A DNA stretch of 64,000 nucleotides from Gemmatimonadaceae bacterium (GTDB lineage: Bacteria > Gemmatimonadota > Gemmatimonadetes > Gemmatimonadales > Gemmatimonadaceae), in NCBI GenBank assembly GCA_011525845.1, contig WYBP01000008.1:186001-250000 (forward strand). Reading direction: 5' to 3'. Positions 1 to 64,000 of the stretch are shown here, piece after piece. The number at the start of each line of letters is the position of its first letter. Positions within the stretch are counted from its first letter, which is position 1. A program made the position numbers and the translations under genes. The notes beneath the pieces are model-generated. The model worked only from the letters and a program-made list of their open reading frames with translations. It made no database searches and was not told where the DNA came from.

Positions 1-1905
1 GCCGGCGGGGCGCCGCCCACCTCCCAGGCCACGCTCGATCGCGCGACGATCGAGCGCCGCTACATGGGCCAGGATGCCCCGCTCGCGCTGCAGGGCATGA
101 CCGGCGTCACCACGTCGTCCGACGCCGGGAGCTTCTCCGGATACAGCAGCCTCCGCCTGCGCGGGCTCGACCAGACACGGCTCTCGATCTCCCTCGACGG
201 CGTGCCGCTCAACGACCCGGAGGACCAGGTCCTCTACTTCTCGAACGTCCCCGACTTCATGAACTCGATGCAGTCGGTGCGGCTGCAGCGCGGCGTCGGT
301 GCGAGCGCGTTCGGGACGGCCTCGTATGCGGGATCGCTCAACTTCGAGTCCATCGCGATCGCGACCACGCCGCGGTTCGCCGAGGCGCAGCTCACGGGCG
401 GCTCCTGGGGCACCGGGCGCGCAAGCATCGAGGGGGCGACCGGGCTGCAGGGCGCGTGGGCCGGTTACGCGCGCGTCTCGGCGCAGGAGACCGATGGCTA
501 CCGCGAGCACTCGGGGAACCGTGCGCGCTCGGCGTTCGCCAGTCTCGGATGGTTCGGCGCGCGGGACGCCGTGAAGTTCACCGGCTTCGCCGGACGTTCC
601 CGCACGCAGCTCGCATACTATGCGCCGAGCGAGGCCGACCTCGCGGCGAATCCGCGGGTGAACGTGATGTCCCCGCTCGAGCGGGACGACTTCCACCAGG
701 AGATGGCGAGCCTGCAGCACACGCGCGCCATCGGCGCGGCGGCGACGCTCACCACCACGCTCTACCGGAACAGCGCGGCCGGCGCGTACGACGTGCTCGT
801 CGGCCCCGACCTCTGGAACTTCAACCTCGCGCACGTCTGGTACGGCGCGCTGAGCACCTTCACCTGGTCGCGGCCGGGGCTCGCCGTGGCCGCCGGGGCG
901 CACCTGAGCGACTACGCGCGCGATCACTTCCTCTTCGTCCGTCCCGACCTTGCCACGCGGGCCTACGACAACACCGGGCACAAGCAGGAGCAGAGTGCCT
1001 TCGGCAAGGTGACGCTGACGCGCGGCACGGTGGACTGGCATGCCGACGTCCAGCTCCGGCGCGCGGCCTTCCGCTACGTGCCGACGCCGGGGTCCTCGTT
1101 CGGCGAGCCGAGCGTCGACTGGACCTTCCTCGATCCCAAGGTCGGCGTGACGTGGCGCGCGCGGCCGGGGATCGCGCTCTTCGCCTCGCTCGGCCGGAGC
1201 GCGCGCGAACCGGCGCGCACCGACCTCTTCGCCGGCGCGGACGACGTGGACGATGCCACCGCGCCCGACGTGCTCCCGCTCGACCGGGTGCGCCCCGAGC
1301 GCGTCACCGACCTCGAGGTGGGTGCCCGCCTCACGTCGGCGCGGGCCACGGTGAGCGCCAACGCCTTCGTGATGCGCTTCCATGACGAGATCGCGCCGAT
1401 CGGGGCCATCGCGGTGACCGGGAGTCCGCTGCGCCAGAACGTCGGGCGGAGTGAACGGGTGGGCCTGGAGCTGGAGGGCTCCTGGCAGCCGCTCGACCGG
1501 GTGCAGGTGCACGGCAACGCGACGTTCATGCGGGCCCGCATCGCCGAGTTCACGGACGAGACGACCGCGACGACCTACCGCGATGTGCCACCGCTCCTCT
1601 CGCCGGCGGTGATCGCCAACGCCGAGGCGGTCTGGACCGCGCGCCTCGGGACCTTCACCGTCGCGCTGCGACACGTCGGCCGGTCACACCTCGCGAACGA
1701 CGGCAACGCCGCGCTCGTGACCCCCGCTTTCACGGTGGGAGATCTCAGCGCCGCGCTCCCCGTCGGACGTCACGCCCTTCGCGTGCAGCTGCAGAACGTG
1801 ACCGACGCACGCGCCTATACGAGCGGGTACACGGACGGTGCGACCCGCTACCTCTTCCCGCTCGCCGGACGGACGGTCCTCGCCACGGTCGTGCTCCGGT
1901 TCTAG
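1..1905 (+). CDS. TonB-dependent outer-membrane receptor, 5' end outside window
   Basis: The reading frame is open from base 1, so the signal peptide and any carboxypeptidase-like domain lie upstream; 634 residues are visible. The first ~110 visible residues are a plug domain (RLRGLDQTRLSISLDGVPLND, then a QRGVGASAFGTASYAGSLNF stretch). The rest alternates short polar turns with amphipathic strands, as expected of a 22-strand barrel, and ends in the TonB-receptor signature RTVLATVVLRF with a terminal Phe recognised by the BAM machinery. It would import a large substrate (siderophore, vitamin or glycan) across the outer membrane using TonB energy. The substrate cannot be told from sequence. 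The ATG at 64 is internal and not the start. A MarR regulator follows 9 bp downstream. Confidence 0.9.
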   Translation, partial: AGGAPPTSQATLDRATIERRYMGQDAPLALQGMTGVTTSSDAGSFSGYSSLRLRGLDQTRLSISLDGVPLNDPEDQVLYFSNVPDFMNSMQSVRLQRGVGASAFGTASYAGSLNFESIAIATTPRFAEAQLTGGSWGTGRASIEGATGLQGAWAGYARVSAQETDGYREHSGNRARSAFASLGWFGARDAVKFTGFAGRSRTQLAYYAPSEADLAANPRVNVMSPLERDDFHQEMASLQHTRAIGAAATLTTTLYRNSAAGAYDVLVGPDLWNFNLAHVWYGALSTFTWSRPGLAVAAGAHLSDYARDHFLFVRPDLATRAYDNTGHKQEQSAFGKVTLTRGTVDWHADVQLRRAAFRYVPTPGSSFGEPSVDWTFLDPKVGVTWRARPGIALFASLGRSAREPARTDLFAGADDVDDATAPDVLPLDRVRPERVTDLEVGARLTSARATVSANAFVMRFHDEIAPIGAIAVTGSPLRQNVGRSERVGLELEGSWQPLDRVQVHGNATFMRARIAEFTDETTATTYRDVPPLLSPAVIANAEAVWTARLGTFTVALRHVGRSHLANDGNAALVTPAFTVGDLSAALPVGRHALRVQLQNVTDARAYTSGYTDGATRYLFPLAGRTVLATVVLRF

Positions 1906-1914
1906 TTTCGGGGG

Positions 1915-2421
1915 ATGCCCAGCACCCCGCGTTCGCTCGCCGAGGAGTTGCAGCAGAGTCGTCCCTTCTCCTCGGTGTCGGAGGAGGCGGTCGTCGCGGT
2001 GCTCCGCACCGCCGCGCTGATGCGGCGGGCGCTGAGCCGGCGCATCGAATCGCGGGGGATCTCGGTCGCCCAGTACAACGTGCTGCGGATCCTGCGCGGC
2101 GCGGGCCCGGAGGGGTTGCCCACGCTCGCCGTGCGCGACCGGTTGATCGAGGAGGCGCCCGGCATCACGCGGCTGATCGACAAGCTGGAGCGTTCGCGGC
2201 TCGTCGCCCGCCTGCGGGACCGCGAGGACCGGCGCACGGTGCGGTGCCGGATCACGCCGGCGGGACTGGCGCTCCTGGACGAGCTGGAAGCGGGCGTGCG
2301 CGAGACGCACGGGCTGCTGACCGAGGCGCTGCCGCGGGCGGAGGAGCGCCGGGCGCTGGTGGCGCTGCTCGGGCGGGTGCGGGCGGTGCTTGGCGAGGAC
2401 GAGGCGCCGGAGCCGCGCTGA
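1915..2421 (+). CDS. MarR-family transcriptional regulator
   Basis: 168 residues. The central part is a MarR winged helix: an N-terminal helix with ALMRRALSRRIES, a recognition region SVAQYNVLRILRGAG, and the wing LRDREDRRTVRCRITPAG, where the DxR and T-x-x-G pattern is typical of the family. The C-terminal helix mediates dimerisation. It starts 9 bp after the TonB receptor gene, so it is probably co-transcribed and may regulate it; the ligand is unknown. The start ATG follows a GGGGG run directly, with no clear spaced ribosome site. Confidence 0.88.
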   Translation: MPSTPRSLAEELQQSRPFSSVSEEAVVAVLRTAALMRRALSRRIESRGISVAQYNVLRILRGAGPEGLPTLAVRDRLIEEAPGITRLIDKLERSRLVARLRDREDRRTVRCRITPAGLALLDELEAGVRETHGLLTEALPRAEERRALVALLGRVRAVLGEDEAPEPR

Positions 2422-2439
2422 CTCCGGACCGCTGGCGGG

Positions 2440-3972
2440 TCAGCGCTTCTTGCCCATGAACGACCCGAGGACCCCGCGCACCATCTGCCGGGCGATGGTG
2501 CTCCCGGTGGTGCGCGCCGCGCTCTTCATCACCAGGTCGAGCATCCCATCCCGCTTCCCGCCGCGCGGGCCGGTCGACCCGAAGATCAGCGCGCCCAGGC
2601 CACCGAGGACCGCGCCCGCGGCCCCGGCGCCCGCGGCGGCCGTCGCGCCCCGGCCGGCCCCCGACGCGCCTGCCGCAGGGGGGGCGGCCGCCGCGGCGGA
2701 CTCCGCACGCGCGCGGAGCAGCTCGAACGCGGACTCGCGATCCACCTCCTTCTCGTACACGCCGAACACGACCGAGCTGCGGATCAGCGCCGCGCGCTCC
2801 GCGGCCTCGATCGGCCCCATCTGCGACTCCGGCGCGTACATCCACGCGCGCTGTGTCACGCCGGGCGCGCCCTTGGCGTCCAGGAGCGAGACCAGCGCCT
2901 CGCCCACGCCGAGCTCGAGGATGACCTGCTCGATGTCGAGGTCGGGGTTCGGGCGCATGGTCTGCGCCGTGGCCTTCACCGCGCGCTGGTCGCGCGGCGT
3001 GAAGGCGCGGAGCGCGTGCTGCACGCGGTGCCCGAGCTGCCCCAGCACCTTGTCCGGGATGTCGACCGGGTTCTGCGTCACGAAGTAGACCCCGACGCCC
3101 TTGGAGCGGATGAGCCGCACCACGAGCTCGATCTTGTCGAGCAGCGCCGCGGGCGCGTCGGCGAAGAGCAGGTGCGCCTCGTCGAAGAAGAAGACCAGCT
3201 TCGGCTTCTCGGCGTCGCCCACCTCGGGGAGGTTCTCGTAGAGCTCGGAGAGGAGCCAGAGCAGCAGGCAGGAGTAGAGCCGCGGCTGCTGCATCAGCCG
3301 GTCCGCGGCGAGGATGTTCACCACGCCGCGCCCGTCCACGGTCTGGAGGAGGTCGTCGATGTTCAGCATCGGCTCGCCGAAGAAGCGCGCCGCGCCCTCC
3401 TCCTCGAGCTGCAGCAGGCCGCGCTGGATCGCGCCGATGCTCGCGCTCGACACGTTGCCGTACTGCGTCTTCACCTCGCTCGCGTTGTCGCCCAGGAACT
3501 GCAGCATCGCGCGGAGGTCCGCGAGGTTGAGGAGCAGCAGGCCGTTGTCGTCGGCCACGCGGAACGCCATCGTCAGCACGCCCTCCTGCGTCTCGTTCAG
3601 GTTGAGCAGCCGCGCGAGCACGAGCGGCCCCATGTCCGAGATCGTCGCGCGCACGGGATGCCCCTGCTCGCCGTAGACGTCCCAGAAGGTGACGGGACAG
3701 GCCGCGAAGTCGGGGGTCGGCAGCTTCAGCTTCTCGAGCCGTGCGGCGAGCTTCTCGCTCGCGCGCCCGGCCTTGGCGAGACCGCCGAGGTCCCCCTTCA
3801 CGTCGGCCAGGAAGACCGGCACGCCGATCCGGGAGAAGCGCTCAGCCATCACCTGTAAGCTGATGGTCTTCCCCGTCCCGGTGGCGCCGGTGACGCAGCC
3901 GTGGCGGTTGGCGAGGGCCGGGAGCAGGGCGAGGTCGCTGCTCCCGCGGGCGATGGTCAGGGGTTCGGTCAT
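2440..3972 (-). CDS. HerA-like ATPase (DUF853 / YjgR family)
   Basis: 510 residues. The Walker A motif GATGTGKT lies at about residues 29-36 and a Walker [13 protein letters not shown] near 258-268. An arginine-rich Ala/Gly region (~430-470) precedes a conserved C-terminal helix ending LGSFMGKKR. This is the architecture of DUF853 proteins (E. coli YjgR), relatives of the HerA/FtsK DNA-pumping ATPases whose own role is unproven. No NurA nuclease or Mre11/Rad50 gene is adjacent, which argues against the archaeal HerA-NurA resection complex. The gene is convergent with the MarR gene and 32 bp upstream of the HEAT/cyclophilin gene. Confidence 0.88.
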
Positions 3973-4004
3973 GTCCTGAAACTGTTAACCGCACCGCGCG
4001 GTGG

Positions 4005-5471
4005 CTACTCCCGCCGGCCCGCCTCCACCGCGATCCGGGCGATCCGCGCTCCCTCCAGGACGCCGTCCACCACGTCCATCCCCTCGACGACCTCCCCCCA
4101 GACGGTGTAATCCGCGTCGAGCCGGCGGTTGTCGCGGAGGTTCACGAACCACTGCGCGTCGCCGGTGTCGTGCCCGCGCGTGCTCATGCCGAGCGTGCCG
4201 CGCGCGTGCGAGACCCCGCCGAGCTCGTCGCGCAGGTAGCGGTCCGCGCCGACGTATTCGTTCGCGCCCGGGCTTCCCCCCTGGATGACGAAGTCGTGCT
4301 CGACACGGTGCCAGGTGAGTCCGTCGTAGTAGCCGCGTCGCACCAGCGCGAGCAATCGCGCACCCATGATCGGCGCCGCGTCGCCGCGCAGTCGCACCAC
4401 GAAGGAGCCGCCGCCGGATGCGGGATCCATCGTCACGCGCACGCGCACCTCGCGGCCGAGCGCGAGCGCGACCGCCTCCGCCGCCTCGTCGCGCGAGAGC
4501 GTCAGGCGGGTGGTGGGCGGGCGGTCGGCGTCGGGCGGGAGTCCCGCCGCGTCCAGGAGCGCCAGGCGCGCGTCCCGCGCCGAGGCGTTGTCGAGCGCGA
4601 CCAGCCGCTCGAACGCGGCGCGCGCGGCCGGGGCCACGTCCGGGCGCGGAGACCCCTTGAGCGCGATCGCGGCGACGCGCACCGCCTGCACGCCGCGCCC
4701 GTCGAGCGCGGCGAGGTAGGTCGCGTCCTCGGCGTGGCCCACCAGCTTCGCGAGCTGCTCGATCGCGGCCTCCGCCACGTTGTCGTCCGCGTCGCGCGCG
4801 AGCGTGCGCAGGGTCGCGGTGTCGGCGACCACGCCCGCCGCGCGGGCCGCGTACTGGCGCAGGCTCCAGATGGCGTGGGTCGAGACCCGGCGGACCCGCG
4901 GGCGCGCGTCCGCCGGGTGCAGGCGCGCGAGCGCGACCAGCGCCTGCGCGCTCCCCTGCCAGGGCACGGCGGAGGCCGTCGTCGTCGCGCTCGCCTGGTC
5001 GACCCATCCGCGCAGTGTCGCGACCGTCGCCGTGTCCCCCGCGCAGGGCTCGCGCAGGAGCGCGGCCGCGCGCATCCGCACCGGCCAGGACTCGTCCGCG
5101 AGGGCGCGGCCGAGTGCCGCGCAGTCCTCGCGCACCTGCGTGAGCGCGCGGAGCCGGAGCCGCCACGTCGGTTCGTCCCACGCCACGGGCGGCGGCAGCG
5201 GAGCGAGCGCGGTGCGCTGCACGAACTTGGGATCGGTGATCCGCCCGCGCGCGCGGAGCGCCAGCTCACGCACCCGCGCGTCGGCGTGTCGCGCGCCCTC
5301 GGCCAGCGCGGCGGCGGTGGAGTCCCGCGCGTCCTCGGCGAGCAGGATGCGGCCGACGAGCGCGGAGTCCGCCGACGTCAGGCCAGCAGCGGCCCCCTGC
5401 GCGAGGGAGGCACCGGACGGGATGACGAGCGTGACGAACGCGAGGATCACTCGAGCGGCGGGGCGGGGCAT
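4005..5471 (-). CDS. HEAT-repeat protein fused to a cyclophilin-type peptidyl-prolyl isomerase
   Basis: 488 residues from the ATG at 5471, chosen because it opens a signal peptide (PAARVILAFVTLVIPSGASLAQ); an open frame continues 67 codons upstream but looks non-coding. Residues ~40-330 are Ala/Arg-rich helical repeats of HEAT type (for example DDNVAEAAIEQLAKLVG). Residues ~345-488 are a cyclophilin domain with YYDGLTWHRVEHDFVIQGG and GTLGMSTRGHDTGDAQWFVN, which include the Arg, Phe and Gln residues of the active site. The product should be an exported isomerase or folding factor. The gene is divergent from the TIGR03546 gene, with only 75 bp shared between them. Confidence 0.85.
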   Translation of the reverse strand: MPRPAARVILAFVTLVIPSGASLAQGAAAGLTSADSALVGRILLAEDARDSTAAALAEGARHADARVRELALRARGRITDPKFVQRTALAPLPPPVAWDEPTWRLRLRALTQVREDCAALGRALADESWPVRMRAAALLREPCAGDTATVATLRGWVDQASATTTASAVPWQGSAQALVALARLHPADARPRVRRVSTHAIWSLRQYAARAAGVVADTATLRTLARDADDNVAEAAIEQLAKLVGHAEDATYLAALDGRGVQAVRVAAIALKGSPRPDVAPAARAAFERLVALDNASARDARLALLDAAGLPPDADRPPTTRLTLSRDEAAEAVALALGREVRVRVTMDPASGGGSFVVRLRGDAAPIMGARLLALVRRGYYDGLTWHRVEHDFVIQGGSPGANEYVGADRYLRDELGGVSHARGTLGMSTRGHDTGDAQWFVNLRDNRRLDADYTVWGEVVEGMDVVDGVLEGARIARIAVEAGRRE

Positions 5472-5534
5472 CAGGGCGCGGTCGGGGACGGTGGGGGGAG
5501 GGCCGGCACGGTCGCTAAGGTAGTGCACCCCGGA

Positions 5535-5546
5535 TACAATTGCCTG
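5535..5546 (+). promoter_or_regulatory. Candidate -10 box of a leaderless promoter
   Basis: TACAAT (5535-5540) matches the sigma-70 -10 consensus at five of six positions and is separated by exactly six bases from the ATG at 5547. The transcript would therefore start at or next to the start codon. The -35 position (about 5512-5517) is poor. Confidence 0.5.
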
Positions 5547-6059
5547 ATGCTCCTGCTGAAGTTCCTCCAGACGCTCGTCAAGGCGCTCAACTCCGACGGC
5601 ACCCCCGGCCAGGTCGCGGCCGGGATGGCGATCGGGCTCTGTTTCGGGCTCACGCCCCTGGTGAGCCTCCACAACCTCGTGGTGCTCGCCGTCGCGATGC
5701 TTACGACCGTCTCCTTCCCGGGCGTGATGCTCGGGTGGGCCGTCGCCCTGCCGGTCGGCTTCATGCTCGACCCGCTCTTCGACCGCGTCGGGCTCGCGCT
5801 GCTCACCTCGGACGCGCTCGCACCGCTCTTCACCTGGATCGTGAACACGCCGGTGGTCGCGCTCTCCCGACTGAACAACACGATCGTGCTGGGCAGCCTC
5901 GTCAGCTGGCTCCTCCTGCTGGTGCCGGCGTACTTCCTGTTCCGATTCCTCGTCTCGAAGTACCGCTCGGAACTCTACGCGCGCCTCGAGCGGAGCAAGG
6001 CGTTCCAGGCGATCCAGGCGTCGAAGCTCTGGAACGTCTACGAGCTCTTCCGCCCATGA
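5547..6059 (+). CDS. TIGR03546-family membrane protein
   Basis: 170 residues. Three or four hydrophobic segments are visible (about 20-75, 85-100 and 115-140), with GLCFGLTPLVSLHNLVVLAVAM near the N-terminus resembling the DUF2062 membrane fold. The family is uncharacterised and is defined by its habit of sitting next to a TIGR03545 gene, exactly as here: the stop codon TGA overlaps the next ATG. Both proteins probably act together in the inner membrane. The start is the ATG at 5547, which has a -10-like box six bases upstream and no ribosome site. Confidence 0.85.
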   Translation: MLLLKFLQTLVKALNSDGTPGQVAAGMAIGLCFGLTPLVSLHNLVVLAVAMLTTVSFPGVMLGWAVALPVGFMLDPLFDRVGLALLTSDALAPLFTWIVNTPVVALSRLNNTIVLGSLVSWLLLLVPAYFLFRFLVSKYRSELYARLERSKAFQAIQASKLWNVYELFRP

Positions 6060-7888
6060 CCTGGATCCGGTGGAAGGCGCTCCTCCCGCTCGCCGTGGTG
6101 CTCCTGCTCGTCGTGGGCGCTACGCTGCTCTTCCTGGACCCGGCGGTCCGGCGCGGCGTCGAGTACGCGGGCACCGAGGCGGTCGGGGCGAAGGTGGACC
6201 TCGCCTCGGCGGACGTGACGCTGCGCGAGGGCTCCATCGCGCTCCGTGGCCTCGCCGTCACCGATCCGGCGAAGCCGATGACGAACCTCTTCGAGGCGGA
6301 GGAGATCGTCTTCACGGTCGACCCGGTGCCGGCGCTCGAGCGCAAGGTCGTGATCGACACGATGGCGGTGCGCGGGCTCCGCTTCGGCACGCCACGCGCC
6401 ACCTCGGGCGCGCTCCCGGCACGCGCCGGCGCCGCCGGCGAGGGTCCCGGTGCCCTGCGGCGTGCGGTGGACGAGTGGCGCTCGCGCGTGCAGGTGCCGC
6501 CGATCGCCCTGAGCACGCTCACGCAGTCCGTGAACGTCGATGCGATCTCCGCGGACAGCCTCGCCACGCTCCGCGCCGCGCTGCACGCGCGCGCGTACGT
6601 CGACACCGCACGCGCCGCGCTCCTCGCCGACCTCCAGGCACTCGACCCGCGCCCGACGATCGACTCCGCGGAAGCCCTCGCGCAGCGCCTGCAGGGGGCG
6701 AGCCTGCGCACCCTCGGCATCGGCGGCGTGCGACAGGCGGTGACTGATGTCCGGCGCACCGTCACCGCACTCGGCCAGCTCGACGACCGGCTGCGCGCCT
6801 TCCAGGAGGAGACCCGCACCAACGCCAAGGGACTCACCCAGCGCCTCGAGGCGATCCCCGCCGCGCGCCAGGCCGACTATGCGTATGCGCGGTCGCTCCT
6901 CCGCCTCCCCACCTTCGACATCCCGTCCATCGGGCCCCAGCTCTTCAGCCCGGTCTTCGCCCAGCAGGTGGGGGAGGTGCTCTACTGGGCACGGCTCGTG
7001 GAGCGATACATCCCACCCGGCGTGCAGCGGCAGTTCAAGGCCGGCCCCTCGCGCGTGCGCGCCTCGGGCACCGACGTGCTCTTCCCGAAGGCGAACGTCT
7101 ACCCGGACTTCCTCGCGCGGCTCGCCGAGCTCTCGCTCACGATCGGCGGGGCGGACGCCGCGACGGGCGCCTACGCCGCGCGCGTCGAGGGGCTGACCAC
7201 GCAGCCGGCGGTGTACGGGCAGCCCACGCGCTTCGCCCTCTCGCGCACGGGAGGCCGCGTGGGGCCGCGCGACGTGAGCATCACCGGCTCGATGGACCAC
7301 CGGCGCGCTCCCGTGCAGGACGCGCTCGACGCGCGCCTCTCGGGGATCACGCTGCCAGTGGTGGCGATGCAGGGGATCGGGGCGCGCGTGGACCTGGGCG
7401 CGGGCCTCTCCGAGCTCCAGCTCCGCCGCACCGGCGATTCGCTCGACGGGCGGTGGCTCTGGCGCGCGCCGCGCGTCACGTGGATGCGCGACACGCTCGC
7501 ACAACCGCGGGCCACGACGGCGGCGCTCCGGCTCGTGGAGGACGCGCTCTGGCGCGCCGTGAGCCGGATCGACTCGGTGGAGGTCGAGGCCCGCTTCGAG
7601 GGACCGATCGACCGCCCCCGCCTCGGTATCCGCACGAACATCGCCTCCGCGGTCGGCAACGCGCTCCGCGACCAGCTGGGGGACGAGGTGCGGCGGGCCG
7701 AGCAGCAGGTCCGCGCGCGCGTGGACGCCCTCGTGGACGCGAAGGTCGCCGAGGCGCGCACCAAGGCCGACGAGGTGAAGGCCGAGGTGGAGGCGCGGGT
7801 CAGCGCCGAGCGCGCCCGGCTCGAGGCGCAGAAGGTCGCGCTCGAGGCCAAGCTGCGCGACCTGGTGCGGATCCCCGGGATCGGCTGA
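6056..7888 (+). CDS. TIGR03545-family protein (AsmA-like membrane-anchored periplasmic protein)
   Basis: 610 residues. One N-terminal membrane helix (~8-28, WKALLPLAVVLLLVVGATLLF) is followed by a region resembling AsmA-like beta repeats (VDLASADVTLREGSIALRGL). A long helical section covers ~200-300, and the C-terminal ~100 residues are a charged coiled coil (AEARTKADEVKAEVEARVSA). It overlaps the TIGR03546 gene by four bases (ATGA) and should be translationally coupled. TIGR03545 is uncharacterised. The AsmA resemblance hints at lipid transport or outer-membrane biogenesis, but that is inference from fold only. Confidence 0.82.
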   Translation: MTWIRWKALLPLAVVLLLVVGATLLFLDPAVRRGVEYAGTEAVGAKVDLASADVTLREGSIALRGLAVTDPAKPMTNLFEAEEIVFTVDPVPALERKVVIDTMAVRGLRFGTPRATSGALPARAGAAGEGPGALRRAVDEWRSRVQVPPIALSTLTQSVNVDAISADSLATLRAALHARAYVDTARAALLADLQALDPRPTIDSAEALAQRLQGASLRTLGIGGVRQAVTDVRRTVTALGQLDDRLRAFQEETRTNAKGLTQRLEAIPAARQADYAYARSLLRLPTFDIPSIGPQLFSPVFAQQVGEVLYWARLVERYIPPGVQRQFKAGPSRVRASGTDVLFPKANVYPDFLARLAELSLTIGGADAATGAYAARVEGLTTQPAVYGQPTRFALSRTGGRVGPRDVSITGSMDHRRAPVQDALDARLSGITLPVVAMQGIGARVDLGAGLSELQLRRTGDSLDGRWLWRAPRVTWMRDTLAQPRATTAALRLVEDALWRAVSRIDSVEVEARFEGPIDRPRLGIRTNIASAVGNALRDQLGDEVRRAEQQVRARVDALVDAKVAEARTKADEVKAEVEARVSAERARLEAQKVALEAKLRDLVRIPGIG

Positions 7889-7892
7889 GCGC

Positions 7893-7907
7893 GCGCGGTC
7901 CCCGCGC
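7893..7907. terminator. Possible hairpin between convergent genes
   Basis: GCGCGG and CCGCGC form a six-pair stem around TCC just after the TIGR03545 stop codon and before the end of the convergent peptidase gene. There is no T-run, so intrinsic termination is uncertain. Confidence 0.3.
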
Positions 7908-7930
7908 CCAGCCGGCGGTCTCGACCTCCG

Positions 7931-9979
7931 TCAGGACACCGGCTTGCCGTCCGGCTTCGCCGGCCACCGCTCGAACCAGCTGCGCAGGTAGAGCTGCGTG
8001 CGCAGGAAGTTGCTCGGGCGGCTCGACGTGCCGTGCCACTCCTCCTTGAAGCGGATCATCGCCGTCGGGACCTTGAGGTACTTGAGCGCGGAGTAGTACT
8101 CCTCGGTCTGCGGCATCGGCGTGCGCAGGTCGAGCTCGCCGGTCATGAGCATCGTCGGCGTCTTCACGTTCCCCACGTACATCAGGGGCGAGCGCTTCAG
8201 GTGGTCCGAGGGGTCCTCCCAGAAGGGGCGCGCGAAGGTCGTGTACCAGAACGGGCCGTCGGTCTGGCCGGCGAATGACATCCAGTTGGTCACCGGGCAG
8301 TTGGCCGAGGCCGCGGCGAAGCGGTCCGTGTGCCCCACCACCCAGCTCGTGAGCACTCCACCGCCGGAGCAGCCGAACACGTACATGCGCGTGGTGTCGA
8401 TGTACCCCTTGGCGATGGTCGCGTCGACGCCCGCCATCAGGTCGTCGAAGTCCTTCCCCGGGTAGCTCTTCTCGATCCCATTGATGAAGGCCTGCCCGTA
8501 CCCCGTGGAGCCGCGCGGGTTGGTGTAGAGGATCACGTAGCCATTCGCCGCGTGCTCGTTGCGCGAGAAGCTGAACGCCGTGGTGTACTGCGACCAGGGG
8601 CCGCCATGGATCTCGAGCATGAGCGGGTACTTCTTGGTCGGGTCGAAGTCGGGGGGCTTCACGATCCAGCCATGCACGCGGAGCCCGTCCGCGGAGTTGA
8701 ACCAGATCTCCTCGACGCTGGCGAGCTTCTTCCCGAGCAGCACGTCCTCGTTCACCGCCGTGAGCCAGGTGAACTGGTCGGGGCGGCGCACGTCGAAGCG
8801 CACCACGTCGTTCGGGCGGTCGGGGAGTGCGCGCACGCCGACCGCGACGCCGGTCCGCCCGATGTCGCTCGTGTTCAGCACGTGCGCGCCGCTCGTGAGC
8901 TTCCGCACGGCGCCCGCGAGCGGGGCGAAGTAGAGCTGCGTCGTGCCCTGGTCGTCCGCGTTGAAGTAGATGCCGCTGCCGTCCGCGGCCCACTTGAGGC
9001 CGCCGGGCGAGCGGTCGAGCGTGCGCGTGAGGGAGCGCGACCCCGTGCCGTCGGCGTTCATCACGTAGAGCTGGCTCACCGTGTTGTCGAGCCCGGTGTC
9101 ATCGTATCCCGTGTAGGCGATCAGCTTCCCGTCCGGCGACCACGCGGGGGAGCCGTCCGGCCCCTTGCGCGAGGTGAGCGGGGCGATCGCGCCGGTCGCG
9201 ACGTCGATCGCGTAGATCTCGGAGTCGCGGAACGCGTGTTCCGCGTCGGCGCGCCGGTTCCCCGTGACGAGGAGCGTCCGCCCGTCGGGTGAGTATCGGG
9301 GCGAGCCGTGGTCCCAGTCCCCGTCCGTCATCTGGCGCGGCGATCCGCCGTCGGCGGGCACCACGAACGCGTGGCGATAGCCACCGTCCGTGTATCCCAC
9401 GCGGTCCTGGCGGTAGTCCATCCGCGTCACGACCTTCGGCGACTCCACCCACTTCGCGCCCTTCGGGGCCGCCGGGAGCCGCACCGACCAGGTCTCGCTC
9501 TTCGCCTGGTTCATGGTGAAGGCGATCCACTTCCCGTCCGGGGACCACTCGAGGTCCGCGGGGGCGTCCGTGAGGTGCGTGATCTGCGAGGTCGCCCCTT
9601 CCGCGTCCATCCAGCGCACCCACACCTGGGGACCGCTCGGATCGCCCGGGGCGATGTACGCGATGCGCTGGCCGTCCGGCGACCAGCGCACGTTGGTGCC
9701 CTCGACGAGCGAGCGGTTCTTCGTGCCGTCGGCGTTCATGATCCAGACCGACGACTGCTGGCGGTCGTTGATCTTGTCGACCCACGTGCGCACGTACACG
9801 ACCTGGTTGCCATCGGGCGAGAGCTGCGGCGCCTGGACGTTCTCCCACTCGAGGTAGTCCTGGAGCGCGATGCGGTCGCGGCGGGGGGCCTGCGCGCCAA
9901 GCGTCGCGGTCGCGACGGCGAGGACGCCGATCAGGACGGCCGCGGTGCGGCCGATGGTGTGCCAGTTCGGGCGGGACAT
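7931..9979 (-). CDS. S9-family (prolyl oligopeptidase-type) secreted peptidase
   Basis: 682 residues from the ATG at 9979, where a signal peptide (RTAAVLIGVLAVATATLGAQ) begins; a GGAGAG sequence lies a few bases upstream. Residues ~35-420 are a WD40/PD40 beta-propeller with repeated SPDGK and SPDGR turns. The C-terminal ~260 residues are an alpha/beta hydrolase with the nucleophile in FGCSGGGVLTSW, an Asp in GELDLRTPMPQ and the His in EEWHGTS. It resembles dipeptidyl- or acylaminoacyl-peptidases that trim peptides in the periplasm. The gene is divergent from the LtrA gene. Confidence 0.92.
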   Translation of the reverse strand: MSRPNWHTIGRTAAVLIGVLAVATATLGAQAPRRDRIALQDYLEWENVQAPQLSPDGNQVVYVRTWVDKINDRQQSSVWIMNADGTKNRSLVEGTNVRWSPDGQRIAYIAPGDPSGPQVWVRWMDAEGATSQITHLTDAPADLEWSPDGKWIAFTMNQAKSETWSVRLPAAPKGAKWVESPKVVTRMDYRQDRVGYTDGGYRHAFVVPADGGSPRQMTDGDWDHGSPRYSPDGRTLLVTGNRRADAEHAFRDSEIYAIDVATGAIAPLTSRKGPDGSPAWSPDGKLIAYTGYDDTGLDNTVSQLYVMNADGTGSRSLTRTLDRSPGGLKWAADGSGIYFNADDQGTTQLYFAPLAGAVRKLTSGAHVLNTSDIGRTGVAVGVRALPDRPNDVVRFDVRRPDQFTWLTAVNEDVLLGKKLASVEEIWFNSADGLRVHGWIVKPPDFDPTKKYPLMLEIHGGPWSQYTTAFSFSRNEHAANGYVILYTNPRGSTGYGQAFINGIEKSYPGKDFDDLMAGVDATIAKGYIDTTRMYVFGCSGGGVLTSWVVGHTDRFAAASANCPVTNWMSFAGQTDGPFWYTTFARPFWEDPSDHLKRSPLMYVGNVKTPTMLMTGELDLRTPMPQTEEYYSALKYLKVPTAMIRFKEEWHGTSSRPSNFLRTQLYLRSWFERWPAKPDGKPVS

Positions 9980-10083
9980 GGGGACTCTCCGGGGAGGCTT
10001 TCTGGGGACCTCGAACGTATCGCCGGCGCGTGCGGGTCGCGAGGGGCTTCCGGCGCGCCCTGCCGACGCCGATCGTTCGGGCC

Positions 10084-11217
10084 ATGCTGCCGCGCTCCCC
10101 CCACGAACCCCATCGCACGGCCACGCCGCTCGAGCTCTTCTTCGACCTCGTCTTCGTCGTCGCGATCGCGCAGGCATCCGCCGGCCTCCACCACGCGGCC
10201 TCAGAGGACCATCTCGCGGCGGGCCTCCTGGCCTTCGTGATGGCGTTCTTCGGCATCTGGTGGGCCTGGATGAACTTCACCTGGTTCGCCTCCGCCTACG
10301 ACTGCGACGACATCCCGTATCGGCTGCTGGTGTTCGTGCAGATGACGGGCGCGCTGATCTTCACGGCCGGTCTCGAGGCGATGGCCGCAGGCGACCTGCG
10401 GCTCGGCGTGGCGGGCTACGTCGTCATGCGGCTCGCGATGGTGACCCAATGGTTGCGGGCCGCGCACGGCGACCAGGCTCGCCGCGCGACCGCGCTCCGC
10501 TATGCGACCGGGATCGCCGGGGTCCAGCTCCTGTGGATCGGGATGCTGGCGGTCCCGCCGGCCGGGGTCGTGCCGGGCTTCTTCACGCTCGTCGCGCTCG
10601 AGCTGCTCGTGCCCGTCTGGGCGGAGCGCGCCGGTGGCACGCCATGGCACCCACACCACATCGCCGAACGCTACGGCCTGATGACCATCATCGTGCTCGG
10701 CGAGTCCGTTCTCGCCGCGACGCTCGCGACGGAGCGGGCGCTGGCCGCGGGCCAGGCGTTCGGCTCGCTCGTGCCGGTGGTCGTGGGTGGGATCCTGACG
10801 ATGTACGCGATGTGGTGGTTCTACTTCGACCATCCCTGGCACGAGGAGTTGACCTCGTTCGGGCGCACCTTCGCGTGGGGGTATGGCCACGTGGCGGTCT
10901 TCGCGGCGGCGGCGATGGCGGGGGCGGCGATCGCGGTGGCGGTGGACCAGGTGACGGGGAGCTCCCACCTCGATCCCCGGGCGGCCGGCGCACTCCTCGC
11001 CGGGCCGGTGGCGGTCTATCTCGCCCTGCTCTGGTTCCTGCAGGGGCGCGCCCGGGCACGCGACGGCCGCAGGACCGTCGTCCTCGCGCTGGCGCTCGCG
11101 GCACTGGTGGGCGCCCCGTTCACGTCCGAACCCGTGCTCGCCACCGGTCTCACCCTCGCCCTCTCGCTCGCGGCCACCCTGCAGCTGCGCCGGCGAGCCG
11201 CCGCCCTCAGCGCTTGA
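10084..11217 (+). CDS. LtrA-family low-temperature-requirement membrane protein
   Basis: 377 residues with about eleven hydrophobic segments. The family hallmarks are near the N-terminus (TPLELFFDLVFVVAIAQ) and in the middle (RYGLMTIIVLGESVLA, with HPHHIAER before it). LtrA was first linked to growth at low temperature in Listeria, and its biochemical role is unknown. I chose the ATG at 10084; an in-frame GTG at 10030 would add 18 basic residues. The 3' end overlaps the convergent propeller gene by 11 bp. Confidence 0.88.
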   Translation: MLPRSPHEPHRTATPLELFFDLVFVVAIAQASAGLHHAASEDHLAAGLLAFVMAFFGIWWAWMNFTWFASAYDCDDIPYRLLVFVQMTGALIFTAGLEAMAAGDLRLGVAGYVVMRLAMVTQWLRAAHGDQARRATALRYATGIAGVQLLWIGMLAVPPAGVVPGFFTLVALELLVPVWAERAGGTPWHPHHIAERYGLMTIIVLGESVLAATLATERALAAGQAFGSLVPVVVGGILTMYAMWWFYFDHPWHEELTSFGRTFAWGYGHVAVFAAAAMAGAAIAVAVDQVTGSSHLDPRAAGALLAGPVAVYLALLWFLQGRARARDGRRTVVLALALAALVGAPFTSEPVLATGLTLALSLAATLQLRRRAAALSA

Positions 11218-12481
11218 CCGGCTCCATCTTCCAGAACGCGATCCCGCCCGGCTGCTGCCCCACGTCGATTGTGGCCACCTTCTGTCGCGCGACCAGGTCG
11301 AAGACATCCACCTTGCCGGGCTGCGCGCCGACACCCTCCGACGTCACGAAGGCGTAGCGCGAATCGGGCGAGACGGCCACGCCATGCGCCACGGCGTTGG
11401 AGGTCGGGATCTGCGCGAGGCTGGCGCCCGTGGCGAGGTCGAGGATCTCGAACTTCGCGCCCTGCTTCAGCGTGGCGAGCAGGAGCTTCCCGTCCGGGGT
11501 GACGGCGAGGTTGTAGACGCCGCGCCCGGTCTTGAAGCGCCGCGTGATCGCCCACGCATCGCGGTCGACCTCCACGACTTCGTCGGCCTTGTTGCACGCG
11601 ACGTAGATCTTCGCGCCGCTCGTCGAGGGCTGCGCCCAGGTGGGCGAGCAGCTGTTCGGCGCCATGGTGTGCTTCATCCCCTCCATGGCGTTGTAGCCGA
11701 CGTCCGCCGGGTCCCCGCTCCGGCCGTTCGAGAGCTTCCGCGTCCCGTCGATCCAGTGCTGGAGCATCAGGTGCTCGCCGGAGGGGTCGAGGGGCCCCTC
11801 CTTCCCCTTGGCCAGCGAGAAGCGTCGGGAGACCTCGAGCGCGCGCGTGTCGATCTCCACGAGCTCGTCATCCATCATGCATCCCGAGTACTGCCGCGTG
11901 CCGTCGGGCGAGATGCGGCTGCCGTGCGGCATGGTGCAGGTGACGATCCGCTTCACCTCGGTCATCGTCGGCACGTACACGGCCGAGATCGACGACGGGA
12001 CCATGTCGCCGTGCAGGTTGAAGTTGGCCGAGAACATGTAGCGGCCGTCCGGCGTCACGTCGAGCGAGGCGGGGAAGTTCCCGAGCAGGATCCCCGGTGC
12101 CATGAGCGTGTCGGGGCCGAGGACGTAGACCCAGTACTTCCCGTCGGGGAAGCCGTGCCCCGTGGTCATGTGCAGGTACTTGCCGTCCTGCGAGATCTGG
12201 AGGCCGTGCGGTCCCTCCATCTCGGCCGGGAGCTCGCCGACGTAGAGGGTGCGCTCGACCAGGGCGCCGTCGGGCCCGAAGCGGATGCGGTAGACCTCGT
12301 CCTTGCTCTCGGCGCCGACGTAGGCCCAGTAGTGCGCCGCCGGGGCGGTGGCCTTCGGCGTCGCGGCCGGACGGGCCGTGGCCTGGCCGTCCAGGGGGGC
12401 GCTCAGCGCCGCGAGCGCGATCGCCGTAAGGACCAGCAGCGCTGTCGGCCGCTGGTTGCGTCGGGTGGTGGTCGAGGGCAT
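11207..12481 (-). CDS. YncE-like secreted beta-propeller protein
   Basis: 424 residues. A signal peptide (LVLTAIALAALSAPLDGQA) is followed by a Pro/Ala-rich linker and YVTN-type propeller blades that repeat a 'TPDGRYMFSAN' or 'SPDSRYAFVTS' motif about every 45 residues. No catalytic motif is visible. Such proteins bind ligands or proteins in the periplasm or on the cell surface. It is divergent from the Ig/LVIVD gene with only 47 bp between the two start codons, so the promoters must overlap and the genes are probably co-regulated. Confidence 0.75.
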   Translation of the reverse strand: MPSTTTRRNQRPTALLVLTAIALAALSAPLDGQATARPAATPKATAPAAHYWAYVGAESKDEVYRIRFGPDGALVERTLYVGELPAEMEGPHGLQISQDGKYLHMTTGHGFPDGKYWVYVLGPDTLMAPGILLGNFPASLDVTPDGRYMFSANFNLHGDMVPSSISAVYVPTMTEVKRIVTCTMPHGSRISPDGTRQYSGCMMDDELVEIDTRALEVSRRFSLAKGKEGPLDPSGEHLMLQHWIDGTRKLSNGRSGDPADVGYNAMEGMKHTMAPNSCSPTWAQPSTSGAKIYVACNKADEVVEVDRDAWAITRRFKTGRGVYNLAVTPDGKLLLATLKQGAKFEILDLATGASLAQIPTSNAVAHGVAVSPDSRYAFVTSEGVGAQPGKVDVFDLVARQKVATIDVGQQPGGIAFWKMEPVKR

Positions 12482-12528
12482 TGTCAGGGTGCTCGGTGGA
12501 TCCCGCTTACCTACTTGGAGACCGCTCC

Positions 12529-14598
12529 ATGATCGGATTGATGGTAACACGTCTCGCGCGCCGCGTCACGCGTGCGCTGGCATTCCTCGCGCTGGCCGGC
12601 GGAACCGCTGGGCTCGCGACGGCGCAGCAGGCGGCGGCGCCGGCGCCCGCGCCCGTGGCGAAGCTGGTGGCGGAGCCGGCGAGCCTGACGCTCAAGGCCG
12701 GCACCGAGGCGACCTTCAAGGTCCGCGCCTATGATGCGCAGGGGAAGGAGATCCCCGACGCGTTCGTGCGGGTCATGGCGGGCACGCGCGCCCTGCGCTT
12801 CACCGGTACCACGGTCGTGGCCAGCGCCGCGGGCCGCTACGAGGCCACCGCGATGGCGCAGGGTGTGGACGGCGCCCCGGTCTCGATCACGATCCCCGTG
12901 ACCGTCACCTGGCCCGCGCTCACGCGCGTCGCTATCGTCTCCGAGGGCAACGAGGTGTACGCGGGCGTCACGGTCGCCCAGCGCATCGCCGGGTGGCACG
13001 CCGACCAGTCCGAGCGCACGGGGCTGACCGGGAGCTGGCGCAGCTCCAACACCGCGGTCGCGACCGTGAACCGCTTCGGCGAGGTCACCGGCGTCGCGCC
13101 GGGCACCGCGACCATCACGGTCGAGACCGAGGGGGCGAGCGCGACCAAGGCGTTCACCGTGCTCCCGAACCCCGTGGCGAAGGTCCAGATCGAGATGCCC
13201 GAGACGCAGATGCGCACGGGCGACGTGATCCACCTCAAGGCCTCGGCGCTCCGCGCGAACGGCAGCGCGGTCGCCGGCTATCCGATCACCTGGAGCTACA
13301 CCTACACGCCCGATGACTCGATCGCGCCGGCCGGGATCCCGGGCGGTGCGGGCATCGTGCAGTACGACCGATTCGCCGCCAACTACCCGGGACGCTACTC
13401 CCTGATCGCGCAGGCGGGGAACGCCATCGCCCGCCAGACCATCCAGGTCACCCCGCGCGACGTGCGGCAGCGGATCCAGGTCTCGAGCCGCGGCAACATC
13501 AACAGCACCCACACGTCGGACCTCTGGCCCTGGACGGGGAAGGACGGCCGCGACTACGTGCTGGTCGGCACCTGGGGCGGCGACGGGTACGGGCTCGTGT
13601 TCGACATCACCGACATGGACAACATCGTCAAGACGGATTCCATCAAGGTGGACGCGCGCACGATCAACGACGTGACTGTCTCGCCGGACGGCCGCTACGG
13701 CGTCCTCTCGCGCGAGGGCGCGTCGAACCGCGTGAACGGCGTGGTCATCCTCGACCTCGCGGTGCCCGCGCACCCGAAGATCGCCGCCACCTTCGACACC
13801 GAGCTCACCGGCGGCGTGCACAACATGTTCGCCACCAACGACTACCTCTTCGCCGTCTCCGGCGGCGCGAAGTACGTCATCATCGACGTGAAGGACATCT
13901 ACAAGCCGAAGTACGTGAGCGAGTACCGCCACCCGAACGCGCGCATCCACGACCTCTGGGTGCGCGACGGGATCGCCTACTCCGCGCAGGGGGGCGTCGG
14001 CGTCGTGGTAGTCGACGTCGGGAACGGGAAGTACGGCGGGTCGATCGAGAACCCGAAGCTCATCACCACCTACAAGGTGAACTCGGGGCACGAGATCTAC
14101 CCCTACTTCCAGAAGTCGACCGGGCGCACCTACCTCTTCATCGGGGACGAGGAGATGAGCCGCCGCGGCCGCGTGTTCGAGGGTTCCGGCTACTCGCTCT
14201 CCGGCGCGGACGGGCGGCCGCCGCGCAACGGCGTGCCGCAGACCTCCGGCGGCTACACGCACATCGTGGACTTCACCGACCCGATGAACCCGATGGCCGT
14301 CGGGCGCTACCACCTCGAGGACTACGGCTCGCACGACATCATCGTCGAGGATGACATCCTCTACCAGGCGTACTACGACGGCGGTGTGCGCCTCGTGGAC
14401 GTCTCGGGCGAGCTGATGGGGAACCTCGAGCACCAGAACCGCGAGATCGCGGTCTTCAAGCCATACGACCCCGAGGGGTACACGCCCAACGCGCCCTTCG
14501 TGATGAACGCGATGCCGTGGAAGGGGCGCGTGCTCTTCTCCGACTTCAACTCCGGCCTCTGGGCGGCGAAGCTCATCCCCAAGGTCGTGATCCAGTAG
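12529..14598 (+). CDS. Secreted protein with bacterial Ig-like domain and LVIVD-type propeller
   Basis: 689 residues. The ATG at 12529 is supported by GGAG eight bases upstream and a following signal peptide (ALAFLALAGGTAGLATAQQ). Residues ~35-320 hold Ig-like modules; the best is a BIG2 domain with WRSSNTAVATVNRFGEVTGV and GTATITVETEG. The C-terminal ~360 residues contain LVIVD-like repeats (GVVILDLAVPAHPKIAATFD, KYVIIDVKDIYKPKYVSEY, GVVVVDVGNGKYGG). There is no membrane anchor at the C-terminus. It is likely extracellular or periplasmic and adhesive or ligand-binding; no enzyme motif is seen. A strong hairpin follows the stop codon. Confidence 0.8.
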   Translation: MIGLMVTRLARRVTRALAFLALAGGTAGLATAQQAAAPAPAPVAKLVAEPASLTLKAGTEATFKVRAYDAQGKEIPDAFVRVMAGTRALRFTGTTVVASAAGRYEATAMAQGVDGAPVSITIPVTVTWPALTRVAIVSEGNEVYAGVTVAQRIAGWHADQSERTGLTGSWRSSNTAVATVNRFGEVTGVAPGTATITVETEGASATKAFTVLPNPVAKVQIEMPETQMRTGDVIHLKASALRANGSAVAGYPITWSYTYTPDDSIAPAGIPGGAGIVQYDRFAANYPGRYSLIAQAGNAIARQTIQVTPRDVRQRIQVSSRGNINSTHTSDLWPWTGKDGRDYVLVGTWGGDGYGLVFDITDMDNIVKTDSIKVDARTINDVTVSPDGRYGVLSREGASNRVNGVVILDLAVPAHPKIAATFDTELTGGVHNMFATNDYLFAVSGGAKYVIIDVKDIYKPKYVSEYRHPNARIHDLWVRDGIAYSAQGGVGVVVVDVGNGKYGGSIENPKLITTYKVNSGHEIYPYFQKSTGRTYLFIGDEEMSRRGRVFEGSGYSLSGADGRPPRNGVPQTSGGYTHIVDFTDPMNPMAVGRYHLEDYGSHDIIVEDDILYQAYYDGGVRLVDVSGELMGNLEHQNREIAVFKPYDPEGYTPNAPFVMNAMPWKGRVLFSDFNSGLWAAKLIPKVVIQ

Positions 14599-14610
14599 CC
14601 GCTGCACCCT

Positions 14611-14642
14611 GAGGGGGGCGCGATGTCGACGGCGCCCCCCTC
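14611..14642 (+). terminator. Strong 11-bp stem-loop after the Ig/LVIVD gene
   Basis: The arms GAGGGGGGCGC (14611-14621) and GCGCCCCCCTC (14632-14642) pair perfectly around a ten-base loop, 12 bp after the stop codon. No T-tract follows, so it may be a GC-rich terminator or a 3'-end protecting hairpin. Confidence 0.55.
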
Positions 14643-14659
14643 GTCCGATACTGGTGAGA

Positions 14660-15853
14660 ATGGGAAACATCGTGCCCCGTCGACGCTCGCCCTCACCCCG
14701 GAGACCGGGACCGCGGGGCGCCCGCTGGTTGGCGCTCCTCCCCCTCGTCGCGGCCGCGTGCGGCAGCGGCCAGGGGGCGCCGAAGGTCGGCATGGCGTAC
14801 ACCACCGGCGGTGATGCGCTGCTCCGTTTCTTCCAGGCCGAGGTCGACCGCGCGCGCGCCGAGGGAGCTCCCGCAGTCCGGATCGTGGGCTTCGAGGAGG
14901 ACCCTGCGGGTGCGGACGACTCGCCGCTGGCGGCGGAGGTGCGGCGCGCGGAACGCTTCGTCGCGGATCCCGACGTGTTGGTCGCGATCGGACCCGGCGG
15001 GAGCCGGGAGGTGCTGCAGGTCGCGCCGATCTTCCGCGAGGCGGGCATGATGCAGATCGTCCCCACCGCGACATCGCGGGCGCTCCGGCAGGCGGGCGAT
15101 CACACCTTCCTCCTCTCCCCCGACGACTCGCTCCAGGGCGTCTTCCTGGGCGCGTTCGCCGACACGGCACTGGGCGCGCGGCGTGCCGCCATCTTCTACG
15201 TGCCCGACGAGTACGGCATCGGCCTCGCCTCCGGCACGGCCGCCGCGCTCGCCGCACGCGGCGTTCGGCTCCTCGGGCGTACTCCCGTCGGCGCAACCAA
15301 CGACTGCGGCACCCCGGCCGGGCGACTGCGCTTCCGGGACTTCGCGGAAGAACTCGCGCTCGGCGGGCGGCCGGATGTCATCGTGCTGGCGATGCGCACG
15401 GTGCAGTCGGGGTGCCTCGCGGCCGCGCTCGTGGCGCGGTTCCCCGACGTCGGCCTGCTCGCCGGGGACGGGACCTACCTCGGGGAGCCCTTCTTCGCTC
15501 GGGCGGGCGCCGCCGCGTCGTCCACGTACGTCGTCCACTTCTGGGACCCGGGCGGTCCCGATGAGCGCTCGCGCCGGTTCGCGGCGGCGTTCGAGGCGGC
15601 CGTCGGCCGCACGGTCCGCCATGGCGACGCGATGTTCCATGACGCGCTGATGCTCGCCGTGCAGGCCATCCGCGAGGCCGGGCCGGATCGCGCGGCCGTC
15701 CGGCGCTACCTCACCGAGGTCGGGCGGTCCCGCCCGGCGTTCGACGGGATCACCGGGCCGATCGGCCATGGAGCGCACCAGAAGCGCCGCATGCTCATGC
15801 TGCGCGCGTCGGAGCGCAGGGGTGCCGGCACCCGCGCGGAGGCGACGCGATGA
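14660..15853 (+). CDS. Periplasmic-binding-protein-like lipoprotein (Leu/Ile/Val-BP superfamily)
   Basis: 397 residues. A basic N-terminus and lipobox LVAAAC (Cys ~34) mark a lipoprotein. The rest has the type I periplasmic binding protein fold (Peripla_BP_6): DVLVAIGPGGSREVLQVAPIF, GARRAAIFYVPDEYGIGLAS and DVGLLAGDGTYL. No permease or ATPase gene lies nearby. Instead its last four bases overlap the start of a hybrid histidine kinase, so it more likely supplies ligand to that sensor than to a transporter. GATACT ends seven bases before the ATG at 14660; a GTG at 14654 is an alternative start. Confidence 0.82.
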   Translation: MGNIVPRRRSPSPRRPGPRGARWLALLPLVAAACGSGQGAPKVGMAYTTGGDALLRFFQAEVDRARAEGAPAVRIVGFEEDPAGADDSPLAAEVRRAERFVADPDVLVAIGPGGSREVLQVAPIFREAGMMQIVPTATSRALRQAGDHTFLLSPDDSLQGVFLGAFADTALGARRAAIFYVPDEYGIGLASGTAAALAARGVRLLGRTPVGATNDCGTPAGRLRFRDFAEELALGGRPDVIVLAMRTVQSGCLAAALVARFPDVGLLAGDGTYLGEPFFARAGAAASSTYVVHFWDPGGPDERSRRFAAAFEAAVGRTVRHGDAMFHDALMLAVQAIREAGPDRAAVRRYLTEVGRSRPAFDGITGPIGHGAHQKRRMLMLRASERRGAGTRAEATR

Positions 15854-18576
15854 GCCGGGAACGGCGCGCCGTCACGGTGCGCACGGTGCTGCTGCTCGTG
15901 GGCGCGACGACGCTCGCGTACATCCTGGTCGCCTCGGCGCAGCTCACGCGCGTGCTGAATCCCGCGGCCAGCGCACTGCGCGGCCGTGCCAGCGACCTCC
16001 TGAGCGACCACGACGCGATCGCCGAGAACCAGCGGAGGATGCGCATCGCACGCCGCGACCTCGCGCGGCATGTCCCCCCCTTCGCGGCGGGAGCCGCCCC
16101 CCCGCGCCCGCTCGAGGAGCTGCGCGAAGAGGTGCGAACGCTCCTCGACTCGGCGACCGCGGTCGGGCCACGCGTCGAACGGTCGGAGTTGCCCGCGGCG
16201 ATGCGGCTCCTGCTGGCGGAGGCCGTGGCGGAGGAGACGGCGTTCGGCCTCGACCTGATGCGGGCGATCCGCAGCGTCGCGCTCGGACGAGCGGCGGAGG
16301 CCGTGGGTGACCTCCGGACCTCCGGGGTGCACTCGGACTCGTCCGCCGTGCTGCTCTCGATGGCGCAGCGCGCGGCCCTGGGCAGCCTGCTCGAGGGCGA
16401 GAACCGCCTGCTCGGCGAGCTGCAGTGGCTCGATCGCTGGTCCCGCGCCTGGGCGCTCTCCGGCGTGCTGCTCTTCGCCCTCGGTGTCTGGTTCGTCCAC
16501 CGGCGGCTCTACCGGCCGGTGCGGCGGATGGAGGAGGCCGTGCGGCGCGTGGCGGACGGCGACCTCGCGGCGGAGGTGGAGATCGACCGCGCCGATGAGC
16601 TGGGACGCCTCGGGATGCACCTGAATGCGATGACGGCGGTGCTCCGGGAGCGGGCCCTCGACGCCACCCGGGAGCGGGCCACCCTCGTCGCGCGCTTCGG
16701 GCGGCTGCTCGACGAGTCGTCGAACGAGATCTGCGTGTTCGACGCGACCAGCCTGCGCGCCGTCCAGGCGAACCGCGGGGCGCTGCGCGGGCTCGGGTAC
16801 GCCGCCGACGAGGTGGGGTCGATCACGCTGCCGCAGCTGCTGGCGCAGCACGACGCGCTGGCGCTCCGCGCCCACCTCGATGCGCTGCGCAGCGGACGCC
16901 AGGACCGCGTCTTCCTCACCACGCGCCAGACGCGGAAGGATGGGACCACCTATCCGGTGGAGATGACCCTCCAGTTCTCGCGTGACGGGGAGGCCGGCGT
17001 CTTCCTCACGGTGGCGGAGGAGGCCGGCATGCGGCAGCGCGCGCGCGCGCTGGACGAGCGCCTGCGGGAGTTCGCCTTGGCGCAGCAGCGCGTGCTGGGG
17101 TCCGGCGACCTGTCATTGGGCCTCGGCGCCCTCACCGCCATGGCCGCCGACGCGCTGGACGCGGCGCGCGTCTCCGTCTGGCGCACGGACGGGGTCGAGC
17201 GGCGTCATCTGGCGTCGAGCGCGCCGGACGGACCGACCGACGCGACCGCGCGGCCGCTGGAGGTCCCGGTGCAGGTGAACGCCAAGGACGCCGCCCTGCT
17301 GGTCATCGAGGCCGGGGACGCCGAGCGGGACTGGACGCCCGAGGAGCGGACCTTCGCGGGCGCCGTCGCGAGCTTCGTCGCGCGGGTGCTGGACGCGCAC
17401 GAGCGCCGCGCGCTCGAGCAGGCCCTCGCGCGCGCGCAGCGCCTCGAGTCGATCGGGCAGCTCGCCGGCGGGGTGGCGCACGACTTCAACAACATCCTCA
17501 CCGCGATCCTCGGGAACCTCGAGGTCGCACGGCTCGAACTCGCGCCGGGCGACCCGGCGGACGCGCTCCTGGTCGAAGCGGAGGCCGCCGCGCGCCGCGC
17601 GGCCGATCTCACGCGGCAGCTCCTCACCTTTGCCCGCCACCAGCCGGTGGAGGCGCGCGTCTTCGACCCGAACGCGCTGGCGCGGGAGGCCGACCGCATG
17701 CTGCGGCGCCTGGTGGGTGCCCACGTGGAGCTGCGGAGCGAGCTCTCCCCCGACCTGCGCACGATCCGGATGGGCACGGGGCAGTTCGAGCAGGTGCTGG
17801 TGAACCTCGTCGTGAACGCGCGCGACGCGATGCCGGACGGGGGCGTGATCACCGTGCGCACGCGGAACGTCGACGTCACGGCCCGGGCCGGGGCGACCAG
17901 CGCGGGTCCGGGGCCGGGACGGTACATCGAGCTCTCGGTGCAGGACACCGGCGTCGGGATGGACCCCGAGACGCTCGAGCGCGTCTTCGAGCCCTTCTTC
18001 ACCACCAAGGGACCCGGCGAGGGGACGGGACTGGGGCTCGCGGTCTGCTACGGCATCGTCGAGCAGATCGGCGGGAGCATCTCGGCCGTCAGCGCGCGGG
18101 GGAAGGGGACCACCTTCCGCGTCCTCCTCCCTGCGGCCGACGAGGTGTCCGAGCCGCCGGCGAGCCCGTGGCCGCGACGGTCGCAGGGTGGGCACGAGAC
18201 GATCCTGGTCGTGGAGGACGAGCGCCCCATCCGCGACCTCATCACGCGCGCACTCATGGCTCACGGGTACACCGTGCTGACGGCCGCGGACGGCGAGGAG
18301 GCGCTGCGCGTGGTCGCGACCCACCCCACGCGGATCGACCTGCTCGTGAGCGACGTGGTGATGCCGGGGATGGGCGGTCCCGCGCTCGCCCGTGCGCTGC
18401 GCGAACGATTCCCCTGGCTGCAGGTCCTGCTCATGTCCGGGTACACCGCGGACGCGCTCCGGGATGGCGAGGTGCCCCAGGGCGCGGTGTTCGTCGCCAA
18501 GCCCTTGTCCCCGGACGACCTCGCCCGCCGGGTCCGCGACCTCCTCGACCCCGCCGGGGCCGGGTCTCCCGCCTAG
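15850..18576 (+). CDS. Membrane hybrid histidine kinase (HAMP-PAS-GAF-HisKA-HATPase-REC)
   Basis: 908 residues. Membrane helices at ~12-31 and ~201-216 flank a ~165-residue periplasmic sensor region. HAMP (~217-270), PAS (~280-390) and a GAF-like domain (~415-515) follow. The dimerisation helix carries the phospho-acceptor His544 in GGVAHDFNN; the ATPase domain shows an N-box (NLVVNARDAM, ~650-660), DTGVGMD (~699) and GTGLGLAV. The C-terminal receiver has Asp835 in LLVSDVVMPGMGG and a KP near 884. There is no DNA-binding output, so the signal must pass to another regulator. It overlaps the binding-protein gene by ATGA. Confidence 0.92.
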   Translation: MSRERRAVTVRTVLLLVGATTLAYILVASAQLTRVLNPAASALRGRASDLLSDHDAIAENQRRMRIARRDLARHVPPFAAGAAPPRPLEELREEVRTLLDSATAVGPRVERSELPAAMRLLLAEAVAEETAFGLDLMRAIRSVALGRAAEAVGDLRTSGVHSDSSAVLLSMAQRAALGSLLEGENRLLGELQWLDRWSRAWALSGVLLFALGVWFVHRRLYRPVRRMEEAVRRVADGDLAAEVEIDRADELGRLGMHLNAMTAVLRERALDATRERATLVARFGRLLDESSNEICVFDATSLRAVQANRGALRGLGYAADEVGSITLPQLLAQHDALALRAHLDALRSGRQDRVFLTTRQTRKDGTTYPVEMTLQFSRDGEAGVFLTVAEEAGMRQRARALDERLREFALAQQRVLGSGDLSLGLGALTAMAADALDAARVSVWRTDGVERRHLASSAPDGPTDATARPLEVPVQVNAKDAALLVIEAGDAERDWTPEERTFAGAVASFVARVLDAHERRALEQALARAQRLESIGQLAGGVAHDFNNILTAILGNLEVARLELAPGDPADALLVEAEAAARRAADLTRQLLTFARHQPVEARVFDPNALAREADRMLRRLVGAHVELRSELSPDLRTIRMGTGQFEQVLVNLVVNARDAMPDGGVITVRTRNVDVTARAGATSAGPGPGRYIELSVQDTGVGMDPETLERVFEPFFTTKGPGEGTGLGLAVCYGIVEQIGGSISAVSARGKGTTFRVLLPAADEVSEPPASPWPRRSQGGHETILVVEDERPIRDLITRALMAHGYTVLTAADGEEALRVVATHPTRIDLLVSDVVMPGMGGPALARALRERFPWLQVLLMSGYTADALRDGEVPQGAVFVAKPLSPDDLARRVRDLLDPAGAGSPA

Positions 18577-18585
18577 ATTCCGCGC
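18574..18585 (+). promoter_or_regulatory. Candidate -10 box of a leaderless promoter
   Basis: TAGATT (18574-18579) overlaps the kinase stop codon and is followed by six bases and the ATG at 18586, the same spacing as at 5535. The -35 position is not recognisable, so this is tentative. Confidence 0.35.
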
Positions 18586-19410
18586 ATGCAGGCGATCATC
18601 GACTACTTCGCCACCATCCCCTCCTCGCACCGCGCGCTGATCCTCGTCGGCGGGATCACCTTCTTCTGGGTGTGGGAGAGTGCGGCACCCCTCTTCCGGT
18701 TCGAGTACCGGAAGTGGTCGCACGCGCTGCTCAACATCTTCTTCACCGCGACCACCATCGCGGTGAACTTCGGCCTCGCCTTCATCCTGCTCCGCGCCTC
18801 CGACTGGGCGGTGGCGAACCGCGTGGGACTCCTCTTCCTGCTGCCGGAGACGGCGGTGCTGCTCCAGCTGGTGGTCGGCCTGCTCGTGCTCGACCTGATC
18901 TCGGCCTGGCTCGCGCACTGGGTGCAGCACAAGACGCCGCTGATGTGGCGCCTGCACCTGATCCACCACTCCGACACCAACGTCGACACCACGTCCGCGA
19001 ACCGGCACCATCCGGGGGAGAGCGTGGTGCGCTTCGCCTTCACGACGGCCGGCGTGCTGGTCGTGGGGGCGCCGATGTGGATGGTGTTCCTCTACCAAGC
19101 GGTCAGCGTGGTGCTGAGCCAGTTCAACCACGCGAACATCACGCTCCCGCCGGCGCTCGACCGTGCGCTCAGCTGGGTGATCGTCTCCCCGGACATGCAC
19201 AAGGTGCACCACCACTACGTGCTCCCGTACACCGACTCCAACTACGGGAACGTGTTCTCGGTCTGGGACCGCCTGTTCGGGACCTTCATGTCGCTCGAGC
19301 GGGCGCGCCTCGTGTACGGGATCGACACGCACATGGACCCCAAGGAGCACGCGACCGTCGGCGCGCTGCTCACGATGCCCTTCCGCCCCTACCGGAAGCC
19401 CGGCGCCTAG
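18586..19410 (+). CDS. Sterol desaturase / fatty-acid hydroxylase superfamily membrane protein
   Basis: 274 residues with four hydrophobic segments. Histidine clusters that bind the di-iron centre are present: AHWVQHK (~108), HLIHHSD (~124), NRHHPGE (~140) and SPDMHKVHHH (~205). The family inserts oxygen or double bonds into lipids, sterols or carotenoids at the inner membrane. The substrate cannot be assigned. It starts nine bases after the kinase gene and ends next to the convergent acetyltransferase gene inside a triple 10-bp repeat. Confidence 0.9.
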   Translation: MQAIIDYFATIPSSHRALILVGGITFFWVWESAAPLFRFEYRKWSHALLNIFFTATTIAVNFGLAFILLRASDWAVANRVGLLFLLPETAVLLQLVVGLLVLDLISAWLAHWVQHKTPLMWRLHLIHHSDTNVDTTSANRHHPGESVVRFAFTTAGVLVVGAPMWMVFLYQAVSVVLSQFNHANITLPPALDRALSWVIVSPDMHKVHHHYVLPYTDSNYGNVFSVWDRLFGTFMSLERARLVYGIDTHMDPKEHATVGALLTMPFRPYRKPGA

Positions 19411-19437
19411 CGGTCCCGAGCGGTCCCTAGCGGTCCT
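19411..19437. repeat. Three tandem copies of a 10-bp unit between convergent genes
   Basis: The unit CGGTCCCGAG / CGGTCCCTAG / CGGTCCTTCG is repeated at 19411, 19421 and 19431. Both neighbouring genes end in TAG around it: the hydroxylase gene at 19408-19410 and the acetyltransferase gene (minus strand) at 19427-19429. It probably arose by local slippage. Confidence 0.7.
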
Positions 19438-20038
19438 TCGGCGCGGCCGGCGGCCGCGCGAGCCGCAGCGCCAGGTGCCGGCGCACGTCCGGCCACTCCG
19501 TGCGCAGGATGCTGTACATCACCGTGTCCCGCGCGCTCCCGTCCGCGCGCGCCATGTGGTGCCGCAGCACGCCGTCCCGCTTCGCGCCGAGCCGCTCGAT
19601 CGCACGCTGGGAGGCGAAGTTGAAGTTGTCCGTCCGCAGGCCGACGACCATGCATCCGAGGGCGTCGAACGCATGCGCGAGGAGCAGGAGCTTGCAGGCG
19701 GCGTTGACGTGGCTGCGCTGCCAGCGCGCGGCATACCACGTGTAGCCGATCTCCACGCGGTCGACCTTCGCCACGATGTCGTGGTAGCGCGTGGACCCCA
19801 CCACCGCGCCGGTCGACAGCTCCCGGACCGCCCACGGGAGCATGTGTCCCTCACGGGCGCCCGCGTGGGCGTCCGCGATGTACCGGGCGACCCCGTCCGG
19901 ACGCGGGACGCTCGTGAACCAGAGCTCCCAGAGCGCGCCATCCTCGGCGGCGGCGGCGAGTCCCGGGGCGTGCGACTCCTCCAGCGGCTCGAGCCGGACC
20001 CCGTGGCCCTCGAGTGTGACGGCGACTGGCGTGTGCAT
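19427..20038 (-). CDS. GNAT N-acetyltransferase (RimJ/RimL type)
   Basis: 203 residues. The RimJ/L-like fold (Acetyltransf_3) is visible from the N-terminal VRLEPLEESHAPGL, the GSTRYHDI strand, the acyl-CoA region RWQRSHVNAACKLLLLAHAF, and NFNFASQRAIERLGAKRDG near the C-terminus. It would transfer acetyl from acetyl-CoA to an amino group of a protein, sugar or antibiotic; the acceptor is unknown. It is divergent from the lipoprotein gene at 20165. Confidence 0.87.
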   Translation of the reverse strand: MHTPVAVTLEGHGVRLEPLEESHAPGLAAAAEDGALWELWFTSVPRPDGVARYIADAHAGAREGHMLPWAVRELSTGAVVGSTRYHDIVAKVDRVEIGYTWYAARWQRSHVNAACKLLLLAHAFDALGCMVVGLRTDNFNFASQRAIERLGAKRDGVLRHHMARADGSARDTVMYSILRTEWPDVRRHLALRLARPPAAPKDR

Positions 20039-20164
20039 GGCGGTCGGAAGGTGTCACGGAGTGACGAGGCGGACGAAACCTCTACGGTGTTCAACAGTAG
20101 TATGAATATGCGATGGCGGCCGCCGTGCCGGGCCGGCCCACCCCTCCAGCCAGCCACTGACACC

Positions 20165-21247
20165 ATGCGACTCTCCTCTCCGTTCCGCCTGATCGCCGTG
20201 CTCGGTCTCGCCGCCGCTGCCGCGGCCTGCGCCGATTCCACCGGCCCCCTCGCGCTCGACGCCGACACCCTCGAGGCCGACCTGGCCGGCGCCAATGGTG
20301 CCGTCTCCGCCCCGGCCGTGGTGAGCTTCGCCGCAGTCGGCGATGCGATCGACGGCGTGCTCGCGGGCATGGGGGGCGCCGCCAGCGTGACCGACCTGCC
20401 GGCGACCCTGCTCGTGAACCCGAAGGCGGTGATGGACCAGGTGGAGCTCCGGCGGAGCCTCCGCGCGGAGACGGGCCAGCCGGCGGCGATCCCCGCCGCC
20501 GCGCTCGGCGGGACGTTCGAGTACGATGTCGCCCTCGGGCGCTACGTGAAGGGGACGCGCACGGGCGCGCCGGCGAACGGCGTCCGGTTCGTCCTCTATG
20601 CGGTCGATCCGGCCACGCACGAGATCGTGCAGCCCCTGGTCGAGACCGGCCACGTGGACCTCACCCGCACGGTGACGAACCAGACGGCGATCGCGCGCGT
20701 CGAGGTCTACGGCGGCGGCGCCAACCTCGTGAAGGTGCTGGATTACTCCGCGACCGTGTCCGGCTCCGTCGTCAGCCCGCAACTCCTCGTGGCCGGGTTC
20801 GCGAAGAACGGCACGGACTCCCTCACCTTCTCGCTCACCTCGCAGCTGACGCTCGCGACGCAGACCATCGCGATCGACTGGCGCACGGCGCTCCCCTCGC
20901 GCGGGCTCGCCTCGCGCGTGCAGCAGACCATCACCGGCGGCGCGAACCCCAACGTCACCATCGACGGCCTGCTCACCAGTTCGTCCGGGCGGGTCGGAAT
21001 CGCCGGCACGATCGAGCAGCAGACCGGTGGCACGCTCACGGTGAGGGTCAACGGTGGCATCTTCGCCACGATCTCCGTGGACAGCGCCGAGGACGAGACA
21101 CCGACGATCCTCAACCGGGACGGCGAGCCCCTCACCGAGCGCGAGGCGCACCTCCTCGAGCACATCCTCGAGTGGTTCGAGCACGCCTTCGACACGTACG
21201 AGGACCTGATGAGGCCGGTGCGCTTCCTGCTCGACCTCGCGTTCTAG
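20165..21247 (+). CDS. Hypothetical lipoprotein
   Basis: 360 residues, not recognised. The lipobox AAAAAC places the lipidated Cys at position 22, and ADSTGP follows as is common in this type of genome. The body alternates short beta strands rich in Val, Thr and Ala; the C-terminal ~50 residues are acidic and helical (LTEREAHLLEHILEWFEHAF). No enzymatic motif is visible. It lies alone between a divergent acetyltransferase and a convergent CBS gene, with a large stem-loop after its stop codon. Confidence 0.7.
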   Translation: MRLSSPFRLIAVLGLAAAAAACADSTGPLALDADTLEADLAGANGAVSAPAVVSFAAVGDAIDGVLAGMGGAASVTDLPATLLVNPKAVMDQVELRRSLRAETGQPAAIPAAALGGTFEYDVALGRYVKGTRTGAPANGVRFVLYAVDPATHEIVQPLVETGHVDLTRTVTNQTAIARVEVYGGGANLVKVLDYSATVSGSVVSPQLLVAGFAKNGTDSLTFSLTSQLTLATQTIAIDWRTALPSRGLASRVQQTITGGANPNVTIDGLLTSSSGRVGIAGTIEQQTGGTLTVRVNGGIFATISVDSAEDETPTILNRDGEPLTEREAHLLEHILEWFEHAFDTYEDLMRPVRFLLDLAF

Positions 21248-21254
21248 GGCCGCG

Positions 21255-21291
21255 GACGGGCGCGGCGCGCCTGTCGCGCGGCGCGCCCGTC
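21255..21291. terminator. Large GC-rich inverted repeat between convergent genes
   Basis: GACGGGCGCGGCGCGC (21255-21270) and GCGCGGCGCGCCCGTC (21276-21291) are complementary at 14 of 16 positions around a five-base loop. It sits just after the lipoprotein gene and just before the end of the convergent CBS gene, so it could terminate transcription from both sides. Confidence 0.5.
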
Positions 21292-21302
21292 GCGGGGCGG
21301 GG

Positions 21303-21767
21303 TCAGACGACCCCGCTCCGCTTCGGGAAGACGAAGGTGCGGTGGCTGATGCGCCGGTCGGCCACCGCCTTCACCAGGTCGACGGTCGAGACGATGCCGA
21401 CGAGCGTCTCCCCGTCCACCACCGGGAGTCGATGGATGCGCTCCTCCTTCATCACCTCGGCGGCGCGGGTGACGGGGGCGTCCGGCGGGAGCGAGCGCAC
21501 CGGACCGGGCGTCATCGCCTCCTCCACCGTGTGATTGTCGAGGATCCCGCGCTCACTCGGATCCCCGACCTCGGCGGGCTCGGCCGGCAGTGCCGCGATG
21601 AAGTCGAGCAGGTCGCTCGCGGAGAGCATGCCGACGATCCGCCCGGAGCGCACCACGGGCGCGCCCCCCAGCTTCTCCGTGGCGAAGATCTCCGCGGCCT
21701 CGCGAACACTGAGGCTCGGGGGGACGGTGAGGACGTCGCGGGTCATGATGTCGCGCAACTTGAGCAT
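21303..21767 (-). CDS. CBS-domain protein
   Basis: 154 residues made of a CBS pair. The first domain begins LRDIMTRDVLTVPPSLSVREAA and closes GRIVGMLSASDLLDF; the second has VEEAMTPGPVRSLPPDAPVTRAAEVM and LVGIVSTVDLVKAV. CBS pairs bind adenine nucleotides (AMP, ATP, SAM) and usually regulate a partner. There is no fused effector domain. GGAG lies nine bases before the start. It is 109 bp downstream of feoB, with a small hairpin between, so a link to iron uptake is possible but unproven. Confidence 0.9.
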   Translation of the reverse strand: MLKLRDIMTRDVLTVPPSLSVREAAEIFATEKLGGAPVVRSGRIVGMLSASDLLDFIAALPAEPAEVGDPSERGILDNHTVEEAMTPGPVRSLPPDAPVTRAAEVMKEERIHRLPVVDGETLVGIVSTVDLVKAVADRRISHRTFVFPKRSGVV

Positions 21768-21856
21768 GGCGGGGTCTCCGGGATCGAGGGGATGGCGTCA
21801 CCTGAAATCTCCCGGATGCCCGCGCCGGAACCATCGGTGAAGACCCTATGGCGTGT

Positions 21857-21870
21857 GGGGGATTGCCCCC
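21857..21870 (-). terminator. Small hairpin downstream of feoB
   Basis: GGGGG and CCCCC pair around ATTG seven bases past the feoB stop codon, before the CBS gene. There is no T-run; it may be a weak terminator. Confidence 0.3.
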
Positions 21871-21876
21871 GCCGCC

Positions 21877-24018
21877 TCACGCGCCTGCGACGAGCCGCCA
21901 GACCTGGGCGAGGAGGAAGCAGGTCACGAATCCCATGAGCAGCGGGAGCGCCGTCGACACCGCCGTCCACTTCGCGCTGCGGGTCTCCTTGTAGATCGTG
22001 TAGATCGTGGTGGAGCAGGGGTTGTGCAGGAGGCTGAAGAGCATGAGGCTCACCGCCGTCAGCGTCGTCCACCCGTGCGCGCGGAGCAGCTCCCCCACCT
22101 GGAGGGCGTCGAGCTCGAACATCACCCCCGCCCCGGCGCCCACCTCGGGCGTACCCCCCGCGAGCACCGTGAGCATCAGCACCGTCGGGATCACGATCTC
22201 GTTGGCGGGGATCGCGACCACGTACGCCAGCAGGATCACCCCGTTCATCCCGAGCAGGAGCCCCACGGGATCCAGCACGCCCACGAGGTGCTCGGCGACG
22301 CTCAGGTCGCCGACGTGCACGTTGCTCACCAGCCAGATCACCGCGCCGGCCGGCGCCGCGAAGACGATCGCGCGCCAGAGCACGATGAGCGTGCGGTCGA
22401 TCAGCGAGGTGTAGAGGGTCTGCAGGACGCGCGGCGGCCGGTAGGGCGGGAGCTCGAGGCTGAAGCTCGTGGCCTCCCCGCGGAGCACGGTGCGCGTGAG
22501 GAGCCACGAGGCGAAGAACATCGCGAGCACCCCGAGGAGCGTGACCGCCACCACCGCTGCGGCCGAGACGAATCCCGCGATGGCGGCGGGGACCAGCGCC
22601 CCCACGAAGATCGTGGCCATGAGGATCTGCGTCGGCCAGCGCCCGTTGCAGAGCGAGAAGTTGTTGGTGATGATCGCCACGAGCCGTTCGCGCGGGCTGT
22701 CGATCACGCGCGTGGCCACCACCCCCGCGGCGTTGCAGCCGAACCCCATGCACATCGTGAGCGCCTGCTTGCCGTGCGCGCCCACGCGCCGGAAGAGGCC
22801 GTCGAGGTTGAACGCGACCCGTGGCAGGTAGCCGAAGTCCTCGAGGAGCGTGAAGAGCGGGAAGAAGATCGCCATCGGCGGCAGCATCACGGCCACCACC
22901 CACGCGGTCGCGAGGTAGATCCCGTCGAACAGGAGGCCACGGAGCCACCACGCCATCCCGAGGTCCGTCGCGGTGGCCTGGAGCCACGGATGGACCGTCT
23001 CGACGAGCAGCACGTTCAGCATCGCCGAGGGCACGTTCGCTCCCGCGATCGTGAGCCAGAACACCACCCCGAGCATCAGGATCATCAGGGGGAACCCCGT
23101 GACGGGGCTCGTGAGCCAGCGATCGAGCGCCGTGTCGACATCGAATCGCGCACGGCGCAGGCCGGTGAGCTGCACGCGCGCGACGATGCCCTCGGCCGAC
23201 GCGTAGATGCCCTGCGTGATCCGGTCCTGGAAGTCGCCGGGGAGCCGCCACCGCACGGCGCTCGCCACCGCGAGCACCTCCTCCGGGACGGACGCCTCCA
23301 CCCGCTCGTCGGCGTTGAGCAGCCGCAGCGCGACCCATCGGCTGTTCGGCTTCCCGGGTGCCGCCGCCAGCACCGCGCGCTCCACCTCGGCGATGAGCGT
23401 CTCCACGTCGGCGGGGAAGTCGCGCACGCGGTAGGGCGTGGTCTGTACCTCACCCCGTGCCACCTCGCGGATCGCCTGGCGCAGCGCATCGATCCCCTCG
23501 CCACGCCGCGCCGCCATCGGCACCACGGGGACGCCGAGTTCGCGCGCGAGCGCGGCGGGGTCCACGCCCACGCCCAGCCGACGCGCCTCGTCCATCAGGT
23601 TGAGCGCGATCACCACGCGCGGCGTGATCTCCAGCACCTGCAGCGTGAGGTTGAGGTTCCGCTCGAGGCGCGTGGCGTCCACCACGATGACGGTCACGTC
23701 GGGCTCGCCGAAGAGGAGCATGTCGCGCGCCACCTCCTCGTCCGTACTCGCCGCCTGGAGCGAGTAGGTGCCCGGCAGGTCGACCAGCTTGAGGCGGTCC
23801 GCACCGGCCGTGAAGATCCCCTCGGCGCGCGTCACCGTCTTGCCCGGCCAGTTCCCCGTGTGCTGCCGTAGCCCAGTGAGCAGGTTGAAGATGGTGCTCT
23901 TCCCGGTGTTCGGATTCCCGGCGAGCGCCACCACGTAGTCCCAGTCGTCCGACCGGACGCCGAGCTGCACGAGGGACTCGTCACGCGCGGGGATGCGCGT
24001 GCGCATGGTGGTGTGCAT
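21877..24018 (-). CDS. feoB: Ferrous iron transport protein FeoB
   Basis: 713 residues (E. coli FeoB has 773). The G domain has G1 GNPNTGKST (~34-42), G3 DLPGTYSL (~80) and G4 NLMD (~140). A helical GDI region follows, then the membrane part with two gate motifs around GFGCNAAGVVATRVIDSPRE and PANEIVIPTVLML. It imports Fe2+ across the inner membrane. The start ATG at 24018 overlaps the upstream stop by one base (TGATG), and the upstream gene carries the FeoA domains, so the two form one translationally coupled unit. There is no feoC. Confidence 0.95.
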   Translation of the reverse strand: MHTTMRTRIPARDESLVQLGVRSDDWDYVVALAGNPNTGKSTIFNLLTGLRQHTGNWPGKTVTRAEGIFTAGADRLKLVDLPGTYSLQAASTDEEVARDMLLFGEPDVTVIVVDATRLERNLNLTLQVLEITPRVVIALNLMDEARRLGVGVDPAALARELGVPVVPMAARRGEGIDALRQAIREVARGEVQTTPYRVRDFPADVETLIAEVERAVLAAAPGKPNSRWVALRLLNADERVEASVPEEVLAVASAVRWRLPGDFQDRITQGIYASAEGIVARVQLTGLRRARFDVDTALDRWLTSPVTGFPLMILMLGVVFWLTIAGANVPSAMLNVLLVETVHPWLQATATDLGMAWWLRGLLFDGIYLATAWVVAVMLPPMAIFFPLFTLLEDFGYLPRVAFNLDGLFRRVGAHGKQALTMCMGFGCNAAGVVATRVIDSPRERLVAIITNNFSLCNGRWPTQILMATIFVGALVPAAIAGFVSAAAVVAVTLLGVLAMFFASWLLTRTVLRGEATSFSLELPPYRPPRVLQTLYTSLIDRTLIVLWRAIVFAAPAGAVIWLVSNVHVGDLSVAEHLVGVLDPVGLLLGMNGVILLAYVVAIPANEIVIPTVLMLTVLAGGTPEVGAGAGVMFELDALQVGELLRAHGWTTLTAVSLMLFSLLHNPCSTTIYTIYKETRSAKWTAVSTALPLLMGFVTCFLLAQVWRLVAGA

Positions 24019-25055
24019 CAGGCGGCCACGCCGGGCGTGGAGGGCACGGCGTCCTCGATCTCGATCCACTCGGCCTGGTGTCGGCGCAGCGCGATGAGCG
24101 CGCCCCGGATGCGGTAGGCGGTCGGGTCGCCGGAGGCACTCCGAAGCTCGGACTCGATCTCGGTGCCGGGCACCACGCCCAGGTCGAGCAGGCGCCGCCG
24201 CTGCGCGCCGTGGCAGGCGCTCGAGAGGTGGAGCACCCGCCCGGTCTCGCCCGGCCGGAGGTCGGCGAGCGTGCGTGACCTGGCGGTGGCGTGCCGTCCC
24301 GTGCGCTCCACGGAGATCGCGGCCTCGAGGCCGCGGGGGAGGGAGACCACCTCGCCGTCGACCTCCACCTCCGTCGCGGTCGCGCCCCGGGCGCGCACGG
24401 CGACCGACTTCCCGAGTGCGAGGCCGAGGGCGCGGAGCCGCTCGTACGCCGCGCGCGGCTCGTCCTCGAGGTGGACCACGCGGCCGGCCTCCCCCGCGGC
24501 CAGCGCGCCGAGCAACACGCCGCGGCTCGCCGGCATCTCCCCCGTGGAGGTCGGGATCGGGTCGCCGTGCGGGTCGTAGCGGGGCTGGCCGAGTCGCACG
24601 GCGAGCCGCTCGATCTCCTCGGGCGAGAGCTCGTGCTCTCGATCCTCCGCCACCTCGTGCCACTCGGCCGGGTCGATGCCCGTGCGATCGGCGAGGTACT
24701 GCTCGAGCAGCCGGTGCGAGCGCACGATCCGCAGGGCCTCGGTCCGGCCGGCTTCGGTGAGGCGCGTGCCGGTGCCGATGGGTTCCGCGAGCCCGAGGTC
24801 GGAGAGGCGGGCGAGGAGCTCGTCGGCCGCGGCGCGCCGGATCTCGAGGGCACCGGCCAGGGCGTCTGCGGGCACGGGCGCGCCGGTGGCCCCCTGGTGG
24901 AAGAGGTACTTCACGGCATCCTCGACCCGCACGCGCTCCGAGAGCCGGCGGTAGCGCTGGAATCGCGCGAGCCACCCTCGGCGCGGCCAGAGCACCAGGG
25001 CGGCGAGGATGACGAGGAGCGCGAAGACGAGGAGGGCGAGCCGCGGGTCGACCAT
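24018..25055 (-). CDS. Membrane-anchored DtxR/MntR-like regulator with two FeoA domains
   Basis: 345 residues. A membrane helix (~6-23, LALLVFALLVILAALVLW) and a basic segment lead into a DtxR-type winged helix (~40-105) and a metal-binding/dimerisation domain (RSHRLLEQYL, then EVAEDREHELS). Two FeoA-like SH3 domains follow at ~180-250 and ~262-335 (each with an LRPGETGRV-like opening). By eye, the MntR ligand positions Asp8, His77, Glu99, Glu102 and His103 are kept, while Glu11 is Lys. It probably senses Fe2+ or Mn2+ and may both repress this operon and assist FeoB. No separate feoA gene exists nearby. Confidence 0.82.
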   Translation of the reverse strand: MVDPRLALLVFALLVILAALVLWPRRGWLARFQRYRRLSERVRVEDAVKYLFHQGATGAPVPADALAGALEIRRAAADELLARLSDLGLAEPIGTGTRLTEAGRTEALRIVRSHRLLEQYLADRTGIDPAEWHEVAEDREHELSPEEIERLAVRLGQPRYDPHGDPIPTSTGEMPASRGVLLGALAAGEAGRVVHLEDEPRAAYERLRALGLALGKSVAVRARGATATEVEVDGEVVSLPRGLEAAISVERTGRHATARSRTLADLRPGETGRVLHLSSACHGAQRRRLLDLGVVPGTEIESELRSASGDPTAYRIRGALIALRRHQAEWIEIEDAVPSTPGVAA

Positions 25056-25069
25056 GGGGGCGGAAAAAG

Positions 25070-25110
25070 TTAGGACATACTAAATCAACTCTCCGTACCG
25101 CCATTGTCAA
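25070..25110 (-). promoter_or_regulatory. Promoter with a candidate metal-regulator operator before the feo unit
   Basis: Reading the minus strand, TTGACA (25110-25105) matches the -35 consensus perfectly, and TGATTT (25087-25082) lies 17 bp further as a poor -10. Just past it, TTAG (25070-25073) and CTAA (25080-25083) form an inverted repeat with a six-base spacer, resembling the arms of DtxR/IdeR boxes. A repressor there would block the promoter 15 bp before the start codon of the regulator gene. Confidence 0.5.
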
Positions 25111-25113
25111 GGC

Positions 25114-25123
25114 GGGGGGGGGG
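25114..25123. repeat. Run of ten G
   Basis: A ten-base G homopolymer lies 4 bp upstream of the -35 box of the feo promoter and 20 bp downstream of the RidA stop codon region. Such runs are prone to slippage and sequencing error. Confidence 0.6.
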
Positions 25124-25152
25124 CGCCCGATCCCGGGAGTGCCGCCCCGGAC

Positions 25153-25533
25153 TCAGGACCGGCGCGCGATCATCTCCACCTCGACCCGGGCGCCGAGCGG
25201 GAGCCCGGCCACGGCCACGGTGGTGCGGGCGGGGAAGGGGCGCTCGAAGCGGGACTCATACGCCGCGTTCATCTGCGCGAAGTCGGCCATGTCGGTGAGG
25301 TACACGTTGCACTTGATGACGTGCGCCATGGTGAGGCCGGCGTCCTTGAGCACCGCCTCGAGGTTCATGAACGCGCGCAGCGTCTGCGCGTGCACGTCCC
25401 CCTCGACGAGCTTGCCCGTGGCCGGGTCGATGGGCGTCTGCCCGGAGAGGTAGAGCTGCTTGCCCGCCCAGACGGCGTGCGAATAGGGGCCGACGGCGGC
25501 GGGGCCGCGCGGGCTGGTGACGGTCTTGCGCAT
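25153..25533 (-). CDS. RidA-family (YjgF/YER057c/UK114) enamine/imine deaminase
   Basis: 126 residues, the normal family length. The RidA signature GPYSHAVWAGKQLYLSGQTPIDPATG is at the N-terminus, with the catalytic-site Arg in the NVYLTDM...NAAYESRF region. RidA trimers hydrolyse the 2-aminoacrylate and related imines released by PLP enzymes. It is divergent from the DNA glycosylase gene, with 91 bp shared. Confidence 0.93.
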   Translation of the reverse strand: MRKTVTSPRGPAAVGPYSHAVWAGKQLYLSGQTPIDPATGKLVEGDVHAQTLRAFMNLEAVLKDAGLTMAHVIKCNVYLTDMADFAQMNAAYESRFERPFPARTTVAVAGLPLGARVEVEMIARRS

Positions 25534-25624
25534 GGGAGACGGGGTGTGGGGAGGGGAGTCGGGGAAGCGCGCACGGAAAGTTGCACGCGTGGCGCCGCGG
25601 CCGCGTCGCGGATACCGTTGCGCG

Positions 25625-26509
25625 GTGCCCGAACTCCCGGACGTGATCGCCTATACCGAGGCCCTCGAACGGCACGTGGTCGGCCGCACCCTTGGCGCGC
25701 TCCGGATCGCGAGCCCCTTCCTCGTGCGCTCCGTCGACCCACCGGTCGGCGCGTTCGTCGGGCGCGACGTGGAGGACGTGGAGCGGATCGGCAAGCGGAT
25801 CGTGCTCCGCTTCGCGCCGGAGGAGTTCCTCGTCATCCACCTGATGATCGCGGGACGGCTGCGGTGGCGCGCGCCGAAGGGGAAAGTCGGCGGCCGCGGC
25901 GCCCTGGCGGTCTTCGAGTTCCCGCACGGCTGGCTCTTCTTCACCGAGGCGGGCACGAAGAAGCGCGCGTCGCTCACCGCGGTGCGTGGTCGCGAGGCGC
26001 TCGCCGCGATCGACCGGGGAGGTCTCGAGGTCCTCGATGCCGCACGGGAGGCGTTCGCCGAGCGCCTCCGCTCCGAGAACCACACGCTCAAGCGCGCCCT
26101 CACCGACCCGCGGATGTTCAGCGGGATCGGCAACGCATACTCGGACGAGATCCTGCACCACGCGCGCCTCTCGCCGCTCCAGACCACCGCACGGCTCTCG
26201 GACGCCGAGGTCGAGCGTCTGCACGCGTCGGTGCAGGAGGTGCTGCGCTGGTGGATCGGCCACCTGCGCGCCGAGGTCGGTGAGGGCTTCCCGGAGACCG
26301 TGACGGCCTTCCGGGAGGAGATGAAGGTCCACGGGCGGTACGGGAAGCCCTGCCCGGACTGCGGCGCGCCCGTGCAGCGGATCCGCTACGCGGACAACGA
26401 GACCAACTACTGCGCGCGCTGCCAGACCGACGGGCGGCTGCTCGCGGACCGCGCCCTCTCCCGGCTGCTCAAGAAGGACTGGCCGCGGTCGATCGACGAG
26501 CTCGACTGA
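25625..26509 (+). CDS. Fpg/Nei-family DNA glycosylase/AP lyase
   Basis: 294 residues from the GTG at 25625, chosen because the family needs Pro2 as nucleophile after Met removal and the next codons read PELPDV. Glu3 is the catalytic acid. The helix-two-turn-helix DPRMFSGIGNAYSDEILH and a C-terminal zinc finger (CPDCG, then CARC) are intact. It removes oxidised bases (8-oxoG, formamidopyrimidines or oxidised pyrimidines) and nicks the DNA. The middle loop is shorter than in E. coli Fpg, so the preferred lesion is uncertain. Confidence 0.92.
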   Translation: MPELPDVIAYTEALERHVVGRTLGALRIASPFLVRSVDPPVGAFVGRDVEDVERIGKRIVLRFAPEEFLVIHLMIAGRLRWRAPKGKVGGRGALAVFEFPHGWLFFTEAGTKKRASLTAVRGREALAAIDRGGLEVLDAAREAFAERLRSENHTLKRALTDPRMFSGIGNAYSDEILHHARLSPLQTTARLSDAEVERLHASVQEVLRWWIGHLRAEVGEGFPETVTAFREEMKVHGRYGKPCPDCGAPVQRIRYADNETNYCARCQTDGRLLADRALSRLLKKDWPRSIDELD

Positions 26510-26537
26510 GCGTCGTGCCGTGCCTGACGCCGCGCGC

Positions 26538-27803
26538 CTACCGAGGCGCGACCAGCGCCTGGTAGACGTACGTCGGGAACTTCGCCCGGATGTCCGCGCG
26601 GTTCGGCAGGTTCTGCAGCATCAGCACCATCACCAGTCGCTCGGCAGGGTCAACGAAGTAGGTCGAGGCATAGGCCCCGCCCCAGCCGTACGTCCCCACC
26701 GACGTGAAGCCGTTGGCGCCGAGCCGCTCGGTGGTCGAGAAGCCGAGTCCGAACCCCTGGCCCGCGCTCCCGTAGAGCGTGCCCACCTGGTTGGTGCGCA
26801 TCAGCTCGACGCTGCGCGGGGAGAGCAGGCGCGTGCCCTTGAGCGTGCCCCCTTCGAGCAGCATCTGCAGGAAGGTCGCGTAGTCACGCGCGGTGGAGAG
26901 GAGTCCCGCGCCGCCGGCGAAGCTGCGCCGCGGGCCGTCCGCGTAGTGCCCCTGCCCGCGGGCGCCGGTGTCGGCCCGGACGATCCTGCCGTCCGCCTCG
27001 CTGCGGTACACGACCGTGAGCCGGCCGCGCTTCGCGGGGTCGAGGAAGAACTCCGTGTCGCGCATCCCGAGCGGACCGGTGATCCGGCGCCGGAAGAACT
27101 CGTCGAGCGCCAGTCCGCTCGCGCGCTCCACCACGCAACCGAGGATGTCCGTGTTGTAGCCGTACACCCAGGCCTCGCCGGGCTGCGCCACGAAGGGCAG
27201 CGTGCCGAGGCGGTCCATCGTCGTGCAGACGGGCTCGTCCTTGTCGGCGGTGTACCAGCCGTACCCGGCGGCGGGCCCGAGCCCGGCGGCCGCGTAGCGC
27301 GCGGCGACGAAGCTCTCGGTGCCATACGAGATGCCGGCCGTGTGCGTCAGCAGGTCGAGGATCGTGATCGCGCGGCGCGCGGGGGTGATGGTGCGCCCGC
27401 TGTCCGCGCGGCTCGCGACGCCCGTGCGCGCGAAGGTCGGGAGCCACCGCGACACGGGGTCCGTGAGCGCGATGCGTCCCTCCTCGACGAGCATCATCAC
27501 GGCGACGCTCGTGAGCGCCTTGGTCTGCGACGCGATGCGGAAGATCGCGTCCGGGGTCATCGCCCGGCGCGCCTCACGGTCCGACCACCCCACCGCGCGC
27601 TCGTACACCACCGCCCCGTCGCGCAGGACGAGGGCCACGGCGCCGGCGATCCAGGACGAGTCCACGCCTTGCTGCAGCGCGGTGTCGAGCCGTGCGAGCC
27701 GGGCGGGGTCGAAGCCTCGCTGGGCGCTCGCGGTCGAGGTGACGAGTGCGAGCGCCGCGAACGTCGCGAGCGCGCGGCCGAGCTGGCGCGTCAGCGGGCG
27801 CAT
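26538..27803 (-). CDS. Secreted serine hydrolase (class C beta-lactamase / esterase family)
   Basis: 421 residues from the ATG at 27803, where a signal peptide starts (RALATFAALALVTSTASAQ); ATGs at 27833 and 27869 are alternatives. The nucleophile motif SQTK (FRIASQTKALTSVAV) and the Tyr motif (VYGYNTDILG) are typical of the EstB/class C beta-lactamase group, as is the late TYGWGGAYAS segment in place of KTG. Enzymes with this layout are more often esterases or peptidases than true beta-lactamases. The divergent Vps10-like gene starts 129 bp away. Confidence 0.88.
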   Translation of the reverse strand: MRPLTRQLGRALATFAALALVTSTASAQRGFDPARLARLDTALQQGVDSSWIAGAVALVLRDGAVVYERAVGWSDREARRAMTPDAIFRIASQTKALTSVAVMMLVEEGRIALTDPVSRWLPTFARTGVASRADSGRTITPARRAITILDLLTHTAGISYGTESFVAARYAAAGLGPAAGYGWYTADKDEPVCTTMDRLGTLPFVAQPGEAWVYGYNTDILGCVVERASGLALDEFFRRRITGPLGMRDTEFFLDPAKRGRLTVVYRSEADGRIVRADTGARGQGHYADGPRRSFAGGAGLLSTARDYATFLQMLLEGGTLKGTRLLSPRSVELMRTNQVGTLYGSAGQGFGLGFSTTERLGANGFTSVGTYGWGGAYASTYFVDPAERLVMVLMLQNLPNRADIRAKFPTYVYQALVAPR

Positions 27804-27931
27804 CAACGGGGACCACCGGATGGGCGTTGTCATGCCCAGATAATCGGACATCCGCAGCCCGGCGTCCACTCGGTCTTACCGCACTCCCCCGCCGCGAGTA
27901 CTATCCCCGCGCCCCCCCACTCGAGGACTCG

Positions 27932-30900
27932 ATGCGCCCGATCTTCCGCACCCTGGCAGGAGTCGCCCTCTCGCTCCTGAGCGCCGCACCCCTCCTCGCG
28001 CAGGCGGCGCCCGCCGCGCCGCGGCTCTCCCCCGACCTCTGGAACGCGCTCCACTGGCGAAACATCGGGCCCGAAGGGAACCGGTTCTCCGCCGCCGTCG
28101 GGATCCCGGGCGATCCCCTCACCTACTACGTGGGCGCCGCGTCGGGCGGCATCTCCAAGACCACCGACGGCGGGGTGAACTGGAAGTCGATCTTCGACGA
28201 CCAGGTGGTGCAGTCGATCGGCTCGCTCGCCATCGCGCGCTCCGACAAGAACATCGTCTGGGCCGGCACGGGCGAGGCCCACATCCGCAGCCACATCTCG
28301 CTCGGCCAGGGGATCTTCAAGTCCACCGATGCGGGCGAGACCTGGAAGCTGATGGGACTCGAGAAGACGGGACGCATCGCGCGCATCGTGGTGCACCCGC
28401 AGGATCCCGACATCGTGATGGCCTGCGCGCTCGGCACCGCGTATGGGCCGCAGCAGGAGCGCGGCGTGTTCCGCACCACGGATGGCGGTGCGACCTGGAC
28501 GCGCGTCCTCTTCGTGGACGAGAACACCGGCTGCTCCGACCTCGCGATGGATCCGAGCAACCCGCGGGTGCTCTTCGCCGGGATGTGGCAGATCGTGATC
28601 CATACCTACGGGCGGTTCAGCGGCGGTCCCGGGAGCGGGCTCTTCGTCTCGCGCGACGGCGGCGTGACCTGGACACGGCTCCGCGGCAACGGCCTCCCGA
28701 CCAAGCCGGTGGGGAAGGTGGCGCTCGCGATCTCCAGCTCCAACCCGCAGCGCGTGTACGTGCTGATCGAGACGGGGGATGGCATCCCGTGGAACGAGCA
28801 GGAGACCGAGGACGGCCAGCTCTGGCGCTCGGATGACGGGGGGCGGCGGTGGACGCTGATCAGCCGCGACCGCAACGCGATGGGGCGCGCCCATTACTAC
28901 TCGCGCATGGCCGTCGCCACCGACGATGAGGACGAGACCTACTTCCTCACGGCCTCGTTCGCGAAGTCGATCGACGGCGGGCGCACGCTGAACGTTCTGC
29001 CCCGCGCGCAGGCGCCGGGCGGGGACCACCACGACATCTGGATCGACCCGACGAACGCGAACCGGATGATCGTCGCGCACGACCAGGGGCTCTCGATCAC
29101 GCAGAACCGCGGCCGCACCTGGTTCCGCCAGCGCCTGACGAACGCGCAGATCTACCACGTCACGGTCGACAACATGATCCCGTACAACGTGTTCGGGAAC
29201 AAGCAGGACGAGCCGACCTACCGCGGGCCGAGCAACGGCCGGCTGAACAGCGGGCGGATCCTGCGCGGGATGTGGCACGCCGTGGGCGGCGGCGAGAGTG
29301 GCTGGGCCACGCCGGACCCGGTGGACCCCAACATCATCTGGTCCACCGCCTCGGGCTCGGGGATGGTCGGCGGCATCGTGGTCCGCTACGAGGAGGCGCG
29401 CCGCCAGTTCCGCTCCGTGGAGATCTGGCCCAACCAGAGCAACGGACCCGCCGAGGGGGTGCGCTACCGTTTCGTCTGGGACTCGCCGCTCCAGATCTCC
29501 CCGCACGACCGGCACACGATCTACGTGGGGAGCCAGCACGTGCACCGCACGACGAACGGCGGGCAGAGCTGGGAGGTGATCAGCCCGGACCTGACGCTGA
29601 ACGACAAGAGCCGCCAGAAGAGCTCGGGCGGCCTCACCGGCGACAACATCGGCGTGGAGTACGCGGGCACGGTCTACGCGATCGCCGAGTCGCCGCGCGA
29701 GAAGGGGATGATCTGGGTGGGGACGAACGATGGGCTCGTGCAGCTCACGCGTGACAACGGGAAGACCTGGACGAACCTCACGGCGAACATCCCCAACCTC
29801 CCCGTCTGGGGCTCGGTGCGAAGCATCGCCCCGTCCAGGTACGACAGCGGCACCGCGTACCTGACGGTGGACTTCCACCAGATGGACAACCGCGACCCGT
29901 TCATCTACCGCACCACCGACTACGGCCGGACCTGGAAGTCGATCACCAACGGGATCCCGAAGTCGATGCTGAGCTACGCCAAGATCATCATCGAGGACCC
30001 GGTGCGCCGCGGGATGCTCTACGTGGGCACGGAGAACGCGATCTACGTCTCGTACGACGCGGGGGAGCAGTGGCTCCCGCTCCAGATGGACCTCCCGCAC
30101 GCGCCGGTGTCGGGGATCATCGTGCAGGAGCACTTCAACGACCTCGTGATCTCCACCTACGGGCGCGGCTTCTTCATCCTCGACGACCTGGGGCCGCTGC
30201 AGCAGCTGACGCCCGAGGTGCTCGCGAGCGCGTCGCACTTCTTCGTGCCGCGCGCGGCCTACCGCTTCCGGCCGATCACCGCGCCCTCCACCTCGTACGA
30301 CGACCCGACGATGGGGGAGGACCCGGAGTACGGCGCGAGCCTCAACTACTACCTGCGCGCGCCGGCGGCGAGGGCGCCGACCCTCGCCATCTCCGATGCG
30401 CAGGGGCGGGTGGTCCGCACGCTCACGGGCACCAACCGCGCGGGGATCAACCGCGTGGCGTGGGACCTCCGTGAGACCGCCAGCGCGGAGACGCGACTCC
30501 TCACGAGCCCGATCCACGCCGACCACATCGAGGTCGGGGAGGACGGGCGCGTGGCGCCCGGCACCGGGCGGATCTCGATCCTCGTCACGCCGGGCACCTA
30601 CACCGTGAAGCTCACGGTGGACGGGCGAGAGCACGTGCGCACGGTCGAGGTCCGGAAGGACCCGAACTCGGGCGGCACCGAGGGCGACATCGCCGCCCAG
30701 AACGCGATGATCAGTGCGCTCCGCACCGAGATGAACTCTGCCGCCGCGGCCGTGGGACGGATCGAGTCGGTGCGCGTGCAGCTCGACGCGCTCCAGCGCG
30801 CGGTCACGGACGCCGAGGTGCGGCAGGCCGCCCGTGCGCTCGCCACCAAGCTTGTCGCGCTGGAGATGAACCTGGTCGAGCTGCGCCAGACCGGGGGCGG

Positions 30901-31147
30901 GCAGGATGGCGTGCGCTTCAGCGCCAAGCTGATCTCCAAGCTGGGCTACCTCGCCAACGGGCTCGCGAGCGGGGACTTCCGGCCGACGGACCAGCAGGTG
31001 GAGGTGCAGGGGATCCTCAAGGAGGAGCTGCGCGCGCACCTCACCGAGCTCGAGTCGCTGCTCGGCGGTGAGCTCGGCGCGCTCAACTCGCTGCTGCGCA
31101 CCAAGAACGTCCCGAACGTGATCGGCGGGCCCGCGATCGTTCCCTGA
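27932..31147 (+). CDS. Secreted Vps10/sortilin-like BNR-repeat protein ('glycosyl hydrolase')
   Basis: 1071 residues. GAGG lies upstream of the ATG at 27932, and a signal peptide (LAGVALSLLSAAPLLAQ) follows. About ten BNR/Asp-box blades run from ~40 to ~780, repeating SxDxGxTW (STDAGETWK, TTDGGATWT, SRDGGVTWT, TTNGGQSWE, TTDYGRTWK), the pattern of the Vps10/sortilin ten-bladed propeller. Residues ~815-910 form a FlgD-like beta-sandwich (GRVVRTLTGTNRAGINRVAWDLR), and the C-terminus is helical. Family members are often labelled glycosyl hydrolases without evidence. The next gene starts 18 bp downstream. Confidence 0.85.
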   Translation: MRPIFRTLAGVALSLLSAAPLLAQAAPAAPRLSPDLWNALHWRNIGPEGNRFSAAVGIPGDPLTYYVGAASGGISKTTDGGVNWKSIFDDQVVQSIGSLAIARSDKNIVWAGTGEAHIRSHISLGQGIFKSTDAGETWKLMGLEKTGRIARIVVHPQDPDIVMACALGTAYGPQQERGVFRTTDGGATWTRVLFVDENTGCSDLAMDPSNPRVLFAGMWQIVIHTYGRFSGGPGSGLFVSRDGGVTWTRLRGNGLPTKPVGKVALAISSSNPQRVYVLIETGDGIPWNEQETEDGQLWRSDDGGRRWTLISRDRNAMGRAHYYSRMAVATDDEDETYFLTASFAKSIDGGRTLNVLPRAQAPGGDHHDIWIDPTNANRMIVAHDQGLSITQNRGRTWFRQRLTNAQIYHVTVDNMIPYNVFGNKQDEPTYRGPSNGRLNSGRILRGMWHAVGGGESGWATPDPVDPNIIWSTASGSGMVGGIVVRYEEARRQFRSVEIWPNQSNGPAEGVRYRFVWDSPLQISPHDRHTIYVGSQHVHRTTNGGQSWEVISPDLTLNDKSRQKSSGGLTGDNIGVEYAGTVYAIAESPREKGMIWVGTNDGLVQLTRDNGKTWTNLTANIPNLPVWGSVRSIAPSRYDSGTAYLTVDFHQMDNRDPFIYRTTDYGRTWKSITNGIPKSMLSYAKIIIEDPVRRGMLYVGTENAIYVSYDAGEQWLPLQMDLPHAPVSGIIVQEHFNDLVISTYGRGFFILDDLGPLQQLTPEVLASASHFFVPRAAYRFRPITAPSTSYDDPTMGEDPEYGASLNYYLRAPAARAPTLAISDAQGRVVRTLTGTNRAGINRVAWDLRETASAETRLLTSPIHADHIEVGEDGRVAPGTGRISILVTPGTYTVKLTVDGREHVRTVEVRKDPNSGGTEGDIAAQNAMISALRTEMNSAAAAVGRIESVRVQLDALQRAVTDAEVRQAARALATKLVALEMNLVELRQTGGGQDGVRFSAKLISKLGYLANGLASGDFRPTDQQVEVQGILKEELRAHLTELESLLGGELGALNSLLRTKNVPNVIGGPAIVP

Positions 31148-31165
31148 GCCTCCACCCCTGAAGCC

Positions 31166-34132
31166 ATGATCCCGCTGCGACCGCTCGCCCTCGTCGCCGG
31201 GACCTGGATCGTCGCCTCGTCGGCGGTCCAGGCTCCCGCGCGCATCCCCGTCACCGTGCGCGAGGGGACGTCGATGTCCGTCGCGGCGTCGCCGGATGGC
31301 CGGCAGCTCGCGATCGACCTGCAGGGGAGCATCTGGGTGCTGCCGGCGGGCGGCGGCGCGGCGCGGCGGATCACCGACGAGTACAATGACGCGCGGCAGC
31401 CCGCCTGGTCGGCGGACGGCCGCACCGTCGCCTTCCAGGGCTTCCGCGACGGGAGCTACGACATCTGGGCAGTGGAGGCCGACGGCACACGGCTGCGCCG
31501 GCTCACCACCGGCCCGGACGACGACCGCGAGCCGGCGTACTCCCGCGACGGCACGCGCGTTGCCTTCTCCTCGGATCGCGGCGACGGCACCAACTACGAC
31601 ATCTGGATGCTGGACCTGCGCTCGGGCGCGCTGGCGCAGCTGACGCGCGACGCCGGCGACGACTACATGCCGAGCTGGTCGAGCGACGGCACCGAGATCG
31701 CGTTCATCGGGATGCGCGACCGGGAGGCGCGCGTGCTCGCGGTGAATGTCGCGACGGGTGCGCAGCGCGTGCTGGCCACGCCGAGTGGCCGCGCGGATGC
31801 GCCGTCGTGGGGACCGACCGGGGAGCTCGTCTACCATGTGAGCGGGAGCGGGGTGAGCCAGCTCGAGCGCGCCGGCACGGCGCTCACGGGGCCGGAGAAC
31901 GCGTTCGCCTTCCGGGCGGGATGGCTGGCGCCGGGGGTGATCGTCTACACCGCGGACGGGAAGATCCGGCGGCGCGCGCTCTCCGGCGGTGCGTCCACGA
32001 CCATCGAGTTCACCGCGACGCTCGACGTCTCCCCCGCGCGGTACGTGAAGCGCGTGCGCGACGTGGACTCGCGCTCGCGGCGCCGTGCGCTCGGGATCGT
32101 CGCGCCCGCGATCTCGCCCGATGGCAAGTCGGTGGCCTTCGTGGCCCTCGGTGACCTGTATGTGATGCCGATCGGCGGAGCGCCGCAGAACCTCACGCGC
32201 GATGCCGCGATGGATGCGGAGCCCGCCTGGTCGCCGGACGGACGGTACCTCGCCTGGTCCTCCGACCGCGCGGGGAACCGGCTCGACCTCTGGGTGCGCG
32301 ACATGACGACGGGCGCGGTGCGGCAACTCACGCGCACCGCGAACTCGGCGATGGGTGCCGCCTGGTCGCCCGACGGGCAGCGCATCGCCTTCCTCGAGGT
32401 GGATGGCGTCTGGCGCCGGTCCAACCTCTCCGTGGTGGAGGTCGCGACCGGGCGCGTGCGCCAGGTGCACGAGTCCACCTTCGGGCCGGGTGCGCCCACC
32501 TGGTCCGCGGATGGCCGGCGGATCGCGATGGCGACCCTCGTCCCGTACTCGACGCGCTTCCGTGAAGGGACGAACCAGGTCCTCTCGGTCGCGGCGACGG
32601 GGGGTGATGTGCGCGTGCACACCCCGGTGCCGCAGCTCTCGATCGATTCGCGCGTGGGGGCCGGGCCAGCCTGGTCGCCCGACGGCACGCGGATGGCGGT
32701 CATCTATGAGGGCATGCTCTCGATCGTGACCGTCTCGCCGGACGGGACGCCGAATGGCCCACCCCGCCGCGTGACGAACGAGATGGCACATGCCCCCAGC
32801 TGGGCGGGGGACTCGCGCACGATCCTCTACCAGTCGATGGACAAGCTCCGCACGGTCGACCTCGAGACCGGCGCCGTACGGGACGTGCCGGTCGCGCTCG
32901 ACTACGCGCCCGCCATCCCGACGGGGCGCGTGGTGGTGCATGCGGGCCGCCTCGTCGACGGCCGCGCCACCACGGCGCGCACGGAGATGGACATCATCAT
33001 CGAGGGGAACCGGATCCGCGCGGTCGTCCCGCACGCGGCCGCGAACCACCAGAGCGGCACGCAGGTGGACGCGGGATCACAGACCGTGATGCCGGGGCTG
33101 ATCGAGTTCCACACGCACCTGCAGAAGGACCTCGGCGCCGCGTCCAACCGGGCCTACCTCGCGTTCGGGATCACCACCGTGCGCAGCCCGGGCGGGACGC
33201 CGTACGAGGCCGTGGAGGATCGCGAGGCGGTGGACGCCGGCGTGCGGCCGGGCCCGCGCCTGTTCACCACCGGCTACCTGCTCGAGTGGAACCGCACCTA
33301 CTACAAGATGGCGGTGGCGATCTCGAGTGCCGCGCACCTCGAGCTCGAACTCGAGCGCGCGAAGGCGCTCGAGCACGACCTGCTCAAGAGCTATGTCCGG
33401 ATGCCCGACCTCCAGCAGCGGCGGATCGTCGAGTTCGCGCACGCGGCCGGGATCCCGGCCGCCTCGCACGAGGTCTATCCGGCGGCGCTGATGGGCGTCG
33501 ACGGCACCGAGCACACCACCGGCACCAGCCGGCGCGGCTACTCCCCCAAGGCGGCGACGCTCGGCCGTGCCTACGGTGATGTCGCCGCGCTCTTCGCGGC
33601 GAGCGGGATGCCGCTCACGCCGACGCTCGCGCTCGGTGGGGGCGGGCTGCGCCAGCTGATGGCCGCGGACACGACGCTCGCGGGGGACGCGCGCTTCGCG
33701 CTCTATCCGCCCTGGCTCCGGGCGTCGCTCACGCCGGCGGGAGCGACGGCGCAGACGGCGGGCATTCCGCCGGCCACCGTCGCCGCCTTCGCGTCCGCGG
33801 CTGCGGCAGGCGGACAGATGGTGGTCGGCCTGATGCGCGCCGGCACCAGGATCGTGGCCGGCACCGACACCCCGAACGCCGCGACGCTGCATGGAGAGCT
33901 CTTCACCTACGTGCAGGCGGGGATGACGCCGGCGGAGGCGCTCCGCACGGCGACGGTGAACGCGGCGGAGCAGCTCGGGATCCCCGCCGGGGAGATCGCG
34001 CCGGGGAAGCTGGCGGACCTCGTCTTCGTCGATGGGGATCCGCTGGCGGACATCAGCGCGACCGTGCGCGTACGGGGGGTGATCGCCAACGGCCGCGTCT
34101 TCCGCATGGCCGACCTGGTGGGGCGGGAGTGA
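31166..34132 (+). CDS. Secreted PD40-propeller amidohydrolase
   Basis: 988 residues. After a hydrophobic N-terminus, residues ~35-580 form TolB-like PD40 propellers (SPDGRYLAWSSDRAG, SADGRTVAFQGFRDG). Residues ~590-988 are a metal-dependent amidohydrolase: GRLVDGRA start, the HTH metal site in GLIEFHTHLQKD, a likely carbamylated Lys in DLLKSYVRMP, SHEVYP, EHTTGTS, and the Asp in AGTDTPNA. The C-terminus (GKLADLVFVDGDPLADI) closes the composite domain. It probably hydrolyses dipeptides or similar amides outside the cytoplasm. It is in one transcription unit with the Vps10-like gene. Confidence 0.9.
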   Translation: MIPLRPLALVAGTWIVASSAVQAPARIPVTVREGTSMSVAASPDGRQLAIDLQGSIWVLPAGGGAARRITDEYNDARQPAWSADGRTVAFQGFRDGSYDIWAVEADGTRLRRLTTGPDDDREPAYSRDGTRVAFSSDRGDGTNYDIWMLDLRSGALAQLTRDAGDDYMPSWSSDGTEIAFIGMRDREARVLAVNVATGAQRVLATPSGRADAPSWGPTGELVYHVSGSGVSQLERAGTALTGPENAFAFRAGWLAPGVIVYTADGKIRRRALSGGASTTIEFTATLDVSPARYVKRVRDVDSRSRRRALGIVAPAISPDGKSVAFVALGDLYVMPIGGAPQNLTRDAAMDAEPAWSPDGRYLAWSSDRAGNRLDLWVRDMTTGAVRQLTRTANSAMGAAWSPDGQRIAFLEVDGVWRRSNLSVVEVATGRVRQVHESTFGPGAPTWSADGRRIAMATLVPYSTRFREGTNQVLSVAATGGDVRVHTPVPQLSIDSRVGAGPAWSPDGTRMAVIYEGMLSIVTVSPDGTPNGPPRRVTNEMAHAPSWAGDSRTILYQSMDKLRTVDLETGAVRDVPVALDYAPAIPTGRVVVHAGRLVDGRATTARTEMDIIIEGNRIRAVVPHAAANHQSGTQVDAGSQTVMPGLIEFHTHLQKDLGAASNRAYLAFGITTVRSPGGTPYEAVEDREAVDAGVRPGPRLFTTGYLLEWNRTYYKMAVAISSAAHLELELERAKALEHDLLKSYVRMPDLQQRRIVEFAHAAGIPAASHEVYPAALMGVDGTEHTTGTSRRGYSPKAATLGRAYGDVAALFAASGMPLTPTLALGGGGLRQLMAADTTLAGDARFALYPPWLRASLTPAGATAQTAGIPPATVAAFASAAAAGGQMVVGLMRAGTRIVAGTDTPNAATLHGELFTYVQAGMTPAEALRTATVNAAEQLGIPAGEIAPGKLADLVFVDGDPLADISATVRVRGVIANGRVFRMADLVGRE

Positions 34133-34158
34133 CGCGGTCCCGTTAATCTCCTAGCACG

Positions 34159-34791
34159 ATGACCGACCCCCGTACCGAGCTTCCCATCGGCGTTTCCGGC
34201 GCGCGCCGACTCAAGGTCGCCTTCGTGGGCACCCACGGGGTGGGGAAGACCACCCTCTGCTTCGACCTCGCGTCGCAACTCAAGCGGCTCGACCTCGGCG
34301 TCGAGCTCGTGAAGGAGGTGGCGCGGCGCTGTCCGCTGCCGATCAATGAAGGGACCACGCTCGACGCGCAGGCGTGGATCCTCCACACGCAGGTGGCGGA
34401 GGAGATCGCCGCGGCGGCCCACTATGAGGTGGTGATCTGCGACCGCTCCGTGCTGGACAACTATGCCTACCTCGTGGCGCGCGTCGGGAGGCGGTCGGAG
34501 CTCGACCCGCTGGTGGATGGCTGGATCCGCACCTATGACGCCCTGTTCAAGGTGCCGGTGCTGGGCGCACCCTCGTTCGACGGGAAGCGGGCGGTGAGCC
34601 CGACGTTCCAGATCGAGATCGACGAGATCATCGATGAGCTGGTCGCGGCGTTCGGGGTGACGGTCCACCCCCTCGACCCCGCGGACCGTGACGGGTGGAT
34701 CCGCTCCGTGGTGGGCACGCTCGGCCTGCCGGGGGCGCCCCCGCAGATCGACCTGTTCGGTGCGGACTCGGGCGCCGTTCGTACTTTGTAG
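34159..34791 (+). CDS. NadR-like P-loop kinase/ATPase (AAA_28)
   Basis: 210 residues. A P-loop FVGTHGVGKTT (~22-32) and a Walker B-like VVICDRSVLDNYAYL (~95-108) match the AAA_28 / NadR kinase-domain family, whose members phosphorylate nucleosides or small substrates. Without the NadR adenylyltransferase domain its substrate is unknown. Its stop codon lies inside the perfect palindrome at 34781-34801, so the operator of the next gene uses its last codons. Confidence 0.72.
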   Translation: MTDPRTELPIGVSGARRLKVAFVGTHGVGKTTLCFDLASQLKRLDLGVELVKEVARRCPLPINEGTTLDAQAWILHTQVAEEIAAAAHYEVVICDRSVLDNYAYLVARVGRRSELDPLVDGWIRTYDALFKVPVLGAPSFDGKRAVSPTFQIEIDEIIDELVAAFGVTVHPLDPADRDGWIRSVVGTLGLPGAPPQIDLFGADSGAVRTL

Positions 34792-34801
34792 CACAAAGTA
34801 C
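34781..34801. promoter_or_regulatory. Perfect 21-bp palindrome, probable operator
   Basis: GTACTTTGT (34781-34789) and ACAAAGTAC (34793-34801) are perfect reverse complements around AGC. It abuts the -35 box at 34802 and precedes a membrane protein/winged-helix regulator pair, so it is probably the binding site of that regulator. Part of it codes for the end of the NadR-like protein. Confidence 0.7.
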
Positions 34802-34836
34802 TTGACAGAATGCCCGCGCCACCCGATACTGGGGGC
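34802..34836 (+). promoter_or_regulatory. Strong sigma-70-type promoter leading to a leaderless GTG
   Basis: TTGACA (34802-34807) is a perfect -35. After 17 bp comes GATACT (34825-34830), four of six matches to TATAAT. The expected transcription start falls at the GTG at 34837, six bases further. An ATG at 34810 lies between -35 and -10 and so cannot be in this transcript. Confidence 0.7.
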
Positions 34837-35469
34837 GTGACCGCTCCCCTCCGCCAGCCGCCGGCCCTGCACGACCGGGCGCTCCAGGACCTCTCCTTCA
34901 TCCGCCGCACGATGGAGGGGGCCGCGTCCTTCACCGACGTGCCCGGGTGGGGACTCGTCGCCACCGGGGGCACCGCGGTCGGCGCGGCGTTCCTCGCGGC
35001 GGGGCAGGCGACCGCCGGGGGGTGGCTCGGGGTCTGGATGCTCGAGGCCCTCCTCGCCGCCACCATCGGCGGGGCGGCGATGTGGCGGAAGATGCGGCGC
35101 CGCGCGAGCGCCGGCCCCGGGCCGGTGTTCACCGTGCCGGCGCGCAAGTTCCTCCTCGGCTTCTGGCCCGCGATCCTCGCAGGCGCCGTGCTGACCTTCG
35201 CGCTCACGGACCTCACGGCGCTCGCCGGCCCCGCCTCCGCCGCGGCGGGGATCCTGCCCGGACTCTGGCTCCTCCTCTATGGCGTCGGGGTGCTGACCGC
35301 CGGCGCCTTCTCCGTCCGGACCGTGCCCCTCATGGGCATGGCGTTCATGGCCCTCGGGGCGCTCACGCTCCTCGTCGACGGCATCCCGGGCGACCTCGCG
35401 CTGGGAGTCGGGTTCGGCGGACTCGAGATCGCGTTCGGCGTCGTGATCGCGCGGAGGCACGGTGGCTAA
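34837..35469 (+). CDS. Four-helix membrane protein paired with a winged-helix regulator
   Basis: 210 residues from the GTG at 34837, selected because the promoter excludes the upstream ATG at 34810. A ~45-residue cytoplasmic N-terminus (ALHDRALQDLSFIRRTMEGA) precedes four to six membrane helices in two groups (~38-80 and ~108-205). No transport or enzyme motif is visible. Its end overlaps the start of the regulator gene by eight bases, which suggests that the pair works as a membrane sensor or modulator and its transcription factor. I do not know an assigned function for this family. Confidence 0.75.
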   Translation: MTAPLRQPPALHDRALQDLSFIRRTMEGAASFTDVPGWGLVATGGTAVGAAFLAAGQATAGGWLGVWMLEALLAATIGGAAMWRKMRRRASAGPGPVFTVPARKFLLGFWPAILAGAVLTFALTDLTALAGPASAAAGILPGLWLLLYGVGVLTAGAFSVRTVPLMGMAFMALGALTLLVDGIPGDLALGVGFGGLEIAFGVVIARRHGG

Positions 35470-35848
35470 GCGCGCCTCGGCGGCCGCGAAGGCGGCGAAC
35501 GCCTCACCGGGCGGGACCGGTCCGCTCAGCGCGGTGGACGGCGACGCGAGCGCCCCGCTCGACCTCGACCGCGTGATCCACGAGCGGGTGCGCCTGGCGA
35601 TCGTGAGCGCGCTCGCCGTGCACGACGTGCTCACCTTCAATGAGCTCAAGGCGCTGCTCGACGCGTCGGACGGGAATCTCTCCGTGCACGCGCGCAAGCT
35701 CGAGGACGCCGGGTACCTGGCGTGCAAGAAGGGATACGACGGGCGCGTGCCGCGCACGGAGTACCGGCTCACCGCCGCCGGGCGGAAGGCGCTCGAGCGG
35801 TATCTCGGTCACATGGAAGCGCTCATCCGGCGGGTGGGCGGCGAGTAG
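35462..35848 (+). CDS. Winged-helix transcriptional regulator
   Basis: 128 residues from a GTG at 35462 inside the previous gene. An Ala/Lys-rich N-terminal tail (~1-35) is followed by a winged helix of the MarR/ArsR-like type (HTH_34): RVRLAIVSALAVHDVLTFNE, the recognition helix DGNLSVHARKLEDAGYL and wing GRVPRTEYRLTAAGRKAL. The likely target is the palindrome at 34781-34801, giving autoregulation of the pair. No metal or ligand residues stand out; the membrane partner may control it. Confidence 0.85.
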   Translation: MAKRASAAAKAANASPGGTGPLSAVDGDASAPLDLDRVIHERVRLAIVSALAVHDVLTFNELKALLDASDGNLSVHARKLEDAGYLACKKGYDGRVPRTEYRLTAAGRKALERYLGHMEALIRRVGGE

Positions 35849-35860
35849 CGGGACGGCAGC

Positions 35861-35932
35861 GCAGGTCACGCAGGTCATGCAGGTCATGCAGGTCATGCAG
35901 GTCACGCAGGTCACGCAGGTCACGCAGGTCAC
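35861..35932. repeat. Eight tandem copies of a 9-bp unit
   Basis: GCAGGTCAC or GCAGGTCAT is repeated eight times without interruption (copies 2-4 end in T, the others in C), then decays into ACTCGTCAC. It fills most of the space between the regulator and uppS. There are no spacers, so it is a simple minisatellite. The GGTCA core could also serve as a clustered binding site. Confidence 0.9.
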
Positions 35933-35946
35933 ACTCGTCACACCAG

Positions 35947-35970
35947 GGCGCCGCGGAGGCGCCTTTCTCT
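35947..35970 (+). terminator. Probable intrinsic terminator before uppS
   Basis: GGCGCC (35947-35952) and GGCGCC (35958-35963) pair around GCGGA and are followed by TTTCTCT. It would end the membrane protein/regulator transcript 15 bp before the uppS start. Confidence 0.55.
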
Positions 35971-35984
35971 GGAGCTCTCACTTC

Positions 35985-36671
35985 ATGACACAAAGTGCTT
36001 CGGCTGTCCCCACGCACCTCGCGATGATCATGGACGGCAATGGCCGGTGGGCGGAGCAGCGCGGACGCCCCCGCTGGATGGGACACGTCGCGGGCGCGCA
36101 CACGGTGCGGCGCGTGGTGGAGTACGCCGCGCGCGCCGGTGTGGACCAGCTCACCCTCTACGCCTTCTCGAGCGACAACTGGAACCGGCCCGTGGTCGAG
36201 GTGTCCACCCTCCTCGAGCTCTTCGACACGCACCTGCGCACGCAGACGGCGAAGCTCGCCGCGCAGGGCATCCGGCTTCAGGTGATCGGCCGCCGCGACC
36301 GGCTGCCGCTCGCGCTCCGCGGCGCGATCAACGCCGCCGAGGCGCGCACCGCCGCCGGCCGCCGGATGACCCTTCGCGTGGCGATCGACTATTCGAGTCG
36401 CGCGGCGATCCTCGCCTCGCTCCCGGCGGCGTCCGCGGTGCGCGGCGGCTCCGCGGGCGAGACCCTGCTGCCCCCGGTGGACCTGCTGGTCCGCACCGGC
36501 GGCGAGCGCCGGCTCTCCGATTTCCTCCTCTGGGAGTGCGCGTACGCCGAACTCGCCTTCCTCGACGTGCTCTGGCCGGACCTGCGCGTCGGCGACCTCG
36601 ACGCCCTCTTCGCCGACTACGCCGCCCGTGAGCGGCGCTTCGGTGCCATCCCTCACCAGGCCTCCGCATGA
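35985..36671 (+). CDS. uppS: Short cis-prenyltransferase (UppS-like)
   Basis: 228 residues (E. coli UppS 253). The catalytic motif HLAMIMDGNGRWAE is at ~12-25, then TLYAFSSDNWNRP (~62) and RTGGERRLSDFLLWECAYAE (~170-190) with both pyrophosphate-binding Arg and the Glu. It condenses isopentenyl diphosphate onto a prenyl chain, normally giving undecaprenyl diphosphate for peptidoglycan. Unusual points: the usual NYGGR motif reads DYSSR, and the following helical segment is about 15 residues shorter than in E. coli. It may make a different chain length or be a second paralogue. It overlaps the next gene by ATGA. Confidence 0.82.
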   Translation: MTQSASAVPTHLAMIMDGNGRWAEQRGRPRWMGHVAGAHTVRRVVEYAARAGVDQLTLYAFSSDNWNRPVVEVSTLLELFDTHLRTQTAKLAAQGIRLQVIGRRDRLPLALRGAINAAEARTAAGRRMTLRVAIDYSSRAAILASLPAASAVRGGSAGETLLPPVDLLVRTGGERRLSDFLLWECAYAELAFLDVLWPDLRVGDLDALFADYAARERRFGAIPHQASA

Positions 36672-38161
36672 CCCCTGCACGCGCCCGCACGCTCATCGCT
36701 CTCGCCCTCGCCGTCGGCGTCGCCGGCGACGTCCTCCTCCGCGGGGACGGCGCTCGTCTCGGCGTCCTCCTGGTGGTCGTGCTGCTCGTGGTGGCCCTGG
36801 TCGCGTCCGGCGCACTGCCCGCGCCGGGGTCGGCAGGCGCACCGGAGGAGCGCGAGCGCTGGTGGATCGCCGGCGGCGCAGTGCTCGCGGCGAGCGGACT
36901 CATCCTCCGCGACGCAGAGGACCTGCAGGTGCTCGACAACCTCTCGGTGCTCGCGATGGGTGCGCTCTGGGCGTGGCACGCGCGGAGCCGCTCCATCGCG
37001 CGGTTCACGCTCGAGGACGCGCCCCGTGCCGGGATCCTCGCCGGCACGGACGTGGTCACCGGAGCGTCGTCGGTGCTCCGCCTCGGGCTCGCCGAACCCA
37101 TGGATGGTGACGCAGCCTCCGCGCGCTCGGGCCGGCGCCGAGACCTGGTCATCGGTGCGCTGATCGCGATCCCGCCGCTCGTGGTCGCCGCCGCGCTCCT
37201 CGGCGGGGCGGACCCGTTGATGGAACGCTGGTTCAGTCGGTGGACCGCCTTCATCTCGGAGGAGGCGATCGGCCACCTGTTCCTGGTGGCGATCCTCAGC
37301 TGGGCGGTCCTCGGGTGGAGCAGCGCGCCGCTGCGCCTCGATGGTCCGGTCGCGTCGGCCGCGCCGGAGCTCCGCTTCGCCTTCCCGTTCCGGCGGCTCG
37401 CGCCGACGCTCTATGGGCTCTCGGCGCTCTTCGCGGTCTTCCTCGGTTCCCAGCTGCGCGTCCTCTTCGGCGGCGCCGCGTACATCGCGGAGACCAGCGG
37501 GCTCACGCTCGCGGAGTACGCGCGCGACGGGTTCTTCGACCTCGTGGCCGTGACGGGCGTGGTGCTCGGCGTGCTCTACGTCGCGGACCGGCTGCTCGGC
37601 GAGGGGCGCGCCGAGGACGCGCGGCACTTCCGCGTGGCGGGATCACTCCTCCTGCTCCTCGTGACGGTGCCGATCATCTCCGCCTTCGTGCGCATGAGCC
37701 TCTATGTGCAGCACTTCGGCCTGAGCGTGGACCGGCTGAACGCGGTCGCCGCGATGATCGGCATCGCGGTCGCGCTCTCCTGGTTCGGCCTGACGACGCT
37801 GCGCGGCCGGCGGGCGCGCTTCGGGCCCGGGATGCTCGTCGTCACCTCGCTCTGGGTGGCCGCGCTCAACCTGGCGAACCCCGAGGCGATCGTGGTGCGC
37901 GTGAACACCGCGCGCGCGGCCTCGGGGAGCAGCTTCGACATCGCGTACCACCTGAGGCTGTCTGCCGACGCGCGTCCGGGACTCTGGGCCGCGCTCGCGG
38001 TGCTGCCGCCGGACGCGTGCCGCGAGTTGCGGACCGCGCTCGAGACCGAGTTGAGCACCGGGGCCCGCGCGCCGCGGGACTGGCAGAGCTGGAACATCCC
38101 GCGCAGCGCCTGGCGCCTCGGGTCGCTCTCGGGAGACTCCTGCGAGCGGAGCGCCGACTAG
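36668..38161 (+). CDS. DUF4173/DUF4153-type polytopic membrane protein
   Basis: 497 residues with about twelve hydrophobic segments. The family hallmark YARDGFFDLVAV lies at ~280, preceded by the SEEAIGHLFLVAILSWAVLGW block. The ~90 C-terminal residues are soluble, with two Cys. The function of DUF4173 is unknown. It is translationally coupled to the prenyltransferase gene (ATGA overlap), so an envelope or lipid-carrier role is a reasonable but untested guess. Confidence 0.8.
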   Translation: MTPARARTLIALALAVGVAGDVLLRGDGARLGVLLVVVLLVVALVASGALPAPGSAGAPEERERWWIAGGAVLAASGLILRDAEDLQVLDNLSVLAMGALWAWHARSRSIARFTLEDAPRAGILAGTDVVTGASSVLRLGLAEPMDGDAASARSGRRRDLVIGALIAIPPLVVAAALLGGADPLMERWFSRWTAFISEEAIGHLFLVAILSWAVLGWSSAPLRLDGPVASAAPELRFAFPFRRLAPTLYGLSALFAVFLGSQLRVLFGGAAYIAETSGLTLAEYARDGFFDLVAVTGVVLGVLYVADRLLGEGRAEDARHFRVAGSLLLLLVTVPIISAFVRMSLYVQHFGLSVDRLNAVAAMIGIAVALSWFGLTTLRGRRARFGPGMLVVTSLWVAALNLANPEAIVVRVNTARAASGSSFDIAYHLRLSADARPGLWAALAVLPPDACRELRTALETELSTGARAPRDWQSWNIPRSAWRLGSLSGDSCERSAD

Positions 38162-38225
38162 GGCGGGGCGGGCCGCGCGGGGATGCGCGCAGCCGCGTCC
38201 CGTGGATGCCTCCTGCGCCTGCGTC

Positions 38226-40667
38226 CTACTGCGCCCGCAGCGCCTCGGAGGGTGCGATGCGTGACGCCCGCGCCGCCGGCACCCAGCAGGCGGCCACCCC
38301 GATCGTCGCCATCAGCGCCGCGACGCCCGCGAGCGTGAGCGGGTCCGAGGGCTGCACGCCGAAGAGCAGTCCCTGCATCAGGCGGGCGAGCGAGAGGGAG
38401 CCCACGACGCCCAGGACGAGCCCGATGACGACGAGCACGCCCCCCTCGCGGAGCACCATGCGCTGCACGCGCCCGGGGTCCGCGCCCAGGCTCATCCGGA
38501 TCCCGATCTCGTTGGTGCGGGCGCTCACGGAGAACGCGAGCACGGCGGCGATGCCGATCGCGGCCACCACGAGGGCGAGGAGCCCGAACGAGCCGACGAG
38601 CATCGCGTTCAGCCGCCGCGGGCCGACACTCTCGTCGCGGATCTCGTCGAGGCTCAGCACGTTCTCGATCGGCGACTCCGGGGCGATCGACCGCACGATC
38701 GCGCGCGCGGCCGTGGAGATCCCGCCGGGTGCGACGGTCGAGCGGATGACCAGACCCGCGCTCGGGAAGTCGCTCTGCGCGAAGGGGAGGAAGGTCGCGG
38801 GCAGCGGCTCGGCGTCGAGCCCGCCGTCCTTGGTGTCGCCCACGACGCCCACCACCGTGCGGAACTCGTCCGAGATGCCGATGAAGCGGAGCACATCCCC
38901 CGTCCAGCCGACGCGGCGGCCGATCGGGTCCACGTCGGGGAAGAGCTTCTTCGCGAGCGTCTGGTTGATGATCACCACCTTGCCGGCGGTGCGTCCGTCG
39001 GTGGCGGCGAAGTCGCGGCCAGCCACGATCGGGATGCCCGCGGCGCGGAAGTAGCCCGGGTCCGCCGTCCGGTACTCCGACTGCGGCACGGGTTCGCCCG
39101 GCGCCGTCGGCCGTCCCTCGGCGCGGATCTCGAGCAGGAAGCCGGAACGCCGCAGCGGGATGTTGGAGCCCACGCCGACGACGCTCACGCCGGGGAGCGT
39201 GGAGAGCTCCGTCTGCATCCGTTCGTACTTCGAGACCGTGGCCGCCGGGTCCGGCTGCGTGGTGAAGTCCGTCGGCACCTCCATCGTGAGCACGTTCGTC
39301 GGATCGAGCCCCGGGTCCACCTCCGCCAGCGCCTGCATCGAGCGCACGAGGAGCCCGGCGCCGGTGAGGAGGATGACGGAGACCGCGATCTGGGTGACCA
39401 CCAGCCCCTGCTGCAGGCGCCGCCGCCGCGTGCCGCCGCTGGAGCGCGTGCTCCCCGCCGAGAGGCCGGCGCCGAGGGTCTGCTCGTCCCCGACGCGCGG
39501 GGCGAAGGAGAGGAGCACCGCCACCACCACGGCCAGCACGAAGGTGAACCCGAGGACCATGCCGTCCACGCTGATCTCGTCCGCGCGCGGCGTGTAGCGC
39601 GCCGCGAATGTGGTCAGCATCCCGACGCCGCCGTACGCGATCACCAGGCCGAAGGCGGCGCCCGCGAAGGCGAGCACGAGATTCTCGACGAGGAGCAGCT
39701 TGCGGAGCCGCCCCGTACCGGCGCCGAGCGCGGCGCGCACGACCATCTCGTGCTCGCGGCGCACGCCGCGCATGAGCGTGAGGTTGGCGACGTTCGCGCA
39801 GGCGATCACGAGCACGAAGGCCGCCGCGCCCATGAGCAGCCAGACGGTGAGCCGCGCGTCCTGGCCGAGGACCTCCTTGAAGGGCGTCACGGTCACGGTG
39901 TAGCCGGACGCCTTGTCGTACATCTCGGGGTAGTCCTGGTGCACGCGCGCGGTGATCGTCGCCACCTCGGCCTTGGCCTGCTCGACCGTCGCACCGGGGG
40001 CGAGGCGGGCGATCATCTCCGTCATCCGGTGCGTGCGCCCGTCCTGCATCAGCGCACTCACATGGTGCTCGCTGATCGACATGTTCATCAGCGCCTCGAT
40101 GCGCCCTGGGAAGAAGGGGGCCGGCTGCAGCACGGCGATCACCTCCACCTGACGGCCGCCGATCCGGAGCATCTTCCCGACCACCGTGCTGTCCCCGGCG
40201 AAGTGCGAGAGCCAGTACGCGTGCGAGAGCGCGATCACCGGGGCGGCGCCGCGGCCGTCATCCCCATCGTTGAACGGGCGCCCGAGGATCGGGCGGAGCC
40301 CCATGACGGAGAGGTAATTGCCCGTGACGAGGCCGACGTCGATCTGGCTCGCGTCGCTCTCCTCGATGAAGTTGAGCGTGATCGGCGAGTATTCCGCGAT
40401 CTGTCCGAGGGTGGTCGCGGAGCTGCGGAAGTCGTTGATCTCCGGCACGGAGAAGAGGAGGTTCTCGCTCCCCGGGCCGCTGGCGGACTGGCGCAGGTAC
40501 ATCAGCCGGTCGCCGTCCTCGTGCGGCAGCGGGCGGAGCAGCACGCCGCGCACCACGCTGAAGATCGCGGTATTCGCGCCGATGCCGAGTGCGAGGGTCA
40601 GGATCACGGCGAAGGTGAATCCCCGCGCGCGGCTGAGGCTGCGGAGGATGAAGCGCAGGTCGATCAT
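38226..40667 (-). CDS. ADOP-family fused ABC permease (MacB/FtsX type)
   Basis: 813 residues. The protein has two copies of the MacB periplasmic-core plus FtsX permease layout: the N-terminus FAVILTLALGIGANTAIFSVV with a ~230-residue periplasmic domain and three helices (~270-380), then a second hydrophobic start (GLVVTQIAVSVILLTGAGLLV, ~435), a second periplasmic domain and three final helices (~690-800). This is the 'acidobacterial duplicated orphan permease' type (TIGR03434), which is encoded without an ATPase gene. It overlaps the upstream YTxxE-domain gene by ATGA. Members probably act in mechanotransmission or efflux rather than import. Confidence 0.9.
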   Translation of the reverse strand: MIDLRFILRSLSRARGFTFAVILTLALGIGANTAIFSVVRGVLLRPLPHEDGDRLMYLRQSASGPGSENLLFSVPEINDFRSSATTLGQIAEYSPITLNFIEESDASQIDVGLVTGNYLSVMGLRPILGRPFNDGDDGRGAAPVIALSHAYWLSHFAGDSTVVGKMLRIGGRQVEVIAVLQPAPFFPGRIEALMNMSISEHHVSALMQDGRTHRMTEMIARLAPGATVEQAKAEVATITARVHQDYPEMYDKASGYTVTVTPFKEVLGQDARLTVWLLMGAAAFVLVIACANVANLTLMRGVRREHEMVVRAALGAGTGRLRKLLLVENLVLAFAGAAFGLVIAYGGVGMLTTFAARYTPRADEISVDGMVLGFTFVLAVVVAVLLSFAPRVGDEQTLGAGLSAGSTRSSGGTRRRRLQQGLVVTQIAVSVILLTGAGLLVRSMQALAEVDPGLDPTNVLTMEVPTDFTTQPDPAATVSKYERMQTELSTLPGVSVVGVGSNIPLRRSGFLLEIRAEGRPTAPGEPVPQSEYRTADPGYFRAAGIPIVAGRDFAATDGRTAGKVVIINQTLAKKLFPDVDPIGRRVGWTGDVLRFIGISDEFRTVVGVVGDTKDGGLDAEPLPATFLPFAQSDFPSAGLVIRSTVAPGGISTAARAIVRSIAPESPIENVLSLDEIRDESVGPRRLNAMLVGSFGLLALVVAAIGIAAVLAFSVSARTNEIGIRMSLGADPGRVQRMVLREGGVLVVIGLVLGVVGSLSLARLMQGLLFGVQPSDPLTLAGVAALMATIGVAACWVPAARASRIAPSEALRAQ

Positions 40668-41347
40668 CGCGGTGTCTCCGGTGCGGTGCTCAGGAGTCGG
40701 TGCGCGAGCTCCGCCATCTGGCGTTCGCGCGTGCGTGCCCAGCCGGGAAGGCGGAGGGCGCCCCAGGTCGTGAGTCCCGCGCCCACGGCGGCGAGGAACC
40801 CGATGGCGGACCAGGCGCCGGGGTCGAGGAGCGATCGCGCGAACCCGAGCGCCATGAGGGTGCCGCCCGCGGCGAGCGTCGCGAGCCCGGTGATGACCGC
40901 GCTCCGCAGGTTCGCGTTCATGGTACGCATGCGGAGGCGGTCGCCGGTCCCCGAGGGTTCCAGCAGGATCTGCAGGTTCCCGTTCGTCCATTGCCGGAGC
41001 GATCCGTCCACGCGCACCGTCCCGCGCGCGTCGAACGTCTCGCGAAGCCCGACGACCAGGCGGTCCCACTCCGCGTCCGTGAGCGTGCGGCCGAGTTCCA
41101 CCGTGCGTCCGACGCCGACGGGGAGTCCGAGCATGCGCCGGACGAAGGCATGCTCCCCGCGGTCGAGCGCCCGGGCCGCCTCCGCGATGTGCACGGCGGG
41201 GATCCCAGCCTCGGTCCCGATGGCCTGCAGCTGCTCGAGCGTCAGTCCTTCCCGGCGCGCGAGCGGCTGGCGCACCACGTCCTCGACCTTGGTGGCCTCG
41301 GCGAAGATCGCCGCCATCTCATCCTCGGTGTACCGGCGGTCGCTCAT
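40664..41347 (-). CDS. Two-helix membrane protein with an N-terminal 'YTEDEM' regulatory-like domain
   Basis: 227 residues. The first ~60 residues have the pattern RRYTEDEMAAIFAEATKV and EGLTLEQLQAIGTEAGIP, a helical domain I have seen attached to many unrelated membrane proteins of this lineage. The middle is a beta-rich domain (GTVRVDGSLRQWTNGNLQILLEPSG), followed by two membrane helices (~160-205). The stop overlaps the start of the ADOP permease, so the two are made together; it may act as the permease's regulator in place of the PadR gene often found there. Function unknown. Confidence 0.65.
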   Translation of the reverse strand: MSDRRYTEDEMAAIFAEATKVEDVVRQPLARREGLTLEQLQAIGTEAGIPAVHIAEAARALDRGEHAFVRRMLGLPVGVGRTVELGRTLTDAEWDRLVVGLRETFDARGTVRVDGSLRQWTNGNLQILLEPSGTGDRLRMRTMNANLRSAVITGLATLAAGGTLMALGFARSLLDPGAWSAIGFLAAVGAGLTTWGALRLPGWARTRERQMAELAHRLLSTAPETPR

Positions 41348-41399
41348 CCCCCAAATGTCGTCACGAGAGGCGAGGTGCGCCAATCGGTCGCCCCGGGTG

Positions 41400-41612
41400 C
41401 TACTTGCCCTGGTACTTGAACGAGATCTTCATCCGGACGCGGTAGCTCTCGACCTTGCCGTCCTTCAGGGTCATGTCGAACTCGGTGATCTTGGCGATGC
41501 GCATGTCGCGCACCGTCTTCGACGCCTGCTTCACCGCGGCGGCGGCGGCCTTCTCCCACGAGACGGGGCTGCTGCCGACGAGTTCGATGATCTTGTAGAC
41601 GCTGTCGGGCAT
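41400..41612 (-). CDS. Dodecin-family flavin-binding protein
   Basis: 70 residues, normal length. SVYKIIELVGSSPVSWEKAA at the N-terminus and the three-strand pattern with KITEFDMTLKDGKVESYRVR are diagnostic of dodecin, a dodecamer that stores or buffers flavins. GGAG lies seven bases before the ATG at 41612. It stands between the YTxxE gene and the uracil-DNA glycosylase gene on the same strand. Confidence 0.93.
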   Translation of the reverse strand: MPDSVYKIIELVGSSPVSWEKAAAAAVKQASKTVRDMRIAKITEFDMTLKDGKVESYRVRMKISFKYQGK

Positions 41613-41678
41613 GGGTCACTCCTGTGAGGCGGGTGAGTGGGCCGTCGCTCCCGGAGTCCGGAGGCGCCGGTACGGAGA

Positions 41679-42302
41679 TCATAGCTCGATCTGCTCGCGC
41701 CCGCCTGCCGTCGCCGCCAGGACCTCGGCCACGCGCTCGCGCAGCCGCGGCAGCAGTTCCTTCGCGAACCAGGGATTCCGCCGGAGCCAGAGGTTGTTGC
41801 GCGGGCTCGGGTGCGGGAGCGGGACGACGGTCGGCCAGTGCGCGCGCCATCCGCGCACCGTCTCGGTGAGGGTGCCGCGCGCCTCCGGCAGATGGTAGGC
41901 GATCGCGTACTGGCCGATCACGAGCGTCAGGCGGAGTTCCGGCAACTGCCGCAGCAGTTGTGCGCGCCAGGTGGCCGCACACTCCGGACGCGGCGGGAGG
42001 TCTCCCGACCTCCCCGTGCCGGGATAACAGAACCCCATCGGCAGGATCGCGCACCGCGCCGCGTCGTAGAACACCTCGTTGGTGACGCCGAGCCACTCGC
42101 GGAGGCGGTCACCGCTGGCGTCGGTGAAGGGACGGCCGGAGGCGTGCACCTTCCGGCCGGGGGCCTGGCCGGCGATGAGGATGCGCGAGGTGGACGCCAG
42201 TTGGAACACGGGGCGCGGGCCCAGGGGCAGGTGCTCGGCGCAGAGCGTGCAGGCGCGGACCTCACGAACGAGCTTGCCCAGCGAGCCTCGAGTTCCTGAC
42301 AT
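41679..42302 (-). CDS. Uracil-DNA glycosylase family protein (UDG-like)
   Basis: 207 residues. The catalytic-loop motif AGQAPGRKVHASGRPFTDASG (~44-64) and the second motif VPLPHPSPRNNLW (~160) are those of the UDG superfamily; ACTLCAEHLPLGPRP near the N-terminus resembles the iron-sulfur type, but only two of the four expected Cys are visible there. It removes uracil from DNA. The start ATG at 42302 is chosen over an upstream one because the extra 20 residues lack family similarity. Confidence 0.85.
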   Translation of the reverse strand: MSGTRGSLGKLVREVRACTLCAEHLPLGPRPVFQLASTSRILIAGQAPGRKVHASGRPFTDASGDRLREWLGVTNEVFYDAARCAILPMGFCYPGTGRSGDLPPRPECAATWRAQLLRQLPELRLTLVIGQYAIAYHLPEARGTLTETVRGWRAHWPTVVPLPHPSPRNNLWLRRNPWFAKELLPRLRERVAEVLAATAGGREQIEL

Positions 42303-42534
42303 CCGTCCTCCGAAGATCGTGACCCCTGCCGCGCGAGGGGCTGCGTTCCGTGGCCTGCCCACGGGGCTTCGCGGCGACTAATCTTCCCGACGGCGTCCTT
42401 CGAGACGTCCAAGCTTGGCCATGCACCGGGCGTTCCAAGGGCGGCGGACCGAGGCCCTGGACAAGTGGCAGTGGTGGCATAGGGCGCCGCGCGCGCGAAA
42501 CAGCGCATCGACCTCCTCGTACGTACTACCCATC

Positions 42535-45252
42535 ATGCATAGACTTCGGAAGCTCTGGATGGCAGGCGCGATCGCCGGCCTCCTGTCGCCGCTCGGGACG
42601 TCGGCCGCGGCGCAGGAGTCGGCGCGGCCGACCGTCTCGGCCGCGCGCCGCACCACGCCCGTGGTGATCGACGGCCGCCTCGACGATGCCGCATGGGCGG
42701 CGGCGAGCGTCGCCCGGGACTTCGTGCAGCGGGAGCCGATCGAGGGGCGTGCCGCCCAGCACGCGACCGAGGTGCGCATCCTGTACGACGACGCGGCGAT
42801 CTACGTCGGGGCGCGCATGTTCGACGATGCGCCGGCGACCATCGCGCGCCAGCTCGTCCGGCGCGACGACGAGGGCAACGCCGACTGGTTCGCCGTCGGC
42901 TTCGATCCCCGGCTCGACCGGCGCACGGGGTACGTCTTCTTCGTCTCGGCGGCGAACGTGCAGCGGGACCAGTACGTCTACAACGACGACGACTCCGATG
43001 ATGCGTGGGACGCCGTCTGGTCCTCGGACGTGCGGATCGACTCGCTCGGCTGGACGGTCGAGATGCGGATCCCTCTCTCCCAGCTCCGCTACCAGACCTC
43101 CGCGGGCGAGCAGACCTGGGGGGTCAACTTCGCGCGCGGACGCTACGCGTCGAACGAGGAGTCGCACTACGCCCTCATGTCGCGCCTGCAGCGCGGGATG
43201 ATCTCGCACTTCGCCACGCTCACCGGGATCCGGACCGAGCACGCCCCGCGCCGCATCGAGCTTCGTCCCTACGCGGTGGCGGAGGCGCTGACGGAGCCGG
43301 CGGAGGCGGGGAACCCGTTCAGGGACGGGTCGAGCTCCCTCACCCGGTTCGGCGCCGACATGCGCTACGGCCTCGGCTCCGCGTTCACGCTCGACGCCAC
43401 GATCAACCCCGACTTCGGGCAGGTCGAGGCCGACCCGGCCGTCATCAACCTGACGGCGTTCGAGACCTTCTTCCAGGAACGCCGGCCCTTCTTCGTCGAG
43501 GATGCGCGCATCTTCGACTTCTCGCTCTCGGGTGGCCAGAACCGTCTCTTCTATGGACGGCGCATCGGGCGTCGGCCGGCAGGAGGCGATGATGGTGGTG
43601 CGGACTTCACGGAGATCCCGGAATCGGCCAAGATCCTCGGAGCCGCGAAGGTCACGGGCCGGACCGCCGGCGGACTCTCGCTCGGGTTCATCACGGCGCT
43701 CACCGACGAGGCGCGCGGGCGCGGCTACTTCACGGCGACGGACCAGACGCGCTCGTTCCTCGCGGAGCCGGGCGCCTGGCACAGCGCGGTCCGTGCGCGC
43801 CAGGACCTCAACGACGGGGCGTCCACGATCGGTGCGATCGCCACGCTGCAGCGCCGCGACCTCCCGGGAGACGGCGCGTTCGATTTCCTCCCCTCCGAGG
43901 CGGTGAGCGCCGGGTTCGACTGGGAACACCAGTGGGCGAGCCGGACCTACGCGTTCTACGGCTACGTGGCCGGCAGCCATGTGCGGGGCGACTCCACCGC
44001 GATGATCCGCATCCAGCGCTCGAGCGCGCACTACCTGCAGCGCCCGGACGCCGCGCGCCTCGGTGTCGACTCCTCCGCGACCTCCCTCTCCGGGGTCGAC
44101 TGGCGGATGACGCTCGAGAAACGGCGCGGCACGCACTGGACAGGGTCGCTCTGGGCCGCCGAGGTCACCCCGACGTTCGAGGTCAACGACCTCGGCTTCA
44201 GCACGCGGCAGGAAGTGCTCGATGGCGGCGCGCGTGTCACCTACCGCGAGATCACGCCGGGCGAGCGCCTGCGCTCGTACGCGATCACGGCCTTCACCTT
44301 CCACAACTGGTCGCACGACGCGCTGGAGGATCCCTGGTCCGCGCGTTCGTGGGGCGACGCGCACGTGTCGGGCTCGGTGACCGTGAGCACGGATGCCACG
44401 CTGCTGAACTACTGGGAGATCGGTTCCCGGTTCTCGTGGCGCCCCGAGCTGATGGATCGCAACGGCACGCGCGGCGGTCCCCTGATGCTGGCGCCGAGAT
44501 CCTGGGAGTGGAGCGCGGAGCTCAAGACGGACGAACGGAGGCGCGTCTGGGTGGAGCCGTCCGTGGAGTTCTCGGGCCAGTCGATGGGTGGCGCACGCCG
44601 TGCGGAGTTCGGTCTGGAGATCGCGGTCCGGCCGTCGCCGCGCGTGGAGATCGCCATTGAGCCGCAGTTCGAGTCGGTGCGCACGGGCGCGCAGTTCGTG
44701 GCGCGCACGACCGCCCTCCCGTACGCGCCGACCTTCGGCACGCGGTACCTGTTCGCGGAGCTGGACCGGCGGGAGTTCGGGCTCGAGACGCGCCTCAACG
44801 TGACGTTCTCGCCGCACATGACGCTCCAGCTCTTCGCGCAGCCGTTACTCTCGTCCGGCGACTTCCTCTCGTACAAGCAGCTCCAGGCGCCGCGTACCTT
44901 CTCGTTCGACACCTTCGAGGAGGGCACATACGTGCCCGGGGGCCCGCCGAGCTGCACCGGAGGCCGCACCTGCCAGGCGGCGGATGGCACGCGCCTCATC
45001 GACTTCGACGGGAACGGCACCTCGGACTTCTCGTTCACGGACCGGGACTTCAACGTGCGCTCGCTCGTGGGCAACGCGGTGTTCCGCTGGGAGTACCGCC
45101 CCGGCTCCGCGCTCTTCCTGGTGTGGCAGCGTCAGCAGGAGGGCGAGGTGAGGACGGGCCGCTTCGACTTCGGCCGTGACGCGCGGGCGCTCTTCAACTC
45201 GCCGGCCCGGAACGTCTTCCTCGTGAAGGCCAGCTACTGGGTGGGGTTCTGA
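42535..45252 (+). CDS. DUF5916 outer-membrane protein with CBM9-like N-terminal domain
   Basis: 905 residues. A signal peptide (LWMAGAIAGLLSPLGTSAAAQ) precedes a family 9 carbohydrate-binding-like DOMON domain (~35-220) beginning VVIDGRLDDAAWAAAS. The rest, from ~240, is the DUF5916 region: repeated amphipathic strands with a terminal SYWVGF, typical of an outer-membrane barrel, and a Ca-binding-like DFDGNGTSDF near 823. The function is unknown; it may bind glycans or peptides at the cell surface. The next gene starts within its stop codon (TGATG). The 232 bp upstream hold no gene that I can support. Confidence 0.85.
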   Translation: MHRLRKLWMAGAIAGLLSPLGTSAAAQESARPTVSAARRTTPVVIDGRLDDAAWAAASVARDFVQREPIEGRAAQHATEVRILYDDAAIYVGARMFDDAPATIARQLVRRDDEGNADWFAVGFDPRLDRRTGYVFFVSAANVQRDQYVYNDDDSDDAWDAVWSSDVRIDSLGWTVEMRIPLSQLRYQTSAGEQTWGVNFARGRYASNEESHYALMSRLQRGMISHFATLTGIRTEHAPRRIELRPYAVAEALTEPAEAGNPFRDGSSSLTRFGADMRYGLGSAFTLDATINPDFGQVEADPAVINLTAFETFFQERRPFFVEDARIFDFSLSGGQNRLFYGRRIGRRPAGGDDGGADFTEIPESAKILGAAKVTGRTAGGLSLGFITALTDEARGRGYFTATDQTRSFLAEPGAWHSAVRARQDLNDGASTIGAIATLQRRDLPGDGAFDFLPSEAVSAGFDWEHQWASRTYAFYGYVAGSHVRGDSTAMIRIQRSSAHYLQRPDAARLGVDSSATSLSGVDWRMTLEKRRGTHWTGSLWAAEVTPTFEVNDLGFSTRQEVLDGGARVTYREITPGERLRSYAITAFTFHNWSHDALEDPWSARSWGDAHVSGSVTVSTDATLLNYWEIGSRFSWRPELMDRNGTRGGPLMLAPRSWEWSAELKTDERRRVWVEPSVEFSGQSMGGARRAEFGLEIAVRPSPRVEIAIEPQFESVRTGAQFVARTTALPYAPTFGTRYLFAELDRREFGLETRLNVTFSPHMTLQLFAQPLLSSGDFLSYKQLQAPRTFSFDTFEEGTYVPGGPPSCTGGRTCQAADGTRLIDFDGNGTSDFSFTDRDFNVRSLVGNAVFRWEYRPGSALFLVWQRQQEGEVRTGRFDFGRDARALFNSPARNVFLVKASYWVGF

Positions 45253-45839
45253 TGGCGGCGAAGAAGCGCCCGGCGCGCACGGGCGGGAAGGCGACCGCGA
45301 AGTCCGCGCCGAAGTCGGCGCCGTACTCTGAAGGAAAGTGGGCCGAGGCATTCGCGCCCCGGGCGGCCGGGGAGCGGCGCTACTGGCTCGCGAAGTCCGA
45401 GCCGGAGACCTTCTCGTTCGACGACCTGCTGTCGGCCAAGGACCGGACCACCTGCTGGGACGGGGTGCGGAATACCGCCGCCCGGAACTTCCTTCGCGAT
45501 GGCATGAAGCTCGGCGACCAGGTCTTCTTCTATCACTCGATGGCGCAGCCGTCGGGGGTGGTCGGGATCTGCGAGGTGGTGCGCGAGGGATACCCCGACG
45601 CGAGCGCGTTCGACCGGAAGAGCGCCTACTTCGATCCCGACTCGGTGCCGGAGACGCCCATGTGGTACATGGTGGACGTCCGGGCCGTGCGCGCGCTGCC
45701 GCGCCTGGTCTCGCTGGCCGAGATCAAGGCCGAGAAGAAGCTCGCGAAGATGGCGCTGGTGCGCGTGAGCCGGCTGAGCGTCGTGCCGGTGACGTCTGCG
45801 GAGTGGGACTTGGTGATCAGGATGGCCGAACGACCCTGA
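45252..45839 (+). CDS. EVE-domain protein
   Basis: 195 residues. A Lys/Ala-rich tail (~1-40) precedes an EVE domain (PUA-like fold) with YWLAKSEPETFSFDDLL, TCWDGVRNTAARNFLRDGMKLGDQVFFYHS and VGICEVVREGYPD, closely resembling thymocyte nuclear protein 1. EVE domains read modified bases in DNA or RNA. It overlaps the DUF5916 stop by one base, although a shared role is hard to imagine; coupling may be just compaction. Confidence 0.93.
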   Translation: MAAKKRPARTGGKATAKSAPKSAPYSEGKWAEAFAPRAAGERRYWLAKSEPETFSFDDLLSAKDRTTCWDGVRNTAARNFLRDGMKLGDQVFFYHSMAQPSGVVGICEVVREGYPDASAFDRKSAYFDPDSVPETPMWYMVDVRAVRALPRLVSLAEIKAEKKLAKMALVRVSRLSVVPVTSAEWDLVIRMAERP

Positions 45840-45863
45840 CGGGCCGTCGGCTCGGGCCAGCGG

Positions 45864-46502
45864 TCAGCGGTGGAACGCGGTCTGGAGGACGTCCGCCGCA
45901 CGCGCCGCGAGGACCAGCGCCTGGACGTGGTTCCCCGCGGTGAAGGCGACCCGCGACTCCGCCAGCAATCCGACGACATGGGCGATGACGCGCCGCGGGC
46001 CGGCCACGTCGCGCCCGTCGGCCGCCGCGGCGTCGATGCGCTCGTTCAGCGCCCGCACCTGCCGCCCCACCAGCTGGATGACCTCCGGGACGATGCGCGG
46101 CGAGAGTACCGCGACGGCGAGCCGAGCGGACGTATGGTCGAGCGCGTGCTTGGCGCGAAGCACCTGTTCCCGGTTGCCGGACTCGATGGCTTCGGCGAGC
46201 GCCGCATGGCGCTCCCGCAACGCCGCGATCGCGGCTTCCTTCATCTCCTCGCGGCCGGCGATGGTCAGGCGCTCGAGCGAGATCCGGACGAGGCGCGCGA
46301 GCAGTGGCGTCGGGGCAGTGGCCGGATCGACATCGGCGCGCGTCGGGACCGCGCTCGCCAGTGTCGACAACTCGGTCCGCGCGGCCTCGAACGCTCCGGG
46401 CGTCAGCCCCGACGTGGGCTCCGTCGGCGTGTCCTTCTTCCCGCAAGCGGCGGCGAGGACGAGGAGTGCGGCGAGGGCGGGGAGGCGACGGATGGTGCGC
46501 AT
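45864..46502 (-). CDS. Hypothetical helical lipoprotein
   Basis: 212 residues from the ATG at 46502. The lipobox AAAC puts the lipidated Cys at position 20, followed by a Pro/Thr-rich linker. The remainder is almost entirely alpha-helical and Ala/Arg-rich (REEMKEAAIAALRERHAALAEAI), with no recognisable motif. It is convergent with the EVE gene and 94 bp downstream of the agmatinase-family gene. Confidence 0.65.
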   Translation of the reverse strand: MRTIRRLPALAALLVLAAACGKKDTPTEPTSGLTPGAFEAARTELSTLASAVPTRADVDPATAPTPLLARLVRISLERLTIAGREEMKEAAIAALRERHAALAEAIESGNREQVLRAKHALDHTSARLAVAVLSPRIVPEVIQLVGRQVRALNERIDAAAADGRDVAGPRRVIAHVVGLLAESRVAFTAGNHVQALVLAARAADVLQTAFHR

Positions 46503-46596
46503 GGACCTGGGGGCGGGAAGGGGCCGGGTCGGCCGGCGCGAGGATGCCGGAATATCCGGCCGCAGGTCGCGGACGGCAAGCCGGGAGCGCACACCC

Positions 46597-47418
46597 TCAC
46601 GGTGACGTATCGCACACCATCCGGTCGGCGATCTCCTTCACCAGCTTCGCGGCCACACGCGCCGTCACGCCGCTCGGATCCCGGTCCGGGTTGTACTCCA
46701 CGACATCAGCGCCGACCAGCGTCCCCTGGAGCTGCTGGATCAGGCCGATCACCGCTCGCGTGCTCAGTCCGCCCGGCTCCGGGTGCGAGACGCCCGGGGC
46801 GTGCGCGGGGTCGAGCCCATCGAGGTCGATCGAGAGGTAGGTCGGCCCATCGGTCCCGGGGCGCAGGCCGCGTTCCCACGCGCGCATGTCGATCACCTCC
46901 ACGTTGAACCGTGCCGCCTGCGTGCGCTGGTGCCCGTTCATCGTGCGGATCCCCACCTGGACCAGGCGCGCCGCCAACCCCTCCTCCATGATCCGCGCGA
47001 AGGGGCAGGCATGCGAGTGGCGGTCGCCCGCGAAATCGTCGTAGAGGTCGGGGTGCGCGTCGACGTGAACGATCGTCAGGCCCGCGTGTAGCGGCGCGAG
47101 CGCCCGCAGGACGGGGTAGGTGACCGAGTGGTCGCCCCCGAGGGCGATCGGCCGGTGGCCGTCGCGCAGCAGCGAAGCGATGCCTGCCTCGATCAGCGCG
47201 CGGGCGCCCCCGTCAGCGGGAAGGGCGAGGTCACCCGCGTCGCCGAGTGCGCCGGCGGCACCGAGGTCCCGCATCCCCTCGGTCCAGAGGTTGCCGACCT
47301 CCGAGTGGAGGGCCTCCCGGATCAGGGGTGGCGCCTTCGCCGGCCCGCGCAGGAACGATGCACTCGCGTCGTATGGAAGACCGATGAGGCAGGGGGGTCC
47401 GCGACGCGGAGGACTCAC
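46597..47418 (-). CDS. Arginase/agmatinase/formiminoglutamase-family ureohydrolase
   Basis: 273 residues. All three dinuclear-manganese motifs are intact: GGDHSVTYP (~93), DAHPDLYDD (~119, with the following HSHACPF) and SIDLDGLDPAHAPG (~197). Such enzymes hydrolyse agmatine, arginine or related guanidines, yielding urea and an amine. The HSHACPFARI stretch is more like agmatinases than arginases, but the substrate is not certain. It is the last of a three-gene run with four-base overlaps (kelch, GNAT, ureohydrolase). Confidence 0.88.
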   Translation of the reverse strand: MSPPRRGPPCLIGLPYDASASFLRGPAKAPPLIREALHSEVGNLWTEGMRDLGAAGALGDAGDLALPADGGARALIEAGIASLLRDGHRPIALGGDHSVTYPVLRALAPLHAGLTIVHVDAHPDLYDDFAGDRHSHACPFARIMEEGLAARLVQVGIRTMNGHQRTQAARFNVEVIDMRAWERGLRPGTDGPTYLSIDLDGLDPAHAPGVSHPEPGGLSTRAVIGLIQQLQGTLVGADVVEYNPDRDPSGVTARVAAKLVKEIADRMVCDTSP

Positions 47419-47879
47419 GTGCGTGCCGGCTGGTCGAGCGCGAAGCGGAGCACCGGCAGGCGGCGACCCGGGACGAGGGTCTCCTCGTCACCCACGCGCA
47501 CCGCGCCCAGCCGCAGGTAGAAGGCCTCGGCGTGCGGGTCCGAGGCGATCCTGATCGCGTCCGCTCCGCGGGCACGCGCCCGCGCCGCTGCGTGCGCGAA
47601 GAGCGACCGTCCCACGCCGGACCGCTGCGCGCCGGGGTCGACCCAGAAGTGCTCCAACTCCAGTTCCCCACGGGCGCCGGAGAGGGCATAGACACCGAGC
47701 GGCTCCCCACCCGCGTCCGCGACGAAGACGTCGTGCGCCTCGATGAACGCCGGTGCGAAGCTGAGCGCCTCGTCCCAACGCGCCATCAGGTCCGGCGGAT
47801 AGCCCCAGCTCGCCTTGGAGCGGTGGGCCAGCGCCGTCAGCGCCTCGGATTCCGACGCCACGGCACGCCGGATCCTCAT
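47415..47879 (-). CDS. GNAT N-acetyltransferase
   Basis: 154 residues from the ATG at 47879. The GNAT core has EHFWVDPGAQRSGVGRSLFAHAAARARARG, with the acetyl-CoA pyrophosphate loop Q-R-x-G-x-G, and a final IASDPHAEAFYLRLGAVRVG. The acceptor is unknown. Its start overlaps the stop of the kelch gene, and its stop overlaps the start of the ureohydrolase gene, so all three are translationally linked. Confidence 0.9.
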   Translation of the reverse strand: MRIRRAVASESEALTALAHRSKASWGYPPDLMARWDEALSFAPAFIEAHDVFVADAGGEPLGVYALSGARGELELEHFWVDPGAQRSGVGRSLFAHAAARARARGADAIRIASDPHAEAFYLRLGAVRVGDEETLVPGRRLPVLRFALDQPART

Positions 47880-49072
47880 CGCCGCGCCGTCCATCCGTCC
47901 GGGGTGTAGAGCCACGCGCTGGCGCGCGGTCCGGTGCCGTTCCCGTACCCACCGGTGATCAGCACCCGCCCGTCCGGGAGTCGCGCTGCGGTGGAGAAGA
48001 GCCCCGCCATGCGCTCGTCCCCTTCGACGATGGTCGAGGTGCCCGTCGCGACGTCGTAGAGCTCGGCCTGGGCGGAGCCACCCGCGACCAGCACGCGATG
48101 TGAGTCGAGGAGCAGGGAGGTGCCACGCAGCTTGTAGCGCGGGAGTCTCAGCGGCGCCCCCGCGGTGAAGCGCCCCGTGGCAGGGTCCCAGAGCTCCGTG
48201 CTGGTGTACGCGCCGTCCCCATCGCGCTCGTCGGCGCCGCCGATCACCAGCACGCGCCCGTCGGGGAGGAGGATGGCGTCGTGCTTGTGCCGCTGGGTCC
48301 CCATCGCGCCCGTCGGAGTGAAGCGCGCCGTGGCGGGGTCGTAGATCTCAGCCGAGCGGTAGATGGTCATCGCCGCACGCCGATCGCGGTGCCCACCGAC
48401 CACGAGCACACGGCCATCCGCGAGGTGCAGGGCGACATGACTCTCGCGCGCCTCCGCCATCGTCCCGGTCGGCGTGAAGCGGCCGGTGCGCGGATCATAG
48501 AGCTCGGCGCTCGCGAGGAAGCTCCAGCCAGTGCCCGTGCCGCCGATCACGAGCACGCGGCCGTCGGCGAGGAGCACGGCCTCATGTCCCGCCCGCGCGA
48601 CGGTCATCGCGCCGGCCGGCGAGAAGGTGCGGGTCGCCGGGTCGAAGAGCTCGGCGCTGCGGAGGTAGTCGTTGCGCTCGTCGAGTCCCCCGGTGATCAG
48701 CACGCGCCCGTCCCCGAGCCGCGTCGCCGCGTGGCTCTTCCGGCCGACGGCGGTGGAGGCCACGGCCTCGAATCGGCCGCTCGCCGGATCGTAGCGCTCC
48801 GCGCCGCCGACGTCCCGATTCAGCTGCGACATCCCGCCGACGAGGAGCAGGGAGCCGTCCGCGAGCGCGGTCATCGAGTGTGCCGCGCGGGGGGTCGTCA
48901 TCGCGCGCACGGCCGTGAGCGTCCCGGCACGTGCCTGCGCGTCCCCGTCCCCGCTCGCGGACGCCTGCGCCCGTACGGGTGAGGTGGGCAGGGACGCGGC
49001 GAGCACGACCGCGACCGCGACGTTCACCCCCGATCGTCCCAACCGCCGTTCCTGATCGATCCAGCTTCGCAT
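47876..49072 (-). CDS. Secreted kelch-repeat protein
   Basis: 398 residues from the ATG at 49072; a signal peptide-like segment (VNVAVAVVLAASLPTSPVRAQA) lies at ~18-37. Seven kelch blades follow, each with the pattern LxDGRVLVxGG (GSLLLVGG, GRVLITGG, GRVLVIGG, GRVLVVGG, GRVLVIGG, HRVLVAGG, GRVLITGG), which should close a propeller. No enzyme motif is seen. It heads a minus-strand three-gene run and is divergent from the phosphate porin gene. Confidence 0.82.
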   Translation of the reverse strand: MRSWIDQERRLGRSGVNVAVAVVLAASLPTSPVRAQASASGDGDAQARAGTLTAVRAMTTPRAAHSMTALADGSLLLVGGMSQLNRDVGGAERYDPASGRFEAVASTAVGRKSHAATRLGDGRVLITGGLDERNDYLRSAELFDPATRTFSPAGAMTVARAGHEAVLLADGRVLVIGGTGTGWSFLASAELYDPRTGRFTPTGTMAEARESHVALHLADGRVLVVGGHRDRRAAMTIYRSAEIYDPATARFTPTGAMGTQRHKHDAILLPDGRVLVIGGADERDGDGAYTSTELWDPATGRFTAGAPLRLPRYKLRGTSLLLDSHRVLVAGGSAQAELYDVATGTSTIVEGDERMAGLFSTAARLPDGRVLITGGYGNGTGPRASAWLYTPDGWTARR

Positions 49073-49116
49073 CCACCACACTCCTCGTCCCGATGTCGAC
49101 TGCCCGTGTGGCAGCA

Positions 49117-49145
49117 CCGTGACCGCGCCGTCACGGTTCCGTTAC
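49117..49145 (+). promoter_or_regulatory. PHO-box-like direct repeats upstream of the phosphate regulon
   Basis: Three seven-base units, CCGTGAC (49117), CCGTCAC (49128) and CCGTTAC (49139), are spaced by four bases each, giving the 11-bp period of PhoB sites (consensus CTGTCAT, four bases, CTGTCAT). The last unit overlaps a 12-bp palindrome, GTTACATGTAAC (49141-49152), and TAACAT (49149-49154) could serve as a -10. It lies 91 bp before the porin start. Confidence 0.65.
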
Positions 49146-49236
49146 ATGTAACATTGAGCTTCCGATCCGTACGGCGCGAGTCTCGGGCACCCGGGACCGC
49201 GCGTGCAGGCACCTACGCTGACCACAGGAGATCCCC

Positions 49237-50295
49237 TTGCGGCACCTCAAGCACTTCCTTCGTCCCGCCGCGGCGCTGGCCGGCGCCTGCCTCGTGCTCG
49301 CGACGGAGGCCCAGGCCCAGACGACCGTCGACGGCGTGATCTTCGCGAGCTATCGCTACGGGCTGACGAAGGATTCGTCCTTCGCCTCGCCGGCGGCCCA
49401 GAACAACTTCGACATCGACCGCTCGTACGTGAACGTGCGCAGCAAGCTCGACGGTGGCATCACCTCGCGGATCACCTTCGACGTGGACGGCCGGCGCGCC
49501 GCGAGCAACCAGCTCTCGATCCGGCTCAAGTTCGCGTACGCCGCCTGGACGCCCGAGGGGAGCGCCCTCACGTGGAAGCTCGGGATGCAACCGACCCCGG
49601 TGCTGCCCTGGCAGGACGACCTCTGGGGCTACCGCTTCCAGGGGACCAGCCCGCTCGACCGCACGGGCTACATGTCGACGTCCGATTTCGGCGCTGCCGT
49701 CGAGGGATCGTGGAAGGATGAGGGCGTGACGATGGACGTCGGGATCTTCAATGGCGAGACCTACTCGAGGGCTCCGGGGGACAATCACAAGGATGTCGCC
49801 GGGCGCGTGTCGGTGCGCCTGATGAAGTCCGACGACGCGAGCGACAAGGGCGGGCTCCGGCTCACCGGCTTCGCGTTGGTGGGCAAGGCGAATGGCGGCG
49901 CCGACCGCCGGCGCACGATGGCGCTCCTCTCGTACCAGTCCAAGGCGACCACGCTCGGCGTGGAGCTCTCGGCGACGCAGGACTCGACGCTCGCGTCGAG
50001 CGAGACCAAGGGACGGATCGTCGCCCTGTTCGGCACCTACAACCTGCCCGACTCGCCGTTCAGCCTGGTCGGGCGCTTCGAGAAGTGGGACCCGGACACC
50101 GACCGGAACCCGTCGGCGTTCGCGGAGATCGCGAGCGAGCAGACCCGCGTCCTCGCCGGCGTGGCCTACCGGCTCGCGAAGAACGTCCGCGTGCTGCTCG
50201 ACGCCGACGTGACCTCGGTGCAGAACGGTCCGGCGCCGAATGCGTTCGAGGCGGCCAATCGCTCGCTCTACCTGCACGCCGAGATCAAGTACTGA
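49237..50295 (+). CDS. Porin, likely phosphate-selective (OprO/OprP-like)
   Basis: 352 residues from a TTG at 49237, supported by CAGGAG six bases upstream. A signal peptide (PAAALAGACLVLATEAQAQ) precedes a 16-strand-type barrel with FDIDRSYVNVRSKLDGGI, the family's RxxLxG-like stretch, and a final SLYLHAEIKY ending in an aromatic residue. It is shorter than OprP (about 410-440). Its place ahead of pstS behind PHO repeats supports a role in phosphate or polyphosphate uptake through the outer membrane. Confidence 0.8.
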   Translation: MRHLKHFLRPAAALAGACLVLATEAQAQTTVDGVIFASYRYGLTKDSSFASPAAQNNFDIDRSYVNVRSKLDGGITSRITFDVDGRRAASNQLSIRLKFAYAAWTPEGSALTWKLGMQPTPVLPWQDDLWGYRFQGTSPLDRTGYMSTSDFGAAVEGSWKDEGVTMDVGIFNGETYSRAPGDNHKDVAGRVSVRLMKSDDASDKGGLRLTGFALVGKANGGADRRRTMALLSYQSKATTLGVELSATQDSTLASSETKGRIVALFGTYNLPDSPFSLVGRFEKWDPDTDRNPSAFAEIASEQTRVLAGVAYRLAKNVRVLLDADVTSVQNGPAPNAFEAANRSLYLHAEIKY

Positions 50296-50330
50296 TGCCG
50301 CGTTTTCAATCCACGACCAAGGAGCTGTCC

Positions 50331-51407
50331 ATGTTCAAGATGTCCCGGGCGACCCGGGTCGCCCGCCGCCTGACGACCGTGCTCGCGACCGTCGCCGTGG
50401 GTGGCGCGCTCGCCTGCGGTGGCGACGGCGGGACGGTCGCCCTCACCGGCGCCGGCGCGACGTTCCCCTATCCCGTCTACTCCAAGTGGTTCGACGCCTT
50501 CTACACGGCCACCGGGAACCAGGTGAACTACCAGTCGCTTGGCTCCGGCGCCGGCGTGAAGCAGTTCACGGAGGGCACCGTCGACTTCGGGGCCACCGAC
50601 GGCCCGATGACCGACGAGGAGATCGCCGCCGTCCCCGGGGGCGTGCACCACATCCCGACCGTCATCGGCGCGGACGTGGTCACCTGGAACCTGCCGTCGC
50701 TCGGCAAGACGCAGCTGCGGTTCGACGCCGCCTCGCTCGCCGACATCTTCCTCGGCAAGATCAGGAAGTGGAACGACCCGCGCCTCGTGGCACTCAACCC
50801 GGGCGTGGCGCTTCCGGACAAGGACCTGCTCGTCGTCCACCGGTCGGATGGGTCCGGCACGACCTACATCTGGACCGACTACCTGAGCACGGTCTCGCCT
50901 GAGTGGGCGACCAAGGTCGGGCGCGGGAAGTCGGTGAACTGGCCCACCGGTCTCGGCGGGAAGGGGAACGAGGGGGTCACGCAGCAGGTGAAGCAGGTGG
51001 AGGGCACGATCGGCTACGTGGAGCTCATCTACGCGCTGGCCAACGACCTCCCATATGCGGCGATCAAGAACAAGAGCGGGAACTTCGTCTCGCCGACGCT
51101 CGAGAGCGTGAGTGCGGCGGCGGCCGGCGTGGACCTGGCGGCTGACACGGACTTCCGGGTCTCCATCGTGGACGCGGCGGGGGCGGACGCATATCCCGTG
51201 GCCTCGTTCACCTGGCTCCTGATCCACCCGGATTTCGCGGACGCCGACAAGGCCGCCGCCATCAAGGCGTTCCTCACCTGGGCGACGGGACCCGACGCGG
51301 CTGCGATGGCGTCGGAGCTGCACTACGCGCCCCTCCCGGCGCCGGTGCTCGAGTTGGTGAAGGCGCGACTCGCCACGCTCAAGGGCGCGGGCGAGCTGCT
51401 CCCGTAG
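50331..51407 (+). CDS. pstS: Phosphate ABC transporter substrate-binding lipoprotein PstS
   Basis: 358 residues from the ATG at 50331, which has AAGGAG seven bases before it. The lipobox ALAC gives Cys29. The phosphate-binding signature LTGAGATFPYPVYSKW opens the mature protein; YQSLGSGAGVKQF, DFGATDGPMTDEE and HRSDGSGTTYIWTDYL contain the Ser, Asp and Arg residues that coordinate phosphate. It delivers phosphate to PstCA. It starts 35 bp after the porin gene and probably shares its transcript. Confidence 0.95.
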   Translation: MFKMSRATRVARRLTTVLATVAVGGALACGGDGGTVALTGAGATFPYPVYSKWFDAFYTATGNQVNYQSLGSGAGVKQFTEGTVDFGATDGPMTDEEIAAVPGGVHHIPTVIGADVVTWNLPSLGKTQLRFDAASLADIFLGKIRKWNDPRLVALNPGVALPDKDLLVVHRSDGSGTTYIWTDYLSTVSPEWATKVGRGKSVNWPTGLGGKGNEGVTQQVKQVEGTIGYVELIYALANDLPYAAIKNKSGNFVSPTLESVSAAAAGVDLAADTDFRVSIVDAAGADAYPVASFTWLLIHPDFADADKAAAIKAFLTWATGPDAAAMASELHYAPLPAPVLELVKARLATLKGAGELLP

Positions 51408-51424
51408 GCGGCGCACTGGCCGCC
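51407..51424 (+). terminator. Short hairpin between pstS and pstC
   Basis: GGCGGC (51407-51412) and GCCGCC (51419-51424) pair around GCACTG directly at the pstS stop codon. It may partly end the pstS message, giving excess PstS over the permease; there is no T-run. Confidence 0.35.
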
Positions 51425-51443
51425 GGGCGAGGCGGGCGCGGGG

Positions 51444-51461
51444 TCGTGACGCTTCCGTTAC
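51444..51461 (+). promoter_or_regulatory. Second PHO-box-like repeat, upstream of pstC
   Basis: TCGTGAC (51444-51450), four bases, CCGTTAC (51455-51461) repeats the spacing and sequence of the upstream PHO repeats. TACCTT at 51494-51499 could be its -10, 11 bases before the pstC ATG. It would give pstCAB-phoU its own phosphate-controlled promoter. Confidence 0.55.
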
Positions 51462-51510
51462 ACGGAGCACGCAGCCCCGCGCCCGGCCTTTCCTACCTTT
51501 CAAGACTGTG

Positions 51511-52488
51511 ATGGGAAATCCTTCAACGCCCCCCGATCTCCGGAGCGACGCGTCGAGCGGTTCGCTCGTCGGGAGCGCGCGCGGCGATGCCCTCTTCAAG
51601 TGGCTCCTCATCGCGGCGGCATGCACGATCCCGGCCCTACTGCTCGCGCTCCTGTACGAGCTGTCGAGCGGTGCCTGGCCCGCGCTCTCGAAGTTCGGAC
51701 TGGAGTTCATCGTCTCAGGCACCTGGGACCCCGTGGCCGGGATCTTCGGGGCGTGGCCGGCGATCTTCGGCACCCTGCTCACCTCGCTCCTGGCCCTTGC
51801 GATGGCGGTGCCGCTCTCCCTGGGCGTCGCGATCTACCTCACCGAGTTCGCCCCGGTGGCGATCCGCCGCCCGGTCGCCACGGTGATCGAGCTCCTCGCG
51901 GCGATCCCCAGCGTGGTCTACGGGCTCTGGGGGATCTTCGTCCTCATCCCGTTCCTCACCACCAGCATCTTCCCCTGGCTCGAGGCGAACCTCGGCTTCC
52001 TGCCGATCTTCCGGGGGCCGATCTACGGCCCGAGCGTGCTGGCCGCGTCGCTGATCCTGACGGTGATGATCGTGCCGTTCATCATGTCGGTCTCGCGTGA
52101 GGTGCTGCTCGCGGTCCCCTCCGGCCAGCGCGAGGCCGCCCTCGCGCTGGGCGCGACTCGATGGGAGGCCGTGAGCACGGCGATCGTGCCCTATGCCAAG
52201 TCCGGGATCATCGGCGCGGTGATCCTGGGGCTCGGGCGCGCGCTGGGCGAGACGATGGCGGTCACGATGCTCATCGGGAACCGGCACGAGGTCGCGGCCT
52301 CGCTCTTCGCGCCCGGATACTCGATGGCGGCGGTGATCGCGAACGAGTTCGCGGACGCCGCGGGCGGCCCGATCCACGAGTCGGCGCTCATCTACATGGC
52401 GCTGCTGCTCTTCGCGGTGACGGTCGTGGTGAACGCCGCCGCGCGACTCCTGATCTGGCGGGTCTCGAAGGGGCGGGGCGGGCGATGA
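51511..52488 (+). CDS. pstC: Phosphate ABC transporter permease PstC
   Basis: 325 residues from the ATG at 51511 (a GTG at 51508 is an alternative). A ~30-residue cytoplasmic tail precedes six membrane helices. The permease EAA loop reads [27 protein letters not shown], and LGRALGETMAVTMLIGN is characteristic of PstC. It forms the inner-membrane channel with PstA. The stop codon overlaps the pstA start (ATGA). Confidence 0.95.
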   Translation: MGNPSTPPDLRSDASSGSLVGSARGDALFKWLLIAAACTIPALLLALLYELSSGAWPALSKFGLEFIVSGTWDPVAGIFGAWPAIFGTLLTSLLALAMAVPLSLGVAIYLTEFAPVAIRRPVATVIELLAAIPSVVYGLWGIFVLIPFLTTSIFPWLEANLGFLPIFRGPIYGPSVLAASLILTVMIVPFIMSVSREVLLAVPSGQREAALALGATRWEAVSTAIVPYAKSGIIGAVILGLGRALGETMAVTMLIGNRHEVAASLFAPGYSMAAVIANEFADAAGGPIHESALIYMALLLFAVTVVVNAAARLLIWRVSKGRGGR

Positions 52489-53330
52489 TCTCGCGGCGCG
52501 CGCTCCGCCGGGGCAAGTCGCGGGTGATGGTCGGCCTGATGGGGGTCGCGGTGCTCGTCGCGATCCTCCCACTCTTCCTCATCCTGGCCTCGCTGGTCAT
52601 CGAGGGAGCATCCTCCCTCTCCATCTCGTTCTTCGTGAACCGGCCCGCGCCGGTGGGTGAGACCGGCGGGGGCGTTGCGCACGCGATCCTCGGCACCCTG
52701 ATGATCGTCGGTGTCGCGTCGGCGGTGGGGATCCCCCTGGGCGTCGCGGCCGGGATCTACTGCAGCGAGTACCGCGGCACGCGGCTGGCCTGGGTCACGC
52801 GCTTCGTCGCGGACGTGCTGAACGGCACGCCCTCGATCGTCGTCGGCCTGCTCGCCTGGACCTGGGTGGTCGCCACGCAGAAGCACTTCTCGGCGCTCGC
52901 CGGGTCCATCGCGCTCGCCTTCCTGATGGTGCCGATGGTGATGCGCACCACCGAGGAGCTCGTGCGGCTCGTGCCCGACTCGCTCCGCGAGGCGGCGCTG
53001 GCGCTCGGGTACCCTCGCTGGCGCACGACGCTCGTGGTGGTGCTTCGGACCGCGCTCCCGGGGATCGTGACCGGTTCGCTCCTCGCCGTCGCGCGCGTGG
53101 CGGGGGAGACCGCGCCGCTCCTCTTCACGGCACTGGGCTCCGAGTACTTCTCGTTCGACATGGACCGGCCGATGGCCGCGCTGCCCCTGGTGGTCTACAA
53201 ATACGCGACGGGTCCGTACCCGGAGTGGCACAAGCTGGCCTGGACCGCGTCCCTCGTCCTGATCCTCGTGGTGCTCGTGCTGAACGTCGCGGCGCGCCTG
53301 GCCACGCGGCAGCGGTTCGACCGCGCATGA
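52485..53330 (+). CDS. pstA: Phosphate ABC transporter permease PstA
   Basis: 281 residues. Six membrane helices are visible, the second after a periplasmic loop ([20 protein letters not shown]). The PstA hallmarks are [15 protein letters not shown] and the EAA loop [21 protein letters not shown], followed by [15 protein letters not shown]. It pairs with PstC. It overlaps pstC and pstB1 by four bases on both sides. Confidence 0.95.
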
Positions 53331-54091
53331 GCGGCCCCGTGCGCCTGGAGACCCGGGGCCTCGACGCCCTCTACGGCGATTTCGCGGCCGTGAAGGACGT
53401 CTCGCTCCGCTTCCCCGCGAACCGCGTGCATGCGCTCATCGGGCCGTCCGGGTGCGGCAAGTCCACCTTCCTGCGCACGCTCAACCGGATGCACGAGACC
53501 GTGCCCGGCGCCTGGATCAAGGGGCAGGTGCTGCTCGACGGGGAGGACGTCTATGCGCGCGGGGTCTCGCCGATCCAGCTGCGCCGGCGGGTGGGGATGG
53601 TCTTCCAGAAGCCGACGCCGTTCCCGTTCATGTCGATCGCGGACAACGTGGCGGCGGGCCTCAGGATCGACCGCTCGCTCGACAAGTCGAGGATCGCGGA
53701 GATCGTGGAGCGGTCGCTGCGCCGCGCCGCGCTCTGGGATGAGGTGAAGGATCGGCTGGGCGCGAGCGCGATGGGGCTCTCCGGCGGACAGCAGCAGCGG
53801 CTCTGCCTGGCGCGCAGCATCGCGCCGGAGCCGGAGGTGATCCTCCTCGACGAGCCGACGGCCTCGCTCGACCCGCAGGGCACCCAGCGGATCGAGGAGC
53901 TCGTCTTCGAGCTCAAGGAGGAGTTCACGATCGTGATCGTCACGCACAACATGCAGCAGGCGGCACGCGTGTCGGACACGACGACCTTCTTCTACCTGGG
54001 CGCGATGGTGGAGCACGGGGAGACGAAGCAGATCTTCACCGCGCCGCGCGAGGAGCGGACCGAGGCGTACATCACGGGGCGGTTCGGATGA
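53327..54091 (+). CDS. pstB: Phosphate ABC transporter ATP-binding protein PstB, first copy
   Basis: 254 residues. Walker [12 protein letters not shown] (~40), Q-loop [10 protein letters not shown], signature [14 protein letters not shown], Walker B EVILLDEP and the H-loop [13 protein letters not shown] are all present, so it should be an active ATPase. It differs from a classical PstB in the shorter linker after Walker A and in [13 protein letters not shown] second full pstB follows with a four-base overlap. Confidence 0.93.
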
Positions 54092-54870
54092 CGGAGCGGA
54101 TCCCCGGCGCCCCGCAGGTCCCCGCGATCGTCGCGCGCGACTTCTCGTTCTGGTACGGCGAGCGGAAGACGCTGCATGAGGTGTCACTCACCTTCTCCCG
54201 GCGCGCCGTGACGGCGATCATCGGGCCGTCGGGGTGCGGGAAGAGCACCTTCCTGCGCTGCATCAACCGGATGAACGACCTCGTGCCCGACACCCGGACG
54301 GCGGGGGAGCTCGAGGTGGAGGGCCGTCCCGTGTACAGCCGCACCCTCGACCTCGTCGCGCACCGGCAGCGCGTGGGCATGGTGTTCCAGCGCCCCAACC
54401 CGTTCCCGAAGTCGATCTACCAGAACATCGCGTACGGGCCGGCGCTCAACGCGCTGGCGCTCAAGCGCGACCTGCCGGAGATCGTCGAGCGCTGCCTCCG
54501 GCGTGCCGCGCTCTGGGACGAGGTGAAGGACCGGCTGCACGAGAGCGCGCTCGGGCTCTCGGGCGGGCAGCAGCAGCGGCTCTGCATCGCCCGGGCGCTC
54601 GCCAACGAGCCGACGGTGCTCCTGATGGACGAGCCCTGCTCGGCCCTGGACCCCATCGCGACGCAGCGCATCGAGGAGTTGATCCTCGAGCTCAAGCAGG
54701 ACTACACGATCGTGATCGTCACCCACAACATGCAGCAGGCGGCCCGCGTGGCGGATCGCACCGGCTTCTTCGATGCGGGCCGGCTGGTCGAGATGGGGGA
54801 GACGAACCAGATCTTCACGGCGCCGAAGCACGAGCGCACGGAAGCCTACATCACCGGGAGATTCGGATGA
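54088..54870 (+). CDS. pstB: Phosphate ABC transporter ATP-binding protein PstB, second copy
   Basis: 260 residues. Walker [38 protein letters not shown], signature [15 protein letters not shown], Walker [14 protein letters not shown] and [13 protein letters not shown] match canonical PstB more closely than the first copy does. The last ~80 residues are very similar in both copies and both end in EAYITGRFG, so they arose by tandem duplication. The two could form a heterodimer under PstCA. Confidence 0.95.
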
Positions 54871-55553
54871 GCGAGACCCAGCGGCACTTCCATGAGGAGC
54901 TCGCGGACGTCCGCGCGCGCCTGGTCACCATGTCCGGGGCCGCCGAGGCGGCGCTGGGGCGCGCGGTCGAGGCCCTGCTCGAGCGCGACGAGGAGAAGGC
55001 GCAGCAGGTCATCCGCGGCGACCGCGAGATCGACAAGCGCGAGGTGGACATCGAGGAGCGCTGCCTAGCGCTCCTGGCGCTCCATCAGCCGATGGCGCGC
55101 GACCTCCGGTTGCTCATCTCGGCCACGCGCATCGCGAACGACCTCGAGCGGGTCGGCGACCATGCGGTGAACATCGCGCAGTCGGCCTCGCGTGTCTCCA
55201 AGGCGCGGCCGATCGTGCCGGAGCCGGAGATCGTCGAGATGGCGCGGCTCACGCGCAAGATGCTCTCCGACGCCATCGACGCCTTCCTCCGCGGCGACGC
55301 CGCCGCGGGGCGCGAGATCTGCCTTCGCGACGACCAGGTGGATGCGCTCAACCGGTCGGTCTTCCGGATCCTGCTCACGCACATGATGGAGGACCCGCAG
55401 ATGATCAGCTCCGGGATGGAGCTCTTCCTCGTCTCTCGGAACCTCGAGCGCGTGGCGGACCTCGCGACGAACGTGGCGGAGCACGTGGTCTTCCTGGCGG
55501 AGGGGAAGTCGATCAAGCATCACGCCGAGGACGGGGGCGAGGCGGTCAGCTGA
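54867..55553 (+). CDS. phoU: Phosphate-signalling regulator PhoU
   Basis: 228 residues, two three-helix PhoU repeats. Metal-binding motifs [12 protein letters not shown] (~98) and [13 protein letters not shown] (~200) are intact. PhoU links Pst transporter occupancy to the PhoR sensor and tunes uptake. The ATGA overlap couples it to pstB2. No phoB or phoR gene is in this window. Its last eight bases overlap the convergent phosphoesterase gene. Confidence 0.95.
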
Positions 55554-56310
55554 GCGCGACCTTCGCGAACGCGGTGAGCATCGCCTCCTCCGTGGGGGGC
55601 GCCAGGATGCTCCCGGCGGCGAACGCCTCCGCCTGCGGGTAGGCGGTCGCGCGGACCCGCACGGCGGCGTCCGCCAGGTCGTACTCCGTGTGCCGGAAGA
55701 CGATCTCCCCGTCCAGCATCATCCAGTAGGCCCCGGGGTCGCCGAACGGCATCCCGACACTCCCCGGGTTGACCACGCGCACCGCGCCGACGGTACGGGA
55801 GAACGCCATGTGCGTGTGCCCGCACACCACCGTCGCGGCCCCCGTCGGCTCGAAGATCGGCCGCAGCACCTCCTCCGGCGTGAGCCGCGTGAAGATGTCG
55901 AGGTCGTTGCGCGGGGTGGCGTGGCAGAAGAGCACGGACCCCAGGCCCCGCACGTCGAGTCGGAGCGTGGCCGGCCAGGTCGCGAGCCAGGCCACGTCCT
56001 TCGGCCGCAGCGACTCGGACACCCAGGTCATCACGTCCCGGAAGCGCTCGGGCACGGTGTCGGACTGGATGCCCGCGCGGCGGAGCAGGACCTCGCGGTC
56101 CCCGTTCCCCTGGATCGCCGCGACGGGGATCCCGCAGTCCCGCAGGAGCGCGATCGTCTCCATCGGCATCGGACCCGGGATCACGTCGCCGCCAACGACG
56201 ATGAGCTCGGCACCCGCCGCCCGGACGTCCGCGAGCACCGCCTCGAGCGCGGGGGCGTTCCCGTGGATGTCGTACAGCGCCGCGACGCGGCCGACCGTGC
56301 CCTCCGTCAT
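55546..56310 (-). CDS. Calcineurin-like metallophosphoesterase (YfcE-like)
   Basis: 254 residues. The metal motifs DIHGN (~14), GGDVIPGP (~40), GNGDRE (~70), H in FCHATPRND (~130) and CGHTHM (~165) are complete. Such enzymes hydrolyse phosphodiesters or phosphomonoesters in the cytoplasm. It starts seven bases after the beta-ureidopropionase gene on the same strand, so it may be the last gene of the pyrimidine operon, although its substrate is unknown. Confidence 0.88.
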   Translation of the reverse strand: MTEGTVGRVAALYDIHGNAPALEAVLADVRAAGAELIVVGGDVIPGPMPMETIALLRDCGIPVAAIQGNGDREVLLRRAGIQSDTVPERFRDVMTWVSESLRPKDVAWLATWPATLRLDVRGLGSVLFCHATPRNDLDIFTRLTPEEVLRPIFEPTGAATVVCGHTHMAFSRTVGAVRVVNPGSVGMPFGDPGAYWMMLDGEIVFRHTEYDLADAAVRVRATAYPQAEAFAAGSILAPPTEEAMLTAFAKVALS

Positions 56311-56317
56311 CTGCGCG

Positions 56318-57187
56318 CTACGGCGCCACGAGGGCGTCGTACGTGTCGGGGCGCCGGTCGCGGAAGAACTGCCAGATGTTCCGCACCTCGCGGATCTGGT
56401 CGAGGTCCACCTCGGCGGTGATCAGCTCGTCCTTGTCGCGCGAGGCCTGCGCGACGAACCGGCCGCGCGGGTCGCAGATGTAGCTCTGGCCGTAGAACTC
56501 GCCGATGCGCCAGGGCTCCTCGTACCCCACCCGGTTGATCGCGCCCACGAAGTAGGCGTTCGCCACCGCGTGCGCGGGCTGCTCGAGCTTCCAGAGGTAC
56601 TCGGAGAGCCCCGCGACCGTGGCCGAGGGGTTGAAGACGATCTCCGCGCCGCCGAGCCCGAGCGCGCGCGCCCCCTCGGGGAAGTGGCGGTCATAGCAGA
56701 TGTAGACGCCGACCTTCCCGTACATCGTCTCGAAGACGGGGTACCCGAGGTTCCCGGGCTTGAAGTAGTACTTCTCCCAGAACCCCGGCCCGCAGTGCGG
56801 GATGTGGTTCTTGCGGTACTTCCCGAGGTACTTCCCATCCGCGTCGATCACCGCCGCGGTGTTGTAGTAGACGCCGGTGGTGTCCTCCTCGTACAGCGGC
56901 ACCACGATCACCATCCGGTGCTTCCGCGCCTGCTCCTGCATGAGCTTCGTCGTCGGGCCATCCGGGATCCGCTCCACCGCGTCGAACCAGCGTGGCGTCT
57001 GCTCGGCGCAGAAGTAAGGGCCGGTGAAGATCTCCTGCATGCAGAGCATCTGGACGCCTTCGCGGCCGGCCTGTTCGATCAGCGCGAGGTGCTTGGTGAC
57101 GTTCGCCTCGCGGATGATCTCGAGCTTCTCGCTCGTGGCGCAGGCGTGGGAGGCCTGGATGAGTCCGATCTTGACGAGTCGTGGCAT
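56318..57187 (-). CDS. Beta-ureidopropionase / N-carbamoyl-beta-alanine amidohydrolase (nitrilase superfamily)
   Basis: 289 residues from the ATG at 57187. The Glu-Lys-Cys triad is Glu52 (MQEIFTG), Lys126 (YRKNHIPH) and Cys164 (ICYDRHFP). The YYFKPGNLGYPVFET and FNPSATVAGLSEYLW segments resemble animal beta-ureidopropionase more than N-carbamoylputrescine amidase. It would cut N-carbamoyl-beta-alanine to beta-alanine, CO2 and ammonia, the third step of reductive pyrimidine breakdown. It sits downstream of the transporter and dihydropyrimidinase genes. Confidence 0.88.
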   Translation of the reverse strand: MPRLVKIGLIQASHACATSEKLEIIREANVTKHLALIEQAGREGVQMLCMQEIFTGPYFCAEQTPRWFDAVERIPDGPTTKLMQEQARKHRMVIVVPLYEEDTTGVYYNTAAVIDADGKYLGKYRKNHIPHCGPGFWEKYYFKPGNLGYPVFETMYGKVGVYICYDRHFPEGARALGLGGAEIVFNPSATVAGLSEYLWKLEQPAHAVANAYFVGAINRVGYEEPWRIGEFYGQSYICDPRGRFVAQASRDKDELITAEVDLDQIREVRNIWQFFRDRRPDTYDALVAP

Positions 57188-57222
57188 CGGGGACGCGAGG
57201 GAGGGAAGGGGAGGGCGGCCGC

Positions 57223-58674
<1,452 letters not shown>

Positions 58675-58694
58675 GTCGACGGCCGCGTCCGCGC

Positions 58695-60083
58695 TCAGGC
58701 GCCCGCCCGCGTCCGCTTGAGCCAGCGGCCGCGCCCCTCCTTCCCGACGACCTTGTAGTCGTCCACGATCACCTCGCCGCGCGAGAGCGTGGTCCGCGAG
58801 AAGCCCGCCAGCTCCCAGCCCTCATAGGGGGACCAGTCGGCGTTCGTCTCCATCGTGTCAGGGTCCACCGTGTGGGTGCGCGTCGGGTGGATGATCGCGA
58901 TGTCGGCGTCGCAGCCCACACGGATGGCGCCCTTCCGGTCGTCGAGCCCCATGATGCGTGCGGGGTTGGTGCTCAGCTTCCGCGCCATCTCCTCCAGCGT
59001 GAGTCGCCGCCCGAGCACGCCCTTGGTGTAGGTCAGGGGGAGCAGGGTCTCCAAGCCGGGCATCCCCATCGGGATCTTCGTCCAGTCCCCCTCCCACATC
59101 GCCTTCTGCTCGCGGGTGAAGGTGCAGGTGTCGGTGGAGACCACGGAGACCTCGCCGCTCGCGAGGCCGCGCCAGAGCCGCTCGATGTCCGCCGGCTTCT
59201 TCACCTGCGGGCAGCAGGCGTAGAGGTGGCCGTCCTTCTCCGCGAAGACCGAGTCATCCAGCACGAGGTACTGCGCGCAGGTCTCGGCGAGCACCTTCAC
59301 CCCCCGCGCCTGCGCCGCGCGGATGATGTCCGTGCCCTCGGCGGTGGACATGTGCACGATGTAGAGCTGGCCGCCCGTCGCCTCGCACCACTGCACGGCG
59401 CGCTGGATCGCCTCGGCCTCGATGAAGTTCGGGCGCGTGATCGCGTGCAGCATCGCGCCGTGCTGCTTCATGAGGGCCGGCGTGTGGTGCCGCGCGATCA
59501 GTGCGTCCAGCACGCGCGAGGATTCGGCGTGCACGAGGAGCATCGCACCGTGCTCCTTCATGAGTTCGAGCGTCCCGAAGAGCGCAGCGTCGTCGGACTG
59601 CCACCCCTCGGACTCGTAGATCATGAACTCCTTGAAGGTCGTGAAGCCCCGCGCGACCATCCCGGCGATCTGGTCCCTGTGCTCCTTGTACCGCGTGACG
59701 CAGATGTGGAAGGTGTAGTCGATCAACGACTTCCCTTCGGCCTTCTTCATCCAGGTGTCGGCGGCCTCGGAGAGGGAGCCGGTGGCGGAGGGGATCGCGA
59801 AGTCGATCACCGTGGTGACGCCGCCGCGCGCGGCCGCGCGCGTGCCGCTCCGGTAGTCGTCCGAGGAGACGGTGCCGCAGAACGGGAGCTCGAGGTGCAC
59901 GTGCACGTCGAGCACCCCGGGGAGCACGTGGTGGCCCTCGGCGTCGATGACCTTGGCGCCCGTGGTGTCGAGCGCGGCGCCCAGCGCGGCGATCCTCTCG
60001 CCGACGATGCCGACGTCGCCGACGAAGCTGCCGCCCGGCGTGACGACGTTCCCGCCGCGAATGACGGTGTCGAAGCGGCTCAT
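58695..60083 (-). CDS. hydA: Dihydropyrimidinase
   Basis: 462 residues. The zinc ligands and carboxylated lysine are visible: HVH (61-63), Lys151 in TTFKEFMIYES, His ~183 (HAESS), His ~239 (HMSTAEG) and Asp ~316 (STDTCTF). It hydrolyses 5,6-dihydrouracil or dihydrothymine to N-carbamoyl-beta-amino acid. Its start overlaps the aminotransferase stop by ATGA. Hydantoins are a possible side substrate. Confidence 0.93.
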   Translation of the reverse strand: MSRFDTVIRGGNVVTPGGSFVGDVGIVGERIAALGAALDTTGAKVIDAEGHHVLPGVLDVHVHLELPFCGTVSSDDYRSGTRAAARGGVTTVIDFAIPSATGSLSEAADTWMKKAEGKSLIDYTFHICVTRYKEHRDQIAGMVARGFTTFKEFMIYESEGWQSDDAALFGTLELMKEHGAMLLVHAESSRVLDALIARHHTPALMKQHGAMLHAITRPNFIEAEAIQRAVQWCEATGGQLYIVHMSTAEGTDIIRAAQARGVKVLAETCAQYLVLDDSVFAEKDGHLYACCPQVKKPADIERLWRGLASGEVSVVSTDTCTFTREQKAMWEGDWTKIPMGMPGLETLLPLTYTKGVLGRRLTLEEMARKLSTNPARIMGLDDRKGAIRVGCDADIAIIHPTRTHTVDPDTMETNADWSPYEGWELAGFSRTTLSRGEVIVDDYKVVGKEGRGRWLKRTRAGA

Positions 60084-61504
60084 CGCACCGCCCGCGTGAA
60101 GGCCACGTCGAGGACGTCGAGCGCGTAGTCCACGTCATCCGCGGTGATGCACATCGGCGGCTTGATGCGGAGCGTGTTGCCGTCGAGCCCGCCCTTGCCG
60201 ATCAGCACCTGGTGCTCGCGGCAGTGCTCGAGCACGGCGAGCGCCTCGTGCTTCGCGGGCTCCTTGGTGGCGCGGTCGCGCACGAGCTCGACGCCGATCA
60301 TCAGGCCCATCCCGCGCACGTCGCCCACCAGGTCGTGCGACGCGGCCAGTTTCTCGAGCCCCTTCCGGAAGCGCGCGCCGAGCGTCTTGGCGCGCTTCTG
60401 GATCCCCTCCTCGTCGATCACGTCCAGCACCGCGAGACCGGCCGCCATCGCGACGGGGTTCCCGCCGAACGTGTTGAAGTGGAGGCGGCTGGTGAGCGAC
60501 TGCGCGATCTCCATGCGCGTGGTCACCGCGGCGAGGGGAGTGCCGTTCCCGAACCCCTTGGCCATCGTGACCATGTCGGGGACGACGTCCCAGTTCTCGA
60601 AGCCCCAGTAGTGGAACCCGGTGCGGCCGAACCCCGTCTGCACCTCGTCGGCGATGCAGAGCCCGCCGTGATGGCGGACGACCGCGTACGCCTCCCGCAG
60701 GTAGTTCCGCGCACCGGCCGTCGCCCCTCCGACCCCCTGGATCGGCTCGGCGATGAACGCGGCGACGCGGCCGGGCGTGGAGAACTTGATCGTCTCGCTG
60801 ATCTCGCGGACACTCTGCGTCGCGATCTGGTCCGGCGTCCCGGCGAACGGGCTGCGATAGGGGTCGGGATTCACCACGTGATGGATGAACCCGTCCCCGC
60901 CGGACGGCTGCTTCCAGGTGTGGAGCGAGGTGAGTCCGACCGAGCTCGGGCTCGCGCCGTGGTACGCGTTCCGGAGCGCGATCACGTCGCGGTGCCCGGT
61001 GTGGAGGCGCGCCATCTGGATCGCGAGGTCGTTCGCCTCGCTCCCGCTGTTCGTGAAGTAGGTGACGTCCAGCCCCTTGGGCATCTTGGACGCGAGCTTC
61101 TTGGCGAGTGCGGGGAAGTTCGGGTGCAGGTAGATCGTCGAGGTGTGCTGCAGCAGCGCGGCCTGTTCCGTGATCGCCTTGGTGACCGCCGGATGGGCGT
61201 GCCCGACCGAGACCGTCGCGATCCCGGCGAAGAGGTCGAGATAGCGGCGCCCCGTCTCGTCGTAGAGGTACTGCATATGCCCCTCGACGATCATCAACGG
61301 GTCACCATAGATCGTGAAGATCGAGGGATGCGTGAACTGCTTGCGCATCGCCAGCACCTCGGCGCGCGACGGGCCCGTGTACTTGCGCGGCACATGGTCC
61401 GTGGGCGGCAGTGGCAGCGCGGGCTTCCGCACGGCGGTGCCGCTCCCGGACGAGGCACGGGCCGCCGCGCGCGTCGAGCTCCGGCGGTTGGCGGTCCCCG
61501 TCAT
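60080..61504 (-). CDS. Class III aminotransferase, AGXT2-like (beta-alanine / beta-aminoisobutyrate:pyruvate)
   Basis: 474 residues. A Ser/Arg-rich tail (~1-30) precedes the fold-type I aminotransferase. TNSGSEANDLAIQMAR binds the cofactor phosphate, IADEVQTGFGRTG holds the Asp that contacts pyridoxal phosphate, and Lys316 (TMAKGFGNGTPL) forms the Schiff base. The HPSIFTIYGDPLMIVEGH start is AGXT2-like. In context it would turn beta-alanine into malonate semialdehyde. It overlaps both neighbours by four bases. Confidence 0.9.
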   Translation of the reverse strand: MTGTANRRSSTRAAARASSGSGTAVRKPALPLPPTDHVPRKYTGPSRAEVLAMRKQFTHPSIFTIYGDPLMIVEGHMQYLYDETGRRYLDLFAGIATVSVGHAHPAVTKAITEQAALLQHTSTIYLHPNFPALAKKLASKMPKGLDVTYFTNSGSEANDLAIQMARLHTGHRDVIALRNAYHGASPSSVGLTSLHTWKQPSGGDGFIHHVVNPDPYRSPFAGTPDQIATQSVREISETIKFSTPGRVAAFIAEPIQGVGGATAGARNYLREAYAVVRHHGGLCIADEVQTGFGRTGFHYWGFENWDVVPDMVTMAKGFGNGTPLAAVTTRMEIAQSLTSRLHFNTFGGNPVAMAAGLAVLDVIDEEGIQKRAKTLGARFRKGLEKLAASHDLVGDVRGMGLMIGVELVRDRATKEPAKHEALAVLEHCREHQVLIGKGGLDGNTLRIKPPMCITADDVDYALDVLDVAFTRAVR

Positions 61505-62634
61505 GCCTTGGCCTCCGCGGCGTCGGGCGCGGCATATCCTTCCACCGGCTCATAGCCGCCCTGGTACCCATCGCCCTCCGGCCGTCGGATCTGCGATTGC
61601 AGCACCACGCGGTCCCGGCGGATCCCGCGGAAGTCCTCGACGCGCTTCCAGCCCTTCGAGGCATTGGCCTCGAGGAAGGCGTCGAGCCCCGCGTTGAGCC
61701 GCTTGATCACGTTCGGCCCGACCGCGGAGTCGAGCATCGCGGCGGTGCAGACCTGGACCGTGCCGCAGCCGAGGAGGAAGTAGGAGAGCGCCTGCGAGAA
61801 GTCGGAGATCCCGCCGATGCCCGAGAACGCCTTGTCGGGGAAGGCCTGCGTCATTCGCGCCATGTTCGCGAGCGACATCGGGAGGATGGCTGGGCCGCCG
61901 AGCCCGCCGCTCGAGACGAGGCCGTCCACGTTGATCTCGAACTCGAGCGTGGCCGGGTCGATCACGGGCAGGGAGGGGAAGGTATTGGACGAGACCACCG
62001 CGTCGGCGCCACCCCGGAAGACCGCTCCGGCCTCGACGGTGATGTCCCCGGTGGCCGGCGTGAGCTTGGTCCAGACCGGGATCTTCGCGACCTCGACCAC
62101 CGCCTCGGTCACGACGGAGCAGAGCTCGGAGTCCTTCCCGATGTTAGAACCCATGTCCTTCCGGTCCATGTGCGGGCAGGAGTAGTTGCACTCGATCCCG
62201 TCCGCGCCGGCGTCCTGCACGGCCTCGGTGAGGAGCTGCCAGTTGCGCAGCTCCTTGTCGTTCCCCGAGCCGGCCATGATCGACGCGATCAGCATCCGCT
62301 TCGGGAACGCCGCCTTGATGCGCTGGATGCGCGGCACCCACCAGTCGAGCTGCTTGTCGGAGATCAGCTCCCAGTTCCAGGACGAGTGGAGGGCGGCGCC
62401 AGGGCGCTTCTTCATCGAGACGGAGGCGTCGTCCGGTGAGGTCCGCATGAACTTCGCCTTCGCGCCCACCACGTTCGTGACCGGATGGAGGCCGATGGTC
62501 TTGGTCACCACGCCGCCCCAGCCGGCTTCGAACGCGCGCATGATGTTGCTCTCGGACTCCGTCGGCGGCGCCGAGGAGAGGAGGAAGGGGTTCTCGAACT
62601 CGAGCCCCGTGAAGGTCACCCTGCGGTCTGCCAT
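61501..62634 (-). CDS. preA: Dihydropyrimidine dehydrogenase subunit PreA without its ferredoxin domain
   Basis: 377 residues (E. coli PreA 411). The FMN-binding TIM barrel is complete: FLLSSAPPTESESNIMRAFE, TKTIGLHPVTN, CNYSCPHMDRKDMGSN, LTPATGDITVEA and GIGGISDFSQALSYFLLGCGTVQVCTA. E. coli PreA ends in two CxxCxxC clusters for 4Fe-4S; here the C-terminus (from ~330) has no Cys and ends EGYAAPDAAEAKA. It should reduce uracil or thymine with electrons from a partner not encoded here. GGGAG lies eight bases before the start. Confidence 0.9.
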   Translation of the reverse strand: MADRRVTFTGLEFENPFLLSSAPPTESESNIMRAFEAGWGGVVTKTIGLHPVTNVVGAKAKFMRTSPDDASVSMKKRPGAALHSSWNWELISDKQLDWWVPRIQRIKAAFPKRMLIASIMAGSGNDKELRNWQLLTEAVQDAGADGIECNYSCPHMDRKDMGSNIGKDSELCSVVTEAVVEVAKIPVWTKLTPATGDITVEAGAVFRGGADAVVSSNTFPSLPVIDPATLEFEINVDGLVSSGGLGGPAILPMSLANMARMTQAFPDKAFSGIGGISDFSQALSYFLLGCGTVQVCTAAMLDSAVGPNVIKRLNAGLDAFLEANASKGWKRVEDFRGIRRDRVVLQSQIRRPEGDGYQGGYEPVEGYAAPDAAEAKA

Positions 62635-62655
62635 TGTCTCGCTCCCTTGCGCGCG

Positions 62656-64000
62656 TCAGGACATCCAGTTCACGCCCGCTTCCGAGTTCCACTTGGTGGT
62701 CATCTTCTTCGCCTGCGTCCAGAACTCGATCGAGCCCCGGCCCGTGATGTCGCCCACGCCGAACTTGGACTCGTTCCACCCGCCGAACGAGAAGGGCTCG
62801 CGCGGGACCGGTACCCCGACGTTCACGCCGACCATCCCGGCGCTGGCGTGCTCCATCACGTGGCGCGCGACGCCGCCGCTCTCGGTGAAGACCGACGCCG
62901 CGTTGCCATACGGCGACGCGTTCTCGATCCGCAGCGCCTCGTCCACGTCCTTCGCGCGGATGATCACGAGCACGGGGCCGAACACCTCCTCCTGCGCGAT
63001 CGCCATGTCGGGGGTCACCTGGTCGATGATCGTCGGCCCGATGAAGTAGCCGCCGTCACGCCCCTTCACCGCGGCGCCGCGCCCGTCCACGAGCACCTTC
63101 GCCCCTGCCTTCTCGGCGGCGTCGATGTAGCCGATGATCCGCTTGCGCGCCGCCGCGGAGATCACGGGACCGACGTCCTTGCCCGGCACCATCGCCCGCG
63201 CCTGCTCCACCATCCGCTTGATGATGTGGTCGGTCTCCGAGACGGCGACCATGACGGAGGCGGCCATGCAGCGCTGGCCCGCGCACCCGGACATCGACGC
63301 GACGACGTTCGACGAGGTCATCTCGCGGTCGGCATCCGGCATCACGATCAGGTGGTTCTTGGCGCCGCCGAGCGCGAGGCAGCGCTTGAGGTTGGCGGTG
63401 GCGCGCCGATAGACGATCTTCGCGACCTTGGTGGATCCGACGAAGCTCACCGCGGCGATGTCGGGATGGTCGCAGATCGCCTCGACCGCCTCCTGGCCCC
63501 CGTGGACGACCTGCAGGACGCCGGCGGGGAGCCCCGCCTCCTTGAGCAGCTCGGCGATCCGGCCCGCGCTGAGTGGCACCAGCTCCGAGGGCTTGAGCAC
63601 CATGGTGTTCCCGAGCGCGAGCGCGTTCGGGATCGACCAGTTGGGGACCATGTTCGGGAAGTTGAACGGCGTGATCGATGCCACCACGCCCACCGGGAAG
63701 CGCTCCACCCGGCACTCGACCCCACGGCTCACCTCGAGGATCTCGCCCGCCGCGATCTGCGGCAGCGAACAGGCGAACTCGGTCAGCTCGGCCGACTTGA
63801 GCACCTCCGCCCGCGCCTCGCTCGCGATCTTCCCGTTCTCCTCGGTGACGAGGGCGGCGAGCGCGTCGATGTCCCGCTCGAGGAGCGCCTTGTATCTATA
63901 GAAGACCTGGACGCGCTCCTTGATCGGCGTCGCGGCCCAGGCGGGGAGCGCGGCCTTGGCCGCGCGGACGGCGGCGTCCACCTCCTTGCGCTGCGACAGG
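62656..64000 (-). CDS. mmsA: Methylmalonate-semialdehyde dehydrogenase (CoA-acylating), 5' end outside window
   Basis: About 448 residues are visible; the frame runs off the right edge (LSQRKEVDAAVRAAK continues upstream of the GTG at 63981). ITPFNFPNMVPNWSIPNALALGNT, SFVGSTKVAK and the catalytic Cys in SGCAGQRCMAAS are characteristic of MmsA rather than other aldehyde dehydrogenases. It oxidises malonate or methylmalonate semialdehyde to acetyl- or propionyl-CoA, the last step of this operon. preA follows 21 bp downstream. Confidence 0.92.
   Translation of the reverse strand, partial: LSQRKEVDAAVRAAKAALPAWAATPIKERVQVFYRYKALLERDIDALAALVTEENGKIASEARAEVLKSAELTEFACSLPQIAAGEILEVSRGVECRVERFPVGVVASITPFNFPNMVPNWSIPNALALGNTMVLKPSELVPLSAGRIAELLKEAGLPAGVLQVVHGGQEAVEAICDHPDIAAVSFVGSTKVAKIVYRRATANLKRCLALGGAKNHLIVMPDADREMTSSNVVASMSGCAGQRCMAASVMVAVSETDHIIKRMVEQARAMVPGKDVGPVISAAARKRIIGYIDAAEKAGAKVLVDGRGAAVKGRDGGYFIGPTIIDQVTPDMAIAQEEVFGPVLVIIRAKDVDEALRIENASPYGNAASVFTESGGVARHVMEHASAGMVGVNVGVPVPREPFSFGGWNESKFGVGDITGRGSIEFWTQAKKMTTKWNSEAGVNWMS

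Follow-up and report, generated by a model that had tools for sequence, protein, structure and literature searches.

A conserved operator before a membrane protein-HTH_34 regulator pair and uppS most likely marks a bacterial switch for cell-envelope upkeep

The window, a 64,000-nucleotide stretch of contig WYBP01000008.1 from a Gemmatimonadaceae bacterium, contains a series of forward-strand genes arranged around a short palindrome. The first of these, considered here as context only, encodes an AAA_28 (NadR-like) P-loop protein (34159-34791), and its TAG stop codon falls inside the palindrome, hereafter operator 1; part of the operator thus also encodes the end of this protein, as a preliminary description of the locus had noted. 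It is followed by genes for a membrane protein (MP; 34837-35469; 210 amino acids, with an N-terminal helix and six predicted transmembrane helices) and for a winged-helix regulator of the HTH_34 family (PF13601; 35462-35848; 128 amino acids). The regulator gene overlaps the 3' end of the MP gene, in agreement with the same description, its start at 35462 and the MP stop at 35469 delimiting an 8-nt overlap. Further downstream lie uppS2, encoding a second cis-prenyl (undecaprenyl) diphosphate synthase (35985-36671), whose start codon is located within a second operator, and a gene for a DUF4153 membrane protein (36668-38161), whose start overlaps the uppS2 stop and whose homologues at unlinked sites also have the operator. 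Past the regulator stop and before uppS2 come about nine 9-bp repeats (GCAGGTCAC/T; 35861-35941), followed by a GC hairpin and TTTCTCT (35945-35965, forward strand), a possible terminator or attenuator in this genome. The repeat array was not seen in the closest relative, L006, in which the regulator stop overlaps the uppS start.

Operator 1 (34781-34801, no strand assigned) reads GTACTTTGT-AGC-ACAAAGTAC, its two 9-bp arms matching perfectly and flanking an AGC that is not palindromic. It had been described as a 21-bp perfect palindrome; the arms are indeed perfect, but the symmetry is interrupted at the centre, and the core conserved across relatives comprises 17 bp (34783-34799; ACTTTRYRNYRYAAAGT), the outer left GT not being conserved and the outer right AC forming part of a conserved ACTTGACA. 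The -35 box TTGACA (34802-34807) adjoins the operator without a gap, the -10 box GATACT (34825-34830) follows after a 17-nt spacer, and the GTG at 34837, the predicted transcription start, begins 6 nt past the -10 box, all of which was correctly placed in the preliminary description. A promoter scan of 34000-36800 returned one promoter-like site with 10 of 12 matches, compared to 0.1 in shuffled sequences. An in-frame ATG at 34810 sits between the -35 and -10 boxes, so that an automatic gene caller may set the MP start too far upstream. The bare 9-3-9 palindrome alone is not significant, since the window contains one and shuffled windows a mean of 1.2, and significance therefore had to come from elsewhere. 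The specific sequence of operator 1 is expected 0 times at up to 3 mismatches, and with up to 2 mismatches the 17-bp core was found at only two loci in the 3.58-Mb genome, namely operator 1 and 35980-35996.

Relatives of the regulator were drawn from Gemmatimonadota, Acidobacteriota, Gammaproteobacteria, and Rhodothermia. With up to 3 mismatches, the operator was present upstream of the MP gene in 30 of 41 of their loci, whereas a reversed-pattern control gave 0/41; absence of the palindrome before orthologous pairs, which the preliminary description had singled out as counting against its reading, was thus looked for and not found. In about one-quarter of the relatives the operator is weak or absent. 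In the consensus, ACTTGACA comes directly after ACTTTRYRNYRYAAAGT, whose central base is uninformative; such invariant arms around an uninformative centre are, at the level of sequence comparison, the signature of a dimer-bound DNA site. The recognition helix of the regulator (DGNxSVHARxLE) is nearly invariant, matching the invariant operator core. The operator together with TTGACA was detected in 141 of 298 Gemmatimonadota genomes (reversed pattern, 1) and in 29 of 199 Acidobacteriota genomes (reversed pattern, 0). Scans of the DNA alone led back to the same genes: 28 of 30 fetched acidobacterial sites precede an MP-family gene, 26 also showing the regulator, and both genes were present at 23 of 30 fetched loci in Gemmatimonadota. 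The operator occurs in 135 of 186 genomes with the regulator and in 6 of 112 without it (p=6e-33, a Fisher value that is indicative only, as genomes of one phylum are related and independence is overstated). By these comparisons, the operator is a functional, widely conserved control site that travels with the MP-regulator unit, and the earlier suggestion of autoregulation by the linked regulator gains strong comparative support from its conservation before orthologous pairs.

The unit itself is tightly kept together. MP was found with the regulator in 177 of 179 genomes (p=7e-68, indicative only for related genomes), and the identical 8-nt overlap between the two genes recurs in 27 of 40 loci, including that of the gammaproteobacterium Saccharospirillum. 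Nine genomes gave a strong regulator match without an MP match; in at least one of them (G144, L228), the locus is cut by a contig end. In two close relatives (L006:1761-2370 and L190/L159), the operon gains a first gene encoding a small membrane protein, 'RKRLRAAAQNAVLWG', and the operator moves before that gene. Genome G112 carries an operator-bearing MP-regulator pair (L136, contig C26) and another operator on contig C62, possibly a duplicate of the module.

By tabulated count, 6 to 9 nt separate the -10 box from the start codon in 23 of the 25 loci whose -35 box is near consensus, which lends strong comparative support to the predicted leaderless MP start, as proposed in the preliminary description, as a conserved design. 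Leaderless-looking starts were seen for 5 of 43 predicted genes of the window, compared to 2 of 972 internal start codons, suggesting that leaderless genes may not be rare in this genome. Starts at 14660, 18586, and 27833 of the window also have a -10-like box 6 to 7 nt upstream.

Operator 2 (35980-36000, no strand assigned; ACTTCATGACACAAAGTGCTT) contains the uppS2 start codon at 35985 and is weaker than operator 1, being imperfect with 2 core mismatches. UppS2 clearly passes the family cut-offs (PF01255, 221 bits versus 27; TIGR00055, 225 versus 109.55) and is 45% identical to the canonical UppS of this genome, encoded on another contig (C17) in a pyrH-frr-uppS-cdsA cluster, whose neighbouring genes were named by eye from their translations. 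With up to 3 mismatches allowed, 18 of 53 loci have an operator that covers or adjoins the uppS start (control, 0). Over all loci, 45 uppS operators were found, 33 of which have the ATG at the same position (ACTTT-ATG-NNR-CAAAGT-ACTT). Part of operator 2 also codes for the first UppS residues (M-x-Q-S-T), yet the ACTTT upstream of the ATG is non-coding and conserved, which argues for a DNA site and not merely a coding constraint. In genomes G010 and G198 (the latter a single contig, only 93% complete), the operator-linked UppS was the only UppS found, suggesting that it can supply the essential carrier lipid; a C55 product is predicted. In 31 of 45 loci, a T run stops exactly 8 nt short of the uppS operator (T6-9 G[AC]GG N4 ACTTTATG; L062-L094 and others). 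A general intrinsic terminator before uppS was considered and rejected, because the 28 nt upstream show no general tendency to be structured (mean z -0.31 versus +0.12); a clear hairpin precedes the operator in some loci only, the window included.

Operators also occur at sites unlinked to the regulator. Clustering placed 25 of them before DUF4153 genes, Pfam confirming two examples. In Acidobacteriota they recurrently precede creD (the case at L211 was assigned by eye). Two genomes have the operator before an isopentenyl-diphosphate-isomerase-like NUDIX gene, which, reading its name from the sequence, we take to be idi. At L128, two genes recognized by eye, the first FPP-synthase-like and the second dxs-like, lie near the operator. 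Further unlinked operators precede genes for ABC-transporter ATPases and several small unnamed membrane proteins. Two small membrane-protein families, 'RRIRGAIGMGLTW' and 'RRxxYN...ANVCYSLG', repeatedly have the operator at unlinked sites (L130, L173, L176, and L177; L129, L164, L179, and L181). The gene for a membrane protein with the motif KxFCGFYLDCHL (CHLG-type) adjoins the regulator gene in Acidobacteriota and Rhodothermia and is found at unlinked operators in Gemmatimonadota, a distribution that provides independent evidence, from sequence, that unlinked sites are functional. The preliminary description had pictured a self-contained two-gene switch; the autoregulated pair stands, but operator 2, uppS, DUF4153, and the unlinked sites had been missed, and together they point to a small envelope and carrier-lipid regulon. 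A reading of DUF4153 as a Cache sensor was rejected, the relation having been withdrawn (PMC4822843).

HTH_34 is the top Pfam family of the regulator, which passes its cut-off over the full profile (95.3 bits versus 27) and stays below that of PadR (22.2 bits versus 27). Its structural model shows a minimal winged helix (helix-helix-recognition helix-wing-C-terminal helix); the N-terminus is disordered, and no ligand domain is evident. The closest solved structure is PH1061 of Pyrococcus horikoshii (PDB 1UB9; sequence E 2.3e-5; fold rmsd 1.6 over 94 columns), which differs in being an uncharacterised archaeal protein, and to our knowledge no operator is known for it. CsmR of Haloferax was rejected as a relative because its motif, TATCA-N4-TGATA, differs. 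MP matched no Pfam or NCBIfam family. Its AlphaFold model (40 relatives, pLDDT 90) comprises an N-terminal helix (11-30) and six further helices; judging from hydrophobicity and a positively charged loop, the latter probably span the membrane with the N-terminus in the cytoplasm. A known transporter or sensor fold was rejected for MP, since the comparison to solved structures gave no PDB match at E<=0.001 and no Pfam family was matched; further structure comparison yielded only middling scores, which may reflect common helix packing.

We consider it probable that the HTH_34 protein is an autoregulated repressor, probably tuned by MP, that controls carrier-lipid and envelope genes; binding, repression, sensing, and the signal are what we infer from these comparisons. 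With the operator in direct contact with a consensus -35 box, the regulator most likely represses by steric hindrance. A regulator dimer at 34783-34799, beside the -35 box and in part covering it, would keep RNA polymerase out and thereby repress the regulator's own leaderless operon. At operator 2, a dimer over the uppS2 start codon could serve as a roadblock or obstruct a promoter that escaped detection, which would also lower expression of uppS2 and of the DUF4153 gene. The 8-nt overlap would ensure that MP and regulator are made in a fixed ratio. As the one partner always tied to the regulator, MP is proposed to pass on a membrane or envelope signal, as suggested for HAAS-PadR dyads, and would most likely sense the state of the membrane or envelope and free or inactivate the regulator. 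The output, deduced from the recurrent targets, would be carrier-lipid supply and envelope maintenance through UppS, DUF4153, CreD, small membrane proteins, and isoprenoid enzymes. Carrier-lipid or envelope stress is a candidate signal that fits these targets, given that loss of CreD compromises the envelope in Stenotrophomonas (PMC4689548). For the putative 'membrane-coupled' switch of the preliminary description, gene linkage, co-occurrence, and overlap speak in favour; MP may be one more regulated envelope protein and not a sensor.

The latter possibility is central to the main rival explanation, in which an autorepressor of envelope genes would itself sense a small molecule such as an isoprenoid diphosphate, with MP as a co-transcribed target. 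The other targets, too, are membrane proteins and isoprenoid genes (idi, FPP-synthase-like/dxs-like, uppS), and a precedent exists in CrtR of Corynebacterium glutamicum, a MarR-type autorepressor that binds over its promoter, controls isoprenoid genes, and responds to isoprenoid diphosphates (PMC5401885). However, the regulator model offers no evident place for such a ligand, and by co-occurrence and fixed overlap no other target comes close to MP in its linkage to the regulator. CrtR moreover differs in belonging to the MarR family and controlling a carotenoid operon, and its abstract mentions no partner membrane protein (PMC5401885). We therefore regard direct sensing as unlikely, though it is the strongest competitor. 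Less probable still is activation, with the regulator recruiting RNA polymerase from a site next to the -35 box. In favour of this reading, some 46 nt separate the centre of the operator from the predicted transcription start downstream, near class II activator positions, and operator and TTGACA are locked together. On the other hand, the -35 box is consensus and the -10 box near consensus in many loci, and a near-consensus promoter touched by the operator fits repression better than activation; the position of the operator directly before the -10 box and without TTGACA at L029, and that of operator 2 over a start codon, likewise suit blocking better. A chance palindrome and promoter, or an RNA element without a regulatory role for the pair, was plausible from the window alone, where such palindromes are expected about once and the DNA can fold as a hairpin, but is rejected as extremely improbable in view of the cross-phylum conservation with variable centre and invariant arms, the 0 to 1 control hits, and the location of operator 1 upstream of the predicted transcription start, which means that it would not be transcribed from this promoter.

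The proposed repressor tuned by MP resembles several known systems without coinciding with any of them. HAAS-PadR-like wHTH dyads, proposed as an alternative to two-component systems for membrane stress, always have the gene for a stand-alone wHTH next to that for a multi-TM protein, which includes a helical segment in the cytoplasm (PMC11237479), and the linkage of MP with a stand-alone wHTH through overlapping genes in 177 of 179 genomes corresponds to this arrangement. In contrast to these dyads, the regulator here is an HTH_34 protein below the PadR cut-off, and a defined operator and predicted leaderless promoter are conserved across phyla. A Pfam search of 40 MP sequences gave no HAAS or DUF1700-type match at E up to 1, HAAS being defined by three helices with a GxP kink in the membrane partner. 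The Listeria PadR proteins LstR and LltR are small winged-helix repressors mainly of their own operons with transmembrane proteins and are thought to respond to envelope-acting compounds; they represent another regulator family with other membrane proteins, and the operons in the abstract of that study lack uppS (PMC6624303). CreD, an envelope-integrity inner membrane protein, is shared as a target with the CreBC system, in which control is exerted by the two-component system CreBC and not by an HTH_34 protein (PMC4689548). Our literature search, which is weak evidence as most subscription journals were outside its scope, returned no description of PF13601/HTH_34 regulators or of the operator, and none pairing PF13601/HTH_34 with uppS. 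We rate the pairing of a winged-helix repressor with a membrane protein as known, and the membrane family, the defined operator, and the carrier-lipid/envelope regulon as new.

Most likely, the operator is the mark of a bacterial switch, so far undescribed, for the upkeep of the cell envelope. More tentatively, and with some doubt, it is tempting to speculate that MP and HTH_34 represent an undescribed class of two-protein membrane signalling, widespread in Gemmatimonadota and Acidobacteriota and sporadic in other phyla, in which a six-TM protein would control a minimal repressor setting UppS carrier-lipid synthesis and an envelope regulon. Undecaprenyl carrier-lipid supply limits wall and surface-glycan synthesis, and its regulation is poorly known in bacteria. 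The operator, the regulator, a candidate membrane sensor, and a target set across phyla open this question to direct tests with two small proteins and a short DNA fragment, and provide a functional context for unnamed membrane-protein families such as MP, DUF4153, and the CHLG-type protein.
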